Below are positions 1-49,967 of a DNA stretch of 49,967 bases, in pieces. Origin of the DNA: Bacteroidota bacterium (GTDB lineage: Bacteria; Bacteroidota; Ignavibacteria; UBA10030; UBA8401). The notes beneath the pieces are model-generated. The model had not been told where the DNA came from. It did not search any database and saw nothing but the letters and a program-made list of their open reading frames with translations. The stretch's first letter is position 1. The number at the start of each line of letters is the position of its first letter. Where the stretch lies: the NCBI GenBank assembly GCA_020052095.1, contig JAGVPT010000164.1, positions 1 to 49,967 of the forward strand. Direction: 5' to 3'. Made by a program: the position numbers and the translations under genes.

Positions 1-18
1 CAATTTTCTTTGTGCCTT

Positions 19-79
19 GCCTGCCCGCCGCTTGCCTGCTGAACAGCTTTTTCGGCAAGCAGGCTGCGCTTTGGCAGGC
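19..79. repeat. Intergenic nested hairpin repeat
   Basis: Two nested inverted pairs are visible. GCCTGCC at 19-25 pairs with GGCAGGC at 73-79, and GCCTGCT at 34-40 pairs with AGCAGGC at 58-64. The motif GCCTGC/GCAGGC recurs on both strands, as expected of a dispersed palindromic intergenic repeat. It could also act as a transcription terminator for a gene left of the window, but no clear T-run follows it. No gene is seen between 1 and 211. Confidence 0.5.
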
Positions 80-211
80 GGGGTGCCTTAGTGGCTGAGC
101 AGTTACGAAAATTTTTCAAATAGCTACGATTTCTTGAGCAAGATGTCCTCCATCTTCTTAAATAAAGGCAAAGTGTACAACTACTCAAAATCCATTCTTT
201 GGAGGTTTGTT

Positions 212-1558
212 ATGAAAGGATTCCCTTTGATCATGATGTTGATTGGTGCGTTCACAGTCGTCGCGAACAGCCAACTGAACATCAAATACGAAAAATACAG
301 CCTTCCGAACGGGCTTCAGGTTATTTTGCATGAAGACCATTCTGTCCCGATTGTCGCAGTCAACATCTGGTACCATGTCGGCTCGGCACGGGAAAAACCG
401 GGGAGGACGGGCTTCGCGCATCTGTTCGAGCACATGATGTTTCAAGGTTCCCAGAACGTCGCAAAAGGGGGGCACTTTGGAAACCTGCAGGATGCCGGCG
501 GATCGCTGAACGGTTCCACCGCAAACGACCGTACGAATTATTGGGAAAATGTTCCGAGTCAATTCCTCGAGCTAGCTTTATATCTTGAAGCGGACAGGAT
601 GGGATATCTCCTGCCGGCGATGTCACAAGATAAGCTAGATAACCAGCGCGATGTCGTGAAGAACGAACGGCGGCAAAGTTATGAAAATCGTCCCTACGGC
701 AGAGCAGACGAGACCATCGCGGCGATGTTGTATGAGCCTTCTCATCCGTACAACTGGCCAGTCATCGGCTCGATGGCCGACCTGAGTGCTGCGGCACTCG
801 ACGACGTGAAAGAGTTTTTCACATTCTATTATGCGCCGAACAATGCGAGTCTGGTTGTGGCGGGGGACATCAATCCTGCGCAGGCAAAGGAATGGATCGC
901 CAAATATTTCAGCGGAATTCCCAGGGGGAAAGATGTTCAGAAAGTGACAGTAAATCAGCCGAAGCAAAACGTCACAAAGCGTCAAACGATGGAAGACCGC
1001 GTTCAGCTTCCCCGTTTGTATCTGACATGGCATTCGACGCCGCAATCGGGCGAGGATGATGCCACGCTCGATATCCTTGCCGATATTTTGGCAGGGGGAA
1101 AGAATTCCAGGCTATATAAATCTTTAGTGTATGATAAGCAAATCGCTCAAAATGTGAATGCCTACCAGGACAGCAGGGAAGTGGCGGGACTCTTTCAGGT
1201 TGAGATAACCGCGAAACCAGGTGTAACGCTGAGCGATTTGGAAAAGAACGTCAACGAGGAAATCGCGAAGCTGCAGGAGGGCGGATCGACTGAGAGAGAA
1301 ACCCAGCGGTCGAAAAACAGCACGAAGGCGAATTTCGTCTATCGTCTCCAATTTGTCGGAGGGTTTGGCGGGAAGGCGGACCAACTGAATCGTTATAACG
1401 TTTTGTGGGGCGATCCGGGATCGTTCAATAAGGACCTTGCACGCTATGAAAAGGTCACCGCGGCGGATGTCCAACGGGCAGCGAAAAAGTATCTCTCGAA
1501 AGAGAGAATCGCACTAAGCGTTGTGCCGATGGGCAAAAAAGAACTTGAAGCAAAATAG
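212..1558 (+). CDS. Exported M16 family zinc metallopeptidase (pitrilysin/processing-protease type)
   Basis: This is an M16 zinc peptidase that probably degrades peptides or misfolded proteins in the periplasm. The zinc motif HxxEH is intact (HLFEH, residues 70-74). A downstream NERRQ segment is placed where the third zinc ligand glutamate is expected. The N-terminus is a hydrophobic signal peptide of about 20 residues. I chose ATG 212 because GGAGG lies at 201-205 with good spacing and the signal peptide begins there. An in-frame upstream start at 134 would add 26 residues that do not look like an export signal. The length (about 448 residues) is that of a single M16 subunit of the bacterial two-subunit type. 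The next gene is a homologue without the zinc motif, so the two may form a catalytic/non-catalytic pair. Family assignment is firm; substrate is unknown. Confidence 0.93.
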   Translation: MKGFPLIMMLIGAFTVVANSQLNIKYEKYSLPNGLQVILHEDHSVPIVAVNIWYHVGSAREKPGRTGFAHLFEHMMFQGSQNVAKGGHFGNLQDAGGSLNGSTANDRTNYWENVPSQFLELALYLEADRMGYLLPAMSQDKLDNQRDVVKNERRQSYENRPYGRADETIAAMLYEPSHPYNWPVIGSMADLSAAALDDVKEFFTFYYAPNNASLVVAGDINPAQAKEWIAKYFSGIPRGKDVQKVTVNQPKQNVTKRQTMEDRVQLPRLYLTWHSTPQSGEDDATLDILADILAGGKNSRLYKSLVYDKQIAQNVNAYQDSREVAGLFQVEITAKPGVTLSDLEKNVNEEIAKLQEGGSTERETQRSKNSTKANFVYRLQFVGGFGGKADQLNRYNVLWGDPGSFNKDLARYEKVTAADVQRAAKKYLSKERIALSVVPMGKKELEAK

Positions 1559-1596
1559 TCTTTCACTCACCATCACGATGAATGGAGTTTGAACCA

Positions 1597-3027
1597 ATGA
1601 AAGTTAATCTATTTTACATGGGATTTCTTCTCCTGAGCTTTGCACTGAGCTACGGACAAGTCGACCGCACAAAGAAGCCTGAACCGCAACCGACGCCGAA
1701 ACTCACGCTGCCGTCAATTCAACATGCTGCTCTCCCGAATGGCTTGAAGGTGATGCTTGTGGAACATCACGAGCTGCCGACAGTACAGATACAATTGGTC
1801 TTTCAGACCGGAGCGGCGAACGACCTAGCCGGCAAAGCGGGAGTCGCAAACCTGACTGCGCAAATGGTTCGCGAAGGAACGGCCAGGCGTACGTCATTAC
1901 AGATTGCAGACGATCTGGAATTCATCGGCGCGAATCTCAACGTCAACTCATCAACGGACGCGACATTTGCATCCCTTCTTACACTGAAGGAACAGCTTGT
2001 TGCAGCGCTTGACGTGTATTCCGACGTTCTTCGAAATCCCTCCTTTCCCGAGAACGAATGGAATCGCGTGAAGAAAACGCACCTGACCGGACTGATGCAG
2101 CAAAAGGATCAACCCGTCGTTGTTGCGAACAACGTGTTCGCAGGACTGGTCTATGGATCAAATCATCCGTACGGGCGTCCGACCGAGGGAACTGACGCCT
2201 CAGTTAATGCGATTGCACTTGATGATCTAAAATCGTTCTACCAGGAGAACTACCTTCCGAATACTGCAACGCTGATTGTTGTCGGCGACGTCACTCTCAA
2301 GGAAGTAATGCCGATGGTCGAGAACAATTTTGGCGCCTGGAAATCGGAGGCTGTTGTTACACCGACCTTCTCCGCAGTTCCGAGGATCGATTCGACTCAC
2401 CTCTATCTCATTGATAAACCTCAAGCAGCGCAATCTGAAATTCGGATCGGACACGTTGGCGTTGCAAGAAACACTGAAGACTATTTTCCACTTCAAGTGA
2501 TGAACGCTATTCTCGGCGGACAGTTCACGTCGCGCATTAACTTAAATCTGCGTGAGTCAAAAGGATACACCTACGGCGCGCGATCGGGCTTCGCGATGCG
2601 AAAAGAGGCCGGACCGTTTCTCGCACAAGCCGGCGTCAAGTCGGCGGTGACGGATAGCTCTGTGATCGAGTTCATGAAAGAGCTTCGAGGCATGTGCGAT
2701 GCCGACGTGACGCAAAAGGAATTGGATTTTGCAAAGAATTCTCTCGTGCGTGCTATCGCCCAGGGGTTTGAAACGCCTGCACACATCTCCGGGCAGCTCA
2801 CGAACCTCGTGCTCTACAATCTGCCGGACGACTATTTCAACACGCTAGTACAAAATTACGAGAAAGTTACCGTAGCGGATGTCCGCCGCGTCTCGCAAAA
2901 GTACTTGCATCCCACCTCGATGAATATTGTGATCGTTGGAGACATCGCGTTGATCAAAGCTGGAGTGGAGAAACTTGGCTTCGGCAAGGCGATGGTGCTC
3001 GATGCGGATGGAAAAAAAGTAAACTAG
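1597..3027 (+). CDS. Exported M16-like protein lacking the zinc motif
   Basis: This is the second M16 homologue, about 476 residues, with a signal peptide (MKVNLFYMGFLLLSFALSYG). Where an active M16 carries HxxEH, this protein reads AGVANLTAQM, so neither histidine nor the catalytic glutamate is present. In known two-subunit M16 proteases the non-catalytic partner completes the substrate chamber. By inference it pairs with the active peptidase just upstream (38-bp gap, same strand). ATG 1597 is preferred to an in-frame ATG at 1582 because the earlier one overlaps the only Shine-Dalgarno-like GGAG (1584-1587) and the signal peptide starts at 1597. The C-terminal part keeps typical M16 features such as NLRESKGYTYGARS and the closing SMNIVIVGD strand. 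Confidence 0.9.
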   Translation: MKVNLFYMGFLLLSFALSYGQVDRTKKPEPQPTPKLTLPSIQHAALPNGLKVMLVEHHELPTVQIQLVFQTGAANDLAGKAGVANLTAQMVREGTARRTSLQIADDLEFIGANLNVNSSTDATFASLLTLKEQLVAALDVYSDVLRNPSFPENEWNRVKKTHLTGLMQQKDQPVVVANNVFAGLVYGSNHPYGRPTEGTDASVNAIALDDLKSFYQENYLPNTATLIVVGDVTLKEVMPMVENNFGAWKSEAVVTPTFSAVPRIDSTHLYLIDKPQAAQSEIRIGHVGVARNTEDYFPLQVMNAILGGQFTSRINLNLRESKGYTYGARSGFAMRKEAGPFLAQAGVKSAVTDSSVIEFMKELRGMCDADVTQKELDFAKNSLVRAIAQGFETPAHISGQLTNLVLYNLPDDYFNTLVQNYEKVTVADVRRVSQKYLHPTSMNIVIVGDIALIKAGVEKLGFGKAMVLDADGKKVN

Positions 3028-3050
3028 CGGCCTTTCTTCTGTCCTGACAT

Positions 3051-3085
3051 CCTTTGTTCCTCTGCCAAAGGGAGAGGAACAAAGG
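3051..3085. terminator. Perfect 13-bp hairpin between the M16 and M28 genes
   Basis: CCTTTGTTCCTCT (3051-3063) is the exact reverse complement of AGAGGAACAAAGG (3073-3085), with a 9-nt loop. No T-run follows on the plus strand, so it may be a Rho-independent-like attenuator, a processing site, or a dispersed palindromic repeat rather than a classic terminator. It starts 24 bp after the M16-like stop codon. Confidence 0.5.
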
Positions 3086-3151
3086 GTGAGGGGATCACCC
3101 CGGACTCCTCTTATAACTTGAACTCCATTACTGCTTGTCATCACTTCCATC

Positions 3152-4816
3152 ATGAAAGGGAATTGTATTTTGAAGATCACTGCATGCCTTACCTTTTGCG
3201 TAATGTTGGTACAGGGGTTCGCTTCTGGCCAAATGAATGTCGATGAACAGAAAGCCTTTTCATCACTCAACTCACACATTTTTCAAAGTCACTTGAAATT
3301 TCTCGCAAGCGATTTGCTCGAAGGACGTGCTCCTGCAACTCGCGGAGATACCTTGGCTCAGAAGTATATTGCATCGCAGTTGCAGTTGATTGGGCTTAAA
3401 CCTGGCGGAGAGAACGGGACGTATTTTCAACGCTTTCCAATTATCGGGACGACCGCCGATCCATCAATGGAATTAGTAGCCCGGTCCGGATCGAAGGAAG
3501 AACACTTCAAATTTCGTGAGGAGTTTATCGGTTTTTCAGGTTTGCAGGAAGAGAACATTGACATCGCAAAGGTTGAGGTCGTTTTCGTTGGGTACGGCAT
3601 TGTCGCGCCGGAGCAAAAATGGGACGATTACAAAGGAGTCGACGTCAAAGGGAAAGTGCTGTTGATGATGAACGACGATCCGCCGTCAAACGATCCGAAA
3701 TTCTTCGGAGGTAAGGCCAGAACGTATTACGGCCGGTGGACGTACAAATATGAAATTGCAGCCCGCAAAGGTGCACTCGGCGCGATCATTATCCACACCA
3801 GTGAGTCTGCCGGCTATCCGTTTCAAGTTGTTCAGACGTCATGGTCGGGAGAGAACTTCTCACTCCCTCAATCGAAAGGGGGTTCGATGAAATTGAGTTC
3901 GTGGCTATCAGAATCTGCGAGCAAGCGCTTGGTGGGAATGACGGGGAAGGATCTTGGTGCGATGATGAAATCAGCGCAGTCGAGAAAATTCAATCCGGTG
4001 TCGCTTGGCATAACCGTTTCAGTACACCTCCACAATACCCTGCGAAAACTGACGACTGCGAATGTAGGCGGGCTGCTGGGTGGAACTGATCCGCTCTTGT
4101 CGAAGGAAGTTGTTATTTTCACCGCTCACTTCGATCATCTTGGAATTGTGAAGCCGGTGAACGGCGACTCCATCGACAATGGCGCGCTTGATAACGCATC
4201 CGGGGTCAGCATGGTCCTGACGTTGGCAGAAGGCTTCGCGCATCTGTCGCAGAGACCAAAGCGTTCCATGCTCTTTCTGCTGGTTGGAGGCGAGGAAGCC
4301 GGTACGCTCGGATCGGAGTATTATGCTGCTCACCCGACGTTTCCAGCGGGAAAGATCGCGGCGGACATTAACATCGACGGCGTGAACATGTTTGGCGAGA
4401 CCCGCGATCTTTCGATGATAGGGAAAGGAAGGTCGACGATCGATGAAGCGGTGAATGCTGCTGCGAAGGTTGCCGGCTTATCGGTGAAGCCGGATCAATT
4501 TCCTGAACAAGGTTCATTTTACCGTTCAGATCAGTTCAGCTTTGCGGCGATCGGTGTGCCGACAGCGTATTTTGACACCGGCATTGACTTCGTGGGTAAG
4601 CCCGCCAGTTGGGGGAAACAGATGGCTAGGGAATATAACGAGACAAACTACCACCAGCCGAGTGATGAAATTCGCAGCGATTGGACATATGAAGGGACGA
4701 TGCAACAGGCAAAATTCTATTTTCATCTGGCTTACCTCGTTGCAGGAAATCCGGCGATGCCGCGATGGACCAGAGGAGATGAGTTTGAGGCGGTGAGGCT
4801 GAAAGCGGTGAAGTAG
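3152..4816 (+). CDS. Exported M28 family aminopeptidase with PA domain
   Basis: This is an M28 zinc aminopeptidase of about 554 residues. It has an N-terminal export signal, a protease-associated (PA) insert at roughly residues 135-240 (VFVGYGIVAPEQKWDDYKG onward), and the di-zinc catalytic domain after about residue 310. The expected ligands can be followed in order: His in TAHFDHLG (about 325), Asp in LDNASG (about 347), the Glu pair in GGEEAG (about 380), Asp in NIDGVN (about 409), and His in YHQPSDE near residue 500. Family members release N-terminal amino acids from peptides. Together with the two M16 proteins upstream it makes a plausible periplasmic or extracellular peptide-scavenging set. 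No strong Shine-Dalgarno is seen before ATG 3152, so the start is less certain than the family. Confidence 0.92.
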   Translation: MKGNCILKITACLTFCVMLVQGFASGQMNVDEQKAFSSLNSHIFQSHLKFLASDLLEGRAPATRGDTLAQKYIASQLQLIGLKPGGENGTYFQRFPIIGTTADPSMELVARSGSKEEHFKFREEFIGFSGLQEENIDIAKVEVVFVGYGIVAPEQKWDDYKGVDVKGKVLLMMNDDPPSNDPKFFGGKARTYYGRWTYKYEIAARKGALGAIIIHTSESAGYPFQVVQTSWSGENFSLPQSKGGSMKLSSWLSESASKRLVGMTGKDLGAMMKSAQSRKFNPVSLGITVSVHLHNTLRKLTTANVGGLLGGTDPLLSKEVVIFTAHFDHLGIVKPVNGDSIDNGALDNASGVSMVLTLAEGFAHLSQRPKRSMLFLLVGGEEAGTLGSEYYAAHPTFPAGKIAADINIDGVNMFGETRDLSMIGKGRSTIDEAVNAAAKVAGLSVKPDQFPEQGSFYRSDQFSFAAIGVPTAYFDTGIDFVGKPASWGKQMAREYNETNYHQPSDEIRSDWTYEGTMQQAKFYFHLAYLVAGNPAMPRWTRGDEFEAVRLKAVK

Positions 4817-4845
4817 TTGAAGGTGTAGGACGCCTTAGGGTAGAC

Positions 4846-4876
4846 GGTATAGGACACCTCCAAGGTGTCATACACC
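4846..4876. repeat. REP palindrome upstream of RAYT
   Basis: Inverted repeat with core GACACCT (4853-4859), loop CCA, AGGTGTC (4863-4869). Outer arms (GGTATA versus TACACC) pair with two mismatches. It lies 30 bp before the RAYT start. A weaker related half-site, GGTGTAGGACGCC, lies just upstream at 4824-4836. Confidence 0.75.
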
Positions 4877-5111
4877 TGGTTTTCACAACACCAGATTCTC
4901 ACACCATGGAATTCGAAACGGGGAAATACTACCACTTCTACAATCGTTCTAACAACGAAGAACTTCTCTTCAAGTCCAAAGAGAATTACGTTTACTTTTT
5001 TGAAAAATATCGCTATTATTTTGAACCACTGCTTACAACATTGGCGTATTGCCTGATGCCGACGCATTTTCATTTCTTGATAAAAGTCAAAGAGATGTCT
5101 GAAATACCGAC

Positions 5112-5142
5112 GATGTCTGACACCTTAAAGGTGTCTGACATC
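5112..5142. repeat. REP palindrome inside the RAYT reading frame (copy 1)
   Basis: Near-perfect 31-bp palindrome. GATGTC (5112-5117) pairs with GACATC (5137-5142), and GACACCTT (5119-5126) pairs with AAGGTGTC (5128-5135) around a single central base. It is read through as the peptide MSDTLKVSDI in the transposase frame. It shares its core with the flanking REPs. Confidence 0.8.
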
Positions 5143-5151
5143 TCCGCATCT

Positions 5152-5181
5152 ACGTCTGAAACACCAAAGGTGTCTAACATC
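5152..5181. repeat. REP palindrome inside the RAYT reading frame (copy 2, degraded)
   Basis: A second, imperfect copy of the same unit, 9 bp after the first. The core ACACC (5161-5165) pairs with GGTGT (5169-5173), and the flanks CGTCTGA and CTAACATC resemble those of copy 1. It encodes TSETPKVSNI, parallel to MSDTLKVSDI of copy 1, so the pair looks like a tandem insertion kept in frame. Confidence 0.65.
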
Positions 5182-5543
5182 TCTCCATCTATTAAGAAAA
5201 ATATCGGGCTACTCTTAAGCAGTTACACGAAAGCAATCAACAAAAGATATAAGCGGCATGGCAGTCTCTTTCAACCGCATTCAAAAGCGAAAGAAATTGA
5301 CGATAATCAATATTTGCTTACGCTTATTTCGTATATTCATTAAAATCCTGTCCGATCAAGACTGGTTACGAAAGCAGAAGAATGGAAATATTCCAGCTGT
5401 CAAGATTTAGTCGGGATCCGGAATGGCAACTTGGCAGATAGAGAGTTTATTAAGCAATATTTTAAAACCGCCGGAGGATTTAAGAAGTATTCCGAAGAGA
5501 TTGGCTCCAACGTGAGAAAAGAGTATTGGGTTTGGCTACAGGA

Positions 5544-5568
5544 GTAGGACACTTTGGAAGTGTCCTAC
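5544..5568. repeat. REP palindrome after RAYT, also a likely terminator
   Basis: GTAGGACACTT (5544-5554) and AAGTGTCCTAC (5558-5568) form a perfect 11-bp stem with a 3-nt loop. It is followed by CCCTTTTTT, which gives the look of an intrinsic terminator on the plus strand. The stem overlaps the terminal TAG of the interrupted RAYT. Confidence 0.75.
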
Positions 5569-5586
5569 CCCTTTTTTGTCACGGTA

Positions 5587-5617
5587 GATGCAGGAGACCT
5601 TAGAGGTGTCCTACATC
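5587..5617. repeat. REP palindrome overlapping the argH stop codon
   Basis: 31-bp inverted repeat. GATG (5587-5590) pairs with CATC (5614-5617) and AGGAGACCT with AGGTGTCCT, with two mismatches in the stem. Its right arm covers the last codons and stop codon of argH (minus strand, stop at 5611-5613). Together with 5544-5568 it may terminate transcription converging from both sides. Confidence 0.7.
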
Positions 5618-7005
5618 TTTTTCGTCTTCAGCGCCCGTGTCCAATGAATAATCTGTTTTTTCACTTCTAACGGAGAAGTGCTCCCGGCCGATTTCTTATG
5701 CTCGATGCTCTTGTGGGGGGCAAGCAACTCAAATACATCATCTTCCAGTTTTGCAGAAAAGTGTTTCAACTCAATAAGTTTGAGCTGTGAGAGGCCTTTC
5801 TTATGCTCAATCGCGTGCGTAACGATTTTGCCGGTGATTGAATGCGCTTCTCTGAACGACACGCCCTTTTTCACAAGGTAGTCTGCGATCTCCGTTGCCG
5901 TCAGGAAATCGTTCTTCAGTTCTTCTTCAAATCTTTTCTTGTCAAAGGTTGTGTGGACCAGGATGTGTGAAAAGATAAACAAACACTGACGCGTTGTCGC
6001 CACGGCATCGAAGAGGGGGAGCTTGTCTTCCTGCATGTCGCGGTTGTACGCGAGAGGGAGTGCCTTCATAGTGGTAAGAATATTCACCAAATCACCAAAG
6101 ATTCTGCCGGCTTTGCCGCGCACCAACTCCGCCATATCCGGGTTCTTCTTTTGAGGCATAATGCTGCTACCCGTGGTGTAGGCGTCGTTGGTCCTGGCGA
6201 ATGCAAATTCTTGCGAGCTCCATAGAACCAGCTCTTCGCCAAATCTGCTGAGATGTGTCATAATGATGCTGCATGTCGCGATGAACTCGATCAGATAATC
6301 ACGATCGCTGACTGCGTCCATGCTGTTTTCAACGATGCCGTCAAAACCGAGTTTTCGCGCAACCAGAGCTCGATCGATCGGAAACGATGTGCCCGCTAAT
6401 GCGGCCGCGCCAAGAGGAAGTTTGTTCAATCGTTTTCGGCAATCGTGCAATCGCTCGAAATCTCGTTCAAGCATCGAGACATACGCGAGAAGGTGGTGCG
6501 ATAAGTACACCGGCTGTGCACGCTGAAGATGCGTGTACCCCGGCATCAATGTATCAAAATACTTTTCCGCCTTATACAGCAGCACTCGCTGTAATTGCAA
6601 AATCAACTTCTGCAATTCCTTGATTGCACCACGAAGATAGAGCCGCTCGTCCAATGCCACTTGATCATTTCGGCTCCGAGCAGTGTGCAGCTTCCCGCCA
6701 AGGGGGCCAATCTTTTGGATCAGCCGCTGCTCGATGGCCATGTGGATATCCTCTTTGTCCCACGACAGGTCGAGCTTGCCATGAGCGATTTCTTTTGCAA
6801 TCGACTTCAGGGCAGTTCGAATGCGCCGTGCCTCTTCCGAAGAGATTATTTTCGTTGCAGCGAGCATCTCAACATGTGCAACGCTTCCAGCGATGTCTTC
6901 CTGGTAGAATTGCTTATCGAGGTCGATAGAGGAGGAAAACCTAAGCGCGATTTCTGAAAGGGGCTCTTTGAATCTCCCGCTCCATAACGGTTGCTGGTGT
7001 GACAT
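5611..7005 (-). CDS. argH: Argininosuccinate lyase
   Basis: This is the last enzyme of arginine biosynthesis, splitting argininosuccinate into arginine and fumarate in the cytoplasm. The fumarase/aspartase superfamily signature TTGSSIMPQKKNPD is present, as are the substrate-binding segments HTARSRNDQVALDERL and TPGYTHLQRAQP-like (MPGYTHLQRAQPVYL). The length (464 residues) is normal. The start has a good Shine-Dalgarno (GGAGAC, 7 nt before ATG). No other arginine genes are nearby. It follows rplI after an intrinsic terminator, so it is probably expressed from its own promoter or by read-through. The final codons lie in a REP palindrome. Confidence 0.97.
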   Translation of the reverse strand: MSHQQPLWSGRFKEPLSEIALRFSSSIDLDKQFYQEDIAGSVAHVEMLAATKIISSEEARRIRTALKSIAKEIAHGKLDLSWDKEDIHMAIEQRLIQKIGPLGGKLHTARSRNDQVALDERLYLRGAIKELQKLILQLQRVLLYKAEKYFDTLMPGYTHLQRAQPVYLSHHLLAYVSMLERDFERLHDCRKRLNKLPLGAAALAGTSFPIDRALVARKLGFDGIVENSMDAVSDRDYLIEFIATCSIIMTHLSRFGEELVLWSSQEFAFARTNDAYTTGSSIMPQKKNPDMAELVRGKAGRIFGDLVNILTTMKALPLAYNRDMQEDKLPLFDAVATTRQCLFIFSHILVHTTFDKKRFEEELKNDFLTATEIADYLVKKGVSFREAHSITGKIVTHAIEHKKGLSQLKLIELKHFSAKLEDDVFELLAPHKSIEHKKSAGSTSPLEVKKQIIHWTRALKTKKM

Positions 7006-7036
7006 GATAGTCTCCTATACAGGGTTGTAGCCGTGA

Positions 7037-7070
7037 TAAAAAAAACCTGACGTCGTCGCGAGCGCCAGGT
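7037..7070 (-). terminator. Intrinsic terminator after rplI
   Basis: Read on the minus strand, ACCTGGCG pairs with CGTCAGGT (8-bp stem with one G-U, 10-nt loop; plus coordinates 7045-7070) and is followed by eight T residues (7037-7044). It ends the ribosomal-protein transcription unit 24 bp after the rplI stop. Confidence 0.85.
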
Positions 7071-7093
7071 ATACAAAAATTGCACCGGTTGGG

Positions 7094-7537
7094 CTATTCC
7101 CGCACAACCCACACTTTTGCTTTCGCGCTGATCTTCGTGTGCAGTTTCACCGGGACCTCGAAAATACCGAGTGTTTTAATTGGTTCTTCCAACTCGATTG
7201 TACGTTTATCTACCGTGAATCCTTTCTCTTTGAGTGCGTCGGCGATCATTTGCGATGTGACCGATCCGAAGAGTTTGTCGTCTTCGCCAACCTTCATCGC
7301 AATTGTGATGGATATCTTTTCAAGCTCACTACCTACCTTCTCGGCATCCTTCAATTGCTTCTGATCTTGCCGCTCGTGCTGTTTCTTTTCCTCTTCCAGT
7401 GCGCGCAAGCTGCTCGTCGTGGCGCGGTAGGCGATCTGGCGGGGAAGAAGATAATTGCGCGCGTAGCCGTCTTTGACGGCCACGACATCTCCGATCTTGC
7501 CCAAGGTTTCGTAATCCTTACGTAATATGACTTTCAT
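7094..7537 (-). CDS. rplI: 50S ribosomal protein L9
   Basis: L9 binds 23S rRNA at the base of the L1 stalk. The N-terminal domain begins MKVILRKDYETLGKIGDVVAVKDGYARNYL-like, the classic L9 opening. A long charged connecting helix (about residues 42-75) and the C-terminal domain follow, for 147 residues, normal for the family. It is the third gene of rpsF-rpsR-rplI, 31 bp after rpsR, and ends at an intrinsic terminator. Confidence 0.97.
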   Translation of the reverse strand: MKVILRKDYETLGKIGDVVAVKDGYARNYLLPRQIAYRATTSSLRALEEEKKQHERQDQKQLKDAEKVGSELEKISITIAMKVGEDDKLFGSVTSQMIADALKEKGFTVDKRTIELEEPIKTLGIFEVPVKLHTKISAKAKVWVVRE

Positions 7538-7568
7538 GCGTTCTCCAGCAATCTAAAGTGGGTGCGAA

Positions 7569-7853
7569 TTATTTAATGGCATCGGACACGAAGGGCAGCA
7601 GTGCGAGATGGCGCGCCCGCTTAATCGACCGTACCAACTGCCGTTGATGTTTTGCGCACGAGCCGGTGATTCGCTTGGGAATGATCTTTCCCTGTTCAGT
7701 AACGAATCGGAACAATTTTTTTTCATCCTTATAGTCGATGTAGATTTCTTTAGCATCGCAGAAACGGCAAGTACGTTTTTTCCTAATCGCATTAGAATCG
7801 CGCTTTTCGCGGCGGTCGTCTCCTCCGCGTCGGTTTTGGCTTTGATGAAACAC
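7569..7853 (-). CDS. rpsR: 30S ribosomal protein S18
   Basis: S18 forms a heterodimer with S6 on the 30S platform. The core [38 protein letters not shown] and [14 protein letters not shown] is unmistakable. The CxxC pair and the two further cysteine/histidine positions suggest the zinc-binding form. The start codon is GTG (7851-7853), supported by AAGGAG about 8 nt upstream. It lies 78 bp after rpsF; the ssb gene often found between them in other bacteria is absent here. Confidence 0.96.
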
Positions 7854-7931
7854 GTTTGAGTCTCCTTTTCTAAATTCTCATGATAGGTGTTGGGAATTCG
7901 TCGCTGACGAATTTCTCAGGTTCAAAATTCG

Positions 7932-8315
7932 TTAAGCGACTACGTTGCCGGGAACGGGGGCAGCCGCTTCAATTTTCGCTGCCGCCACGGCTGCAATTTC
8001 TTTCGCTTTCAGCGCCTTTTTGTCCAGCTGAATGGTGAGGTGGCGAATAATCTGATCTTCCAAATGATAATGCCGTTCGAGCTTCACGATGAGGTCGCCG
8101 GGCGCCTTAAATTCAAAGAACGCGTAAAAGCCATTATTCTTCTTTTCGATGGTGTAGGCAAGGCGTTTTCTGCCCCACTTCTCGACTGAGCGCACCTCGC
8201 CGTTGTTTTTAACGATGATATCTTTGACCTTTTCGATCACCGCTTCGATCTGGGCGTCGTCAAGCGCGGCATTCACGATGAACGTCGTCTCGTAAATCTT
8301 GTTTTCTTTATCCAA
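7932..8315 (-). CDS. rpsF: 30S ribosomal protein S6
   Basis: S6 partners with S18 on the small subunit. The fold is recognisable from YETTFIVNAALDDAQIE at the start, through GEVRSVEKWGRKRLAYTIEKKNNGFY to RHYHLEDQIIRHLTIQLDK. The last 20 residues are an Ala/Pro-rich tail. The start codon is TTG (8313-8315), chosen because a strong GGAGG lies 8 nt upstream and no ATG in frame is better placed. First of rpsF-rpsR-rplI; preceded by pth with a gap of about 134 bp. Confidence 0.95.
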   Translation of the reverse strand: MDKENKIYETTFIVNAALDDAQIEAVIEKVKDIIVKNNGEVRSVEKWGRKRLAYTIEKKNNGFYAFFEFKAPGDLIVKLERHYHLEDQIIRHLTIQLDKKALKAKEIAAVAAAKIEAAAPVPGNVVA

Positions 8316-8387
8316 TTGTGCAGCCTCCTATGGACTTGTTGATGTGGTCCCACCTCGTAGAGCGATGGAACAGGATGGATCGGTAAA

Positions 8388-8464
8388 TTAAAATTGAAAG
8401 TTAAAAACGAAAAAATCAAAAAACACAAAACTCGAACCTTGACCGCAAACTACGAACCATGATG
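8388..8464. repeat. Degenerate 7-bp repeat array at the 3' end of pth
   Basis: The stretch can be laid out in consecutive 7-mers (TAAAAAC, GAAAAAA, TCAAAAA ... CCTTGAC, CGCAAAC, TACGAAC) with a recurring A-rich or GAAC/AAAC position. The last units run through the pth stop codon (8450-8452, minus strand). Periodicity is weaker here than in the arrays at 39.0-39.2 kb and 40.2 kb. Confidence 0.4.
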
Positions 8465-9118
8465 CAAAAACGATTTGTTGTAATTGTTCATGGTGTGTTC
8501 GATCCCTTCGTGAACCCAGGAGAGAGCGGCGCGGCATGCGTGGCCGATCAATTCGTCCGCCATCAAACGCTCATTCTCGTCAAATTCTGAGAGAACGTAT
8601 GCGGCCATCAGATCTTTCTTATTCTCCGTCGGAAAATTCTTTCCTGCAATTCCGACTCGGAGGCGCGGGATGTTTTCCGTTTGCAATTGGTACGTAATCG
8701 ATGCGAGTCCGTTGTGGCCGCCGCCGGTTCCTTCTTTCCGGATGCGCAAAGTGCCGAGTGGCAATTGGAAATCGTCATAAACAATCAACATGTCTGACGC
8801 CGACAAATTAAACTGTCTCATGGCCTGTTCGACCGCGCGACCGCTCTCGTTCATAAATGTCAGTGGGGCAATAACAAGGAAGCGATTACCTTGGTCTGTG
8901 CATCTAGCAAACCGAAAGTCACCTTTGCCTCTCAGCATTTTAGTGCCAAGCGTCTTCGCAAGAGAATCAACAACCCTCATGCCTACATTGTGGCGCGTCG
9001 AACTGTATTGTTCTCCGGGGTTGCCCAGGCCGATAACGCATTTTAGTCCACGCGGTTCTTCCGAGCCGCGGAATATATTCCGTATCCAGAGAAATGCATG
9101 TGTTAAAAAATTTTTCAA
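8450..9118 (-). CDS. pth: Peptidyl-tRNA hydrolase
   Basis: Pth recycles peptidyl-tRNAs released during abortive translation. The conserved core GLGNPGEQYSSTRHNVGM contains the catalytic His, and PLTFMNESG, DDFQLPLG and GGGHNGL follow in the family order. The domain starts at about residue 27. The stretch before it (MKNFLTHAFLWIRNIFRGSE) is a hydrophobic/basic extension not found in most family members. The start proposed here is TTG (9116-9118), with no clear Shine-Dalgarno, so the true start could be nearer to the LKCVIGLGNPG strand. It lies 33 bp after rplY, as in many bacteria where the two are neighbours. The last two codons fall in a degenerate heptamer array. Confidence 0.93.
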   Translation of the reverse strand: MKNFLTHAFLWIRNIFRGSEEPRGLKCVIGLGNPGEQYSSTRHNVGMRVVDSLAKTLGTKMLRGKGDFRFARCTDQGNRFLVIAPLTFMNESGRAVEQAMRQFNLSASDMLIVYDDFQLPLGTLRIRKEGTGGGHNGLASITYQLQTENIPRLRVGIAGKNFPTENKKDLMAAYVLSEFDENERLMADELIGHACRAALSWVHEGIEHTMNNYNKSFLHHGS

Positions 9119-9151
9119 AGAACAACAGACTCGACGGAAATAAACATCAAA

Positions 9152-9955
9152 TTACTTTTTATCCCATTTTTTCGGTGCGGCTGCGGCCGGTGCAGCAGGA
9201 GTTCCCGCGGGAGCGCCTTTCGCGGCCGGTGCCGCTTTGCCTGCAGCCGGTGCCGCTTTGCCTGCAGCCGGTGGTGCCTTTCCTCCGGCAGGTGCTGCCT
9301 TAGCCGGTTCAGCACCTTCTTCACCTTCTTCAGGTTTCTTACCCTTGGCGATCACTTCCGGTTCGACAAGTGCCGTTGCGGCCGCATCAGCGGGAGTTTC
9401 CTCTTTTAGGACCGTTGGAGGAACGACGGCGACAATCGTGCTCGATTCGCTTTCGAGAATCTGCACGTTGGCGACTTTGATATCGCGAATGTGGATCGAT
9501 TGATTGATCCCCAGTTCCGCAATATTTATTTCAACATGATCCGGGATAAATTTTGGTAGACAGGATACTTTGAGTCGGTGCATCACATGCTGCACGGTAC
9601 CGCCGTCCTTCACGCCTTTTGGCGTACCGCTGAGCATCACAGGCACCTCGATGGTTAATTCTTCATCTGCTTTGACGCCTTGCAGATCGAAGTGGATTGG
9701 AAGATCTGATACGGGGTCGAACTGAACATTGCGCAGTACACAAGTTTTTGATTCACCATTATCGAGCTTCAGATTCACAATGTGGGTTTCTGAAGTGTAG
9801 ATGAGCGGTTTTAATCCGAGAGGAGTGGCCGCGACGTGGATGTTGCTTTCGCCGCGCGAATAGTACTCGCCCGGAATTCTTCCCGACCTGCGCATCGCTT
9901 TAGTGTGTTTTCCGGTTTGCGTCCGTACTTCTGCTTGAAGAACTACTTCTGACAT
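9152..9955 (-). CDS. rplY: 50S ribosomal protein L25 (general stress protein CTC family)
   Basis: This long-form L25 binds 5S rRNA. The N-terminal L25 domain (residues 1-95: RTQTGKHTKAMRRSGRIPGEYYSRGE) and the C-terminal TL5-like domain (about 100-190) are both present. A low-complexity Ala/Pro/Lys tail follows (about 195-267) with repeated KAAPAAG units, ending in KKWDKK. Strong Shine-Dalgarno AAGGAG before ATG. It is 19 bp after prs, a common pairing (prs-rplY-pth), and belongs to the same minus-strand unit. Confidence 0.95.
   Translation of the reverse strand: MSEVVLQAEVRTQTGKHTKAMRRSGRIPGEYYSRGESNIHVAATPLGLKPLIYTSETHIVNLKLDNGESKTCVLRNVQFDPVSDLPIHFDLQGVKADEELTIEVPVMLSGTPKGVKDGGTVQHVMHRLKVSCLPKFIPDHVEINIAELGINQSIHIRDIKVANVQILESESSTIVAVVPPTVLKEETPADAAATALVEPEVIAKGKKPEEGEEGAEPAKAAPAGGKAPPAAGKAAPAAGKAAPAAKGAPAGTPAAPAAAAPKKWDKK
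9225..9287. repeat. 21-bp tandem repeat in the L25 tail
   Basis: Three 21-bp units. 9225-9245 and 9246-9266 are identical (GCCGGTGCCGCTTTGCCTGC core) and 9267-9287 is diverged. Read on the minus strand they encode a KAAPAAG heptapeptide, so copy-number changes keep the frame. This predicts length variation of the L25 tail between strains. Confidence 0.8.
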
Positions 9956-9974
9956 GACTTACTCCTTATTAGAT

Positions 9975-10928
9975 CTATTCGTCTTGTGTTTTGTCTTTAT
10001 CGACATCAAATAGTGAACTGATAGACTTGTTATCAAACGATCGATGTATTGCTTCTGCGAAAATTTTTGCGACAGACATTACTTCAATTTTGGGCGAAGT
10101 ATGTTTCAGTTGCATCGAATCGGTCACGAGCAAGTTCGAAATGTCGGAATTGTTGATGCGCTCAAGCGCTTTTCCCGAGAGTATCGGATGTGTACACGCT
10201 CCATATACATCTTTTGCGCCAGCTTCTTTCAGCGTTGTTACTGCGCTGGTAAACGTTCCCGCCGTGTCGATCAAATCATCGACAATGAGGACATTTCTTC
10301 CCTTCACTTCTCCAACGATATTCATTACTTCCACCTCATTGGGCGCAGGGCGACGCTTATCGATCAACACTAAGTCCGCCTCTAAGCGCTTCGCATACGC
10401 GCGGGCCATTTTTATCCCGCCGACGTCTGGGGAAACGACCGTCAGATTCGGAATCTTTTTCTTCCGGAAATGATCGACAAATACAACGGAAGAGTATAAA
10501 TGGTCGAACGGTATATCAAAAAAACCCTGGATTTGAGGCGCATGCAAATCCATTGTGATTATTCTATCGGCGCCTGCTTTTGTCAAAAGATTGGCGACAA
10601 GCTTTGCTGTGATCGCGACTCGGGGCTGATCTTTGCGATCCTGCCGCGCATAACCAAAGTAGGGAATAACTGCCGTAACCTTCCGCGCTGACGCCCGTTT
10701 CGCAGCGTCGATAGTAATCAACAGCTCCATCAAATTATCAGCCGGCGGATTCGTGGGTTGAATTATGAATACGTCTGCACCGCGGATATTGTCAATGAAC
10801 TTCACCCAAATTTCGCCGTCGCTGAAATTTCGAATATCCAATCCCCCCAGTCGCTCGCCAAGATTATGCGAAATTCTTTCGGCTAATTCCGGGTTTGCCC
10901 TGCCGGAAAAAATTTTCAATCGATACAT
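9975..10928 (-). CDS. prs: Ribose-phosphate pyrophosphokinase (PRPP synthetase)
   Basis: The enzyme makes PRPP from ribose-5-phosphate and ATP for nucleotide, His and Trp synthesis. Diagnostic segments are FSDGEIWVKF, DNLMELLITIDAAKRASA, VIPYFGYARQDRK, the Mg/ribose-5-P region DLHAPQIQGFFDIP, and the PRPP loop VLIVDDLIDTAGTF. The length (317 residues) is normal for class I. First gene of the prs-rplY-pth-rpsF-rpsR-rplI series, preceded by a promoter at 11049-11079. The sequence before ATG has no clear Shine-Dalgarno. Confidence 0.97.
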   Translation of the reverse strand: MYRLKIFSGRANPELAERISHNLGERLGGLDIRNFSDGEIWVKFIDNIRGADVFIIQPTNPPADNLMELLITIDAAKRASARKVTAVIPYFGYARQDRKDQPRVAITAKLVANLLTKAGADRIITMDLHAPQIQGFFDIPFDHLYSSVVFVDHFRKKKIPNLTVVSPDVGGIKMARAYAKRLEADLVLIDKRRPAPNEVEVMNIVGEVKGRNVLIVDDLIDTAGTFTSAVTTLKEAGAKDVYGACTHPILSGKALERINNSDISNLLVTDSMQLKHTSPKIEVMSVAKIFAEAIHRSFDNKSISSLFDVDKDKTQDE

Positions 10929-11338
10929 AAATGGTTCGGTTGTTTAAGCGAACTGGAGTACCGGTTCAGCGCCTCGATAAGCTGACCGTGCAAAAGCACT
11001 TAGCGTTGTGTGCGCTGATTCGAGAGGAACAACTCGACTTAAAACTAACAAATATAGCATAAACCGCGCAAATAGTCAATAATTATTGGCAGAAATATTC
11101 CCTCAGTCGAGGGTATTGATGGCCTCGACCCGCGGCGGCACATTCTTCAGAGGAGGACGTCCGACCACGGAGTTTTCGCAACATTGTTAGCCAATCGACG
11201 CCATGACTTTCTCTTTTGATCCCTCGAGAATTTCGGAGATAGAAGCGGTCATGGCATCATCATTCAATTAAACCCACCGCCGAGCGCCGACCTTTCTTGA
11301 CATTCACTCCGTGGTTGGCTATTTTCTTTCTGGATTTT
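10929..11338. other. Intergenic region between divergent prs and the hydrolase pseudogene
   Basis: This 410-bp stretch holds the prs-side promoter (11049-11079) and roughly 120 bp of prs leader. Between 11080 and 11338 I see no convincing ORF, tRNA or terminator. The segment from about 11100 to 11230 is GC-richer and could be the remnant of a decayed gene, but I cannot name one. Confidence 0.5.
11049..11079 (-). promoter_or_regulatory. Promoter for the prs-rplY-pth-ribosomal gene unit
   Basis: Read on the minus strand, TTGACT (11074-11079) and TATATT (11051-11056) are separated by exactly 17 bp. The -10 hexamer extends to TATATTTG, which also fits the Bacteroidota TAnnTTTG -7 consensus. It points toward prs about 120 bp away, leaving a long 5' leader. 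Confidence 0.65.
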
Positions 11339-12195
11339 ATGAGCAAAATAGTCGAGCGTACATTTCAACTAACGACGCCTTCAGGAGTAGAACTGAATGG
11401 CGATATCAGATGGAAGAGGAATGGGCCCGAGGAGTTGGATCCAACGCGCCCGGTTATCATCGTGTGCCATGGCTTTAAGGCGTTCAAAGATTGGGGGCCG
11501 TTTCCCGCAATAGGTCGGTTCTTTGCCGAGGCTGGTTTCGTTTCGATTGTCTTCAATTTTTCTCACAATGGTATCGGGAAAGATTTTCGAAAGTTTTCGG
11601 AACAGAAGAAATTTTCCATCAACTCCTTCAAAATCGAATTGGGGGACGTCGAGACTATTCTCACGGCTATTGCATCGGATGAATTGAATTGCCCAGTCAT
11701 CAATCAATGATTGGTATTGTGGGGCACTCGAGAGGCGGCGGGATTGCAATTATCAAGGCTCGTGAGGATGGACGAATAAAAGCAGTTGCAGGATGGTCGA
11801 CAGTTGCGTATTTTAATCGCTACACAGATGGGCAGCGCAAGCGGTGGCGCGAAAAAGGTTTTGTCGACCTCCCGTCCGTCAACCCTTTAAGCATTTTTCG
11901 ATTGAGTACCGCGCTCCTCGATGATTTGGAGCAAAATAAAGAGAGGTTGAACATCTCCCGGGCTGTCGAGCAGTTGCATAAACCACTGCTGCTCATTCAC
12001 GGAACTGCTGATCTGCCGGTTCCTATTGCAGAAGTGAAAAAGTTGTATGATATTTCTGACAAGACGATGACAGAATTCCTCTCGTTAGAGGGTGCCGGTC
12101 ATATGTACGGAGCCCGCCATCCGTACAAAAAGGAAAGCCCGACAATGACCCACGTCCTTGAATTGACATCCTTATGGTTTCATAAACATTTGTGA
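11339..12195 (+). pseudogene. Alpha/beta hydrolase, split by a frameshift
   Basis: Two adjacent reading frames together make one alpha/beta hydrolase of the dienelactone-hydrolase/S9-like type. The first (11339-11710) carries strand/oxyanion motif IVCHGFKAFKDWG. The second (from about 11707) carries the nucleophile elbow GIVGHSRGGG, the acid region LLLIHGTADLPVP and the catalytic His in GAGHMYGARHP. They join near 11695-11710, where the frame changes in a way that needs loss of one base (or four). The local sequence is ATCAATCAATGA, a short tandem repeat prone to slippage or sequencing error. The 5' frame probably starts at ATG 11339. Without the frameshift the protein would be about 285 residues, normal for the family. 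Confidence 0.8.
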
Positions 12196-12225
12196 GTTCA
12201 CTCTGGCCGGTGTCGTACGAGAATC

Positions 12226-12492
12226 GCCACGAAGACACAAAGACACGAAGGTGTACTAAGGATTCTCCACTCATGCTTTAGCAGGGTGTTGAAAAACCCT
12301 CATTGAATGTCGGCCATAGGCTGATGAGCCTACGGCTCAAAAGATGAACCGCAAAGACGCCAAGAACGCGAAGAAAAATTATTGAAATGAGAAAGAAACA
12401 GAAGCTCTGTTTTCATCTTGGCGTCCTTCGCGCCATTGCGGTTTTCTTTTTCAACATCCTGTTAAAACTTCGTGTCTTGGTGACTTCGTGGC
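12226..12492. repeat. 267-bp nested palindromic intergenic element upstream of bioY
   Basis: Three nested inverted pairs share one axis. The outer pair is 12226-12250 with 12468-12492 (23 of 25 positions pair; arm begins GCCACGAAG). The middle pair is CAGGGTGTTGAAAAA (12282-12296) with TTTTTCAACATCCTG (12447-12461), 14 of 15. The inner pair is 12347-12373 with 12417-12443 (arm begins AACCGCAA, imperfect). A small hairpin AGGCTgatgAGCCT sits at about 12317-12330. The middle pair bounds a 180-bp unit like a MITE with terminal inverted repeats. No ORF is present. This element fills most of the 339-bp gap before bioY. Confidence 0.7.
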
Positions 12493-12534
12493 TTTCACTT
12501 GTTAATCTCAGTTCAGTAAATTAAAGGAGAAATA

Positions 12535-13122
12535 ATGGAGACTACAACCAAACCCTTTCTGCTTTCGATCGGGACTTCGCTAGAGGGGGCCAAGTCAAGT
12601 GCGCTTGCACAAAGTGCGTGGATCGTATTCTTTGCTGCATTGACTGCCTTGGGTGCGCAGGTTCAGATACCACACCAGCCGGTTCCGTTTACGTTGCAGA
12701 CGTTCTTCGTCCTGCTCTCGTCGGCGTTTTTGGGAAGCCGTAATGGTTCCGCGAGCCAGCTTCTCTATCTAGGAGTTGGATTGATCGGCGCGCCGATATT
12801 TACTGCCGGCGGGTTCGGCGCGGCGAGATTGTTCGGTCCGACGGGGGGATACTTACTAAGTTTTCCCATCGCGGCGCTTTTGATCGGGTATCTCGTTCAG
12901 CTGCGCGATGGTTTTGTGTGGACATTGATAGCGATGTTCCTCGGGCTAGTCGTCGTTTTCACAATGGGAACATCTTTTCTGAATCTCTTCTACCTTCATG
13001 ATTTCAAGCAAGCATTTGTGGGAGGTTTCCTGATTTTTTCCTGGTGGGACGTTGTGAAGCTATTTGCGGCTGCCGGCATCTATAATGAGTTCGGAAAAAG
13101 ATACAGAAGGCTTCCAGCCTAA
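12535..13122 (+). CDS. bioY: Biotin transporter substrate-binding (ECF S) component BioY
   Basis: BioY is the membrane protein that captures biotin, either alone or with an ECF energising module. The hallmark segments are present: ALGAQVQIPHQPVPFTLQTFFVLL, GVGLIGAPIFTAGGFG and GPTGGYLLSFPIAALLIGYL. About six transmembrane segments fit in 195 residues, the usual length. ATG is preceded by AAAGGAGAAATA, a good Shine-Dalgarno. No ecfA/ecfT genes and no biotin synthesis genes are in the window, so it either works alone or shares a distant ECF module. It converges with a decayed ccdA. Confidence 0.95.
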   Translation: METTTKPFLLSIGTSLEGAKSSALAQSAWIVFFAALTALGAQVQIPHQPVPFTLQTFFVLLSSAFLGSRNGSASQLLYLGVGLIGAPIFTAGGFGAARLFGPTGGYLLSFPIAALLIGYLVQLRDGFVWTLIAMFLGLVVVFTMGTSFLNLFYLHDFKQAFVGGFLIFSWWDVVKLFAAAGIYNEFGKRYRRLPA

Positions 13123-13191
13123 GAGGTATCATCTGAGGAATGGAAACCCTTCACATTTTGAGGAACGAAGGGGATGGATCATTCTTGTGGT

Positions 13192-13531
13192 ATCATCTCA
13201 CAAAGAAAGTCAAGTGTATTCCCCCAAAAATCACCAATACGCCGCATGCCTTTTTAATCTACGCTAGTTCCTTACTGTGTTCTGTGCAATTGAGATAGCG
13301 TTGCACTTTCTGCGTCAGCGTTCACGCTCCGACAATCACCACACAGTGGCCAACACCGTACGATAAAAGAAGAAGCGATGCCGCACTGAAATTAGTCTGC
13401 GCTGATTGAAACACAATGCCCAGCACCAGAGCCGTATAAGCATATGTGCACGAACCAAGAGCAATGCCGAACAGCAAGCCAAGCATCATAGCCGAAGGTT
13501 CCGCTGTGTCTACTTCGGGATTGTGTGCCAT
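13192..13531 (-). pseudogene. ccdA: CcdA/DsbD-type thiol-disulfide transmembrane protein, truncated and with in-frame stops
   Basis: The readable part (13322-13531) is LLFGIALGSCTYAYTALVLG followed by SLLLLSYGVGHCVVIVGA, typical of the second half of a CcdA/cytochrome c biogenesis membrane protein including its conserved Cys. The frame stops at TGA 13322-13324. It then continues in the same frame with TLTQKVQRYLNCTEHSKELA, a TAG (13258-13260), and IKKACGVLVIFGGIHLTFFVR up to a TGA at 13192-13194, which is the expected C-terminal helix. Two in-frame nonsense changes and loss of the N-terminal half make it a pseudogene. An AAGGAGG about 24 nt before the ATG may be the fossil ribosome site. CcdA homologues commonly accompany ArsP-type permeases and small thioredoxins, so it may be the former end of the upstream ars-linked operon. 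Confidence 0.75.
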
Positions 13532-13654
13532 CTATTTCCTCTGGTATAATGACCTCCTTAACAGGACTACTTCTGTACGAACTCTAACCATTATTCTGCG
13601 TCTACCATTGTTGTATCTCTTCGACTCAATGTGGTAGCAGATAGATTATTCCGT

Positions 13655-14920
13655 TCAAAAGAAAACCCTGACCCACACTTCGAGCCTCTGCTGAAACATT
13701 TTCTGGCCGAACTCGCTGCGTTCTGCCCCGGCAAGGATTGTGGGCCAGAAGATGAGTTCAAAATTGGCAACCGGCTTGTAGCTCATGGAGATCGAGAGCA
13801 AAAAGCTGTTGTCATTAAGATTGTAAATGGAGTACAAAGACGGTGTGAAATAAAGCCAATCAAGTGGCTCGGGCATTGTGAGCTTTACGTACAGATAATC
13901 TTCCATAAGCGTGCTGCTGCGAAAGTACTGCTGGTTTAACCCCAGCGCCTGTTGTGAGGTGACACCGTTTTCGCTGTTCGCTGCGTTTGCTAAGAAATTA
14001 GCGTAGTTCTCAAACTCACCCCCATTCATGCCAAGAGCGTTGTGGTAGTATTCTACGATGACCGTTGTGTTCGATTCGTGCAGGTACCGCAGACCAAGCA
14101 AGTACGAAATGCGATTCTCTTGCACTGCGTGCAGATTGCCGTTGACAACCGTATACCGTTGCGCTTTCTGATTGTAGCTCAGTTCTGCGTGAGTCTCAAA
14201 ATTTTCCTTGAGATTACGGGAATAATCAAAACCAAGGTGCACGAGACCGTTCTTCCTGAAGTAACCCATAAGATCAATGTCGGTATCCCACAGCAGACCG
14301 TACGCTTTGAGCGCGACTCCGATGTCCTCAGCCTCAGCATATCGGCCGACGAGCTGTGGAGTCGGTGGAATCACCACCAAAACAAATGAGAAGGTTTGCA
14401 GTGCCAGAGATGGGAAGCTCTTGATGTACTCAATATTCGCCGACAGCAGACCGGCTTGTGCCAGTTCGGGATTCTCGGGGTCTTTGACAGGGTTCACGTA
14501 GCCAACCGGGTTGAATGCGTAACCTTTTCCCCAACTGTACAGACGCTTGCCAGCTTGCAATGTGTAATTGAACGAGGGATTGATACCGCCGTACGCTTCA
14601 AAGAGATCAAAGCTGGCGTTGTCATCACTATAGTAGCTGCCGTGCGTTTTGAGGTGAAATCCGAGGTCCTTGGTCTGATAGTCGGCATTGATATATGGCT
14701 CCATGCGGTATTGGGAGAGATACGCGGACACTTTGCCGGAGTTAAGAAATTGTAGTCGGTACATCGACGAACCCTGTGCCATGTGAAAAAGTAAATACTT
14801 CGCATCGAGATTGCCGCTCCATTCCAATTTCTTTTCCTCCGGGGGTAGACTGTCTGCAGATACCTCTTGAGCCTGCGCAATTGCAACTGCAAGTAATAAC
14901 CAAGTCAGGATCAATCTCAT
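13655..14920 (-). CDS. Outer-membrane beta-barrel protein, function unknown
   Basis: A 421-residue protein with a cleavable signal peptide (MRLILTWLLLAVAIAQA), many alternating hydrophobic/aromatic strands, and a terminal Phe (VRVFF), all typical of an outer-membrane beta-barrel. I do not recognise a specific porin family with certainty; the layout resembles DUF1302/alginate-export-like barrels found beside LolA-like proteins. Its ATG overlaps the stop codon of the LolA-like gene (ATGA, 14917-14920), so translation is probably coupled. It is the last intact gene of the ABC/LolA-like/barrel module. By inference it is the outer-membrane end of a lipid or lipoprotein handling path. Confidence 0.75.
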   Translation of the reverse strand: MRLILTWLLLAVAIAQAQEVSADSLPPEEKKLEWSGNLDAKYLLFHMAQGSSMYRLQFLNSGKVSAYLSQYRMEPYINADYQTKDLGFHLKTHGSYYSDDNASFDLFEAYGGINPSFNYTLQAGKRLYSWGKGYAFNPVGYVNPVKDPENPELAQAGLLSANIEYIKSFPSLALQTFSFVLVVIPPTPQLVGRYAEAEDIGVALKAYGLLWDTDIDLMGYFRKNGLVHLGFDYSRNLKENFETHAELSYNQKAQRYTVVNGNLHAVQENRISYLLGLRYLHESNTTVIVEYYHNALGMNGGEFENYANFLANAANSENGVTSQQALGLNQQYFRSSTLMEDYLYVKLTMPEPLDWLYFTPSLYSIYNLNDNSFLLSISMSYKPVANFELIFWPTILAGAERSEFGQKMFQQRLEVWVRVFF

Positions 14921-15648
14921 CGTAAGTCTCCCAACCGTGCAAGATAATTGAGCGTGAAGACTTCGTCGGGGAATCGGCGCGCTTTGATACGTTGATAAAT
15001 TATCAAGGAGCGATAGCCTTTGTACAACGGGCTTGTTGTTTCAATCGTCGCAGGACGCACCAAGCCATTTCCGAAATTCTTGTCGTCCTTGAACAGCAGC
15101 GTTTTGATCAGCATACCACTAGAAGCATACGCTTCGATTCTGCGCAGGGTCGTACCGTCCTTGGTGAGCCACATTTTCAGCTTATCGTAGGCGACGGTTT
15201 TGTTCTTCGCCTTAAGGTCTAGTATGTGCTCGTTCTGGGTCTCTCCGGCAAAAGAGGCATCGTACTCCACGTGATACTCCAGCTGCATGAGGTCGGCATT
15301 ATTGAACACGCCGCCGACAATCGATTGCAGGCTGGTGATACGAATCGGCTTATTGACGTTCGGAATGTACAACCACATATTCTCGCCCAGCCGCAGCGTC
15401 GCGCGTCCTTTCTCGCTGGCCGGAGCAAGATACAACATTGCGATTTTGTCTTTGCCTTTCTTGGCTGTAAAGAAAGTGAACTCCTTCTTGCTGCCGTCAG
15501 GGTCTTCGTTGATAAGCCGACGAACGGCTTCGTACGATTCGGGCATCAGACTTTCATCCATTTTTTTGAGCAAAGCATTGGCATCCTGTGCTAGGGCCAT
15601 ATGCAGATGAAGAGAAAACAAGAGTAAGACAAAGAAAGTACGCTTCAT
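14917..15648 (-). CDS. LolA-like outer membrane lipoprotein-sorting protein
   Basis: A periplasmic protein of 243 residues with signal peptide MKRTFFVLLLFSLHLHMALA. The segment GRATLRLGENMWLYIPNVNKPIRITSLQSIVGG is diagnostic of the LolA-like family called outer membrane lipoprotein-sorting protein. These share the half-barrel fold of LolA/LolB that binds acyl chains. It lies 29 bp after the FtsX-type permease and overlaps the barrel gene by 4 bp. Family known from similar ABC or RND neighbourhoods; the real cargo is not known, and it need not be a lipoprotein. Confidence 0.85.
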   Translation of the reverse strand: MKRTFFVLLLFSLHLHMALAQDANALLKKMDESLMPESYEAVRRLINEDPDGSKKEFTFFTAKKGKDKIAMLYLAPASEKGRATLRLGENMWLYIPNVNKPIRITSLQSIVGGVFNNADLMQLEYHVEYDASFAGETQNEHILDLKAKNKTVAYDKLKMWLTKDGTTLRRIEAYASSGMLIKTLLFKDDKNFGNGLVRPATIETTSPLYKGYRSLIIYQRIKARRFPDEVFTLNYLARLGDLR

Positions 15649-15677
15649 ATTCGGATTCCTTTTTGGTTACATAAATA

Positions 15678-16910
15678 TTATACGTGTCCTAAGGCGTCAA
15701 CAGGCTCCATCTTTGACGCTTTGTACGCCGGCTGCAAACTAGCAAAGATTGACACCAGCATGACGATGGTGGTAATCAAGATGACTTCTCGCGCTGGAAT
15801 ACTCGGCGCAAGCGAAACCTGCATCATCCCAAAAGTAAAATCGATGGGAGCGAGATTCATCAGCCACAACAAGCCAAGGCCGATAACGACGCCGACAGTA
15901 GTACTCAGAAGGCCCATTGCGAATCCTTCCATTAAAAACAACATTAGAATGCGACGAGGACGCGTTCCGATGGCGGCAATGGTGCCGATCTCACTGATAC
16001 GTTCGTAAACCGACATCGTCATGATATTCAGGATGCTCACCAAGACAATCGAGATCAAGATGACTTTCACGACCAGAATCAGCAAATCAACGATGCGGGC
16101 GATGCTGGCAAACGGCGAAAGCTGTTCCCATGAGTGCACTTCAATGTTCGATTCGGGAGCAACCATCTCTTTTTTCAATTCATTGAATGCGGTGTTGAGT
16201 TGATCGAAGTTTTTCAGATGTACCGCGATTTCGACTATTTCTGGCTCGTTCATCCGCAAAAGCGTTTTTGCATCGTCAATGTGAATGTAGCCATCTTTTC
16301 CCGCCGGTCCCAGCACACTCTCGATGAACGCACTGATGTGCAAAGTGAGCCCGTTGACAGAGCCATCTTTGTTCGTTGCTATCAGAACAATCTCGTCGCC
16401 GACTTTCAGTCCAAGTCCCTTCATTAAATTGTCTGGCGCCAGGATTTCGCCGGGTCTGATAAACTGATGCGGATTGGGGAGGTCCTTCTTGATGCGATTC
16501 ACCAAGCCGGGGCAGGTTTTGTTTTCCATTTCCGGATATACTGCGCTCAATCGAATGTTTGAGGTCTGTGCATAATTGCTGATCATCGCGCCAAACTTGA
16601 TGCGCGGGCTATACGCCGCAACATATGGGCTTTGATGTAGCGACTGTTCTACCTTGGCGAGCGTATTGCCGGGCAAGGTGAGATTCAGCGGCAAGTTGTC
16701 AATCGATTCGACGTAACCTTTTGAGTGAATCTGCAAATCGCCGAGCGCAGTGTTGGTGAGAATACCGACCATTTGGGTTTTGAAGGAGATCGCCAGCCCA
16801 CCGAACACAATGACGAGGATGACGCCGAAGGCAATGAGCGAGGAGGTGAGGAGTGTCCGACGTTTATAGCGGAAGAGGTTTCGGACGGCAATTTTGACTA
16901 GGTGTCGCAT
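15678..16910 (-). CDS. FtsX/MacB/LolCE-type ABC transporter permease
   Basis: A 410-residue inner-membrane permease. It has one transmembrane helix near residues 20-42 (LLTSSLIAFGVILVIVFGGL), a large periplasmic MacB-like domain (about 45-270), and three helices in the C-terminal FtsX domain (about 275-395), with the coupling-region signature MSVYERISEIGTIAAIGTRPRRIL. This is the architecture of LolC/LolE and MacB. It sits 9 bp after its ATPase and 29 bp before a LolA-like protein, so the unit is built like a LolCDE-LolA system with a dedicated barrel. There is a single permease gene, so the transporter is probably a homodimer. Confidence 0.9.
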   Translation of the reverse strand: MRHLVKIAVRNLFRYKRRTLLTSSLIAFGVILVIVFGGLAISFKTQMVGILTNTALGDLQIHSKGYVESIDNLPLNLTLPGNTLAKVEQSLHQSPYVAAYSPRIKFGAMISNYAQTSNIRLSAVYPEMENKTCPGLVNRIKKDLPNPHQFIRPGEILAPDNLMKGLGLKVGDEIVLIATNKDGSVNGLTLHISAFIESVLGPAGKDGYIHIDDAKTLLRMNEPEIVEIAVHLKNFDQLNTAFNELKKEMVAPESNIEVHSWEQLSPFASIARIVDLLILVVKVILISIVLVSILNIMTMSVYERISEIGTIAAIGTRPRRILMLFLMEGFAMGLLSTTVGVVIGLGLLWLMNLAPIDFTFGMMQVSLAPSIPAREVILITTIVMLVSIFASLQPAYKASKMEPVDALGHV

Positions 16911-16919
16911 GATGATACC

Positions 16920-17615
16920 TCAATTTCGATTTTTGGTTTCTTGATTTACCAGTACACCATCCTCGAGCGTGTAGAGGATTTCTGCTTCGCCGACAATTTT
17001 AGCATCATGTGTCGAAAAGATGAACGTCGTGCCAAATTCCTTTTGCATCTCGTGCATGATGCCAATAACCTTGAACGCCGTAGCGTGATCAAGGTTTGCG
17101 GTCGGCTCATCGGCGAGCACTACTTGCGGATTCGTTACCAAGGCGCGGGCGACCGCCACGCGTTGTTTTTGTCCGCCGGAAATTCGATTGGGGTATTTGT
17201 CTTTTTGGTCGACCATGCCGACTTTCTCAAGCAATGTTAATATCCGGCGTCGGCGTTCTTCGGCCGGAACATGTTTGACCAAGAGGAGCGGATATTCGAC
17301 ATTTTCATACACGGTCAGCACCGGGATGAGGTTGAAATTCTGAAATACAAATCCAAGAGTATTGGCGCGAAACGTTGCGGCTTCAGCACGACCAAGCGAG
17401 CTGATATTGACGCCGTTGATCAGAAGATTGCCTTCGGTCGGTTTATCCAACACGCCCATCAAATTGAGCAGGGTGGTCTTGCCGCTGCCTGATGGACCAA
17501 TGAATGATACAAAAGCCTGTTTGCCGATCTCCAGAGTAATCCCCCTCAGTGCCGTAACCGGCACTTCACCTGTGTGATACACTTTCGTGACGTGCTCCAA
17601 TCTAATCAGGGTCAT
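16920..17615 (-). CDS. ABC transporter ATP-binding protein, LolD/MacB type
   Basis: A 231-residue ATPase. Walker A is GPSGSGKTTLL (about residues 39-49), the Q-loop is FVFQNFNLIPVLTVYENV, the signature is ISGGQKQRVAVARAL, Walker B is VVLADEPTANLD, and the switch His is STHD. The ISGGQ and NLIPVLTVYENVEYPLL features place it in the LolD/MacB/FtsE group that drives mechanotransmission rather than import. It follows the thioredoxin-like gene by only 15 bp and precedes its permease by 9 bp, so it belongs physically to the arsR-arsP unit. Confidence 0.93.
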   Translation of the reverse strand: MTLIRLEHVTKVYHTGEVPVTALRGITLEIGKQAFVSFIGPSGSGKTTLLNLMGVLDKPTEGNLLINGVNISSLGRAEAATFRANTLGFVFQNFNLIPVLTVYENVEYPLLLVKHVPAEERRRRILTLLEKVGMVDQKDKYPNRISGGQKQRVAVARALVTNPQVVLADEPTANLDHATAFKVIGIMHEMQKEFGTTFIFSTHDAKIVGEAEILYTLEDGVLVNQETKNRN

Positions 17616-17630
17616 GGAAGAAAGCTCTCC

Positions 17631-17873
17631 TCAGTTCGTTGATGATTGAATTAGTTTCTTAATATTATCAACAGTCGGCACATAGCCCTGCACAACAACC
17701 TTTCCATCAATTACGAGACCGGGTGTGCGCATCACACCGTAAGAAGCGATGTCGCTATATTCTACAACTTTGTCAATCGTTGCCGAAATGTTTAGTGCTC
17801 TTAGCGCCTCAATCGTGCGATGTTCAAGTGTTTTGCAATTCACGCACCCTGGCCCCAATACTTTGATATTCAT
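17631..17873 (-). CDS. Small thioredoxin-fold protein (redox-active disulfide protein 2 family)
   Basis: An 80-residue single-domain thioredoxin-fold protein with the active-site CxxC in GPGCVNCKTLE (Cys at about 9 and 12) and the cis-Pro segment VMRTPGLVIDGKVV. Such proteins are typically found next to ArsP-type permeases and CcdA-like proteins, where a redox role in metal(loid) handling has been suggested. ATG 17873 is chosen because AAAGGAA lies 7 nt upstream and homologues begin MxIKVLGPGC. It lies 22 bp after arsP and 15 bp before the ABC ATPase. Confidence 0.9.
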   Translation of the reverse strand: MNIKVLGPGCVNCKTLEHRTIEALRALNISATIDKVVEYSDIASYGVMRTPGLVIDGKVVVQGYVPTVDNIKKLIQSSTN

Positions 17874-17895
17874 TGTAATATTCCTTTCTATTGAA

Positions 17896-18924
17896 TTAAT
17901 ACACGAAATTAAAAATATATCCGACAATGATGATTCCTAGTGCGACAATTCCTGCGAATGCGGCAATCAATTGTATTTTCAAAACTTTTTTAAGAATGAT
18001 CATTTCGGGAAGAGAGAGACCAATCACCGACATCATAAATGCGAGTGCTGTTCCGAGCGATGCACCTTTGCCGAGCAGTGCTTGAACAATCGGAATGATG
18101 CCCGCCGCATTAGAATACATCGGCACGCCGATCAGTACAGAAAGGGGAACAGACCACCACACATCTTTTCCCATAATGCCCGCCATAAAATTTTCGGGAA
18201 CGTAGCCATGAACCCCTGCGCCAACGGCAATACCAAGCATAATGTAAATCCACACTTTTCCGACAACATCTTTTATCGCATCAATACCACGATCAATTCT
18301 AGTATTGAATGACGATTCTTCCTCTTCCACTGCTATATGGTCTGCCTTGATTTTGTAGACCCAATCCTCTACATATCGCTCCATTTTCAATTTACCGATC
18401 ACCCAGCCCGCAGAAATTGCAATTACCAATCCGGTGGAAACATAGAGCAGTGCCGTTTGCCACCCGAATAGTCCGAACAATAACACAACGGCAACTTCGT
18501 TGATCATCGGCGCGGCGATAAGAAATGAAAATGTGACGCCGAGAGGAATTCCAGCTTCAACGAATCCGAGAAATAGTGGAATTGCGGAACAGGAACAAAA
18601 CGGCGTAACAATGCCCAGCAGACTTGCCATAATGTTGCCGACGAAGAGCGGTTTTCCTTCCAGTGCACTTCGCGTCTTTTCTGGAGAAAAATATGTGCGG
18701 ATAATACCCACAGCAAATACAATCAGTGTGAGAAGCAGAAGAACTTTCGGCACTTCAAAAATGAAGAAGTAAATTGCATTGGTCAGATGTTCATTCTGGG
18801 GAAGAGAAAGCAGAGAATACACAATTGCATGAGTAAGAGGTTCTAGTGATACGTACAGCAGAATCCATAGTGGCAGGGTAAGTATCGCAACAGATAGTTT
18901 ATTTTTTTGAATGAGCTCTTTCAC
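17896..18924 (-). CDS. arsP: ArsP-type permease (DUF318; organoarsenical/metalloid efflux)
   Basis: A 342-residue membrane protein with about 8 or more helices. The family motif TPFCSCSAIPLFLGFVEAG, with its cysteine pair, and the second half-repeat GVPMYSNAAGIIPIVQALL are clear. ArsP proteins export trivalent organoarsenicals; other members of the family have uncertain substrates. The co-located arsR gene and the nearby arsM, whose methylated products are ArsP substrates, support an arsenic role. The gene follows its arsR by 74 bp, a gap that contains ATATG inverted repeats. Confidence 0.87.
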   Translation of the reverse strand: MKELIQKNKLSVAILTLPLWILLYVSLEPLTHAIVYSLLSLPQNEHLTNAIYFFIFEVPKVLLLLTLIVFAVGIIRTYFSPEKTRSALEGKPLFVGNIMASLLGIVTPFCSCSAIPLFLGFVEAGIPLGVTFSFLIAAPMINEVAVVLLFGLFGWQTALLYVSTGLVIAISAGWVIGKLKMERYVEDWVYKIKADHIAVEEEESSFNTRIDRGIDAIKDVVGKVWIYIMLGIAVGAGVHGYVPENFMAGIMGKDVWWSVPLSVLIGVPMYSNAAGIIPIVQALLGKGASLGTALAFMMSVIGLSLPEMIILKKVLKIQLIAAFAGIVALGIIIVGYIFNFVY

Positions 18925-18960
18925 AAAGTGTTTTCAAATGCCAGGGTATATGAATTACGA

Positions 18961-18984
18961 TGATATGAGCCAAGACGCATATCA
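18961..18984. promoter_or_regulatory. Candidate ArsR operator between arsR and arsP
   Basis: TGATATG (18961-18967) and CATATCA (18978-18984) form an inverted pair with a 10-bp spacer. A further ATATGA lies at 18949-18954. The ATATG half-site resembles the operator in front of arsR (19334-19357), so the same repressor may also act inside the operon. Confidence 0.45.
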
Positions 18985-18998
18985 CCATTCAAAAACAT

Positions 18999-19310
18999 TT
19001 ATGCTTCTTCTGACTCTTCAACCGGTGCGCGGCGCAAGGCAATGCTTTCTGCAAGTTTCAGAAGATCACAAATTCTCTTGTCAGCAATTTTAAAGTTTAC
19101 ACGCAACCCGTCTTTCCACGAAATAAGAATGCCGGCCTGTGTCAATATTTTCAAATGCCGGGAAAGATTTGATTGCTCAAGTCCAAGTGCGGGGGCAAGT
19201 TCGCAGTTACATTTGTTCTCTTTCTGTAACTGTTCCAGGATCCGGATTCGATTCGGATGAGCAATTGCAAGCAGGATCTCTGCTTTTTGTTCTATTGTTG
19301 ATCGTTTCAT
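18999..19310 (-). CDS. ArsR/SmtB-family metalloregulator (arsP operon)
   Basis: A 103-residue winged-helix repressor. HPNRIRILEQLQ is the typical ArsR alpha region, and the helix-turn-helix is LGLEQSNLSRHLKILTQAGIL. The KCNCELA segment carries two cysteines in the position of the ArsR ELCVCDL metal site, so it is likely to sense As(III), Sb(III) or a thiophilic metal. It heads the arsR-arsP-trx-ABC-LolA-barrel unit. Upstream is a perfect inverted repeat (19334-19357) that is the likely autoregulatory operator. Confidence 0.93.
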   Translation of the reverse strand: MKRSTIEQKAEILLAIAHPNRIRILEQLQKENKCNCELAPALGLEQSNLSRHLKILTQAGILISWKDGLRVNFKIADKRICDLLKLAESIALRRAPVEESEEA

Positions 19311-19333
19311 ATAGAGATACTTTCTATCTATTA

Positions 19334-19357
19334 CTATATGATCATATACTCATATAG
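19334..19357. promoter_or_regulatory. Candidate operator of the arsP-operon ArsR
   Basis: CTATATGA (19334-19341) and TCATATAG (19350-19357) are exact inverted arms with an 8-bp spacer. A shorter palindrome ATATGATCATAT overlaps it (19336-19347). It lies 24 bp before the arsR start on the minus strand, the usual place for ArsR autoregulation. It differs from the ATCAA-N6-TTGAT site of the other arsR. Confidence 0.65.
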
Positions 19358-19516
19358 TGTGCCACACTAGAATCTGTAAATTCGATGAATATGAACGCTT
19401 GTATCGTTCTCGGTTATCAAAATTGCAAAGAGAGAAAGGGAAGAATTTTCAAAATTGCGAAGGATTGTAGCAGCACTTCAGGAGGAGACTTGACACTTGA
19501 ATGAATAATCAGAACA

Positions 19517-20554
19517 TCAATAATATTTCCTTTTTATCCACAACGATACATTCACAAGCATGATCAGAACCGGTACTTCCACCAGAGGACCGATTACCGT
19601 AGCAAAAGCAGTCTGAGAATTTATTCCAAACACCGCAACTGCAACTGCTATGGCAAGTTCGAAGTCGTTACTTCCGGCAGTAAATGCTGCAGTTGCAGAT
19701 CTTTCATAACCGGCTCCCATCTTTTTTGCGAGGTAAAAAGTGGCGAAAAACATTCCACCAAAATATAAAATATATGGAATTGCGACCCTTACAACGTCAA
19801 GCGGGAGTTCTACGATCTTTTCACCTTTCAGCGAGAACATTACAAAAATCGTAAAGAGCAATGCAATGGGGGTAAGAATAGAAATCTTGGGAACAAATTT
19901 GTTATGATACCATTCTTTATTTTTGATTCGAATGAGACTTGCACGCGTTATCATTCCGCCAAAGAATGGTATTCCGAGATAGATTAAAACTGTAACAGCT
20001 ATTTCCCACACTGATATATCTACCAATGCGCCGCTGAAACCGAACAGTGGGGGCAGTACTGTTATAAATATATATGCGTAGACTGAGTATAAGAACACTT
20101 GAAATATAGCGTTGAATGCAACCAGTCCAGCCGCCAACTCTGAATCGCCTTTCGCCAGATCATTCCACACTAATACCATTGCAATACATCGTGCAAGCCC
20201 TACCAAAATAACGCCAATCATCAATTCGGGTTTGTCCGGTAGTAAGACGATTGCCAGAATAAACATCACCAGGGGTCCAACAATCCAGTTCTGAACGAGC
20301 GACAACGACAATAATCGTACATTCTTGAAAACAACAGGCAGTTCTTCGTATTTCACCTTCGCCAGCGGTGGATACATCATCAAGATCAAACCGACTGCGA
20401 TAGGAATGTTTGTTGTTCCGGACTTGAACCTGTCCCAAAATCCGGCTATGGTGGGAAACAAGTAGCCGAGGAACACTCCGGCTGCCATCGTCAGAAAAAT
20501 CCAGACAGTCAGGTATCGATCAACAAGTGAGAGCTGCTTTCGAATGTTATCCAT
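19517..20554 (-). CDS. acr3: Arsenite efflux transporter ACR3
   Basis: ACR3 exports As(III) across the inner membrane. The protein has 345 residues and about ten hydrophobic helices. The conserved cysteine segment [13 protein letters not shown], the opening [23 protein letters not shown] and the motif [21 protein letters not shown] are characteristic. It is the last gene of arsR-arsM-arsC-acr3 on the minus strand, 90 bp after arsC. No arsA or arsD is seen, so it likely works as a secondary carrier. Confidence 0.96.
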
Positions 20555-20644
20555 GGTTTCTTATCGTGTCCAATTTTACGAGTTTAGTGTTCACAAATTA
20601 CTTTCTTGCTGTGCGTTTAGTGATCAAGATTCAATCAGATCAGT

Positions 20645-21079
20645 CTATTTGGATTCATTTTTCAGGAATTCGAGAATCTTAGCTTTGATGGCGTCTCGGA
20701 CTGCTCTAGTTTTCAGCAATTTATATTCGTAACTGCCTGTAAATGCCGAAGGATCATCGAAACTCCAATGAAGTCGTTGAGAAACGCCAGGGAAAATCGG
20801 ACAGCGTTCACCGCTGCTTTCGTCGCAGACAGTAATCACGTAGTGAAACGACCTGCCTTGCTTTAAGAACTGAAACGCATCTTTGGTTTGATTCTTGGAG
20901 ATGTCAATACCGATCTCTCTCATCGCATCGACGACGATAGGATTGAGAATTCCCAGCTCTATTCCAGCACTCTCCACTTCGAAGAATTCGCCGCCGCTTT
21001 GTTTGAGAAACGCTTCGGCCATTTGGCTTCTTGCACTATTATGCACGCACACAAACAGGACTTTCTTTTTCTCCATCAT
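20645..21079 (-). CDS. arsC: Arsenate reductase, low-molecular-weight phosphatase (thioredoxin-coupled) type
   Basis: It reduces arsenate to arsenite for export by ACR3. The 144-residue protein has the P-loop CVHNSARS (Cys about 11, CX5R). The resolving-cysteine segment [14 protein letters not shown] and the Asp loop FDDPSAF show that this is the thioredoxin-linked class, not the glutaredoxin class. Two consecutive ATGs open the gene; the first is used here. It lies 9 bp after arsM. Confidence 0.96.
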
Positions 21080-21088
21080 GTATCCCTT

Positions 21089-21868
21089 CTATTTAGTACC
21101 GACTACGGTTATCGAATATAAGCCCGCGTTGTCAAGTTGGTAATCATATTTCTTCTCGGAGACAACTTCGACGCGAGAGAATCCAGCCTTCCGAATAATA
21201 GCGAGATACTCTTCCTTGTCGATGGCTCCACTGATGCATCCTGCCCAGAGCGAGGCATCTCTCCGATTTTCTTCGGAGATCACTCCATCAACCACAATGT
21301 CTGAGATCGTGAATTTGCCTCCTGACTTCAACACTCTGTATATTTCCCTGAAAGCATTTTCTTTGCTTGGGACAAGATTGATGACGCAGTTGCTGATGAC
21401 GCGGTCTACGGAGTTGCTGTCGACCGGCATCGATTCGATTTCGCCTAAACGGAATTCGACGTTCGTCGCGTTGATCTTCTTGGCATTGAGTCTCGCCTTC
21501 TGAATCATTGCATCTGTCATATCAAGGCCTATCACTTTTCCCCTATTCCCAACGTGCTTGGACGCTACGAACACGTCAATGCCGGCGCCGGAGCCGAGAT
21601 CGAGAACGGTGTAGCCCTCTTTCAAATCGGCAAAGGCAGTTGGAACGCCGCATCCAAGTCCGAGGTCGGCGCCTTCAGGAACATTTGCGAGGTCATCCGG
21701 TTTGTAATCTAGTGCCATTTGTATGAGTGATTCCGAACCCGTACCGCAACAGGAACTCCGTTCGGGACCGCAGCACGGATTCTTTTTCGCTATCACTGAG
21801 ATTTCCCCCTTTGCGATCTGGGCATATTTCTCTTTGACATTGTCTTTGATTTCCGAATCTGTTTTCAT
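21089..21868 (-). CDS. arsM: Arsenite S-adenosylmethionine methyltransferase
   Basis: ArsM methylates As(III) using SAM. In this 259-residue protein the SAM motif is [13 protein letters not shown]. The three conserved cysteines of the family are recognisable in [18 protein letters not shown] and WAGCISGA. An N-terminal double-cysteine stretch ([13 protein letters not shown]) is also typical of bacterial ArsM. AAAGGAA lies before ATG. It sits 49 bp after arsR and 9 bp before arsC. Its trivalent methylated products would be substrates for the ArsP encoded 3 kb away. Confidence 0.96.
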
Positions 21869-21917
21869 TGCATTATTCCTTTCATCAACTAAGATTGATA
21901 CGTGTGGGTAAATTTTT

Positions 21918-22262
21918 TTAACAGCAGATCTGCATTCGATCCTTCACTTTTTCCAGTGTCGCCCGGTCTTTTTCGATAATTGAGTCGTCGCTGAGCCAGC
22001 TCGAGAGGGAACCAAGAAGGTTCTTTCGCATCGAATCCAGAGATTTCGTGTCGATGCTGTAGTAGTTCCACTTGCCGCGCTTTTCATCCTTGATGAATCC
22101 GGCGTCGCGCAGCGCGATTAAATGATGCGAGAGTTTTGATTGCGCCATATCGAATGTCGCCATCAACTCGCAAACGCACGCTTCATCCTTCATTAATAAA
22201 AGAAGAAGCCTGATTCTTATTTCTTCCGATAATGCCTTTAAAGCAGTTGTCACTTCATTCAT
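21918..22262 (-). CDS. arsR: ArsR-family arsenic repressor (arsM-arsC-acr3 operon)
   Basis: A 114-residue winged-helix regulator. ACVCELMATFDMAQSKLSHHLIALRDAGFI combines the ELCVC-type cysteine pair with the recognition helix. A second cysteine pair at the extreme C-terminus (QICC) is reminiscent of regulators that use C-terminal cysteines for As(III). It heads the arsR-arsM-arsC-acr3 unit. Upstream, the ATCAA-N6-TTGAT palindrome at 22286-22301 is the likely operator. Confidence 0.94.
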   Translation of the reverse strand: MNEVTTALKALSEEIRIRLLLLLMKDEACVCELMATFDMAQSKLSHHLIALRDAGFIKDEKRGKWNYYSIDTKSLDSMRKNLLGSLSSWLSDDSIIEKDRATLEKVKDRMQICC

Positions 22263-22285
22263 AAGACGTCCAGGTATATACTCCC

Positions 22286-22301
22286 ATCAACATATATTGA
22301 T
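22286..22301. promoter_or_regulatory. Candidate ArsR operator upstream of the arsR-arsM-arsC-acr3 unit
   Basis: ATCAA (22286-22290), six bases CATATA, TTGAT (22297-22301). This matches the ATCAA-N6-TTGAT form reported for arsenic ArsR operators. It is 24 bp before the arsR start. A TTGACG sequence on the minus strand lies next to it and could be the -35 element. Confidence 0.65.
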
Positions 22302-22331
22302 ACGTCAACATACAAAAAAAAGTTACGAGCG

Positions 22332-23015
22332 TCAAGAGCTATTTTTGCTGAAGTCGAGGTTCTCGCTCCAGCGCCGGAACAACTCGGCGGTTGCGCGTGC
22401 GTCGCCGAGACAGTAGTCTGCGATATCGCGAAACCGTTTGGACTCCATTAATTTCCCCATATCGAGACCAGAAATGCCGTGCGCTTTAGGACTGTCGATG
22501 CCGAAGGATTTACAGTAGAAATCTAGATTAAATCTCCGCGTTGCGTTGTAGAAGGTCAATTGCTCCAGCAGATCGCAATGTTGGTTAGCATCATACCGGT
22601 ATGGCATCAGGTTGCGCGTTGCGTGTACATTCAACAGGGCCGATCGAACCATCAGGAATGGGCAATCGAACCCGCGGCCGTTGAATGTGACGAACTGATG
22701 ATACGAAGGAATAAGCTTCCAGAATTCTTCAAGGATTTCCTTTTCCGTCCCTGATTTGAATTGAATAAGACCATCGCTGGAGGCATATTCCTCCGCCTTG
22801 TCGGACTGAAATATCACTTTCCCCATGTTCGAATCGGGATTCAGTAGCGCGATAGCCACGACCTGTGCAGTCAACGCATGCAAATTCAGATTTCGTTTGG
22901 TCTCTTCGATTTTTTCATCTGTGTCCGCAAATTTGAAGAGATACTCCCGACTCGATTCATCGAAGGAGTCGAGCGGAAGGGCGAGTGTTTCGATGTCAAA
23001 GACGACGCGCGCCAT
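22332..23015 (-). CDS. Predicted 3'-5' exonuclease (DNA polymerase B-like exonuclease family, PF10108 type)
   Basis: A 227-residue DEDD-superfamily exonuclease. ExoI is VVFDIETLALP (Asp and Glu near residues 7-9), ExoII is FVTFNGRGFDCPFLM, and the third motif is RDIADYCLGDARATAELF, with the Tyr/Asp spacing of the DEDDy class. The family is predicted to act on DNA or RNA but has no assigned pathway. Its ATG overlaps the stop codon of the upstream PerM gene by one base, so it is the last gene of the recA-recX-perM-perM unit. That context suggests a link with DNA repair. Confidence 0.85.
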   Translation of the reverse strand: MARVVFDIETLALPLDSFDESSREYLFKFADTDEKIEETKRNLNLHALTAQVVAIALLNPDSNMGKVIFQSDKAEEYASSDGLIQFKSGTEKEILEEFWKLIPSYHQFVTFNGRGFDCPFLMVRSALLNVHATRNLMPYRYDANQHCDLLEQLTFYNATRRFNLDFYCKSFGIDSPKAHGISGLDMGKLMESKRFRDIADYCLGDARATAELFRRWSENLDFSKNSS

Positions 23016-24052
23016 TAGTGTGTTATCCTGTAGTGTTTCAGTCCCCAGTTGGTTTCGCGTGCCGTAACTTTCATCACCGTGTAGATGGGAATCGCGAGCA
23101 CCATTCCGACGATCCCCAGCAGTTGGCTGCTGATAAGGATAGTGAACACGATAGTCAGCGGATGCATATCGAGAATTTTTCCGTACACGTTCGGTTGGAT
23201 GAACATCTGGTCAATCTGCTGCACCACAAACATTATCAACACAATGGGGGCGAGCATCCGAAAATCGCCGTACTGGATGAGCGACGCGACGATCACCGGC
23301 ACGGCGGCAATCAAGGGACCCGCCATCGGAATAATGTTCGATAAGCCGGCAACGAGACCGAGCACGATTGCGTACCGGAATCCCAAAAAAGTGTACGCGG
23401 AGATGTACAACAAGGAAACTGAGAATAGCTCTATGCACACGCCGCGAATGTATCTGCTGAGCTGTCGTTCAAGCTTGTACACCACGTTCAACGCCATTTC
23501 GAAATACTTGTTCGGGACATTTTCAATGATCACTTTTTGCATTCTATGGTAGTCATTCAAGAGGAAAAAAGTAATGAATGGAACGATAACGAACGAAGCG
23601 ACTATTCCTAGCAGGCTCGAGGCGGCTCCTTCGGCCTCCGATACGAGTGCCGGCAGCGTTGTTTCGATTTTAGCCGCAAGGTCACCTGCCTTGAAAAAAG
23701 GGATAACCTGGGCGACCGATGCACCAAGTTGATTCATGATGACGGAAAGACGATCTCCGGAGAGAAATGCCGCTATATTCGTCAACTGATTAACGATTAC
23801 CGGGTACACTGTCGTAAGTCCATAGGAAGCGAGAACGCCGACGATGGCGTAAAGCCCGAGAATCCCCGCCACGCGCGGCACTCCTTTGTTTTCGAGATAA
23901 TCGACGAGAGGCTTCAGAATCATCGTAAGAGCGATAGACATGACAAGGAGAATAAATACTTCACCAAATAACGCAAGAGCAAAAACAGGCGCGATGATCG
24001 AAAAAGTAACGATGAATACTTTCCAATGGCGGCTGGTGAAGAGACTGTCCAT
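23015..24052 (-). CDS. AI-2E (PerM/YdiK) family membrane protein, copy 1
   Basis: A 345-residue membrane protein of the AI-2E transporter family. It has about eight helices with the family segments LKPLVDYLENKGVPRVAGILGLY, FVIVPFITFFLLNDY, RQLSRYIRGVCIELF and GLSNIIPMAGPLIAAVPV. Family members have been linked to AI-2 export, Na/H antiport and permease roles; function here is open. It is a clear paralogue of the next gene upstream (24190-25227), with colinear similarity from SRHWKVF at the N-terminus to the TARETNWGLK-YRIT C-terminus, so a tandem duplication is likely. Confidence 0.9.
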   Translation of the reverse strand: MDSLFTSRHWKVFIVTFSIIAPVFALALFGEVFILLVMSIALTMILKPLVDYLENKGVPRVAGILGLYAIVGVLASYGLTTVYPVIVNQLTNIAAFLSGDRLSVIMNQLGASVAQVIPFFKAGDLAAKIETTLPALVSEAEGAASSLLGIVASFVIVPFITFFLLNDYHRMQKVIIENVPNKYFEMALNVVYKLERQLSRYIRGVCIELFSVSLLYISAYTFLGFRYAIVLGLVAGLSNIIPMAGPLIAAVPVIVASLIQYGDFRMLAPIVLIMFVVQQIDQMFIQPNVYGKILDMHPLTIVFTILISSQLLGIVGMVLAIPIYTVMKVTARETNWGLKHYRITH

Positions 24053-24144
24053 GTTTATTTTCCATCGGGTTTAATACCCCGACACTTGTGTCGTTATTCC
24101 GGCGAAAGCTGAAATCTAGAAAATGGATGCCAGCATGACAATTA

Positions 24145-24184
24145 CCCCGCAGTTTGTCCGAAGGACTCCTTTGGAGCTGCGGGG
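24145..24184. repeat. Palindromic intergenic repeat between the two perM paralogues
   Basis: CCCCGCAG (24145-24152) pairs with CTGCGGGG (24177-24184). The loop contains a small hairpin TCCGAAGGA. Just upstream (about 24090-24140) is a sequence of the type TTCCGGCGAAAGCTGAAATC, which resembles dispersed palindromic repeats of many bacteria. The stem lies 5 bp after the perM copy 2 stop and may limit read-through to copy 1. Confidence 0.5.
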
Positions 24185-24189
24185 ATGCT

Positions 24190-25227
24190 TTACTCTGTTA
24201 TCCTGTAACTTTTGAGTCCCCAATTTGTTTCGCGGGCCGTGACGTTGATAATAGTATAGATCGGGATTGCAAGCACCATTCCCAAAACCCCGAGCAGCGA
24301 GCTCCCGAGCAAGATAACGATGATGATCGTCAGCGGATGCATGTTGAGGATCTTGCCGTAAACGTTTGGCTGGATTAAGATCTCATCCAACTGCTGCACT
24401 GCTACCGTAGAGATCACGATCGGAATGAGCATCCGGAAATCTCCGAACTGAACGATCGAGACGATTAACACCGGCACTGCCCCGATGAACGGTCCTGCCA
24501 TCGGAATAATATTCATGACACCTCCTACCAATCCGAGCACCGTTGCATATTGGATCCCGATAATGTAATACGCGATGATGTAAAGGATAGCGACAGCAAG
24601 GGACTCGATGCATACGCCTCGAATGTACTTGCTGAGTTGCCGCTCCAATTTGTACACGACGTTGAGTGCCATCTCAAAGTACTTGTTTGGAACGTTTTCG
24701 ATGAGGGCCTTCTGTATTTTGTAGTAGTCATTCAAAAGGAAGAAGGTAATGAACGGGACAATAATAATAGAAGCGATAAGGCTCAACGCACTTGTCAGCG
24801 ATTCTCCAGCGGCTTTTGCGAGTTCAGGCAGCATCGTGTTGAGTTTCTCACTGATCGCATCGGCTTTGATGAACGGTATCTGCTGCGAGATCGACGATGC
24901 CATTTGTTTGAGCATTGCGGAAAGGTGCTCGTTGTCCATTGACGAGGTCAGATTGGATACCTGCAGGACGAAGATAGGATAGACGTTTATCAGTCCAAAT
25001 ACGGTCAGGCCGCCGATAATAACATAGAGTCCGAGAATCGCCGCGGGCCGCGGAACAGTTTTGTTCTCAAGATAATCGACGAGAGGCTTGAGAACCATGG
25101 TCAACGCGAGAGACATCACAATCAGAAGGAAGACTTCACCGAAGAGGGAGAGGGCAAAGATGGGAGCCGAGATCGCGAACGTGACAAGAAATACTTTCCA
25201 ATGCCGGCTTTTGAAAAATTTGTTCAT
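24190..25227 (-). CDS. AI-2E (PerM/YdiK) family membrane protein, copy 2
   Basis: Paralogue of the protein at 23015-24052, with the same domain plan and many identical blocks (SRHWKVFLVTFAISAPIFALSLFGE, KLERQLSKYIRGVCIE). ATG 25227 is chosen because it aligns with the start of copy 1. It also forms an ATGA overlap with the recX stop codon (25224-25227), with GGAG upstream. An in-frame GTG 15 bp earlier overlaps the ribosome-binding sequence. Function is as uncertain as for copy 1. Confidence 0.9.
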   Translation of the reverse strand: MNKFFKSRHWKVFLVTFAISAPIFALSLFGEVFLLIVMSLALTMVLKPLVDYLENKTVPRPAAILGLYVIIGGLTVFGLINVYPIFVLQVSNLTSSMDNEHLSAMLKQMASSISQQIPFIKADAISEKLNTMLPELAKAAGESLTSALSLIASIIIVPFITFFLLNDYYKIQKALIENVPNKYFEMALNVVYKLERQLSKYIRGVCIESLAVAILYIIAYYIIGIQYATVLGLVGGVMNIIPMAGPFIGAVPVLIVSIVQFGDFRMLIPIVISTVAVQQLDEILIQPNVYGKILNMHPLTIIIVILLGSSLLGVLGMVLAIPIYTIINVTARETNWGLKSYRITE

Positions 25228-25889
25228 CGCTCTTTCTCCCACGGGGAGGGATTCCCCGAGAGGATTTTTTTTGTTGCACTGAGTGCGGTATCGAACGAAA
25301 ATCCGCGCCGGACTAAATAGTCCAACAATTTCTTTTTCGCATGAACTTCGTCAACCGACTTCGACGACCGTTTCACTCGCACCTGCTGGCGTTCTGCCGC
25401 TTTCACGGCCATTGCTAATTCCGACGACGACGTGAAAAATTCCACCATCACCGAATCGATAATCGGTTTCGGGACCCCTTTCTTGAACAGCACCTGCCGG
25501 AGCATTTTTTCCCCCATCGGCTTTTTCAAGAGACTGTCGCGGCACACCATCCGCGCAAACGCTTCATCGTCCACCATCCTGAGCGATTCCAACTTGGCGA
25601 CAATAGTGTCGGCGATATCGCCGGCGTATTCTTTTCGGAACAGGTAATCCCGAATTTCCTTCTTGCTGCGGGGGCGAATGGAAAGAAACCGCATCACTTT
25701 TTGCTTCGCCGTCTCCACATTCTCGGCATGGAGAATCTTTTCTGTGTCCGATTGCTCCAATTCTTCCCCTACGTACAAATTAAATTTAAGGAGGACGTCG
25801 ACGCTGACGCCGAACGCAAATGTTCCATCGATGAAGATCGATTTTCGTGACGGATGCTTTTTTTGTCCCTCTATTTTTGTAATGCGCAT
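25224..25889 (-). CDS. recX: Regulatory protein RecX
   Basis: RecX modulates RecA filament growth. The three-helix repeats are recognisable: ALRFLSIRPRSKKEIRDYLFRKEY-like, VDDEAFARMVCRDSLLKKPMGEKMLRQVLFKKGV and KKKLLDYLVRRGFSFDTALSATKKIL. An N-terminal part of about 50 residues (MRITKIEGQKKHPSRKSIFIDG) is typical of the Bacteroidota-type longer RecX. I place the start at ATG 25889; an in-frame ATG at 25898 and a longer form from 25922 are possible. It follows recA by about 36 bp, the classic recA-recX order, and overlaps the PerM gene by 4 bp. Confidence 0.92.
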   Translation of the reverse strand: MRITKIEGQKKHPSRKSIFIDGTFAFGVSVDVLLKFNLYVGEELEQSDTEKILHAENVETAKQKVMRFLSIRPRSKKEIRDYLFRKEYAGDIADTIVAKLESLRMVDDEAFARMVCRDSLLKKPMGEKMLRQVLFKKGVPKPIIDSVMVEFFTSSSELAMAVKAAERQQVRVKRSSKSVDEVHAKKKLLDYLVRRGFSFDTALSATKKILSGNPSPWEKER

Positions 25890-25925
25890 TACACCCATCC
25901 AAAGGATTCCTGCAGAGAGCAAAAA

Positions 25926-27005
25926 TCACTTCGTCGATTTCTTCGAAGCGGCGGGTTCTGCCTGTTTTGCGGAGGCCGCCGGCTGTTTCTGCGGGGTTTC
26001 AGTTTCCGCAGCCAGACCTAATTTTTTGCGGACAGCGAGGAGGATTTCATCTGCAATCTTTGGTGAGGCGGTGAGATACGTTTTTACTGCATCCCGCCCC
26101 TGACCGATTCGGTCCTCTTTGTACGAGAACCACGAGCCGCTTTTCACGATGATGTTGTGTTCGACCGCGACATCGATCAGATCGCCGAGGCGCGATATTC
26201 CTTCGTTGTATAAAATATCGAACTGCGCTTCGCGGAAGGGGGGCGCCACTTTATTTTTCACAACTTTCACCTTTGTTCGGTTGCCTATGACGTTCGTGCC
26301 GTCTTTGAGCGCTTCGATACGCCGCACGTCCAGTCGGACTGAGGCATAGAATTTCAGAGCATTGCCGCCGGTCGTGGTTTCAGGATTCCCGAACATGATG
26401 CCGATCTTCATACGCAGTTGGTTCGTGAAGATCACAGAGGTCCTCGACTTGCTAATCGCCGCGGTCAATTTCCGCAACGCCTGCGACATCAATCTGGCAT
26501 GCACGCCCATCGTGGGATCACCCATTTCTCCTTCGATCTCCGCCCTCGGCGTCAACGCTGCGACGGAATCGATCACGACAACATCCAATGCGCCGCTGCG
26601 CACGAGGGTCTCGACAATTTCAAGTGCCTGCTCGCCAAATTCCGGTTGTGAGAGAAGGAGATTGTTTGTGTCAACCCCGAGCCGCTTTGCATACGCGATA
26701 TCGAGCGCATGCTCTGCGTCGATGAATGCTGCAAGCCCGCCCGTTTTCTGTGCTTCGGCGATGATATGAAGACATAAAGTCGTCTTGCCCGAAGACTCAG
26801 GCCCGTAGATTTCGGTTACCCTGCCTCGCGGGATTCCGCCGATGCCGAGAGCGGCGTCGAGTGAAATCGAACCGGTTGAGATGAAATCGACTTTCATGAT
26901 CGGACCCTCGCCCAGTCTCATGATCGAACCTTTCCCGTGCTGCTTTTCGATCTGGTCGATTGCGACTTTTAACGCCTGGATCTTTGACTCTTTTTCTTCA
27001 GCCAT
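25926..27005 (-). CDS. recA: Recombinase RecA
   Basis: The central strand-exchange protein and SOS coprotease. Walker A is GPESSGKTT, Walker B is [10 protein letters not shown], and the L2 region begins [34 protein letters not shown]. The length is 359 residues with an Ala/Lys/Pro-rich C-terminal tail (about 335-359). The Shine-Dalgarno GGAG overlaps the stop codon of an upstream thpR fragment (27015-27017), so recA was once, or still is, translationally coupled to a thpR end. No LexA-like palindrome is evident in the preceding 150 bp. Confidence 0.98.
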
Positions 27006-27014
27006 AAAGTGCTC

Positions 27015-27152
27015 CTAATGTTTCAAAGTAATAATACGTTGTTTTGAATACGTCGAGCCCGAGGGGGAGAGGTCACTCTTCATGACGAGTAATTCAGTGC
27101 AGGGGAATTTCAATGGTTCAAAGGTAGTATTTTCGATCGTCTTAATCAAGTT
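27015..27152 (-). pseudogene. Detached 3' fragment of thpR next to recA
   Basis: 46 codons including the stop, in the same frame and of exactly the same length as the end of intact thpR (30436-30573). The first 112 bp (27041-27152) match that gene with 3 mismatches. The final eight codons differ (QRIITLKH here, LFTIPFRS in thpR). It has no start and no 5' part; upstream of 27152 similarity to thpR ends. Its stop codon overlaps the recA Shine-Dalgarno. It is best read as the old thpR end cut off by the 3.4-kb insertion at 27153-30573. Confidence 0.85.
27041..27152. repeat. 112-bp direct repeat, copy next to recA
   Basis: Matches 30462-30573 in the same orientation over 112 bp. The only differences are at 27051, 27060 and 27137. 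The two copies are 3,421 bp apart and flank the two T9SS cargo genes. The repeat is the coding end of thpR; all three differences are at synonymous third positions in that frame. Confidence 0.92.
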
Positions 27153-27317
27153 AAAATTTCTTACAAATTTCAGTTGACTTTCAAAAAAAAAAAACGAACA
27201 TTACGGCAGCATTCAAAAGGAGGAACGAATGCAGTACCCACCCGACTATTTTCTACCAGCACAAACATCCATAATATCATATCTATCTTGGGCGTGGGAT
27301 TATTTTCTAAAATAGCT
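27153..27317. other. Left junction and leader of the cargo insert
   Basis: AT-rich sequence from the repeat boundary to the first cargo gene. It contains TTGACT (27175-27180) followed by a run of 12 A residues (27183-27194). TTGACT could be a -35 element but I see no matching -10 at the right distance. No RNA gene or terminator is visible. Confidence 0.4.
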
Positions 27318-28325
27318 ATGAGCCAGTTAAAATATAGTTTATACTTAAGCGTTGTGTTTAGCTCCATAATTGTAGAGCCGCTCCATGCACAGCTTGTTGA
27401 CACCCTGTTCAGTGTATCGCGCTTAGACGGTGATATTACGTTTTGGTACTTGGATAGCGGTTATTTCGTCTCGACAAGGTCTTCTGAGATAGTAACAGGC
27501 GATGGAAGAGACTGGGATCATCAACCAAATTTTTATCGTGGCTATATTGCGTTCGACTTAAAAACAACAAGTACAGATACAATTCAATATCGTTTAGTCA
27601 GTGCAATCGTAGGAATCTATCAAATACGATCTGTGGGCGATGACACGCTTGGGAAATTCCCTGTTTTCAAGGAATCTTACAGCTTTCCTTGCATCTTAGA
27701 CCATGTAGATTATGGCGATACTCTCAATTGGCTCGATTGGGAAGCGGGAGATATTGGTAACCCTAAGACAATTTGTTCACGTATAGGGTCAATCTCAACA
27801 ACAGCCACACTTGAATACAAAACAATGGCGGTGACTGATCATGTCTTGGAGGACTTAAGAGCAGGAACAAGGTATACCCAATTTCGTATTCGATTTCCGG
27901 TCGACCATGATAATGATTTACTACAAGATCTTTTGATGTTTGCAGCAACTGATGGAAGTCCACCACAACAGCATCTAGCTTCGCCTTTTCTTCGATTGGA
28001 ATGGGGTAAAGTGCAGTCGGTCGGTAAAACGAACGAACACGGGATATCTTCATTTATACTTCATCAGAATTATCCGAACCCGTTTAACAATGAGACGAAA
28101 ATTGAATTTGAAGTTCCTAAACCGGGCAAGGTAACATTCTCTATTTACAATACTCTGGGCGAACTGATACGAAAGGAGGTGAATGAATTTCAGAGTCAAG
28201 GAATGTATGTACTAAGTTGGAATGGAAAGGATGAACGCGGTAAAGCCGTTGCAAGTAGTGTATACTTTGGTAAGCTTACTTTTGGTGAGGAAAACAGATA
28301 TGTAAAAATGATATTACTAAAATAG
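27318..28325 (+). CDS. Secreted protein with type IX secretion C-terminal sorting domain
   Basis: About 335 residues. The likely start is ATG 27318, giving a signal peptide (SQLKYSLYLSVVFSSIIVEPLHA). An upstream extension to 27174 would lack one. The central 200 residues are an all-beta-looking region (RGYIAFDLKTTSTDTIQYRLVSAIVGIYQ) that is vaguely like DNRLRE/carbohydrate-binding modules, but I cannot assign it firmly. The last 75 residues are a type A T9SS sorting domain (HQNYPNPFNNETKIEFEVP, GELIRKEV, GMYVLSWNGKD, SSVYFGKL). It should be exported, cleaved and anchored or released at the surface. AT-rich relative to its neighbours and located in a 3.4-kb insert bounded by direct repeats, so probably acquired. 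Confidence 0.75.
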   Translation: MSQLKYSLYLSVVFSSIIVEPLHAQLVDTLFSVSRLDGDITFWYLDSGYFVSTRSSEIVTGDGRDWDHQPNFYRGYIAFDLKTTSTDTIQYRLVSAIVGIYQIRSVGDDTLGKFPVFKESYSFPCILDHVDYGDTLNWLDWEAGDIGNPKTICSRIGSISTTATLEYKTMAVTDHVLEDLRAGTRYTQFRIRFPVDHDNDLLQDLLMFAATDGSPPQQHLASPFLRLEWGKVQSVGKTNEHGISSFILHQNYPNPFNNETKIEFEVPKPGKVTFSIYNTLGELIRKEVNEFQSQGMYVLSWNGKDERGKAVASSVYFGKLTFGEENRYVKMILLK

Positions 28326-28377
28326 TAAGCATAACTGACAAATGAAAATTCATAGACTAAAATATTGTGGGGTTCCT

Positions 28378-30360
28378 ATGAAAAAGTCCTTTGTTGTACT
28401 TCTCGTCATCAATCTTCTGTTTTCTTTTGGTATGTTCGGTCAAGAAGACATTACCTATCAAAGCGGAGTCATTTTAGTGAAGACTGTTCAACCGCTTCAA
28501 ATTACTAAACAAAACGGAGCGGCGAATACGGATCTGCCCTCGCTCAATGACGTTCTCAAGCAATATAACGTTTCTGAAATTAGACCTATTTTTTCAAAGA
28601 CAACCGGTACAATGGCAACATTTTACAGAGTGAATTTTCCCAAGACGGCTTCTGTACAAACGGTAAAGAACGCTTTGAAGAATAAAACAGGTATAGAAAA
28701 AGTATGGGAAAGCGCCATTGGAAAATATAGCAGCGTCCCAAGCGATCCATTGTATAACTCAAACCAATGGGCTTTACAAAAGATAAAAGCAGACCAAGCA
28801 TGGTCAATCAAATCAGGTAATCCGTCTATCATTGTTGGTGTTATTGATTCGGGCGTTGATTTAGGAGACCCAATCGTGCCGGATATTGCCGACCCACATC
28901 CCGATTTAGTTGGGAACTTATGGAATGTGAATTCGATGTACGGATACGATGTTATTTATCCCTATCTCTACCCAAAAGATGAACGAACAAATGGCGGGCA
29001 CGGAACACCGGTTGCTGGTATCATTGGTGCGACAACAAATAATGGAATTGGTGTCGCCGGATTAGCAGGTGGAGGCTTTCGAGGTGAAAGTGGTGTGAAA
29101 CTAATGACGGTAAAAATTAGTTCAGGTCAAGTTGAGCCACTTGAACCTGACGCTGCCGCAGGTATTGAGTGGGCAGTTGACCATGGAGCAAAAGTATTAA
29201 ATATGAGCTTTGGATTTCCGCAACGTGTAACTGATGATGGCGAGGCAATTACTTACGATCCGCCTATGGCTGCTCTCCAAGCAGCTATTACGTACGCCTA
29301 TAGTAACGGAGTTACAATGGTGGCGGCAATAGGTAATGAACACCGAGATGAGAGTTATACCCCTGGAATGCCTCGTTGGACCCGAACCTTACCTGCTGCA
29401 TACACCGCGAATGTTATCTCGGTTGCAGCCTTAAATTCTAATGATGTGAAAGGTGGTTACTCAAACTATGCTAACTGGTGTACTATTAGTGCACCCGGAG
29501 GCGAGGCTGGAATTGACATTGGCATTTGGACAACCGCGCCGCGTTATCAAATCTCCTCAGGTTACCAAGGCAAAGCTGCAACTTCCTATGCTGTTCCGTT
29601 GGTAACAGGGTTGGCAGCACTCATTTTGTCATACAATCCGGCTGTTTCGCCTGCAACGGTAAAAAATATTATCACGCAAACAGCGGACGATATTTCAGCA
29701 CAGAACCCAGGTCTGTTAGGTAAACTTGGCGCAGGGAGAATAAATGCGGCAACAGCCTTGCAATATCTTGCACCGCCTGCTTCTCCGGGCAATTTATCAT
29801 ATACAGTTGTGAGTAGTCACCCAAGATTATTGTGGGATGCAAATACGGAATACGATATTGCGCGTTACGATATCTACCGCGATCTTGGTAGCGGGTTTAC
29901 AAAAATAGGATCAGTCAACAAGCCTCAAACTTATTACGATGATTATGACTTGTACATTGGTTATGATTATTTCTACTCGGCATTTTATTACGTGAAAGCA
30001 GTTGACCAATCGAATCTTGAATCTCCCGAGTCGGATTATTTACGTGTGTGGTACGACGGCCTCTATAAAAAACAGTTGGCTGAGATTGAACTACCGAAAG
30101 AGTTTTCGATAGGACAAAATTATCCAAATCCTTTCAATCCGACTACAACCATTAAATATGGTATTCCTGACGCAAGCAATGTTACACTCCAAATATATGA
30201 TATGCTTGGCAGAGAAGCAAAAGAACTTGTGAACAAGGAGCAACAGCCAGGGTACTACACTGTTACATTTGATGCGGCGAATTTTCCAAGCGGTGTTTAT
30301 TTCTGTAAGTTGCAAGCAGGTCACTATGTCAACATAAAGAAGATGATTTTGCAGAGATAA
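28378..30360 (+). CDS. Secreted subtilisin-like serine protease (S8) with T9SS sorting domain
   Basis: About 660 residues. Signal peptide MKKSFVVLLVINLLFSFGMFG, then an inhibitor-like propeptide (about 25-110). The S8 catalytic domain has Asp157 (VIDSGVD), His208 (GGHGTPVAG), oxyanion Asn in AAIGNE, and Ser403 in AATSYAVPLVTG, a variant of the usual GTSMATPHVAG. Then follow a fibronectin-III-like domain (about 465-560) and a type A sorting domain (QNYPNPFNPTTTIKYGIP to the end). Start ATG 28378 matches the signal peptide; an in-frame ATG at 28342 would add 12 residues before it. It lies 52 bp after the other cargo gene; both are in the direct-repeat-bounded insert. Followed by an intrinsic terminator. 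Confidence 0.93.
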   Translation: MKKSFVVLLVINLLFSFGMFGQEDITYQSGVILVKTVQPLQITKQNGAANTDLPSLNDVLKQYNVSEIRPIFSKTTGTMATFYRVNFPKTASVQTVKNALKNKTGIEKVWESAIGKYSSVPSDPLYNSNQWALQKIKADQAWSIKSGNPSIIVGVIDSGVDLGDPIVPDIADPHPDLVGNLWNVNSMYGYDVIYPYLYPKDERTNGGHGTPVAGIIGATTNNGIGVAGLAGGGFRGESGVKLMTVKISSGQVEPLEPDAAAGIEWAVDHGAKVLNMSFGFPQRVTDDGEAITYDPPMAALQAAITYAYSNGVTMVAAIGNEHRDESYTPGMPRWTRTLPAAYTANVISVAALNSNDVKGGYSNYANWCTISAPGGEAGIDIGIWTTAPRYQISSGYQGKAATSYAVPLVTGLAALILSYNPAVSPATVKNIITQTADDISAQNPGLLGKLGAGRINAATALQYLAPPASPGNLSYTVVSSHPRLLWDANTEYDIARYDIYRDLGSGFTKIGSVNKPQTYYDDYDLYIGYDYFYSAFYYVKAVDQSNLESPESDYLRVWYDGLYKKQLAEIELPKEFSIGQNYPNPFNPTTTIKYGIPDASNVTLQIYDMLGREAKELVNKEQQPGYYTVTFDAANFPSGVYFCKLQAGHYVNIKKMILQR

Positions 30361-30388
30361 TGAATTGAGATTTCTGTAAATTCAAAAC

Positions 30389-30437
30389 AGGTGTTGGACA
30401 CCTTTTAACTTAAGAGGAGTCCGACACCTTCTTTTTT
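30389..30437 (+). terminator. Intrinsic terminator after the S8 protease, related to the REP palindromes
   Basis: An 18-bp stem with one mismatch. AGGTGTTGGACACC begins at 30389 and pairs with the arm ending GTCCGACACCT at 30429, loop AACTT (30407-30411), then TCTTTTTTA. The GGACACC/GTCCGACACC arms resemble the REP core around the RAYT at 4.8-5.6 kb. The T-run touches the thpR stop codon, so the hairpin may also serve the converging thpR transcript. Confidence 0.8.
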
Positions 30438-31020
30438 ATGATCGGAACGGGATTGTAAAGAGTTTTGAATAGGTCGAGCCTGAGGGGGAGAGGTCACTCT
30501 TCATGACGAGTAATTCAGTGCAGGGGAATTTCAATGGTTCAAAGGTAGTATTTTCGATTGTCTTAATCAAGTTTCCGGAAATTTTTCCTCTACGAGGTCG
30601 TAGACCTTTCACTCTGCCGAGTGTAATATGAGGGTGGAATGCCCGTTCGTCTTTTTTAAATCCGGCCTCCGCACACGTCTCTTCCACTGCCCCGAAACAT
30701 CTGCTTAGATCTAGGTTATCACTTGGTTGTGAACCGATCCAGACTATTTTTGGAGCATGCACGCTGGGGAAACAACCGACGCTGAGGAGCGTAATTTCAA
30801 AAGGGGAAATTGTTTCAGCCGCCGCCTTGAGAAGTGCTTGGAGCTGTCCGAGTTGCTTTTCGGCGACGTCTCCTAAGAACTTTACGGTGATATGAAATTT
30901 GTTTTGAGATTCCCAGCGGACAAGGGAGTTATCCCCTTTAAACGTCGACTGAATAGCCGCGATCGTTCTTTGAATTTCAGGCGGGGGGAAAATGCCTATG
31001 AATGTGCGAAGGCCTTTCAT
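30436..31020 (-). CDS. thpR: RNA 2',3'-cyclic phosphodiesterase (2'-5' RNA ligase family)
   Basis: A 2H phosphoesterase of 194 residues. The two HxTx motifs are HITVKFLG (about residue 45) and HITLGRVK (about residue 130). The family opens 2',3'-cyclic phosphates on RNA; its physiological role is not settled. It lies 6 bp after cinA. The last 46 codons, from 30573, include one copy of a 112-bp repeat whose partner is adjacent to recA, so the present 3' end was either brought in or regenerated by the insertion. The C-terminus LFTIPF fits the family better than the tail of the detached copy. Confidence 0.93.
   Translation of the reverse strand: MKGLRTFIGIFPPPEIQRTIAAIQSTFKGDNSLVRWESQNKFHITVKFLGDVAEKQLGQLQALLKAAAETISPFEITLLSVGCFPSVHAPKIVWIGSQPSDNLDLSRCFGAVEETCAEAGFKKDERAFHPHITLGRVKGLRPRRGKISGNLIKTIENTTFEPLKFPCTELLVMKSDLSPSGSTYSKLFTIPFRS
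30462..30573. repeat. 112-bp direct repeat, copy inside thpR
   Basis: Partner of 27041-27152. It forms the 3' coding end of thpR. Recombination between the two copies would excise a 3,421-bp circle carrying the two T9SS cargo genes and restore a thpR-recA junction. Confidence 0.92.
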
Positions 31021-31026
31021 CTTCCG

Positions 31027-32298
31027 CTACTTCCGGAGATGGAGTTTCAACAGTTTTCTTCTCAATAATTCGAGTGCTGCCTGCGATGCACGCTCCTTGA
31101 ATCGAAGCCGGTGCTCTCCGAAATTGAATTTCAGAGCCATCGCTCCGTTCGCATCGGCGTAGCCAATCCAGACGAGGCCGACCGGTTTCTCGGCCGTGCC
31201 CCCTGTAGGTCCGGCGATTCCTGTTGTGGAAAGAGCAATGTCGACGCCGGCGTTCGCTCGTGCTCCGACTGCCATCGCTTCGGCAACTTCGCGGCTTACT
31301 GCACCACGCGCGCGGATCAATTCCTTCGGAACGGAAAGCAATTCTGTTTTGGAATTGTCGGAATACGTCACGAACGCGCGATTGAAATACGCGGAGCTCC
31401 CGGAGACATTCGTGATGCGGTTTGCGATCATTCCTCCGGTGCACGATTCGGCAACTGCAATAGTCAATTTCTGCTCAGTCAACATTGCACCGACTACGTC
31501 CTCCAGATCCATTTCATCTATGCTGTAAATGTACTTCTGCGCCTTGGCCTTTATTTTGTCTTCTGCAGATTGTAGTTTCGCGTCAGCGACATCGGCATCC
31601 TTTTCCCTCACCGTAATTCGGAGCTTGGTCCCCATAGGATTGGGCAGGAAAGCGAGCGTGATTGATCCGTCCGTTCCGATAATCTCTTCAATACTTCCAA
31701 TTTCATCGGCCAGCGCCGATTCTGGGATTCCTGTCGTCTTCAGGGTGCGATGGCGGACGATTGTCCCGAAGTTTTCTCTTCGGAGGTAAGGGATGAGTTC
31801 CTCGTCGACGATACTTTTCATTTCGAAGGGGACGCCAGGCATAACGACAAAGTACTTCTTCGTCCCACCAGGCGATTCTACAAACAGCATTCCCGGGGCG
31901 GTCCCGACCCTATTTTGCAACACCTTGCATTTCCTCGGGACAAGTGTTTGTTCTTCTGTCGACTTATTCCAGGCAATGTTGCGTTGCGCCATTAGCGCTT
32001 TCACATTCATCATCACGCTCTCGTTTTGCACAAGGTCGCATTGGAAAAACTCACAAACCATTTTCTTTGTTATGTCGTCGTGCGTTGGGCCAAGACCGCC
32101 GGTAACGCAGACGACGTCGCAACGACTCCACGCAGCCGTAAAGGATTCGAGGATATCGCGACGGTTGTCACCGATCGTCGTCATCCGTTCAACGAGCACA
32201 CCGACAGCGTTCAATTTCTCTGCGATGTAGGCCTGGTTGGTGTTGATGACCTGGCCGATGAGAAGCTCGTCGCCGATTGTGATGATTTCAGCTTTCAT
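31027..32298 (-). CDS. cinA: CinA family protein (competence/damage-inducible, NMN deamidase type)
   Basis: A 423-residue two-domain protein. The N-terminal MoCF/COG1058 domain (1-170) has EIITIGDELLIGQVINTNQAYIAEKL and CVTGGLGPTHDDITK. A middle KH-like region follows, then the C-terminal CinA amidohydrolase domain (about 255-420) with VAESCTGGMIANRITNVSGSS and STTGIAGPTGG. The full-length form combines ADP-ribose pyrophosphatase-like and nicotinamide-nucleotide amidohydrolase activities in NAD salvage. It is between pgpA (39-bp gap) and thpR (6-bp gap); cinA next to recA is a widespread arrangement. Confidence 0.96.
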   Translation of the reverse strand: MKAEIITIGDELLIGQVINTNQAYIAEKLNAVGVLVERMTTIGDNRRDILESFTAAWSRCDVVCVTGGLGPTHDDITKKMVCEFFQCDLVQNESVMMNVKALMAQRNIAWNKSTEEQTLVPRKCKVLQNRVGTAPGMLFVESPGGTKKYFVVMPGVPFEMKSIVDEELIPYLRRENFGTIVRHRTLKTTGIPESALADEIGSIEEIIGTDGSITLAFLPNPMGTKLRITVREKDADVADAKLQSAEDKIKAKAQKYIYSIDEMDLEDVVGAMLTEQKLTIAVAESCTGGMIANRITNVSGSSAYFNRAFVTYSDNSKTELLSVPKELIRARGAVSREVAEAMAVGARANAGVDIALSTTGIAGPTGGTAEKPVGLVWIGYADANGAMALKFNFGEHRLRFKERASQAALELLRRKLLKLHLRK

Positions 32299-32337
32299 GT
32301 TTACTGGCTACCACGGATGCGAATGGGGACGAAGTAA

Positions 32338-32850
32338 CTATACGATTTTTACTGCGAGTTGGAGAACGAGGTTTGTGTAGATGCCGGCCACAACATCGTC
32401 CAACATAATACTCCAGCCACCTTGCTTCCGATCGAAGAAGCGCGCAGGCCACGGTTTCACGATGTCCAACAATCGAAAAATGATAAAAGCCACGACGGCC
32501 AGGAGTAACGTTTTCGGAAGAAAAAGCAAGCTTACCCACATGCCCAGCACTTCGTCAATCGTCACCGCGGGGGGGTCATGTCCGTAAAAAATTTCCATCT
32601 TGCCGGCTGCGAATCCTCCAAGGAGGAAGACGATTGCGCATGCCGGGAGCAGGACGTAATAACTCTCAAACGTCGGAATAAAATAAAGAACAAGTCCCAC
32701 GAGCGAGCCTACCGTCCCGGAGGCAACGGGTGCATATCCCGAATAGAGAGCGGACGCAAATATCTTTATGAGTGGAGAAACTGTGGGGGAAGATGGCGGA
32801 TCTAAAACAATCTCTTTAGTTGGATTGTTCTGTTTCGACGGTTCGCGCAT
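32338..32850 (-). CDS. pgpA: Phosphatidylglycerophosphatase A
   Basis: It removes the phosphate from phosphatidylglycerophosphate to give phosphatidylglycerol. 170 residues with about four helices. Family segments are SGYAPVASGTVGSLVG, HDPPAVTIDEVLGMWVSL and FRLLDIVKPWPARFFDRKQGGWSIMLDDVVAGIYTNL, which contain the catalytic acidic residues. It overlaps the 3' end of pgsA by 35 bp, so the two consecutive enzymes of the pathway are coupled. Confidence 0.95.
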   Translation of the reverse strand: MREPSKQNNPTKEIVLDPPSSPTVSPLIKIFASALYSGYAPVASGTVGSLVGLVLYFIPTFESYYVLLPACAIVFLLGGFAAGKMEIFYGHDPPAVTIDEVLGMWVSLLFLPKTLLLAVVAFIIFRLLDIVKPWPARFFDRKQGGWSIMLDDVVAGIYTNLVLQLAVKIV

Positions 32851-33439
32851 CGGTAGTGAACAGTTCTTTAAGTGTCTTCCAATTTTGAACGAGATAAATA
32901 ATCCCGGATCCGGCCGTGAACACCGTCGCGGTCAACATGAGCCCGAACATAATATTTTTCGGCGCGACAATTTCAATCCAATACCCAAACGAAGAATAGA
33001 GAGACGGAGAGCTTCGGACGACGTACGCGACGAGAAAAAGATAGATGACGACAAGCTGAACAAATGTTTTTGTCTTGGCAAACCTGATCGTCTCAACAGG
33101 CTTATTTTTATAGACCGAGTACGATCGGAGCAAGGTGATGAAGAAATCCCTAACGACGATCACCCAAACCATCCACGCATCAGCATAGCCTATCACGCTG
33201 AATGAAATGAAAGCCGCAGAGGTCAAAACTTTGTCGGCAAGGGGATCAAGAAATTTTCCCCAATGCGTTACGTAGCCCCACTGGCGAGCGACCCATCCGT
33301 CGTACCAATCGGTAACTGCTGCAAGGCAATAAACCAGCAGTGCAAGTTCTTTGTTCGAGGGGGAGTCCGAGAACAAGAGGAGCACGAAGACCGGTGTTAA
33401 TATGATTCGCAGCAGTGTAAGTTGATTCGGGGGAGACAT
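32816..33439 (-). CDS. pgsA: CDP-diacylglycerol-glycerol-3-phosphate 3-phosphatidyltransferase
   Basis: The committed step of phosphatidylglycerol synthesis, in the inner membrane. The CDP-alcohol phosphotransferase motif DWYDGWVARQWGYVTHWGKF followed by LDPLADK is complete (D-G-x2-A-R-x8-G-x3-D-x3-D). 207 residues with about five helices. First gene of the pgsA-pgpA-cinA-thpR series; its stop lies inside pgpA. About 150 bp of leader separate it from rpmB. Confidence 0.95.
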   Translation of the reverse strand: MSPPNQLTLLRIILTPVFVLLLFSDSPSNKELALLVYCLAAVTDWYDGWVARQWGYVTHWGKFLDPLADKVLTSAAFISFSVIGYADAWMVWVIVVRDFFITLLRSYSVYKNKPVETIRFAKTKTFVQLVVIYLFLVAYVVRSSPSLYSSFGYWIEIVAPKNIMFGLMLTATVFTAGSGIIYLVQNWKTLKELFTTDARTVETEQSN

Positions 33440-33547
33440 TTGTGGTCACCTTCTCTCCAAGAATCTACGGAATTGTATTTAGAAATGAAAGCGAGGGGAG
33501 AGGACGAAGAGATTAAATCATGTTAATGAATGTCTTTCGGGAAACAA

Positions 33548-33574
33548 AAAAGGTCACCTGAACGATGACCTTTT
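33548..33574 (-). terminator. Terminator after rpmB
   Basis: AAAAGGTCA (33548-33556) and TGACCTTTT (33566-33574) form a 9-bp stem with a 9-nt loop. On the minus strand it is followed by more T residues (33546-33547 and upstream A-run on plus). It lies 22 bp after the rpmB stop. Confidence 0.75.
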
Positions 33575-33596
33575 CTAGGTATTCATTGAGCGGGGA

Positions 33597-33788
33597 TCAG
33601 ACGGCTTTCTGGATTTTTCCCGCCTTCAAGCAGGAGGCACAAACCTTGACGCGCCTGACTGAGCCGTTCACCACAGCTCGCACTTGTTGCAAGTTAGGGA
33701 GCCATCGCCGGGGCGACCGGTTATTCGCGTGGCTTACATTGTTGCCCGCGATCGGCTTTTTACCGCAAATTTCACATGCTTTTGCCAT
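33597..33788 (-). CDS. rpmB: 50S ribosomal protein L28
   Basis: L28 of 63 residues. MAKACEICGKKPIAGNNVSHANNRSPRRW is the canonical opening, with CxxC and a second pair CASC (zinc-binding C+ form). It is a single-gene unit with its own promoter (33831-33859) and terminator (33548-33574). Confidence 0.97.
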   Translation of the reverse strand: MAKACEICGKKPIAGNNVSHANNRSPRRWLPNLQQVRAVVNGSVRRVKVCASCLKAGKIQKAV

Positions 33789-33830
33789 TATGATCTACAA
33801 TTCCTTTCGTTCTCTAAACTGTTCTGAATA

Positions 33831-33859
33831 AATATAAAAATATTTCCGGTGTTTTGCAA
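33831..33859 (-). promoter_or_regulatory. Promoter of rpmB
   Basis: Minus strand TTGCAA (33854-33859) and TATATT (33831-33836) with a 17-bp spacer, about 43 bp before the rpmB start. The -10 continues as TATATTTA, one base from the TAnnTTTG form seen upstream of prs. Confidence 0.55.
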
Positions 33860-34106
33860 TACTTTTTTGAGAATAGTTTTGCCCCGATGGTGTCCCTCTA
33901 CGCCGACTGGTTTGGGGGCTCCCGTTGAACTGTGATGCCAGGGCATTCACAATTTTTGTTTAGAATTAGGTATGTGGAAGATGTTCCACACCATCGGCTT
34001 GTTATTCACGGCGCTTTTCAATATTTTCGGTGACGGAGAACGCAACTTTCTCTCAATTATCACGAAGAATAGTAGGCATTGATCGAATTCCGATAACAAT
34101 CCTATT
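33860..34106. other. Intergenic region between divergent rpmB and the PP2C phosphatase gene
   Basis: It contains a perfect 7-bp hairpin, TGTGGAA (33973-33979), loop GATG, TTCCACA (33984-33990), which could be an operator. No ORF or RNA gene is apparent. No clear -35/-10 pair for the plus-strand gene at 34107 was found. Confidence 0.45.
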
Positions 34107-36200
34107 ATGAAGTTCAGAAAACTCCTTACGCTGACCGGTTCCGTTCTTCTCTTCGCGGCGGTGTTCATCATCGATGCGACGATGAAGAGTCTCGACAGCG
34201 ATCTGGGGAATTTTTTCTATGTACGGGGAGCATTGATCATCCTCGCCTTCATCCTCACGTCGTTCTACATCGAAGCGGACAGAAGAGAACGCCAGCCGAC
34301 GATGATTCAGCGTATCGGCCGCGTTGCCGCATGGGCCGGATTGTTCGTTAGCTTGTCAATTATCGTGAGTCTGTTGCGGTTCAATGAATTCGAGACGCGG
34401 GCATTCAGACTCTTTCCCCGCGATTACATCACGATTCTTTTTTCCTCAGTTCTCAGCATAGCCGCAGGGGCATTCGCGGCGATTACGGTCCTCAACATCA
34501 AGGACATGCTTCTCTATAAACGGAAAAAGGGGACGCAACGCAATTTTTGGATTTTGCTGATTTTCTTTTTCCTTGCATCTGCCACAACCCTGAACCTTCG
34601 CCCGCTCGAACCGTCTGTCTACACGACCGTATTTTTTGTCCTCTCCGTTGCGATGATAATTATTAATTCCTTCCGACTATCGTGGATAGCGTACTTATCG
34701 CGGAGGGAGAAAATATATGCAATGCTCTACGCATTGCTTGCGTTTTTCGCATTCATGGCGATCAATATCCTCCTCTCCATCTCCGACAGGCCGTTTTTAG
34801 CAAAAGCGCTTCTCTATTTTAGTTACCCGTTGCACACATTTGTGCAATTGACCTCGCTCTTCGGTGCAGTGTATTTTGGAATGTCATTTATCAGCACGTT
34901 GTTTCATTTACCGACGGCGGAGGCCTTCGACAGGAAGCAGACAGAACTTAGCTCATTGCATAACCTCAGTCGGCTGATTACGCAAGTATTCGACCTCAAC
35001 GAGCTGGCGGAAACCGTGACGAAGATGACTTTCGAAGTATGTGAAGCATCGAGTTCGTGGCTGGAGGTGTTCCCTAACGACACAGGCGAGAAATCGGCGG
35101 GTCGCGCAGACGGCATCGTGTCCTACAGAAATATTTCACCGGAAGATATCCAGACGATCCTATTTGGAGACACAAATTCTATCCGATCACTCGTCTTTTC
35201 GTCGAAGAGGGTTCTTTTGATAGACGATGTGAGCACCGATCGGCGCACGAAGTACATCTCCAAACTTAAGAAGGTCGGATCCTTGTTGGTTGTTCCCCTG
35301 GTTTCTCATCAGAATTTAATCGGCATACTCTATGCCACGAAGCAGATGGATTTCGGATTCGACCAGGATGATATCGACGTCCTGTCGGGTTTCGCCGATC
35401 AGGTCACGATTGCGATTGAGAACGCGACGCTGATTAAGAAGTCGCTGGAGAAAGAACGTTTGCAGCGTGAGCTGCTTCTAGCCCAAGAAATGCAAAAGCG
35501 ACTTCTTCCGCAGACTCTTCCGACATTCTCCACATTGGAAATGCGCGCCGTCTCGGCGCCTGCGCTTGAGGTCGGGGGCGACTATTATGACATCGCGCTT
35601 CTGGATGAACACCGCGTCGGCATCGTGATCGGCGACGTTTCCGGCAAAGGTGTCGGAGCGGCGTTTTACATGGCAGAGATGAAAGGCATTTTCCAATCAC
35701 TCAGCAAAATTCACGCGTCGCCCAAACAGTTTCTCGTCAAAGCGAACGAGTCCCTTCTCTCGAGCCTTGACAAGCGATCCTTTATTAGTTTAATTTACGC
35801 CGTATTGGATGTGGTGACAGGCGACCTGGTGGTGTCCCGGGCGGGCCATTGCCCGATGTTGTATGCAACTTCTTCTTCGATTAAGTACATTACTCCAACG
35901 GGCATGGGACTCGGGCTAAGCGGCGGAAAATTGTTCGAAGACTCACTTGAGGAAAAAAGAATTGTGATGAAGGAAGGCGACATTTGCGTTTTCTACACTG
36001 ACGGCGTTACAGAGTCGCGCTCGGCTTCGGGAGAAGAGTTTGGCTACGAGAGGCTGATGAAAGTGGTGGAAGAGAAACGTTTGTCTTCCGCCGAGGAAAT
36101 AAAGGAAGAAATCATCCAGCGCGTTTGGAGTTATACCGACGCGCAAGGATACGACGACGATCTCACCGTGTTTGTGGTGAAGTGGATTGGTGCGCATTGA
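34107..36200 (+). CDS. Membrane-bound GAF-PP2C (SpoIIE/RsbU-type) serine phosphatase
   Basis: 697 residues. The N-terminal 270 residues hold about seven or eight hydrophobic helices. A coiled linker (EAFDRKQTELSSLHNLSRLITQVFDL) leads to a GAF domain (about 285-445), then a SpoIIE-type PP2C domain (about 465-695). The metal-binding motifs are VGGDYYDIALLDEHRVGIVIGDVSGKG, FYTDGVTESR and YDDDLTVFVVKW. Such proteins dephosphorylate a STAS anti-anti-sigma factor in response to a membrane or ligand signal. The next gene, 45 bp downstream, encodes a STAS protein, its likely substrate. No Shine-Dalgarno is obvious before ATG. Confidence 0.92.
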   Translation: MKFRKLLTLTGSVLLFAAVFIIDATMKSLDSDLGNFFYVRGALIILAFILTSFYIEADRRERQPTMIQRIGRVAAWAGLFVSLSIIVSLLRFNEFETRAFRLFPRDYITILFSSVLSIAAGAFAAITVLNIKDMLLYKRKKGTQRNFWILLIFFFLASATTLNLRPLEPSVYTTVFFVLSVAMIIINSFRLSWIAYLSRREKIYAMLYALLAFFAFMAINILLSISDRPFLAKALLYFSYPLHTFVQLTSLFGAVYFGMSFISTLFHLPTAEAFDRKQTELSSLHNLSRLITQVFDLNELAETVTKMTFEVCEASSSWLEVFPNDTGEKSAGRADGIVSYRNISPEDIQTILFGDTNSIRSLVFSSKRVLLIDDVSTDRRTKYISKLKKVGSLLVVPLVSHQNLIGILYATKQMDFGFDQDDIDVLSGFADQVTIAIENATLIKKSLEKERLQRELLLAQEMQKRLLPQTLPTFSTLEMRAVSAPALEVGGDYYDIALLDEHRVGIVIGDVSGKGVGAAFYMAEMKGIFQSLSKIHASPKQFLVKANESLLSSLDKRSFISLIYAVLDVVTGDLVVSRAGHCPMLYATSSSIKYITPTGMGLGLSGGKLFEDSLEEKRIVMKEGDICVFYTDGVTESRSASGEEFGYERLMKVVEEKRLSSAEEIKEEIIQRVWSYTDAQGYDDDLTVFVVKWIGAH

Positions 36201-36245
36201 CGGTGGGAAGCAGGGTTTTCAACTACAATTCTGAGGAGAGTTACA

Positions 36246-36611
36246 ATGAATGAATTCAAGATATCATTTAGGGAGAGCGGCAAAATCCATGTGATGGAGC
36301 TGAAAGGGTATTTGGACGCGCACACCGCTCCCAACCTTGAAGAAGCATTTCAGAAGCTCGTGAACGCGAAGAAGTTCAATATCCTCGTCAACTGTAAAGA
36401 CCTCGCGTACATTTCCAGCGCCGGTCTCGGTGTTTTCATGGCATTTATCGAGGATATACGAACGAGCGGCGGCGATATCAAAATGTCGAACATGACTCCT
36501 AAGGTTTACAATATTTTTGACCTTCTCGGTTTTCCGATGCTGTACGAAATCTTCAGCGATGAGCATGAGGCGGTGAAGAAGTTCGATGCCAAAAAACAAT
36601 CGAGCAAGTGA
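36246..36611 (+). CDS. STAS-domain anti-sigma-factor antagonist (SpoIIAA/RsbV type)
   Basis: 121 residues. The phosphorylatable serine is in YISSAGLGVFMAF (Ser57 or Ser58), as in SpoIIAA. The preceding strand MELKGYLDAHTAPNLEEAF and the GGDIKMSNMTPKVYNIFDLLGF part are typical. In partner switching the unphosphorylated form captures the kinase. GAGGAG precedes ATG. It is between the phosphatase and the HATPase kinase, the expected operon order. Confidence 0.94.
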   Translation: MNEFKISFRESGKIHVMELKGYLDAHTAPNLEEAFQKLVNAKKFNILVNCKDLAYISSAGLGVFMAFIEDIRTSGGDIKMSNMTPKVYNIFDLLGFPMLYEIFSDEHEAVKKFDAKKQSSK

Positions 36612-36650
36612 GGGCGCCATGAACCGTATGGGAATAAGGAGATCGGGGCG

Positions 36651-37088
36651 TTGACGAACCGAAGTAAACAGAAAACAACCACACTGAACCTGCGCATTCC
36701 GAGCCAGACTGAAAAACTGAGTCTGGCGCGTGAATTTGTCGCGGACGCCGCGAAAGTGTTCGGCTTCGAAGAGGACGACGTGCACAACATCGCGCTTGCA
36801 GTGGACGAAGCATGCACGAACATCATCAAGCATGCGTACAATTATGCCACGGATAAGGAGATTGAAATCGTCGTCTCGATGAACAGCCCTGAATTTGAAA
36901 TCTTGATCGAAGACAAAGGAAAACATTTCAATCCGCAGGGCGTCGTCATGCCGGAAATGAAGGAGTATCTATCACACTACAAAAAGGGGGGTCTCGGAAT
37001 GTATCTGATGAAGAAACTGGTGGACAAAGTCGAGTATTCTATCCAGCCCAGAAAAAATGTTGTGCGTCTTATTAAATACCTCCATTAG
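36651..37088 (+). CDS. HATPase-domain anti-sigma factor/serine kinase (RsbW/SpoIIAB type)
   Basis: 145 residues of a GHKL ATPase. The N-box is HNIALAVDEACTNIIKHAY, G1 is IEDKGKHFNP, and G2 is KKGGLGMYLMKKLVDKV. It would phosphorylate the STAS partner and, in classic systems, bind a sigma factor. The start is TTG 36651, supported by AAGGAG at 36636-36641; no in-frame ATG is close. There is no sigma-factor gene nearby, so its second partner, if any, is encoded elsewhere. Confidence 0.92.
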   Translation: MTNRSKQKTTTLNLRIPSQTEKLSLAREFVADAAKVFGFEEDDVHNIALAVDEACTNIIKHAYNYATDKEIEIVVSMNSPEFEILIEDKGKHFNPQGVVMPEMKEYLSHYKKGGLGMYLMKKLVDKVEYSIQPRKNVVRLIKYLH

Positions 37089-37303
37089 CTCACGCATATT
37101 TCGACGCGCTTCGCCCCCTTGGGGCGACTGATACCGGGGGAGCCGGAGCACATCCGCCAAAGCCGGAGAACGCATCTGCGCCGGTCCGAAGGACCCCCCC
37201 GGGGAGGCGTATGAGCTCAACGAGTCGTCTACGGGCCGATAGACCCGTGGGGAGTCGTCGACCTGGGGTTAGAGAAGGCTCGCTGTCGAACGCACCACCG
37301 TGA
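37089..37303. other. GC-rich structured intergenic region before the second PP2C gene
   Basis: This 215-bp gap is much GC-richer than the flanking genes. TCGCCCC (37111-37117) and GGGGCGA (37121-37127) form a 7-bp hairpin. CCGGTCCGAAGGACC lies at about 37181 and ACGGG/CCCGT arms around 37231-37247. GAGTCGTC occurs twice (about 37223 and 37252). This could be a structured 5' leader or a dispersed repeat. No ORF is supported. Confidence 0.45.
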
Positions 37304-39055
37304 ATGCACAAAGGCACGTGTATCGTGAATCGCTCTCGCTCTTCTACGAAAATCAACCACCTTGCAGATGTCACCCCGCTGTTTGAATTCAGTCGTGTTG
37401 TAAATTCTTCCCTCGACGTAAAATTCATTCTCGGGACCGTTTTGTTAACACTGATGGGGAAGCTCCTGCTTTCAAAAAGCGTTGTGCTTCTTAAGTCGAG
37501 AGACAAGCACTTTCGCATCGAGAATTCCAAAGGGATTCCCGCCGGGCTGGCCTCTGAGGAGATGTTCTTGCCTCGTGTTCCCAAGAAAAGTTTTGCTCTT
37601 TCGAACGGACGGACAACACCCACCACGCAGCTTTTTAAAAGCGGCATAGTACAGATGTTTCCGATCGTCTCGCACGATGTTGTCCTCGGTTTTTTTGGGA
37701 TTGGGAGACGCGCCGGCGACCGCAAACTTTCCGTAACGGAGAAAGCGTTTGTAGAAGCAATCATCAGCATTTCTGCCGCAGCAATTGAAAAAGGAATAGC
37801 GTTCCACGAAATAAAAAACGTCAACCGGGCGCTGGATGAAAAAGTCCAGGAGTTGAGGACATTGTTTGAATTGAGCAAAGAATTCAATTCAATTTTCGAC
37901 AGGGAAAAACTCCTCAAACTTTTCACGTTTACGTTAATGGGACAAGTTGGTGCGAGCCGGTATGCTGTCTGTCTTCGTGACGGGGAGACAGTCTCGTCGC
38001 GGGTGGACACGAAGAGTCTCGCGGAGTTTAAAAATGTGATGTTCGAGAACATCTCCTCGCCCATTCTGGTTTCCGACTTTCAACGGAAGAAAATATTGAT
38101 CTCGCTTCGCGAACGTTGCGCCTCTCAGGGGATTGTCGCACTCATTCCGCTTCAGGTGCAGAACGAGGTGCGTGGAATGCTTTGTCTTGGCGATCGTCTC
38201 CGGGGCGGCGTCTACTCGATGGCTGATTTGGAATTCATCTACAGCCTCGGCAATCTCGCCATCATTTCGTTGGAAAACACCCGTCTCTTCTATGAGACGG
38301 TGGAAAAGCAGAGGATGGAAAATGAGTTGAACATCGCCCGTGAGATACAAAAAGGACTGCTCCCGCGTTCTCTGCCTGTGATCAAGGGGCTGGACGTGGC
38401 CGTGCTAAACATTTCGTCTAAACAAGTAGGCGGAGACTACTACGATGTGATAGCGCTCGAGAATGGAAATTATGCGATTGCCATCGGCGACGTTTCAGGA
38501 AAGGGGACGCCGGCATCGCTGTTGATGGCAAACGTCCAGGCAACAATTCGTACTCTTGTTCATTTCAATCTCCCATTGTCTGAGATGACGATGCGGGTCA
38601 ATCATCTTATTTGTGAAAACACCGGCAACGACAAGTTCATAACTTTTTTCTGGGGAATTCTTGATCCAAGGACGAGGGTCTTTCGCTACGTGAATGCGGG
38701 ACACAATCACCCCTTTGTCGTGAGATCCACCGGTTCAATTGAGCGCCTCAAAGAAGGCGGGATTATTCTTGGTGTAATGAAGGCAGCAGCGCCGTATCAC
38801 GAAGGGAGCATTCAACTATCGAGCGGCGATGTTGTGGTGATGTTTACAGACGGGATTAGCGAAGCGATGAACAAGGAAGGAGTTGATTATACCGAGGAAC
38901 GCGTGGAGCAATTTCTGCGCAACCTTGCCCCTTCGTCAGCTCAAGGGATACTCGAGAACATCCAAAATGAAATTGCGCGCTATACGTCCGGTGCGCCCCA
39001 GTCTGACGACATAACGCTTGTGGTGATGAAATGCGTTGTTATCAATGAACGATGA
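37304..39055 (+). CDS. Cytoplasmic GAF-GAF-PP2C (SpoIIE/RsbU-type) serine phosphatase
   Basis: 583 residues without transmembrane helices. Two GAF-like domains occupy about 25-165 and 185-335. A coiled-coil linker (ENTRLFYETVEKQRMENELNIAREIQKGLLP) leads to the PP2C domain (about 350-580), with VGGDYYDVIALENGNYAIAIGDVSGKG, MFTDGISEAM and QSDDITLVVMK. It is the second phosphatase of the cluster, so the STAS protein can be controlled by two inputs, one at the membrane and one soluble. The start at ATG 37304 is tentative; GTG 37325 is an alternative. Its last codons and stop lie in a heptamer repeat array. Confidence 0.9.
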   Translation: MHKGTCIVNRSRSSTKINHLADVTPLFEFSRVVNSSLDVKFILGTVLLTLMGKLLLSKSVVLLKSRDKHFRIENSKGIPAGLASEEMFLPRVPKKSFALSNGRTTPTTQLFKSGIVQMFPIVSHDVVLGFFGIGRRAGDRKLSVTEKAFVEAIISISAAAIEKGIAFHEIKNVNRALDEKVQELRTLFELSKEFNSIFDREKLLKLFTFTLMGQVGASRYAVCLRDGETVSSRVDTKSLAEFKNVMFENISSPILVSDFQRKKILISLRERCASQGIVALIPLQVQNEVRGMLCLGDRLRGGVYSMADLEFIYSLGNLAIISLENTRLFYETVEKQRMENELNIAREIQKGLLPRSLPVIKGLDVAVLNISSKQVGGDYYDVIALENGNYAIAIGDVSGKGTPASLLMANVQATIRTLVHFNLPLSEMTMRVNHLICENTGNDKFITFFWGILDPRTRVFRYVNAGHNHPFVVRSTGSIERLKEGGIILGVMKAAAPYHEGSIQLSSGDVVVMFTDGISEAMNKEGVDYTEERVEQFLRNLAPSSAQGILENIQNEIARYTSGAPQSDDITLVVMKCVVINER

Positions 39056-39197
39056 ACAATGAGCAATGATCAATGACGCGAGCGCAAGTTTTATTCCTTT
39101 AAACCCTTTTCCCAATAATCAAAACCTGTAACTTATAACCTACCACCTCTCACCGCACACCTCCGCCATATCTCCATTCTCCGCTCCATTCCGCTCG
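39043..39197. repeat. Degenerate 7-bp tandem repeat arrays after the PP2C gene
   Basis: Two arrays. 39043-39077 is five units, CAATGAA CGATGAA then CAATGAG, CAATGAT, CAATGAC; it includes the stop codon of the phosphatase gene (39053-39055). 39121-39197 is eleven units of 7 with a recurrent ACCT end (AAAACCT, GTAACTT, ATAACCT, ACCACCT, CTCACCG, CACACCT ...). Units vary in sequence but the 7-bp period holds. No palindrome or spacer structure, so not CRISPR. Confidence 0.75.
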
Positions 39198-39285
39198 TTG
39201 CTTCTCCTTGCATTTTTTGTTAACTTCTGTTATTGAGGAAAAGGAACCACGATTTAGATCCCACTAAAAACTGCGCCGCCGGCGA

Positions 39286-40197
39286 ATGAAAACGTCGCAA
39301 TTCCCTTCTGTACGTATACCTTACCAGCGATTGCTTGGTTACCATGAAGGGTTTTTGAGAGAACTACGGAAGTGCAAGCCCGAGACACGCGGGACGTACG
39401 AACGTTCGCTGCGGGAGTTTTTCCGGTGGTATCCGTCGGACAAGAAATTTCAATTTCGCGTCGTCGACGTTGAGCGGTACAAGAATCATCTCACCAAGAA
39501 GAGAAAATTATCGCCGGTTTCTGTTTCAACGTACTTGACTGCCTTGCGGCGCTTCTGCGATTATTTGGTCGACATCAATGCACTCAAAGGGAACCCTGCG
39601 AAAGAGGTCAAGGGAAATAAAAGGCCGCAAGAGCACTCACGTGAAACAATTACGGCTCAGGATGTGCGTGCGATTTATCAGGCAATAGACAGGGTTGACG
39701 AGCGAGGCTTCCGGGATTTTGCGATAATAAAGGCGATGGTTGTCTGCGGGTTGTCTGAGATCGAATTAATCCGGGCCGACATCGGCGATTTGAAGACGAT
39801 TAGTTCATCAATGGTTTTTTACGTGCAAGGAAAAGGGAAAACGACGAAAGACACGGCCGTCATTTTCCCCAACGATGTGAAAGAAGCTTTCCAGGGCTAT
39901 CTCGCATTTCGGAATGAGGCCGACGGCGATGAACCATTGATCATGAGCGCTGGAAATCGAACTCGCGGAAAACGCATGACGACGCGCGGAATTCGTGAGC
40001 GTGTGAACTTGTACCTCGAAAAAGCCGGAGTGAAGAACGGAAAATCTCGACGCATCACGGCATTCTCCCTGCGTCACACCGCAGCAACGATGATGGCTGA
40101 TAACGGAGCGACTGTGGAAGAACTGCAATCTCGTTTTCGCATCGGTACTGCGAATACGGCGATGCTGTACATAAAGAAACTTAGCGATGATCAATGA
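39286..40197 (+). CDS. Xer-like tyrosine recombinase with altered active site
   Basis: 303 residues with an N-terminal SAM-like core-binding domain (about 12-105, GTYERSLREFFRWY, VSTYLTALRRFCDYLVD) and a C-terminal tyrosine-recombinase domain. The tyrosine is present (Tyr295 in MLYIKK), as is the second arginine (Arg263 in SLRHTAATM). Three other canonical residues are changed. The first arginine of GLR is Ser157 (CGLSEIEL), the His of HxLR is Phe260, and the LGH histidine nine residues before Tyr is Ile286. It may be a chromosomal XerC/D relative with divergent chemistry, or a recombinase that now only binds DNA. It sits alone between two heptamer arrays, upstream of leuS. The last codons are inside one of these arrays. 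Confidence 0.85.
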   Translation: MKTSQFPSVRIPYQRLLGYHEGFLRELRKCKPETRGTYERSLREFFRWYPSDKKFQFRVVDVERYKNHLTKKRKLSPVSVSTYLTALRRFCDYLVDINALKGNPAKEVKGNKRPQEHSRETITAQDVRAIYQAIDRVDERGFRDFAIIKAMVVCGLSEIELIRADIGDLKTISSSMVFYVQGKGKTTKDTAVIFPNDVKEAFQGYLAFRNEADGDEPLIMSAGNRTRGKRMTTRGIRERVNLYLEKAGVKNGKSRRITAFSLRHTAATMMADNGATVEELQSRFRIGTANTAMLYIKKLSDDQ

Positions 40198-40282
40198 CCT
40201 CGGACTTTGGACTAAGGACTCAGGACTAAGAACCAAGAACTAAGAACCCCGAACCACGAATCACGAACCAAGAACCAATACT
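40185..40282. repeat. Degenerate 7-bp tandem repeat array between the recombinase and leuS
   Basis: Fourteen consecutive 7-mers: CGATGAT, CAATGAC, CTCGGAC, TTTGGAC, TAAGGAC, TCAGGAC, TAAGAAC, CAAGAAC, TAAGAAC, CCCGAAC, CACGAAT, CACGAAC, CAAGAAC, CAATACT. A G-[A/G]-A-C end recurs in every unit from the third to the thirteenth except one. The recombinase stop codon (40195-40197) lies in the second unit. The first two units match the array at 39050-39077. Confidence 0.85.
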
Positions 40283-40295
40283 TACCCTCGAAAGA

Positions 40296-42875
40296 ATGAA
40301 ATACAATTTTTCAGAAATAGAGTCCAAGTGGCAAAAATTTTGGGAAGAGAATCGCACATTCCAAACAGATAATTCGTCCAACAAGCCAAAGGCGTACATT
40401 CTTGATATGTATCCGTATCCATCGGGAGCTGGATTGCACGTCGGACATCCGGAAGGTTACACTGCGACGGACATCATTTGCCGTTATCGAAGAATGAAGG
40501 GCTACAATGTCTTGCATCCGATGGGGTGGGATGCGTTCGGTTTGCCTGCTGAACGGTACGCAATGCAGACAAACATCCATCCGCGGATCACAACGGAACA
40601 AAACATCGCGACATTTCGCCGACAGATCAAAATGCTCGGAATGAGCTATGACTGGTCTCGGGAAATTGACACGACCGATCCCGCGTACTATAAGTGGACA
40701 CAGTGGATATTTCTCAAAATCTACGATTCGTGGTACGACGAGCGGGTCCGAAAGGGCCGGCATATCCGGGCTCTTGAAGAGGAATTGATGCGTCAAGGGA
40801 CAAAGGATTTACGCTTTGGAGAACACTTTGCCGCTGGCGACTGGAAGCGGAAAAGCAAGAAAGAGAAGCACGATTTTCTTGCCCGGTTTCGTTTGGCATA
40901 TATTGCGGAAATTCCTGTGAACTGGTGCGAAGCGCTCGGTACGGTGCTTGCGAACGAAGAAGTTGCAGAGTGGACAGACAAGGGCTACACCGTCGAGCGC
41001 AGACCCATGCGACAGTGGATAATGAGGATCACCGCATATGCGGAGAGGCTGCTTGAAGATGCGAAAGAACTCGACTGGCCTCCATCAACGACAGAGCAGC
41101 AGAGAAACTGGATTGGCCGCTCTGAAGGGGCGGAAGTTATTTTTCCCGTCAAAGGAATTTCCCAGAACATAAAAGTCTTCACGACCCGCCCTGACACAAT
41201 TTTTGGCGCGACCTACATGGTGCTCGCGCCGGAACATCCGCTTGTCGAGGCAGTAACGACACCGGCGCAAAAGGCGGCGATCGACGAGTACCGATCTCAA
41301 GCAAAACTTAAAAGTGAACTTGAGAGGGGATCAGAAGCGGAGAAAACCGGCGTCTTCACCGGCGGCTATGTGATCAATCCTGCCACGAAAAAAGGAATTC
41401 CCGTTTGGATCGCCGATTATGTGTTGATGGGCTACGGCACAGGCGCAATCATGGCGGTGCCGGGACACGATGAACGCGATTTCGCATTTGCAAGAAAATT
41501 CCAACTCTCGATTATCGAAGTTGTCTCGGGGGGCGACATATCGAATGCTGCGTATGAAGAAGACGGCGTCGCGGTAAATTCTGCCAATGATGAAGTTTCG
41601 TTGAACGACCTTTCGACGGGAGAGGCGAAGACAAAAATCAGTCTCTGGCTCCAGCAAAAAAAACTCGGAACTCCAACCGTCCAATACAAATTGCGCGACT
41701 GGTTATTCTCCCGTCAACGGTATTGGGGTGAGCCGATTCCCATCGTTCATCTTGAAGATGGAACAATGAAGCCTCTTCGTGAAGAAGAGCTTCCGTTACT
41801 TCTTCCGGAACTCAAAAAATTTCAGCCGAGCGGGACAACGGAGTCGCCACTGGCACTTGCGACCGAATGGGTCGCTGTTATCGACAAAGAAACCGGCATG
41901 AAGGGCAGGCGTGAAACAAACACGATGCCGCAATGGGCGGGATCATGCTGGTACTACCTGCGCTTCATTGACCCAAAGAATTCAAAAGAGTTTTGTTCGC
42001 CGGAGCTTGAACGGAGATGGATGCCGATCGATTGGTACATTGGCGGTGCAGAGCATGCTGTGCTGCATTTGATGTACGCGCGTTTTTGGCACAAGGTGCT
42101 CTACGACCTCGGTCACGTGAGCACGAAAGAACCGTTCATGAAACTGCGTCACCAAGGGATGATTCTTGGCGAAGATTCCCGAAAGATGTCGAAATCGCGC
42201 GGCAACGTTATCAATCCTGACGACGTGGTAAAGGAATATGGTGCCGATGCAATGCGGCTATTCGAGATGTTCATGGGGCCGCTCGAGGAAATGAAGCCGT
42301 GGAGCACGCGCGGTGTCGAAGGCGTGTACCGGTTTCTGAACCGGGTATGGCGCTTGTATGTAAACGAAGAAGGCATTCTTGACGGCGCTGTGAAGGAGGC
42401 CTCAGTTCCATCCGAACTCGAACGACTCTTTCACGCGACGGCCAAAAAAGTTGGCGACGATATAGAAAATCTCCGGTTCAACACCGCGATATCGCAAATG
42501 ATGATCCTCGTCAATGAGTTGACAAAATCGGAGCTCCGCCCGCGGCAAATTCTCGAGCCCCTCGTGCTTCTCCTCGCCCCCTTTGCGCCACACATCGCCG
42601 AAGAATTGTGGCGGATACTCGGTCACACGTCCACCCTCGCGTATGAATCGTGGCCGTCGTTCGATGAGTCAAAGTTGCAGCAGAAGCGCGTGGAAGTGGT
42701 GTTCCAGGTGAATGGAAAAATCCGCGCAAAGTGCGATGTTGCGGTCGACGCCGATGAGGCGACGTTGAAGAGCTTGGCTCTCGCCGAAGCCAATGTGAAA
42801 CTGCACCTCGGCGGCAAGCAGATCGTGAAAGAAATTGTCGTGAAGAATAAGCTTGTGAACTTCGTTGTTCGATAA
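40296..42875 (+). CDS. leuS: Leucyl-tRNA synthetase
   Basis: 859 residues. The HIGH motif appears as HVGH in [15 protein letters not shown], the editing CP1 domain has [20 protein letters not shown] and [20 protein letters not shown], and KMSKS is present as [19 protein letters not shown]-terminal domain ends VNFVVR. Around residues 148-200 there is a charged insertion ([19 protein letters not shown]) before [17 protein letters not shown], as in Bacteroidota-type LeuRS. It begins 14 bp after a heptamer repeat array. It precedes the glycosyltransferase by 7 bp. Confidence 0.98.
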
Positions 42876-42882
42876 GCATCCA

Positions 42883-43701
42883 ATGCACAAGATCTCGGTT
42901 GTTGTAGTTACTTTTAATGAAGAGCGCAACATTGAACGCTGTCTCAGCAGCGTCCAGTGGGCGGACGAGATTATTGTTGTCGATGCGTTCAGCACCGACA
43001 AATCCGCCGAGATATGCCGACGGATGAAGGCAAAGGTACTCCAGCGCACATGGGAGGGCTTCGCCACGCAGAAACAGTTTGCTCTTTCATCCGCTTTGAA
43101 TGAGTGGGTTCTCTTGCTGGACGCTGATGAAGAGGTGATGCCGGATTTACGGACTGAAATTGCTCGAGTGCTTTCGCAACCGCCGGAATGCGCAGGGTAC
43201 GAGATTGGACGGAAGAGTTTTTTTCTGGGACAATGGATGAAGCATGGAGGATGGTATCCCGACTTTCAACTTCGATTGGTTCTGAAATCTGTCGCATCCG
43301 TTTCCCGAAGGCCGGTGCATGAGGGATTGGAAGTGAAAGGGAGAGTCGGTCGGATTCACGGCGCCCTCCATCATTATTCGTACCATTCTCTCAGCCAGTA
43401 CATCGCGAAGACAAATGACTACACATCGCTGGATGTGATGAATAAGCTTGGTCTCACAAATCAACGCCGCGTTCGGTGGTACAATCTGATTATCAACCCG
43501 ACGTCGGTTTTCGTGCGGATGTTCTTTGCGTTGAGAGGATTCAATGATGGCTTTCGCGGCTTCCTATTAGCCGTCTACTCATCTATCTACAAATTACTCT
43601 TGTATGCGAAGACATGGGAGTTTCAGACATACGCACTTCGGAGCACGGAGGTTCCGCCAGTGACCGGCGAATCGCTGAAATCGATCAAACGGTTTGAATG
43701 A
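42883..43701 (+). CDS. Family 2 glycosyltransferase, LPS core (WaaE/KdtX-like)
   Basis: About 272 residues of a GT-A fold enzyme. It opens ISVVVVTFNEERNIERCLSSVQWADEIIVVDAFSTD, with the DxD-like LLDADEEV near residue 78. The acceptor-side segments HGGWYPDFQLRL, RPVHEGLEVKGRVG and HYSYHSLSQYI match LPS inner-core beta-1,4-glucosyltransferase-like proteins. ATG 42883 is 7 bp after the leuS stop; an upstream TTG lies inside leuS. It is similar along its length to the glycosyltransferase at 46755-47522. Confidence 0.92.
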   Translation: MHKISVVVVTFNEERNIERCLSSVQWADEIIVVDAFSTDKSAEICRRMKAKVLQRTWEGFATQKQFALSSALNEWVLLLDADEEVMPDLRTEIARVLSQPPECAGYEIGRKSFFLGQWMKHGGWYPDFQLRLVLKSVASVSRRPVHEGLEVKGRVGRIHGALHHYSYHSLSQYIAKTNDYTSLDVMNKLGLTNQRRVRWYNLIINPTSVFVRMFFALRGFNDGFRGFLLAVYSSIYKLLLYAKTWEFQTYALRSTEVPPVTGESLKSIKRFE

Positions 43702-43702
43702 C

Positions 43703-45568
43703 ATGAAGATATTCTTGCGAATACTGAAGTTCGTTCGTCCATACTGGAAAACGCTTGCACTTTCACTTGTCTGCACGTTTTTGTTTTCGATTTTCAGCGG
43801 AGCGTCGATATATCTTTCCATCCCGTTACTGGAAACATTGTTCGACCAATCACCTTCTCCTTCGATGCAGCAACAGACCCCGCCGCGGAACAGTCTCATC
43901 CCGAACGAAGTCATCGGGTTTAAACAGCAAGTGGATCGAACAATGCAATCGTACATCTTTGTCGGGTCAAAGACGGAATCACTGTACAGAATTTGCGTGA
44001 TCATCCTTATTGTCTTCCTTCTCAAGAATCTCTTCGGTTATATTCAATCGTATATGATGGCGCATGTCGAGCAAGGGCTGATGATGGATATTCGAAACGA
44101 GTTGTACCGTCATCTGCACGACCTTTCGCTAAGTTATTTCACGAATGAGCGGACCGGCAATCTCATCTCCCGGGTCACCAACGATGTGAATGTCGTCAAC
44201 GGCGGAGTCTCGGCAAGTTTTGTGACATTGATCCGCGAGCCGCTCCTTGTGATCGTGTTCCTTGCGATTGCATTCTCACTGAGCTGGCAATTGACATTGC
44301 TCTCGTTCGTCGTTTTCCCATTTTCTCTTTTCATCATCAGTTGGATCGGCCTTCGCCTCCACAAAGAAAGCAGGCTCATGCAGGAAAAAATGGCGGACAT
44401 AACGTCTGTTCTGCAAGAGACCATCTCGAACGTAAAAGTTGTGAAAGCATTTGCGATGGAGGATTTCGAAGATAAGAAATTCCGGAAGGAGACATCCAGT
44501 TACTTTCGCACCATCCTCAAGTTGACGCGGATACGGAATCTTGGTTCTCCGGTGACGGAATTCCTCTCCATCGTCGCTGGCGTCGCCGTTATTTGGTACG
44601 GAGGGCGTCAAGTGCTTTCGACGGGGGACATGAAGGCGGCGGAATTCCTGGGATTCCTTTTTGCAATTTTCCAGGTGATGCCGCCAGTGAAAGAACTGAG
44701 CAGCGTCTCGAATCGGCTCCAGGAGTTCGCGGCAGCGGGCGAACGAATTTTTGAGATTCTCGACACGAAGCCATCCGTTCAAAACGATCCCCACGCAGTG
44801 CCGCTCGCAAAGCTGGAGGACTGTATTGAGTTTAGGGATGTATCGTTTGCGTACGCAAACGGAGGAGGTGAAGGGATCGTCAAGCGGGAAATTCTCGCGG
44901 GAATTAGCCTCACGGTCAAGAAAGGAGAAGTGGTCGCGGTTGTCGGACCGAGCGGCAGCGGCAAGACAACACTCGTCGACTTGCTCCCACGATTCTATGA
45001 CCCGGTGGAAGGGACGATTACCATCGACGGCCTCAATCTGCGGCAAATCGAGATGCAGTCGCTTCGAAATCAAATCGGCATAGTGACACAGGAAACGATT
45101 CTTTTCAACGACACCGTCCGCAACAACATCGCGTACGGTTTGAGCGATTGCCCCGAAAGCAAAGTCAGAGACGCCGCACGCGCGGCGAATGCACTGGGTT
45201 TCATCGAAGCGATGCCGCAGGGATTTGAGTCGATCATCGGCGACCGGGGCGTAAAACTTTCGGGCGGGCAACGCCAGCGGCTTTCTATTGCGCGCGCGCT
45301 GCTAAAAAATCCGCCTATCATGATTTTTGATGAAGCGACATCGGCGCTCGATTCGGAGAGCGAGATTCTTGTCCAGGAAGCGATCGACCGATTGATGCGA
45401 AACCGCACGTCGTTTATTATTGCACACCGACTCTCAACAATACGCAATGCTGACAGAATTATCGTGCTTGAAAAGGGAAAAATTGTGCAGGAGGGAAGGC
45501 ATGTCGAGTTGTTGAAACAAAAGAGTGGCTTGTATAAGCGATTGTGCGACCTCCAGTTCAACGCCTGA
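43703..45568 (+). CDS. MsbA-like ABC exporter (lipid A/lipid-linked glycan flippase type)
   Basis: 621 residues in a half-transporter layout. Six transmembrane helices occupy about residues 1-330. The nucleotide-binding domain follows, with Walker A GPSGSGKTTLVDLL (about 416), signature LSGGQRQRLSIARALL (about 519), Walker B IMIFDEATSALDSESE and switch His in IIAHRLSTI. The extracellular part between helices 1 and 2 is unusually long (about 55 residues, QSPSPSMQQQTPPRNSL). ATG 43703 is one base after the preceding stop codon; a TTG at 43694 is less likely. The gene neighbours point to export of lipid A-core or another glycolipid. Confidence 0.92.
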   Translation: MKIFLRILKFVRPYWKTLALSLVCTFLFSIFSGASIYLSIPLLETLFDQSPSPSMQQQTPPRNSLIPNEVIGFKQQVDRTMQSYIFVGSKTESLYRICVIILIVFLLKNLFGYIQSYMMAHVEQGLMMDIRNELYRHLHDLSLSYFTNERTGNLISRVTNDVNVVNGGVSASFVTLIREPLLVIVFLAIAFSLSWQLTLLSFVVFPFSLFIISWIGLRLHKESRLMQEKMADITSVLQETISNVKVVKAFAMEDFEDKKFRKETSSYFRTILKLTRIRNLGSPVTEFLSIVAGVAVIWYGGRQVLSTGDMKAAEFLGFLFAIFQVMPPVKELSSVSNRLQEFAAAGERIFEILDTKPSVQNDPHAVPLAKLEDCIEFRDVSFAYANGGGEGIVKREILAGISLTVKKGEVVAVVGPSGSGKTTLVDLLPRFYDPVEGTITIDGLNLRQIEMQSLRNQIGIVTQETILFNDTVRNNIAYGLSDCPESKVRDAARAANALGFIEAMPQGFESIIGDRGVKLSGGQRQRLSIARALLKNPPIMIFDEATSALDSESEILVQEAIDRLMRNRTSFIIAHRLSTIRNADRIIVLEKGKIVQEGRHVELLKQKSGLYKRLCDLQFNA

Positions 45569-45576
45569 GAACTCTT

Positions 45577-46758
45577 ATGAATGCTCCTGCTGTTGCTATT
45601 CCTCAATCCCGGAACAATACGATTCTCTTCATTCTTCTAACGCTGCAAGTGGCCGTCATCTCCATCTCTATCGCCGCCGCGTCGCTCACCTTTGGGCTTT
45701 TGCTCATCTTCGTTCTGTACTGGAGCATTGCAGAACGGCGCTGGCTTTTTGTCCGAACACCGCTGGACTATTTCTTCCTCGCATATATTTGCATTGAATT
45801 TCTGACAACGGCCACGGCGATATATCCTGGCCAAGCAAAGCTCAATATGAAGCGGTTGCTTCTCATCTCGAATGTGTACCTAGTTCTGCTTGCATTCAAT
45901 TCGCGTGAAAAATTTGCGAACAGTCTGGTGGTCATTTTCGCCGTGATTGCAGGACTGTCGATTGTGGAAATTATCTATTACTATGCTGAGCACGAGAGTA
46001 GATTATTCATTTTTCAGCATTACATGACAACGGGCGGCCTGAAAATGATCGTCTGCCTGTTAGCCGTCCCGTTCATACTTCACCGGGAGACTCCGGCACG
46101 ATTCAAAAGGTGGGTTGCGTTGTTCTTCGTTCCCCCTTTCCTGGCCTTGATCCTGACGAACACCCGTAGTGCCTGGGTTGGGTTTCTGGGCGGTTTCATT
46201 GTCATGAGTTTTCTCAAGAATAAATATCTATTTCTGGTGCTCGTGCTCTTTCTCGCATTGTTCTTTTTATTTGCGCCCGCAAACCAAGTTCAACGAGCGA
46301 AGAGCATCGTCGATCTGTCTGATCCGACCAACCACAGCCGTTTGGTGATGTGGACGACGGGACTAAAAATATTCGCCGATCATCCGTTGTTAGGCGTCGG
46401 CGATTCGGACCTGGCCGAAGTCTATGCTGAGTACAAATCGCCGGATGATCCCGAACCGGGAGGACATCTCCATAATAATTTTGTTATGCTGCTCGTGACG
46501 ATCGGGATCATCGGATTGAGTGTCGTGACGACGATGATGGTCAAGATACTGATAGTGGAATTTGGAATTTACAACAGATCGAAGGGGGATTGGCTGGCCG
46601 GTTCAATTGCCCTCGGTGCTTTTTCGGTATTCATCGGATTTCTTCTCAACGGATTTTTCGAATGGAATTTTGGCGACCACGAAATTATGGTGTTCATTTG
46701 GTTCACCGTCGGAATTGCAATTGCAGCTGAACGTACCATAGAATGGAAGACGGTATGA
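45577..46758 (+). CDS. O-antigen ligase/polymerase-like membrane protein (WaaL/Wzy family)
   Basis: About 393 residues with roughly ten to eleven hydrophobic helices. A large loop has HPLLGVGDSDLAEVY and the conserved His in GGHLHNNFVMLLVTIG, which is typical of the Wzy_C (O-antigen ligase) domain. It would attach or polymerise glycan on lipid A-core at the periplasmic face. ATG 45577 is 8 bp after the exporter stop; a GTG at 45544 would overlap it. The next glycosyltransferase start overlaps its stop (ATGA). Confidence 0.87.
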   Translation: MNAPAVAIPQSRNNTILFILLTLQVAVISISIAAASLTFGLLLIFVLYWSIAERRWLFVRTPLDYFFLAYICIEFLTTATAIYPGQAKLNMKRLLLISNVYLVLLAFNSREKFANSLVVIFAVIAGLSIVEIIYYYAEHESRLFIFQHYMTTGGLKMIVCLLAVPFILHRETPARFKRWVALFFVPPFLALILTNTRSAWVGFLGGFIVMSFLKNKYLFLVLVLFLALFFLFAPANQVQRAKSIVDLSDPTNHSRLVMWTTGLKIFADHPLLGVGDSDLAEVYAEYKSPDDPEPGGHLHNNFVMLLVTIGIIGLSVVTTMMVKILIVEFGIYNRSKGDWLAGSIALGAFSVFIGFLLNGFFEWNFGDHEIMVFIWFTVGIAIAAERTIEWKTV

Positions 46759-47522
46759 CGCCATTGTCAGTCATTGTCATCGCGCTCAACGAAGAGCGCA
46801 ATATAGCTGAATGCCTGGAAGGGGTTCGTTGGGTGGACGAGATCATCCTTGTCGATTCGGGCAGCAAGGATGCCACAGTAAAGCTCGCCGGTCAATTTGG
46901 AGCGAAGGTCTTTGTCCAGCCTTGGGAAAGTTTTGCGGAAGCGAAGACATTCGCCGTTTCGAAATCACGCAATAATTGGATATTGTGGCTGGACGCTGAT
47001 GAACGGGTGCCGCGCGAGCTCGCAGTTGAAATCCAGGAACTGTTGAAAAAGCCCGCGCTGAAAGCTGCGTACTCGGTTGCCCGGCGCGCATATTTTTTGG
47101 GGCGTTGGATGCGGCATTCGGGATGGTATCCGGGAAAGGTGGCCCGATTGTTCGACAAAAATCTTGCAAAGTTTTCATCAACTGCGGTCCACGAAGGATT
47201 AAAGGTGCGCGGTGAGGTGGGCGAACTACGCAACGACCTGTTGCATTTCACCGATCCGAATTTGTATCATTACATTCAAAAGTTTAACCGGTATACGTCC
47301 TTGGCAAGTGAGGAATCTTTCAAAGCGCGAAAGCGTTTTCGACTTCTCGACGTCCTTCTCCGCCCGCCCTGGTTGTTCTTCAAAATGTATTTTCTCCGGC
47401 TTGGATTTTTGGATGGCGTCCAGGGTCTTATCCTGGCTCTTCTTTCTTCGGCGTATGTCTTTACAAAATATGCTAAATTGTGGGAAGCGTGGACCGGTGC
47501 TCCTTCCTCAAATCACTCCTGA
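46755..47522 (+). CDS. Family 2 glycosyltransferase, LPS core (WaaE/KdtX-like), second copy
   Basis: About 255 residues. Same build as the enzyme at 42883: LSVIVIALNEERNIAECLEGVRWVDEIILVDSGSKD, LDADERV near residue 77, HSGWYPGKVARLFDKN and AVHEGLKVRGEVGEL. ATG 46755 overlaps the ligase stop codon as ATGA and has GGAAG upstream. The two copies bracket the exporter and ligase genes and may add successive sugars of the same core oligosaccharide. Confidence 0.92.
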   Translation: MTPLSVIVIALNEERNIAECLEGVRWVDEIILVDSGSKDATVKLAGQFGAKVFVQPWESFAEAKTFAVSKSRNNWILWLDADERVPRELAVEIQELLKKPALKAAYSVARRAYFLGRWMRHSGWYPGKVARLFDKNLAKFSSTAVHEGLKVRGEVGELRNDLLHFTDPNLYHYIQKFNRYTSLASEESFKARKRFRLLDVLLRPPWLFFKMYFLRLGFLDGVQGLILALLSSAYVFTKYAKLWEAWTGAPSSNHS

Positions 47523-47662
47523 CCTTCCGTAATTTCCCCGCTATTTCCCTTTGTAATCCACGCATAAATGCTGCGAAGTTGATTTTGGCGTCTCTCTTTC
47601 GTACCATTGCATCGAATCTAAATTCCGGAAATGTGTTTTTTCCATACCTGAGGACGTAATTG

Positions 47663-48001
47663 ATGGATAGTCCAGACAAAAATCAAATAATGTTCATTCA
47701 AATTGTCGCGATGTTTCAGACGGCGGCTCTTCAACAAATGGGAAAACTCAAGAATCCCATGTCTGAGAAAATTGAGAAGGACTTGCAGCAGGCGCAACTC
47801 TCGATAGACATCCTCGATATGTTCAAAGAGAAAACGAAAGGGAATCTCTCGCCCGATGAAGAACGTTTTCTCAGCAATATCCTGCAGGACTTGAAGCTGA
47901 ATTACGTCGATGAGCTGGCTAAGGATGCGCAGCGACCAAAGATTGACGATCCTGCTGCTCAACCGCCTGCTTCGACGACAACGCAAGAGGCAGCTCAATG
48001 A
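47663..48001 (+). CDS. DUF1844 domain protein
   Basis: 112 residues, small and soluble. MFIQIVAMFQTAALQQMGKLKNP then SIDILDMFKEKTKGNLSPDEERFLSNILQDLKLNYVD is the DUF1844 pattern, followed by a Pro/Ala/Thr-rich tail. The function of the family is unknown. ATG 47663 follows GAGGA; a TTG three bases earlier is ignored. It overlaps nadK by ATGA, so the two are coupled. Confidence 0.88.
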   Translation: MDSPDKNQIMFIQIVAMFQTAALQQMGKLKNPMSEKIEKDLQQAQLSIDILDMFKEKTKGNLSPDEERFLSNILQDLKLNYVDELAKDAQRPKIDDPAAQPPASTTTQEAAQ

Positions 48002-48888
48002 AATTCGGGATAGTTGGAAATCTCAGCAAGGAGACGCTGGGCGATGCCGTGATGAGTTTGTTGGGGACGGGTGAGAAGCGATTCATCGAGTTCCTCATTC
48101 ACGACGAGATCGCAAAGAGCATCAACAAGGAGGCCGGAAAGAGAGTCATTCAAAAAAAATATATCGCGCCGATGGAAAAGATCGTGTCTGAGTGCGATAT
48201 GATGATCGCGTTTGGAGGTGACGGTACAATTCTCTCTACCGCAAGGCTGGTCGGCCGAGCAGCCGTACCCATCCTCGGCGTTAATCTCGGAAAGCTCGGT
48301 TTCCTTGCGGAATTGTCGGTCGATGAAGTTGAATCGTTCGTCGATGACATCCTGAACAATCAGCATGTGATCGAAGACCGAATGGTCGTGAAGGTAACGG
48401 CCGAAGGGCATGATGTTCAGATGTTCGGTGTGAACGATATCGTCATCGACAAAAGCAATTCTTCGCGCGCTATCGATATGGATACCTACGTCAACAACGA
48501 CTACCTCGTGACCTACACCGGTGACGGCATCATCGTTGCAACGCCGACAGGCTCGACGGGGTATTCGCTTGCAAGCGGCGGTCCGATCGTGGTGCCGGCG
48601 AGCGATGTGTTGACAATTACTCCCATATCTCCGCATACCCTGACTGCCAGATCCGTCATCGTTCCCGATTCAAGCGTAATTCGTGTGTCCATCGAATCCG
48701 AGCTTCAAAGCGTGAGGGTGACGGCAGACGGCCAGCAGGAGAAGATCTGCACTCCGCCGGTGAGTCTTTTCATTCAAAAGGCCGACTATACAGTGAAACT
48801 CGTGAAACGGAAAGACAAGAGCTATTACGACGTTCTTCGTTCAAAACTCATGTGGGGGAAGGACATCAGGGTAACTAAGGTAGATTGA
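47998..48888 (+). CDS. nadK: NAD kinase
   Basis: NadK phosphorylates NAD to NADP. The 296-residue protein has the GGDGT motif in IAFGGDGTILSTARL (about residues 71-80), GVNLGKLGFLAEL, NDIVIDKSNSSRAI, and the nucleotide loop GDGIIVATPTGSTGYSLASGGPIV. All family features are present. It begins in the DUF1844 stop codon (ATGA overlap) and is followed by a lipoprotein one base after its stop. Confidence 0.97.
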   Translation: MKFGIVGNLSKETLGDAVMSLLGTGEKRFIEFLIHDEIAKSINKEAGKRVIQKKYIAPMEKIVSECDMMIAFGGDGTILSTARLVGRAAVPILGVNLGKLGFLAELSVDEVESFVDDILNNQHVIEDRMVVKVTAEGHDVQMFGVNDIVIDKSNSSRAIDMDTYVNNDYLVTYTGDGIIVATPTGSTGYSLASGGPIVVPASDVLTITPISPHTLTARSVIVPDSSVIRVSIESELQSVRVTADGQQEKICTPPVSLFIQKADYTVKLVKRKDKSYYDVLRSKLMWGKDIRVTKVD

Positions 48889-48889
48889 T

Positions 48890-49399
48890 ATGGTAAAGAT
48901 GGCGCGATGCTGTGTCGCTCTCCTCATCATCGCAGGCTGTGGGGGGGAGGGTCCGTACCGGATGACCGTCGAGTCTCATGGGACGAAAATTGTCGTCGGT
49001 AAGTTCACGCGATCGCTGCTCGAATCCGATTCGTCATTCTCATGGTACCGCCGCAACTACGATGCATTCACACCGGACTCGGCATCGATTGCATATCTCT
49101 CAACCGCCGCGCACGATGTCCATTTCATCGTTGTTGCTGGCACGTGGTGCGGCGACACCAAATATGAATTGCCGAAATTCTTCAAGACCGTTTCGCTCTC
49201 TCATATCCCCGAAACGAATATCGATCTGTATGGAGTCGACAGGTCAAAGATAAGCAATGACGGACTAACCGAGAAATACGGCGTCACCCGGGTGCCGACG
49301 TTTATTCTTTTTTCCGATGGGAAAGAGATCGGGAGGATTGTGGAGTCCACGAAGAACGGGATGGAATTCGATTTGACGGGTTTGCTCAAGAAGAAGTAG
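48890..49399 (+). CDS. Thioredoxin-fold lipoprotein with single active-site cysteine
   Basis: 169 residues. A short hydrophobic N-terminus ends in a lipobox, LLIIAGCGG, so it is likely a periplasm-facing lipoprotein. The thioredoxin fold is visible as VVAGTWCGDTKYELPKFFK, with the cis-Pro segment YGVTRVPTFILFSDGKEIGRIVE. The active site is WCGDT, with one Cys instead of CxxC, a form seen in some thioredoxin-family proteins and unlikely to act as a disulfide exchanger in the usual way. Starts one base after nadK; its stop is 6 bp from the converging cytochrome-like gene. Confidence 0.8.
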   Translation: MVKMARCCVALLIIAGCGGEGPYRMTVESHGTKIVVGKFTRSLLESDSSFSWYRRNYDAFTPDSASIAYLSTAAHDVHFIVVAGTWCGDTKYELPKFFKTVSLSHIPETNIDLYGVDRSKISNDGLTEKYGVTRVPTFILFSDGKEIGRIVESTKNGMEFDLTGLLKKK

Positions 49400-49405
49400 A
49401 CGAGC

Positions 49406-49855
49406 TTACGGTGTATCCTTCGCTCCTTCTAAAATCCATCTCTTTATTCCCCGTATTTGATTTTGCGAAAGTTGTTTCGTGGGCGGCATGGGATAGATGT
49501 TCACAATGAGCCTCCATTCAATGCACCACACTAGTATGCTGTTGCTCGTATCCGGCGGCGTTATTATTGTGTAGTCCGCTTTCCAAAGTCCCGCGTAAAG
49601 CGTCAAGTCGAGATTATCGTTTCCTCCATTTTGAGCACTCCCTTTTCTCGCAACTTCGTGGCATGCCGCCGAGGCACAAGCGGCGAAGAACAACGGTTGA
49701 ACCTGTTTCGCAAAGCTGATGTTCGAATCTGGGAAAACGATCTCGTCGATCTTTGTGACCGGATTTGACGTGTCCCTGCACGCGGAAAAACCGATGACGG
49801 CAGCGGTTACAGATGCAAGAAGAGCGATTTCGCAATCATGGATAATGACCTTCAT
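49406..49855 (-). CDS. Small lipoprotein with cytochrome c-like CX4CH motif
   Basis: About 149 residues from ATG 49855. The N-terminus is a lipoprotein signal (ALLASVTAAVIGFSAC). The body has FAKQVQPLFFAACASAACHEVARKG, where CASAACH is a CX4CH motif, and a C-terminal MPPTKQLSQNQIRGIKRWILEGAKDTP like the end of planctomycete-type cytochrome c domains with a distal Met (YPMPP). By inference it may bind heme c with a non-standard spacing. An in-frame upstream start at 49882 is possible. Convergent with the thioredoxin-like lipoprotein. Confidence 0.65.
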   Translation of the reverse strand: MKVIIHDCEIALLASVTAAVIGFSACRDTSNPVTKIDEIVFPDSNISFAKQVQPLFFAACASAACHEVARKGSAQNGGNDNLDLTLYAGLWKADYTIITPPDTSNSILVWCIEWRLIVNIYPMPPTKQLSQNQIRGIKRWILEGAKDTP

Positions 49856-49967
49856 TCTCATTCTTCTGGGAGATATAGTCAATAGTTGTGTAAAAAAAAT
49901 TAAGCAGCAAGCCGTAACCTAGAGTGTTTGCGTTGACGTAATAGATCGATCGTTAAAGCGACAAGTC
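49856..49967. other. Right edge of the window
   Basis: Only 112 bp remain after the start of the cytochrome-like gene. TTGACG lies at 49933-49938 on the plus strand. No gene is recognisable here. Confidence 0.4.

Follow-up and report, generated by a model that had tools for sequence, protein, structure and literature searches.

The DNA analysed here, a stretch of 49,967 nucleotides that we call the window, carries a gene for a RAYT (TnpA_REP) protein with two REP units inside its reading frame and further REPs on either side (Table 1). On the unmodified ORF, the Pfam Y1_Tnp profile scored 22.3 bits, just below its cut-off of 23, and NF047646 scored 32.1 bits, or 60.6 bits on the read-through (curated cut-off of 80). 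An AF2 model of the window protein (mean pLDDT of 90.3) had as its best PDB fold match the E. coli RAYT in complex with a REP hairpin (4er8_A, E = 1.5e-7). Together with the invariant H54, H56 and Y143, the last of which we take from established knowledge of TnpA_REP proteins to be the catalytic residue, this match identifies a HuH transposase of the single-tyrosine Y1 fold. The REPs that flank a RAYT are dispersed in the genome, and this holds here: besides the copies at 4845, 5540 and 5586, about nine sites of the family lie on other contigs.

Table 1 Features of the RAYT locus in the window
Feature	Position	Strand	Remarks
Partial half-REP GTGTAGGACGCC	4823..4834	+	Precedes the upstream REP; read by eye
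Upstream REP, window family	4845..4877	+	Palindrome search; covariance model 45.5 bits
RAYT / TnpA_REP gene (Y1 HuH transposase)	4906..5343	+	145 aa before TAA; frame otherwise open until 5547
HuH motif, H54-x-H56, reads THFH	5065..5073	+	H54 and H56 columns invariant in 50 aligned homologues
Internal REP unit 1, 33 nt (palindrome 5112-5142), reads MSDTLKVSDI	5111..5143	+	Covariance model 50.6 bits
Internal REP unit 2, decayed, reads TSETPKVSNI	5150..5182	+	Covariance model 36.5 bits
Putative catalytic tyrosine, Y143 of YIH-NP	5332..5334	+	Y143 column invariant in 50 aligned homologues
Premature TAA; sense codon in nearest relatives	5341..5343	+	Removes half of the tyrosine helix and the C-terminal helices
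Downstream REP 1	5540..5572	+	Overlaps the distal stop codon of the frame; palindrome search; covariance model 45.8 bits
Downstream REP 2	5586..5618	+	Covariance model 46.0 bits

The premature TAA, which the first-pass annotation of the window did not mention, directly follows the YIH of the tyrosine motif and falls inside the helix that bears Y143 (residues 134–150 of the AF2 model), which leaves this copy short of intact; stop-free homologues exist. The window gene is a RAYT by descent; because the stop comes right after the YIH motif, the copy is probably inactive in its present form, unless the TAA is an assembly error. In terms of the subclass motifs in Table 1 of Quentin et al. 2018 (PMC6006769), those of subclass 2.4 (NH[IFV]H, WQ and YIxNNP) are absent from the window gene, which has THFH, LFQ and YIH-NP. 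For subclass 2.6 (NH[LIV]H, WQ, YIH[QN]NP and SS), a comparison made on the motif text showed that the Y motif of the gene's kin (YIHQNP) and SS fit, and that THFH and LFQ do not; the Y motif and SS of the window gene are nearest to this subclass.

REP units inside and around the RAYT gene

The first-pass annotation had described two tandem REP units read in frame past the HuH motif and assigned them to the same family as the REPs before and after the gene. Both descriptions hold, with the second unit in a decayed state. The two units form an in-frame direct repeat with a period of 39 bp from start to start, or 13 codons. The palindrome of unit 1 spans 31 bp, with a stem of 14 bp that contains one mismatch and a loop of 3 nt, and unit 1 is free of stop codons in a single sense frame, the one actually used. 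Across the 3.9-Mb genome, the core GACACCTNNNAGGTGTC occurs exactly at five sites and with one mismatch at three more, whereas a reversed control pattern occurs at none. A covariance model found 15 distinct genomic sites at 36 bits or more. With one of them assigned to a different RAYT (C190), the window family has about 14; five of these are at the window locus, and 9 of the 14 had been used to train the model. The score of unit 1 was reached in 20 of 1500 synonymous codon shuffles of the window gene and in none of 500 mononucleotide shuffles.

The internal copies are members of the GATGTCNGACACC subfamily, which is present elsewhere in the genome. When the window gene was compared in a crude way with the 250 bp on either side of it, the score of 13 was non-significant (P = 0.07); we set this test aside because, by alignment, the internal copies are nearer to REPs elsewhere (contigs C12, C38 and C187) than to the flanking ones. 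The sequence GTAG, the canonical GT[AG]G 5′ foot of REPs, occurs within the stem of the copy at 5540 and of a copy on C21, and the internal copies are without it. A separate long palindrome, CCTTTGTTCCTCTGCC...GGGAGAGGAACAAAGG, with 16-bp arms and one mismatch, lies between two ORFs at 3051–3085 of the window and may be a terminator or another repeat.

A search of the genome for the same family and for REPs within genes had also been proposed, and besides recovering the roughly 14 sites it revealed an in-frame copy, encoding the peptide TDVRHLQGARHLNK, in the gene for the methylpurine-DNA glycosylase Mpg (L190 1139-1744, contig C187; PF02245, 3.4e-70). The earlier statement that REPs are normally strictly intergenic is contradicted by the intragenic REPs described in passages of PMC3733652 and PMC6006769.

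Eight RAYT genes of this genome have private flanking REPs (C190, C44, C143, C96, C196, C21, C104 and C174, with C196 being the window), and three of them (C196, C96 and C174) also have REPs of their own type within the gene, in frame and past the HuH motif. C96 has an internal array of several REP units, and C174 has arrays upstream, inside and downstream; the motifs of C174 are NHMH, WQ and YIINNP, of which the W and Y motifs fit subclass 2.4. A query of 296 genomes with the C96 protein returned only the self-match and hence no kin for comparison. Read by eye, the arrays of C96 and C174 (L032 and L036) look symmetric, with left half-REPs, a single full palindrome and right half-REPs; this architecture is seen both upstream of and inside each gene, and in C174 downstream as well. 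The closest paralogue of the window gene in its own genome, at 53%, is a broken RAYT on C21 (L034, C21:3829-4439). The out-of-frame part of L034 bears two palindromes of a different type, CCCCTCC...GGAGGGG. We also observed RAYTs with 2.1-like motifs (NHFH or NHYH, LFE or LFQ, and several YIHLNP) whose flanks bear clear, matching palindromes such as GATGACCGTCACC...GGTGACGGTCATC; they include L029 (C190), L030 (C44), L115, L126, L144, L153 and others. Subclass 2.1 is described in passages of PMC6006769 as having no associated REPs.

Palindromes in the post-HuH loop of related genes

The nearest relatives of the window gene (L046, L139, L061, L070 and L102) have a short loop and no insert. The first-pass annotation had named, as what would refute its reading, unrelated loops of equal length in all close homologues; the loops of these five are short instead, and the reading stands on this point. 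In L046, which belongs to the same family and is 61% identical, the stretch from FLI to RNIA comprises 11 residues, compared with 38 from FLI to KNIG in the window gene. The excess of 27 corresponds to about two 13-codon units and gives an insert length of approximately 26–27 codons. Residues 70–79 and 83–92 of the insert match a low-confidence stretch of the AF2 model (residues 71–90, pLDDT of 56–58), and the insert-bearing loop after the HuH motif is predicted to be flexible.

We surveyed a phylum sample of 395 genomes, 146 of which gave a homologue at E ≤ 1e-8, and analysed 142 genes after leaving out four with several stops (L034, L051, L113 and L177). An internal palindrome was called significant if it was better than those of 60 out of 60 synonymous shuffles, as was the case for 36 of the 142 genes; the window gene falls outside this group in the quick test (60 shuffles, P = 0.033). 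Among the 35 significant genes with a located HuH motif, 31 have the palindrome 8–60 residues downstream of it, a span that makes up 25% of the gene. Of the 142 genes, 31 had a significant palindrome in the loop, distributed as 20 of 96 W-type genes (which are not of subclass 2.4), 10 of 30 genes of the 2.4-like type, none of 15 of the C143/C190 type and the sole C96 gene. A second, partly overlapping set from named genomes comprised 80 loci, of which 79 were tested (L223 was excluded for a run of N and later read by hand). Significant loop palindromes occurred in 18 of these 79 genes, including three in Anaerolineales or uncultured Chloroflexi and one in an Anaerolineaceae MAG. The loop of L224, an Anaerolineaceae RAYT, contains an in-frame perfect palindrome of 47 nt with a 22-bp stem, at about codon HuH+13. 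In both sets taken together, all three reading phases are represented at the palindrome centre, and most copies are stop-free in some frames only.

Many loop palindromes fit the flanks of their own gene better than those of any, or nearly any, other gene, and others have no flanking copy. The own-flank match was unequalled by nonself flanks for L045, L050, L057, L083, L100, L158, L175, L032 and L036, with identities of 97% for L057, 91% for L045 and 89% for L100 in the phylum set; in the named-genome set, L274 reached 97% and L254 94%. The loop of L045 thus holds the REP of its own clade, 91% identical to the flanking copy, and none of 141 nonself comparisons equalled it. Among W-type genes, strong flanking palindromes accompany 13 of 23 genes with a loop palindrome and 35 of 73 without, which is no clear association, and because 10 of the 23 lack one, the term 'own REP' does not cover every gene. 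Two candidates were rejected as loop inserts on account of their C-terminal location: L047, and L131, the top row of the own-flank test with a score of 68, which is a C-terminal tandem duplication. In L131 (G160, aa 166-193), the C terminus overlaps a 68-bp direct repeat shared with the downstream flank, palindrome included.

To count origins, we used a tree of 110 proteins from which the palindrome-encoded residues had been removed. The four palindrome labels require 12 changes on this tree, and the label 'none' requires at least 10 on well-supported branches (the label pal0 of L080 is a centre-finding artefact; this gene belongs to pal2). The window gene, in phase 1, groups with insert-free relatives, and the subclade next to it contains L045, also in phase 1. 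A related REP, GGTATCGGACACC...GGTGTCCGATACC, occupies this loop in the Ignavibacteriales RAYT L223, where its phase differs from that of the window copy, and L220 has a palindrome with 13 of 15 positions paired in the phase of L223. A single ancestral insertion for all loop palindromes was rejected, as the phases differ and the distribution on the tree is patchy. The simplest reading of these sequences is that of repeated insertion into one permissive loop.

Conservation of the phase-2 hairpin

Nineteen W-type genes share a common site and phase (phase 2) and encode peptides such as NLQGFKNLGGL and DLTGFENLSGL. The stem alignment contained 18 distinct sequences; L077 was left out, its 35-mer being identical to that of L076. 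In these stems, 95.5% of cells are paired and both sides have changed in 13 of 16 pairs. Covariation was 0.563; slid versions did not exceed 0.162, and shuffles averaged 0.205.

We then compared 161 divergent gene pairs, which are not independent of one another. Third positions agree in 67% of cases inside the hairpin versus 37% outside, and amino acids agree in 41% inside versus 50% outside. The third-position identity of the block was reached by 2488 of 25708 windows elsewhere, or 2262 of 18341 when windows had at least the block's residue identity, and in 48 of the 161 pairs no window elsewhere reached it. Where both genes have the same stem type (63 pairs), residues that agree also share their codon in 79% of cases inside versus 44% outside, and third positions agree in 78% versus 38%; where the stem types differ (98 pairs), identical residues share a codon in 45% inside versus 41% outside. 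Judged from the sequences, this conservation at synonymous positions beyond the rest of the gene counts against mere tolerance and hints that the phase-2 hairpin is kept for a cis role.

In a stem-pattern search, the internal hairpin was the sole match within one mismatch in 8 of the 19 genomes (with the T1 stem in G211 and G089, and the T2 stem in G026, G054, G163, G038, G297 and G187), and thus there is no evident resident source for homogenization in those eight; a looser model search found related palindromes in all 19. The T1 stem occurs in 17 of the 395 genomes, with up to 14 copies, and of the 17 T1 loci checked, one per genome, two were within a RAYT gene. T1 is a dispersed REP in other genomes, which counts against selection, as the hairpin may have been exchanged or acquired anew at this site. 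Stem type also conflicts with the phylogeny of the proteins: the sister of L063 (T1) is L075 (T2), and L066 (T1) sits among T2 genes. L063 keeps T1 in a genome that has 36 T2 copies and no other T1. Mismatches at the 600 stem positions (4 G-T, 3 A-C and 9 other) gave no strand signal distinguishing RNA from DNA, and the close orthologues L055, L059 and L080 show one-sided stem changes that are uncompensated.

Origin of the insert and relation to known systems

We consider it probable that the window insert consists of two tandem REPs from the RAYT's own family, placed by REP mobilization near the transposase gene, kept since loop, frame and length allowed it to be translated, and left in a gene that broke later. 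The REP would have been mobilized by this RAYT or a relative, and proximity in cis may have favoured landing beside or inside the RAYT's own gene. Of the insertions into the flexible loop that joins the HuH strand to the following helix, selection would then have retained only those in frame and free of stops. The window copy would subsequently have acquired its stop and now be decaying. Family-wide, this loop would have received insertions again and again, and one clade would have kept or renewed its hairpin at the DNA level, which suggests that a REP in the phase-2 clade may still be recognizable by the transposase. Chance palindromes in a weakly constrained coding loop would account for the window palindrome being equalled by the 20 synonymous shuffles mentioned above, but we rejected this explanation as extremely improbable given the same-family copies outside the window gene, stems as long as the 22 bp of L224, the concentration of palindromes in one loop and the own-flank matches.

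Two further explanations overlap, and since exchange and function can both hold, the likelihoods that we attach to these readings need not sum to one. The loop might be an exchange site, at which RAYT cleavage or gene conversion substitutes a member of the genome's current REP family for an older internal copy, producing apparent covariation. Swaps of this kind are favoured by the conflict between stem type and protein tree (L063 and L075; L066) and by the matches of L075, L057, L050 and L098 to their own flanks, but L063 has held T1 against 36 T2 copies; we regard exchange as a possibility, though short of an even chance. Alternatively, the hairpin might be a functional cis element, bound by the RAYT in its own mRNA or single-stranded DNA so as to limit expression or copies, or serving for docking or as a master copy. 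The shared site, phase and covariation of the 18 distinct phase-2 sequences, the identical codons within the 63 same-type pairs and the eight genomes in which the hairpin is the sole stem-pattern copy all argue for such an element. Against it stand the dispersal of T1, as repeated acquisition or exchange can mimic conservation, the near-equal G-T and A-C counts, the uncompensated changes in three orthologues, the broken window copy and the absence of a link between loop palindromes and flanking REPs (13/23 versus 35/73). We therefore think a functional element unlikely, and equally doubtful the broader proposition that many RAYT genes keep their own or a related REP hairpin as a conserved, RAYT-recognized cis element whose arms change in pairs while the protein is preserved, making the gene both message and substrate.

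For the window gene itself, the suggestion that the insertion acts as a self-limiting step found no support: the stop follows the tyrosine motif, unit 2 has decayed and our tests gave no regulatory sign. A cis role in the RAYT family is possible, given the conserved hairpin in another clade.

Insertion of REPs into RAYT genes extends beyond subclass 2.4 and recurs in one loop, in several RAYT types and at least two phyla, and it may explain part of the variable loop of RAYT proteins. With one clade showing conservation and covariation at the DNA level, the choice between a tolerated insert and a regulatory or docking hairpin becomes testable in hosts that grow in culture, for example Gracilimonas mengyeensis DSM 21985 (L274). 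Our searches of the open-licence literature yielded no account of inserts of this kind beyond 2.4, nor of a covarying, synonymously conserved hairpin, and these two aspects appear to be new. The insert is not novel as an oddity, as the first-pass annotation had implied: passages of Quentin et al. 2018 (PMC6006769) describe, as a 'unique' trait of subclass 2.4, REPs in frame in tnpA_REP genes, located as a rule from HuH to Y, and expect little effect on activity because the loop is peripheral. Unlike those subclass 2.4 genes, the window gene lacks WQ and YIxNNP, and we observe the trait in W-type genes (whose Y motif is nearest to 2.6), in the C96 type and in relatives from Chloroflexota as well; the stems of one clade covary. 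The intragenic GTAG/CGTC REPs of Di Nocera et al. 2013 (PMC3733652), often in repair genes, are likewise palindromes in frame within genes, as is the window-family copy in the DNA repair gene Mpg, but the passages concerned mention no RAYT gene holding its own REP. Similarly, the Rickettsia palindromic elements (RPE) treated in passages of that paper are palindromic repeats in frame in ORFs; unlike the window family, they are described there as CGTC-tagged and have no dedicated RAYT.

Follow-up and report, generated by a model that had tools for sequence, protein, structure and literature searches.

The duplicated thpR end and its neighborhood

The window, i.e., the entire 49,967-nt stretch of contig JAGVPT010000164.1 analyzed here, comes from a Bacteroidota genome (GenBank assembly GCA_020052095.1, a 281-contig draft with a contamination level of 2.5%) and raises the question of why the 3′ end of a protein-coding gene, thpR, is found on both sides of two genes for secreted proteins. 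The gene order on the minus strand is pgsA-pgpA-cinA-thpR-insert-recA-recX-permease genes, with recA at positions 25926 to 27005 and an intact thpR at positions 30436 to 31020. The latter encodes a 194-residue RNA 2′,3′-cyclic phosphodiesterase that matches the LigT (Pfam) and 2_5_ligase (NCBIfam) models. A sequence-only reading of this DNA had described two direct repeats with three mismatches, and both the exact coordinates and the mismatch count were confirmed: the 112-nt copies at 27041 to 27152 and 30462 to 30573 are identical in 109 of 112 positions (blastn E value of 3.6e-48) and are the only two found in a whole-genome search of the 3.9-Mb draft assembly. The right copy (30462 to 30573, minus strand), which extends from thpR codons AAC TTG ATT to TCA AAA C, is indeed the real thpR 3′ end, as it closes the intact ThpR. 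The left copy (27041 to 27152, minus strand) is, again as first described, a thpR fragment in the same frame that lacks the 5′ part of the gene and has no start codon; its stop codon (27015 to 27017) shares 1 nt with the GGAG of the recA Shine-Dalgarno sequence. All three mismatches are synonymous (expected at 22% each; P of about 0.01), so both copies probably descend from functional thpR ends.

The unique segment between the repeats (27153 to 30461; 3,309 bp) carries two genes on the strand opposite to that of thpR and recA, and domain matches bear out their earlier description as type IX secretion system (T9SS) cargo genes, one of them a subtilase. Cargo gene 1 (27318 to 28325, plus strand) encodes a secreted protein with a C-terminal T9SS sorting domain; its open reading frame (ORF) has the first TTG at 27174, but translation probably starts from the ATG at 27318, ahead of the signal peptide. 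Cargo gene 2 (28342 to 30360, plus strand) encodes a secreted subtilase (Peptidase_S8) with a C-terminal T9SS type A sorting domain and is followed by a terminator-like hairpin with a T run (30389 to 30438, plus strand; folding energy of −25.3 kcal/mol, z-score of −6.3). The segment is, as had been noted, richer in AT than its surroundings, with a GC content of 0.37 to 0.48 versus mostly 0.46 to 0.54 on either side. Close relatives of either cargo gene were absent from the 60 related genomes searched. The best matches to the subtilase, which come from other genera, are 37 to 44% identical, and none of them has thpR beside it in the stretches compared. A 28-codon ORF with a good AGGAGG at positions 27229 to 27315, MQYPPDYFLPAQTSIISYLSWAWDYFLK, ends just before the likely start of cargo gene 1 and could possibly encode a leader peptide.

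Empty junctions in related genomes

The ancestral arrangement can be judged from comparisons that cover one genome per species. In a genus mate (G001) and in seven further genomes of the family (G002, G004, G007, G009, G010, G012, and G015), the end of thpR lies at most 14 nt from the start of recA or slightly overlaps it, and the gene order in G001 is that of the window from argH through leuS wherever the two were compared. These adjoining thpR-recA pairs identify the 3.3-kb segment, by gene-order comparison, as an insertion into an ancestral thpR-recA arrangement, in agreement with the order assumed in the sequence-only reading. The comparison of junctions suggested there thus yielded empty sites, and the arrangement named there as contrary to an insertion, relatives with both cargo genes but no repeats, was not seen, the segment itself being missing in relatives. 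Repeats of the thpR end were absent from the corresponding loci of 20 relatives, and a scan of genome contigs returned only a distant spirochaete ThpR.

A likely recA promoter inside thpR

The repeat begins with AACTTGATTAAG, and the box TACCTTTG follows 20 nt past its TTG. The motif TTG-N20-TAnnTTTG thereby lies within thpR codons, with the edge of the repeat 3 nt upstream of the TTG. TAnnTTTG is the −7 box recognized by sigma-A in flavobacteria (PMC9723704), and the left copy matches the full Bacteroidota sigma-A pattern of a TTG, 19 to 21 nt, and TAnnTTTG, with a candidate −33 TTG at 27147 to 27149 and a candidate −7 box at 27119 to 27126 (both minus strand). As in the promoter described in PMC9723704, the TTG is found 20 nt upstream of the −7 box; in contrast to that promoter, the one predicted here falls within the 3′ coding part of the gene ahead of it. 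This relation of the repeat edge to a Bacteroidota-type promoter motif inside thpR codons had not been part of the sequence-only reading.

The motif is conserved throughout the order. The Leu codon at its start is TTG in 32 of the 33 thpR genes, the exception being that of G013, while TTG makes up 14% of the other Leu codons in the same genes. T27-A28 and T31-T32 are invariant, the invariant wobble positions include the G of TTG and the T of TA, and Thr-to-Lys/Asn changes are confined to the free ‘nn’ of TAnnTTTG. The G013 thpR gene, which lacks the motif, is also the only one without recA beside it in its contig. Three genomes of genus g3 (G003, G016, and G011) have no detectable thpR but carry CTTGATTCAGA...TTACTTT(G/C) just upstream of recA, directly after cinA. 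Families f2 to f4 have recA at a distance of 420 to 1,021 nt from thpR, in several cases with an apparent receiver-domain gene in between, and yet retain the TTG and TA..TTT; there, the motif may serve another gene first. In the genome under study, 14 forward and 5 reverse instances of TTG-N18-21-TAnnTTTG were found upstream of genes, compared with 2 in shuffled sequences, and the spacing from TTG to box peaks at 20. The counts of motif conservation ignore shared ancestry and are inflated by it; the pattern (constraint at wobble positions, changes in the free positions, persistence after gene loss) is independent of the exact probability. It points to a recA promoter embedded in the 3′ coding part of thpR, with the recA start following after about 145 nt in this family. 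The last thpR codons would then share their DNA with the promoter and leader of recA, and the 112 bp would probably serve thpR as its coding end and recA as its promoter, with a second copy of the motif in the right repeat and, in the left one, the likely promoter and leader retained ahead of recA.

The same gene neighborhood is represented by the cinA-ligT(thpR)-recA operon of Deinococcus, as cited in PMC3025348. The difference is that here recA has a likely promoter of its own inside thpR.

Two tails of different origin

The two copies continue into unrelated ends, which were scored with a position-specific scoring matrix built from the ThpR tails of relatives. The left tail (27015 to 27040, minus strand), QRIITLKH plus the stop codon, scores 2.7 bits, below the ThpR tail of every relative. 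Its length and its TAGGAG junction with recA are identical to those of G001, which identifies it, by comparison with this genus mate, as the ancestral thpR end. The right tail (30436 to 30461, minus strand), LFTIPFRS plus the stop codon, scores 13.5 bits, a value reached by 5 of 775,129 random 8-mers, which rules out a run of chance codons. By this score it is a genuine ThpR C terminus, with an origin different from that of the left tail. It resembles the tails in other genera of the family, such as those of G004 (LFTIPLK) and G007 (LYTIPLK), and also that of G009. The earlier proposal that an intact thpR was regenerated upon insertion is therefore borne out at the sequence level, with the addition that the duplicated gene received a functional-looking C terminus from elsewhere.

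A second case of the same edge

In G002, which belongs to another genus, thpR (L038 6590-7282, G002:C19) is chimeric. Its body, which is foreign and closest to that of G009 (58% identity), shares only 45 to 47% identity with those of its own genus; in the last 37 codons before the tail, which correspond to the repeat segment, identity to its own genus reaches 95%. The junction falls at or within a few codons of the edge AACTTGAT, and cinA was not found in the G002 genome. Judging from these identities, G002 is another case of this edge that arose independently, in which the upstream DNA changes and the likely promoter stays. That AACTTGAT is a recurrent splice point for foreign DNA upstream of recA in this family, used in this genome and in G002 either through the trans action of an unrecognized site-specific recombinase or through homologous exchange on repeated occasions, is a tentative suggestion that we regard as rather unlikely.

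Other features of thpR genes were also seen. The window's ThpR has six extra residues (30587 to 30606), not found in the aligned family members; they are encoded by two overlapping palindromes, CCTCTACGAGG and GGTCGTAGACC, which lie upstream of the repeat edge at a distance of about 14 nt. In the ThpR of G010, 9 residues are inserted very close to this position. In G005 (L171, G005:C48 1696-5011), 2.8 kb separate cinA from thpR, which is split over two frames.

Alternative explanations

Integrases, recurrence, and mobile-element relatives are the defining traits of elements like prophage e14, and the sequence-only reading had seen in the insert a site-specific mobile element of this general kind. 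The corresponding version considered here, in which an element attaches at the thpR 3′ end and brings a replacement 3′ end, with its integrase lost or acting in trans, has the anatomy in its favor: the gene end is duplicated and the C terminus replaced by a functional-looking one, just as e14 leaves a 163-bp icd′ duplicate in icd, another protein-coding gene whose last codons come from the incoming DNA (PMC6379469). The genome also encodes five tyrosine recombinases that might act in trans. However, e14 is a prophage, whereas this insert consists of two cargo genes; no integrase or recombinase gene was found within it, all five recombinase genes being outside, and searches for plasmid or phage matches to the insert were negative. 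Recurrence was not observed either: no other cargo was found at this site in relatives, among the 98 genomes of the order, a full ThpR accompanied by a separate 3′ fragment occurs only here, and self-comparison of ∼1.15 Mb of the genome under study, around more than 100 sorted-protein genes, revealed no cargo or gene-end duplications like this one. The repeat edges show no dyad beyond short palindromes, and their position is explained better by the promoter. On this evidence, the mobile-element claim is not supported, and an e14-like element appears unlikely. A target-site duplication made by a transposon was rejected, as the insert contains neither a transposase gene nor terminal inverted repeats.

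The segment could also have come from the other side, through homologous replacement by a whole cargo-promoter-recA stretch from a relative that had lost thpR except for the recA promoter, the stretch being placed beside a resident thpR. Genus g3 has exactly such recA genes, without thpR and with the promoter motif retained, and the left tail is decayed, as a thpR remnant would be. However, the left copy and the resident right copy share 97% identity, and the left one fits G001 at the informative sites, so a very close donor would be needed, and this route seems quite improbable. An assembly artifact or a mixture of strains, which the draft state and the contamination of the assembly might suggest, is very hard to reconcile with the three mismatches that distinguish the copies, the dissimilar tails, the undisrupted reading frames, and the fully preserved ancestral junction beside recA, and we give it hardly any weight.

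Certain candidates came up in these searches and were set aside. The tyrosine recombinase gene in the window (39286 to 40197) was rejected as the integrase of the insert because it is a conserved family gene next to leuS. This XerC/D-related gene is present in a single copy in nearly all family members searched and adjoins leuS in G001 as well; its product, judged by eye, seems to lack the usual first catalytic arginine. Matches to only the C-terminal part of ThpR in G438 and G469 are at contig ends and so do not represent detached fragments. The best candidate from the self-comparison, a 66-bp repeat with 92% identity in L095 (4710-4775 and 8271-8336, G000:C95), proved to be a promoter-like intergenic repeat (TTGACA...TATATC), the second copy of which sits between two sorted-protein genes. 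Elsewhere in the same genome, a perfect 42-bp direct repeat with copies 1.5 kb apart (L141 7740-7781 and 9255-9296; about 15740 and 17255 in G000:C99) looks by eye like a tRNA 3′ end and is possibly the remnant of a tRNA-integrated element. In G031, a member of another family of the order, recA and recX are separated by about 5 kb of repetitive DNA that includes a sorted-protein end (L039 3120-8230).

A proposed promoter overlap and single crossover

A simpler reason for the repeat than a mobile element is that the likely recA promoter is part of what is duplicated: if the shared segment comprises both thpR codons and this promoter, an insertion that spares both genes must carry it twice. We accordingly consider it reasonably probable that the locus reflects such an overlap combined with a single crossover, the identification of the promoter being the firmer part of this reading and the route of entry the weaker one. 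A foreign segment of ∼3.3 kb with two secreted-protein genes would have entered between thpR and recA through one homologous crossover within the 3′ end of thpR. The donor DNA would have carried a thpR end next to the cargo genes and would have been either circularized or joined by homology on one side and illegitimately on the other. The right copy with its new C-terminal tail would then complete thpR, and the left copy, trimmed so that 3 nt remain ahead of the −33 TTG, would have been kept, perhaps under selection, as the recA promoter and leader. This route involves no recombinase-carrying element.

Single-crossover or otherwise homology-assisted acquisition is the route that fits best. In E. 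coli, single crossovers with incoming DNA left direct duplications of 109 to 950 bp of the recipient gene end around the integrated DNA, and no site-specific recombinase was needed (PMC3240628). Foreign DNA between direct duplications of a recipient gene segment, as such integration predicts, is what is observed here. The locus differs from those cases in that the duplicated stretch holds the likely promoter of the neighboring gene and the regenerated gene end carries another tail. A donor with the cargo genes next to a thpR end was not found, the closest subtilase relatives being those 37 to 44% identical. Furthermore, a single crossover with a close relative does not fully explain the abrupt change from a 97% identical repeat to unrelated tails; for this switch, an additional event must be assumed, which may have been gene conversion or a prior recombination on the donor's side.

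Implications

A duplicated gene end that resembles the scar of a mobile element can instead follow from an overlap of coding sequence and promoter. On the promoter-overlap reading, the repeat at this locus would keep both thpR and recA working. The candidate recA promoter, conserved over an order and hidden in the coding end of thpR, can be tested, and is relevant to the annotation of these genomes, to the genetics of these bacteria, and to the judgment of ‘attachment sites’ proposed in protein-coding genes.
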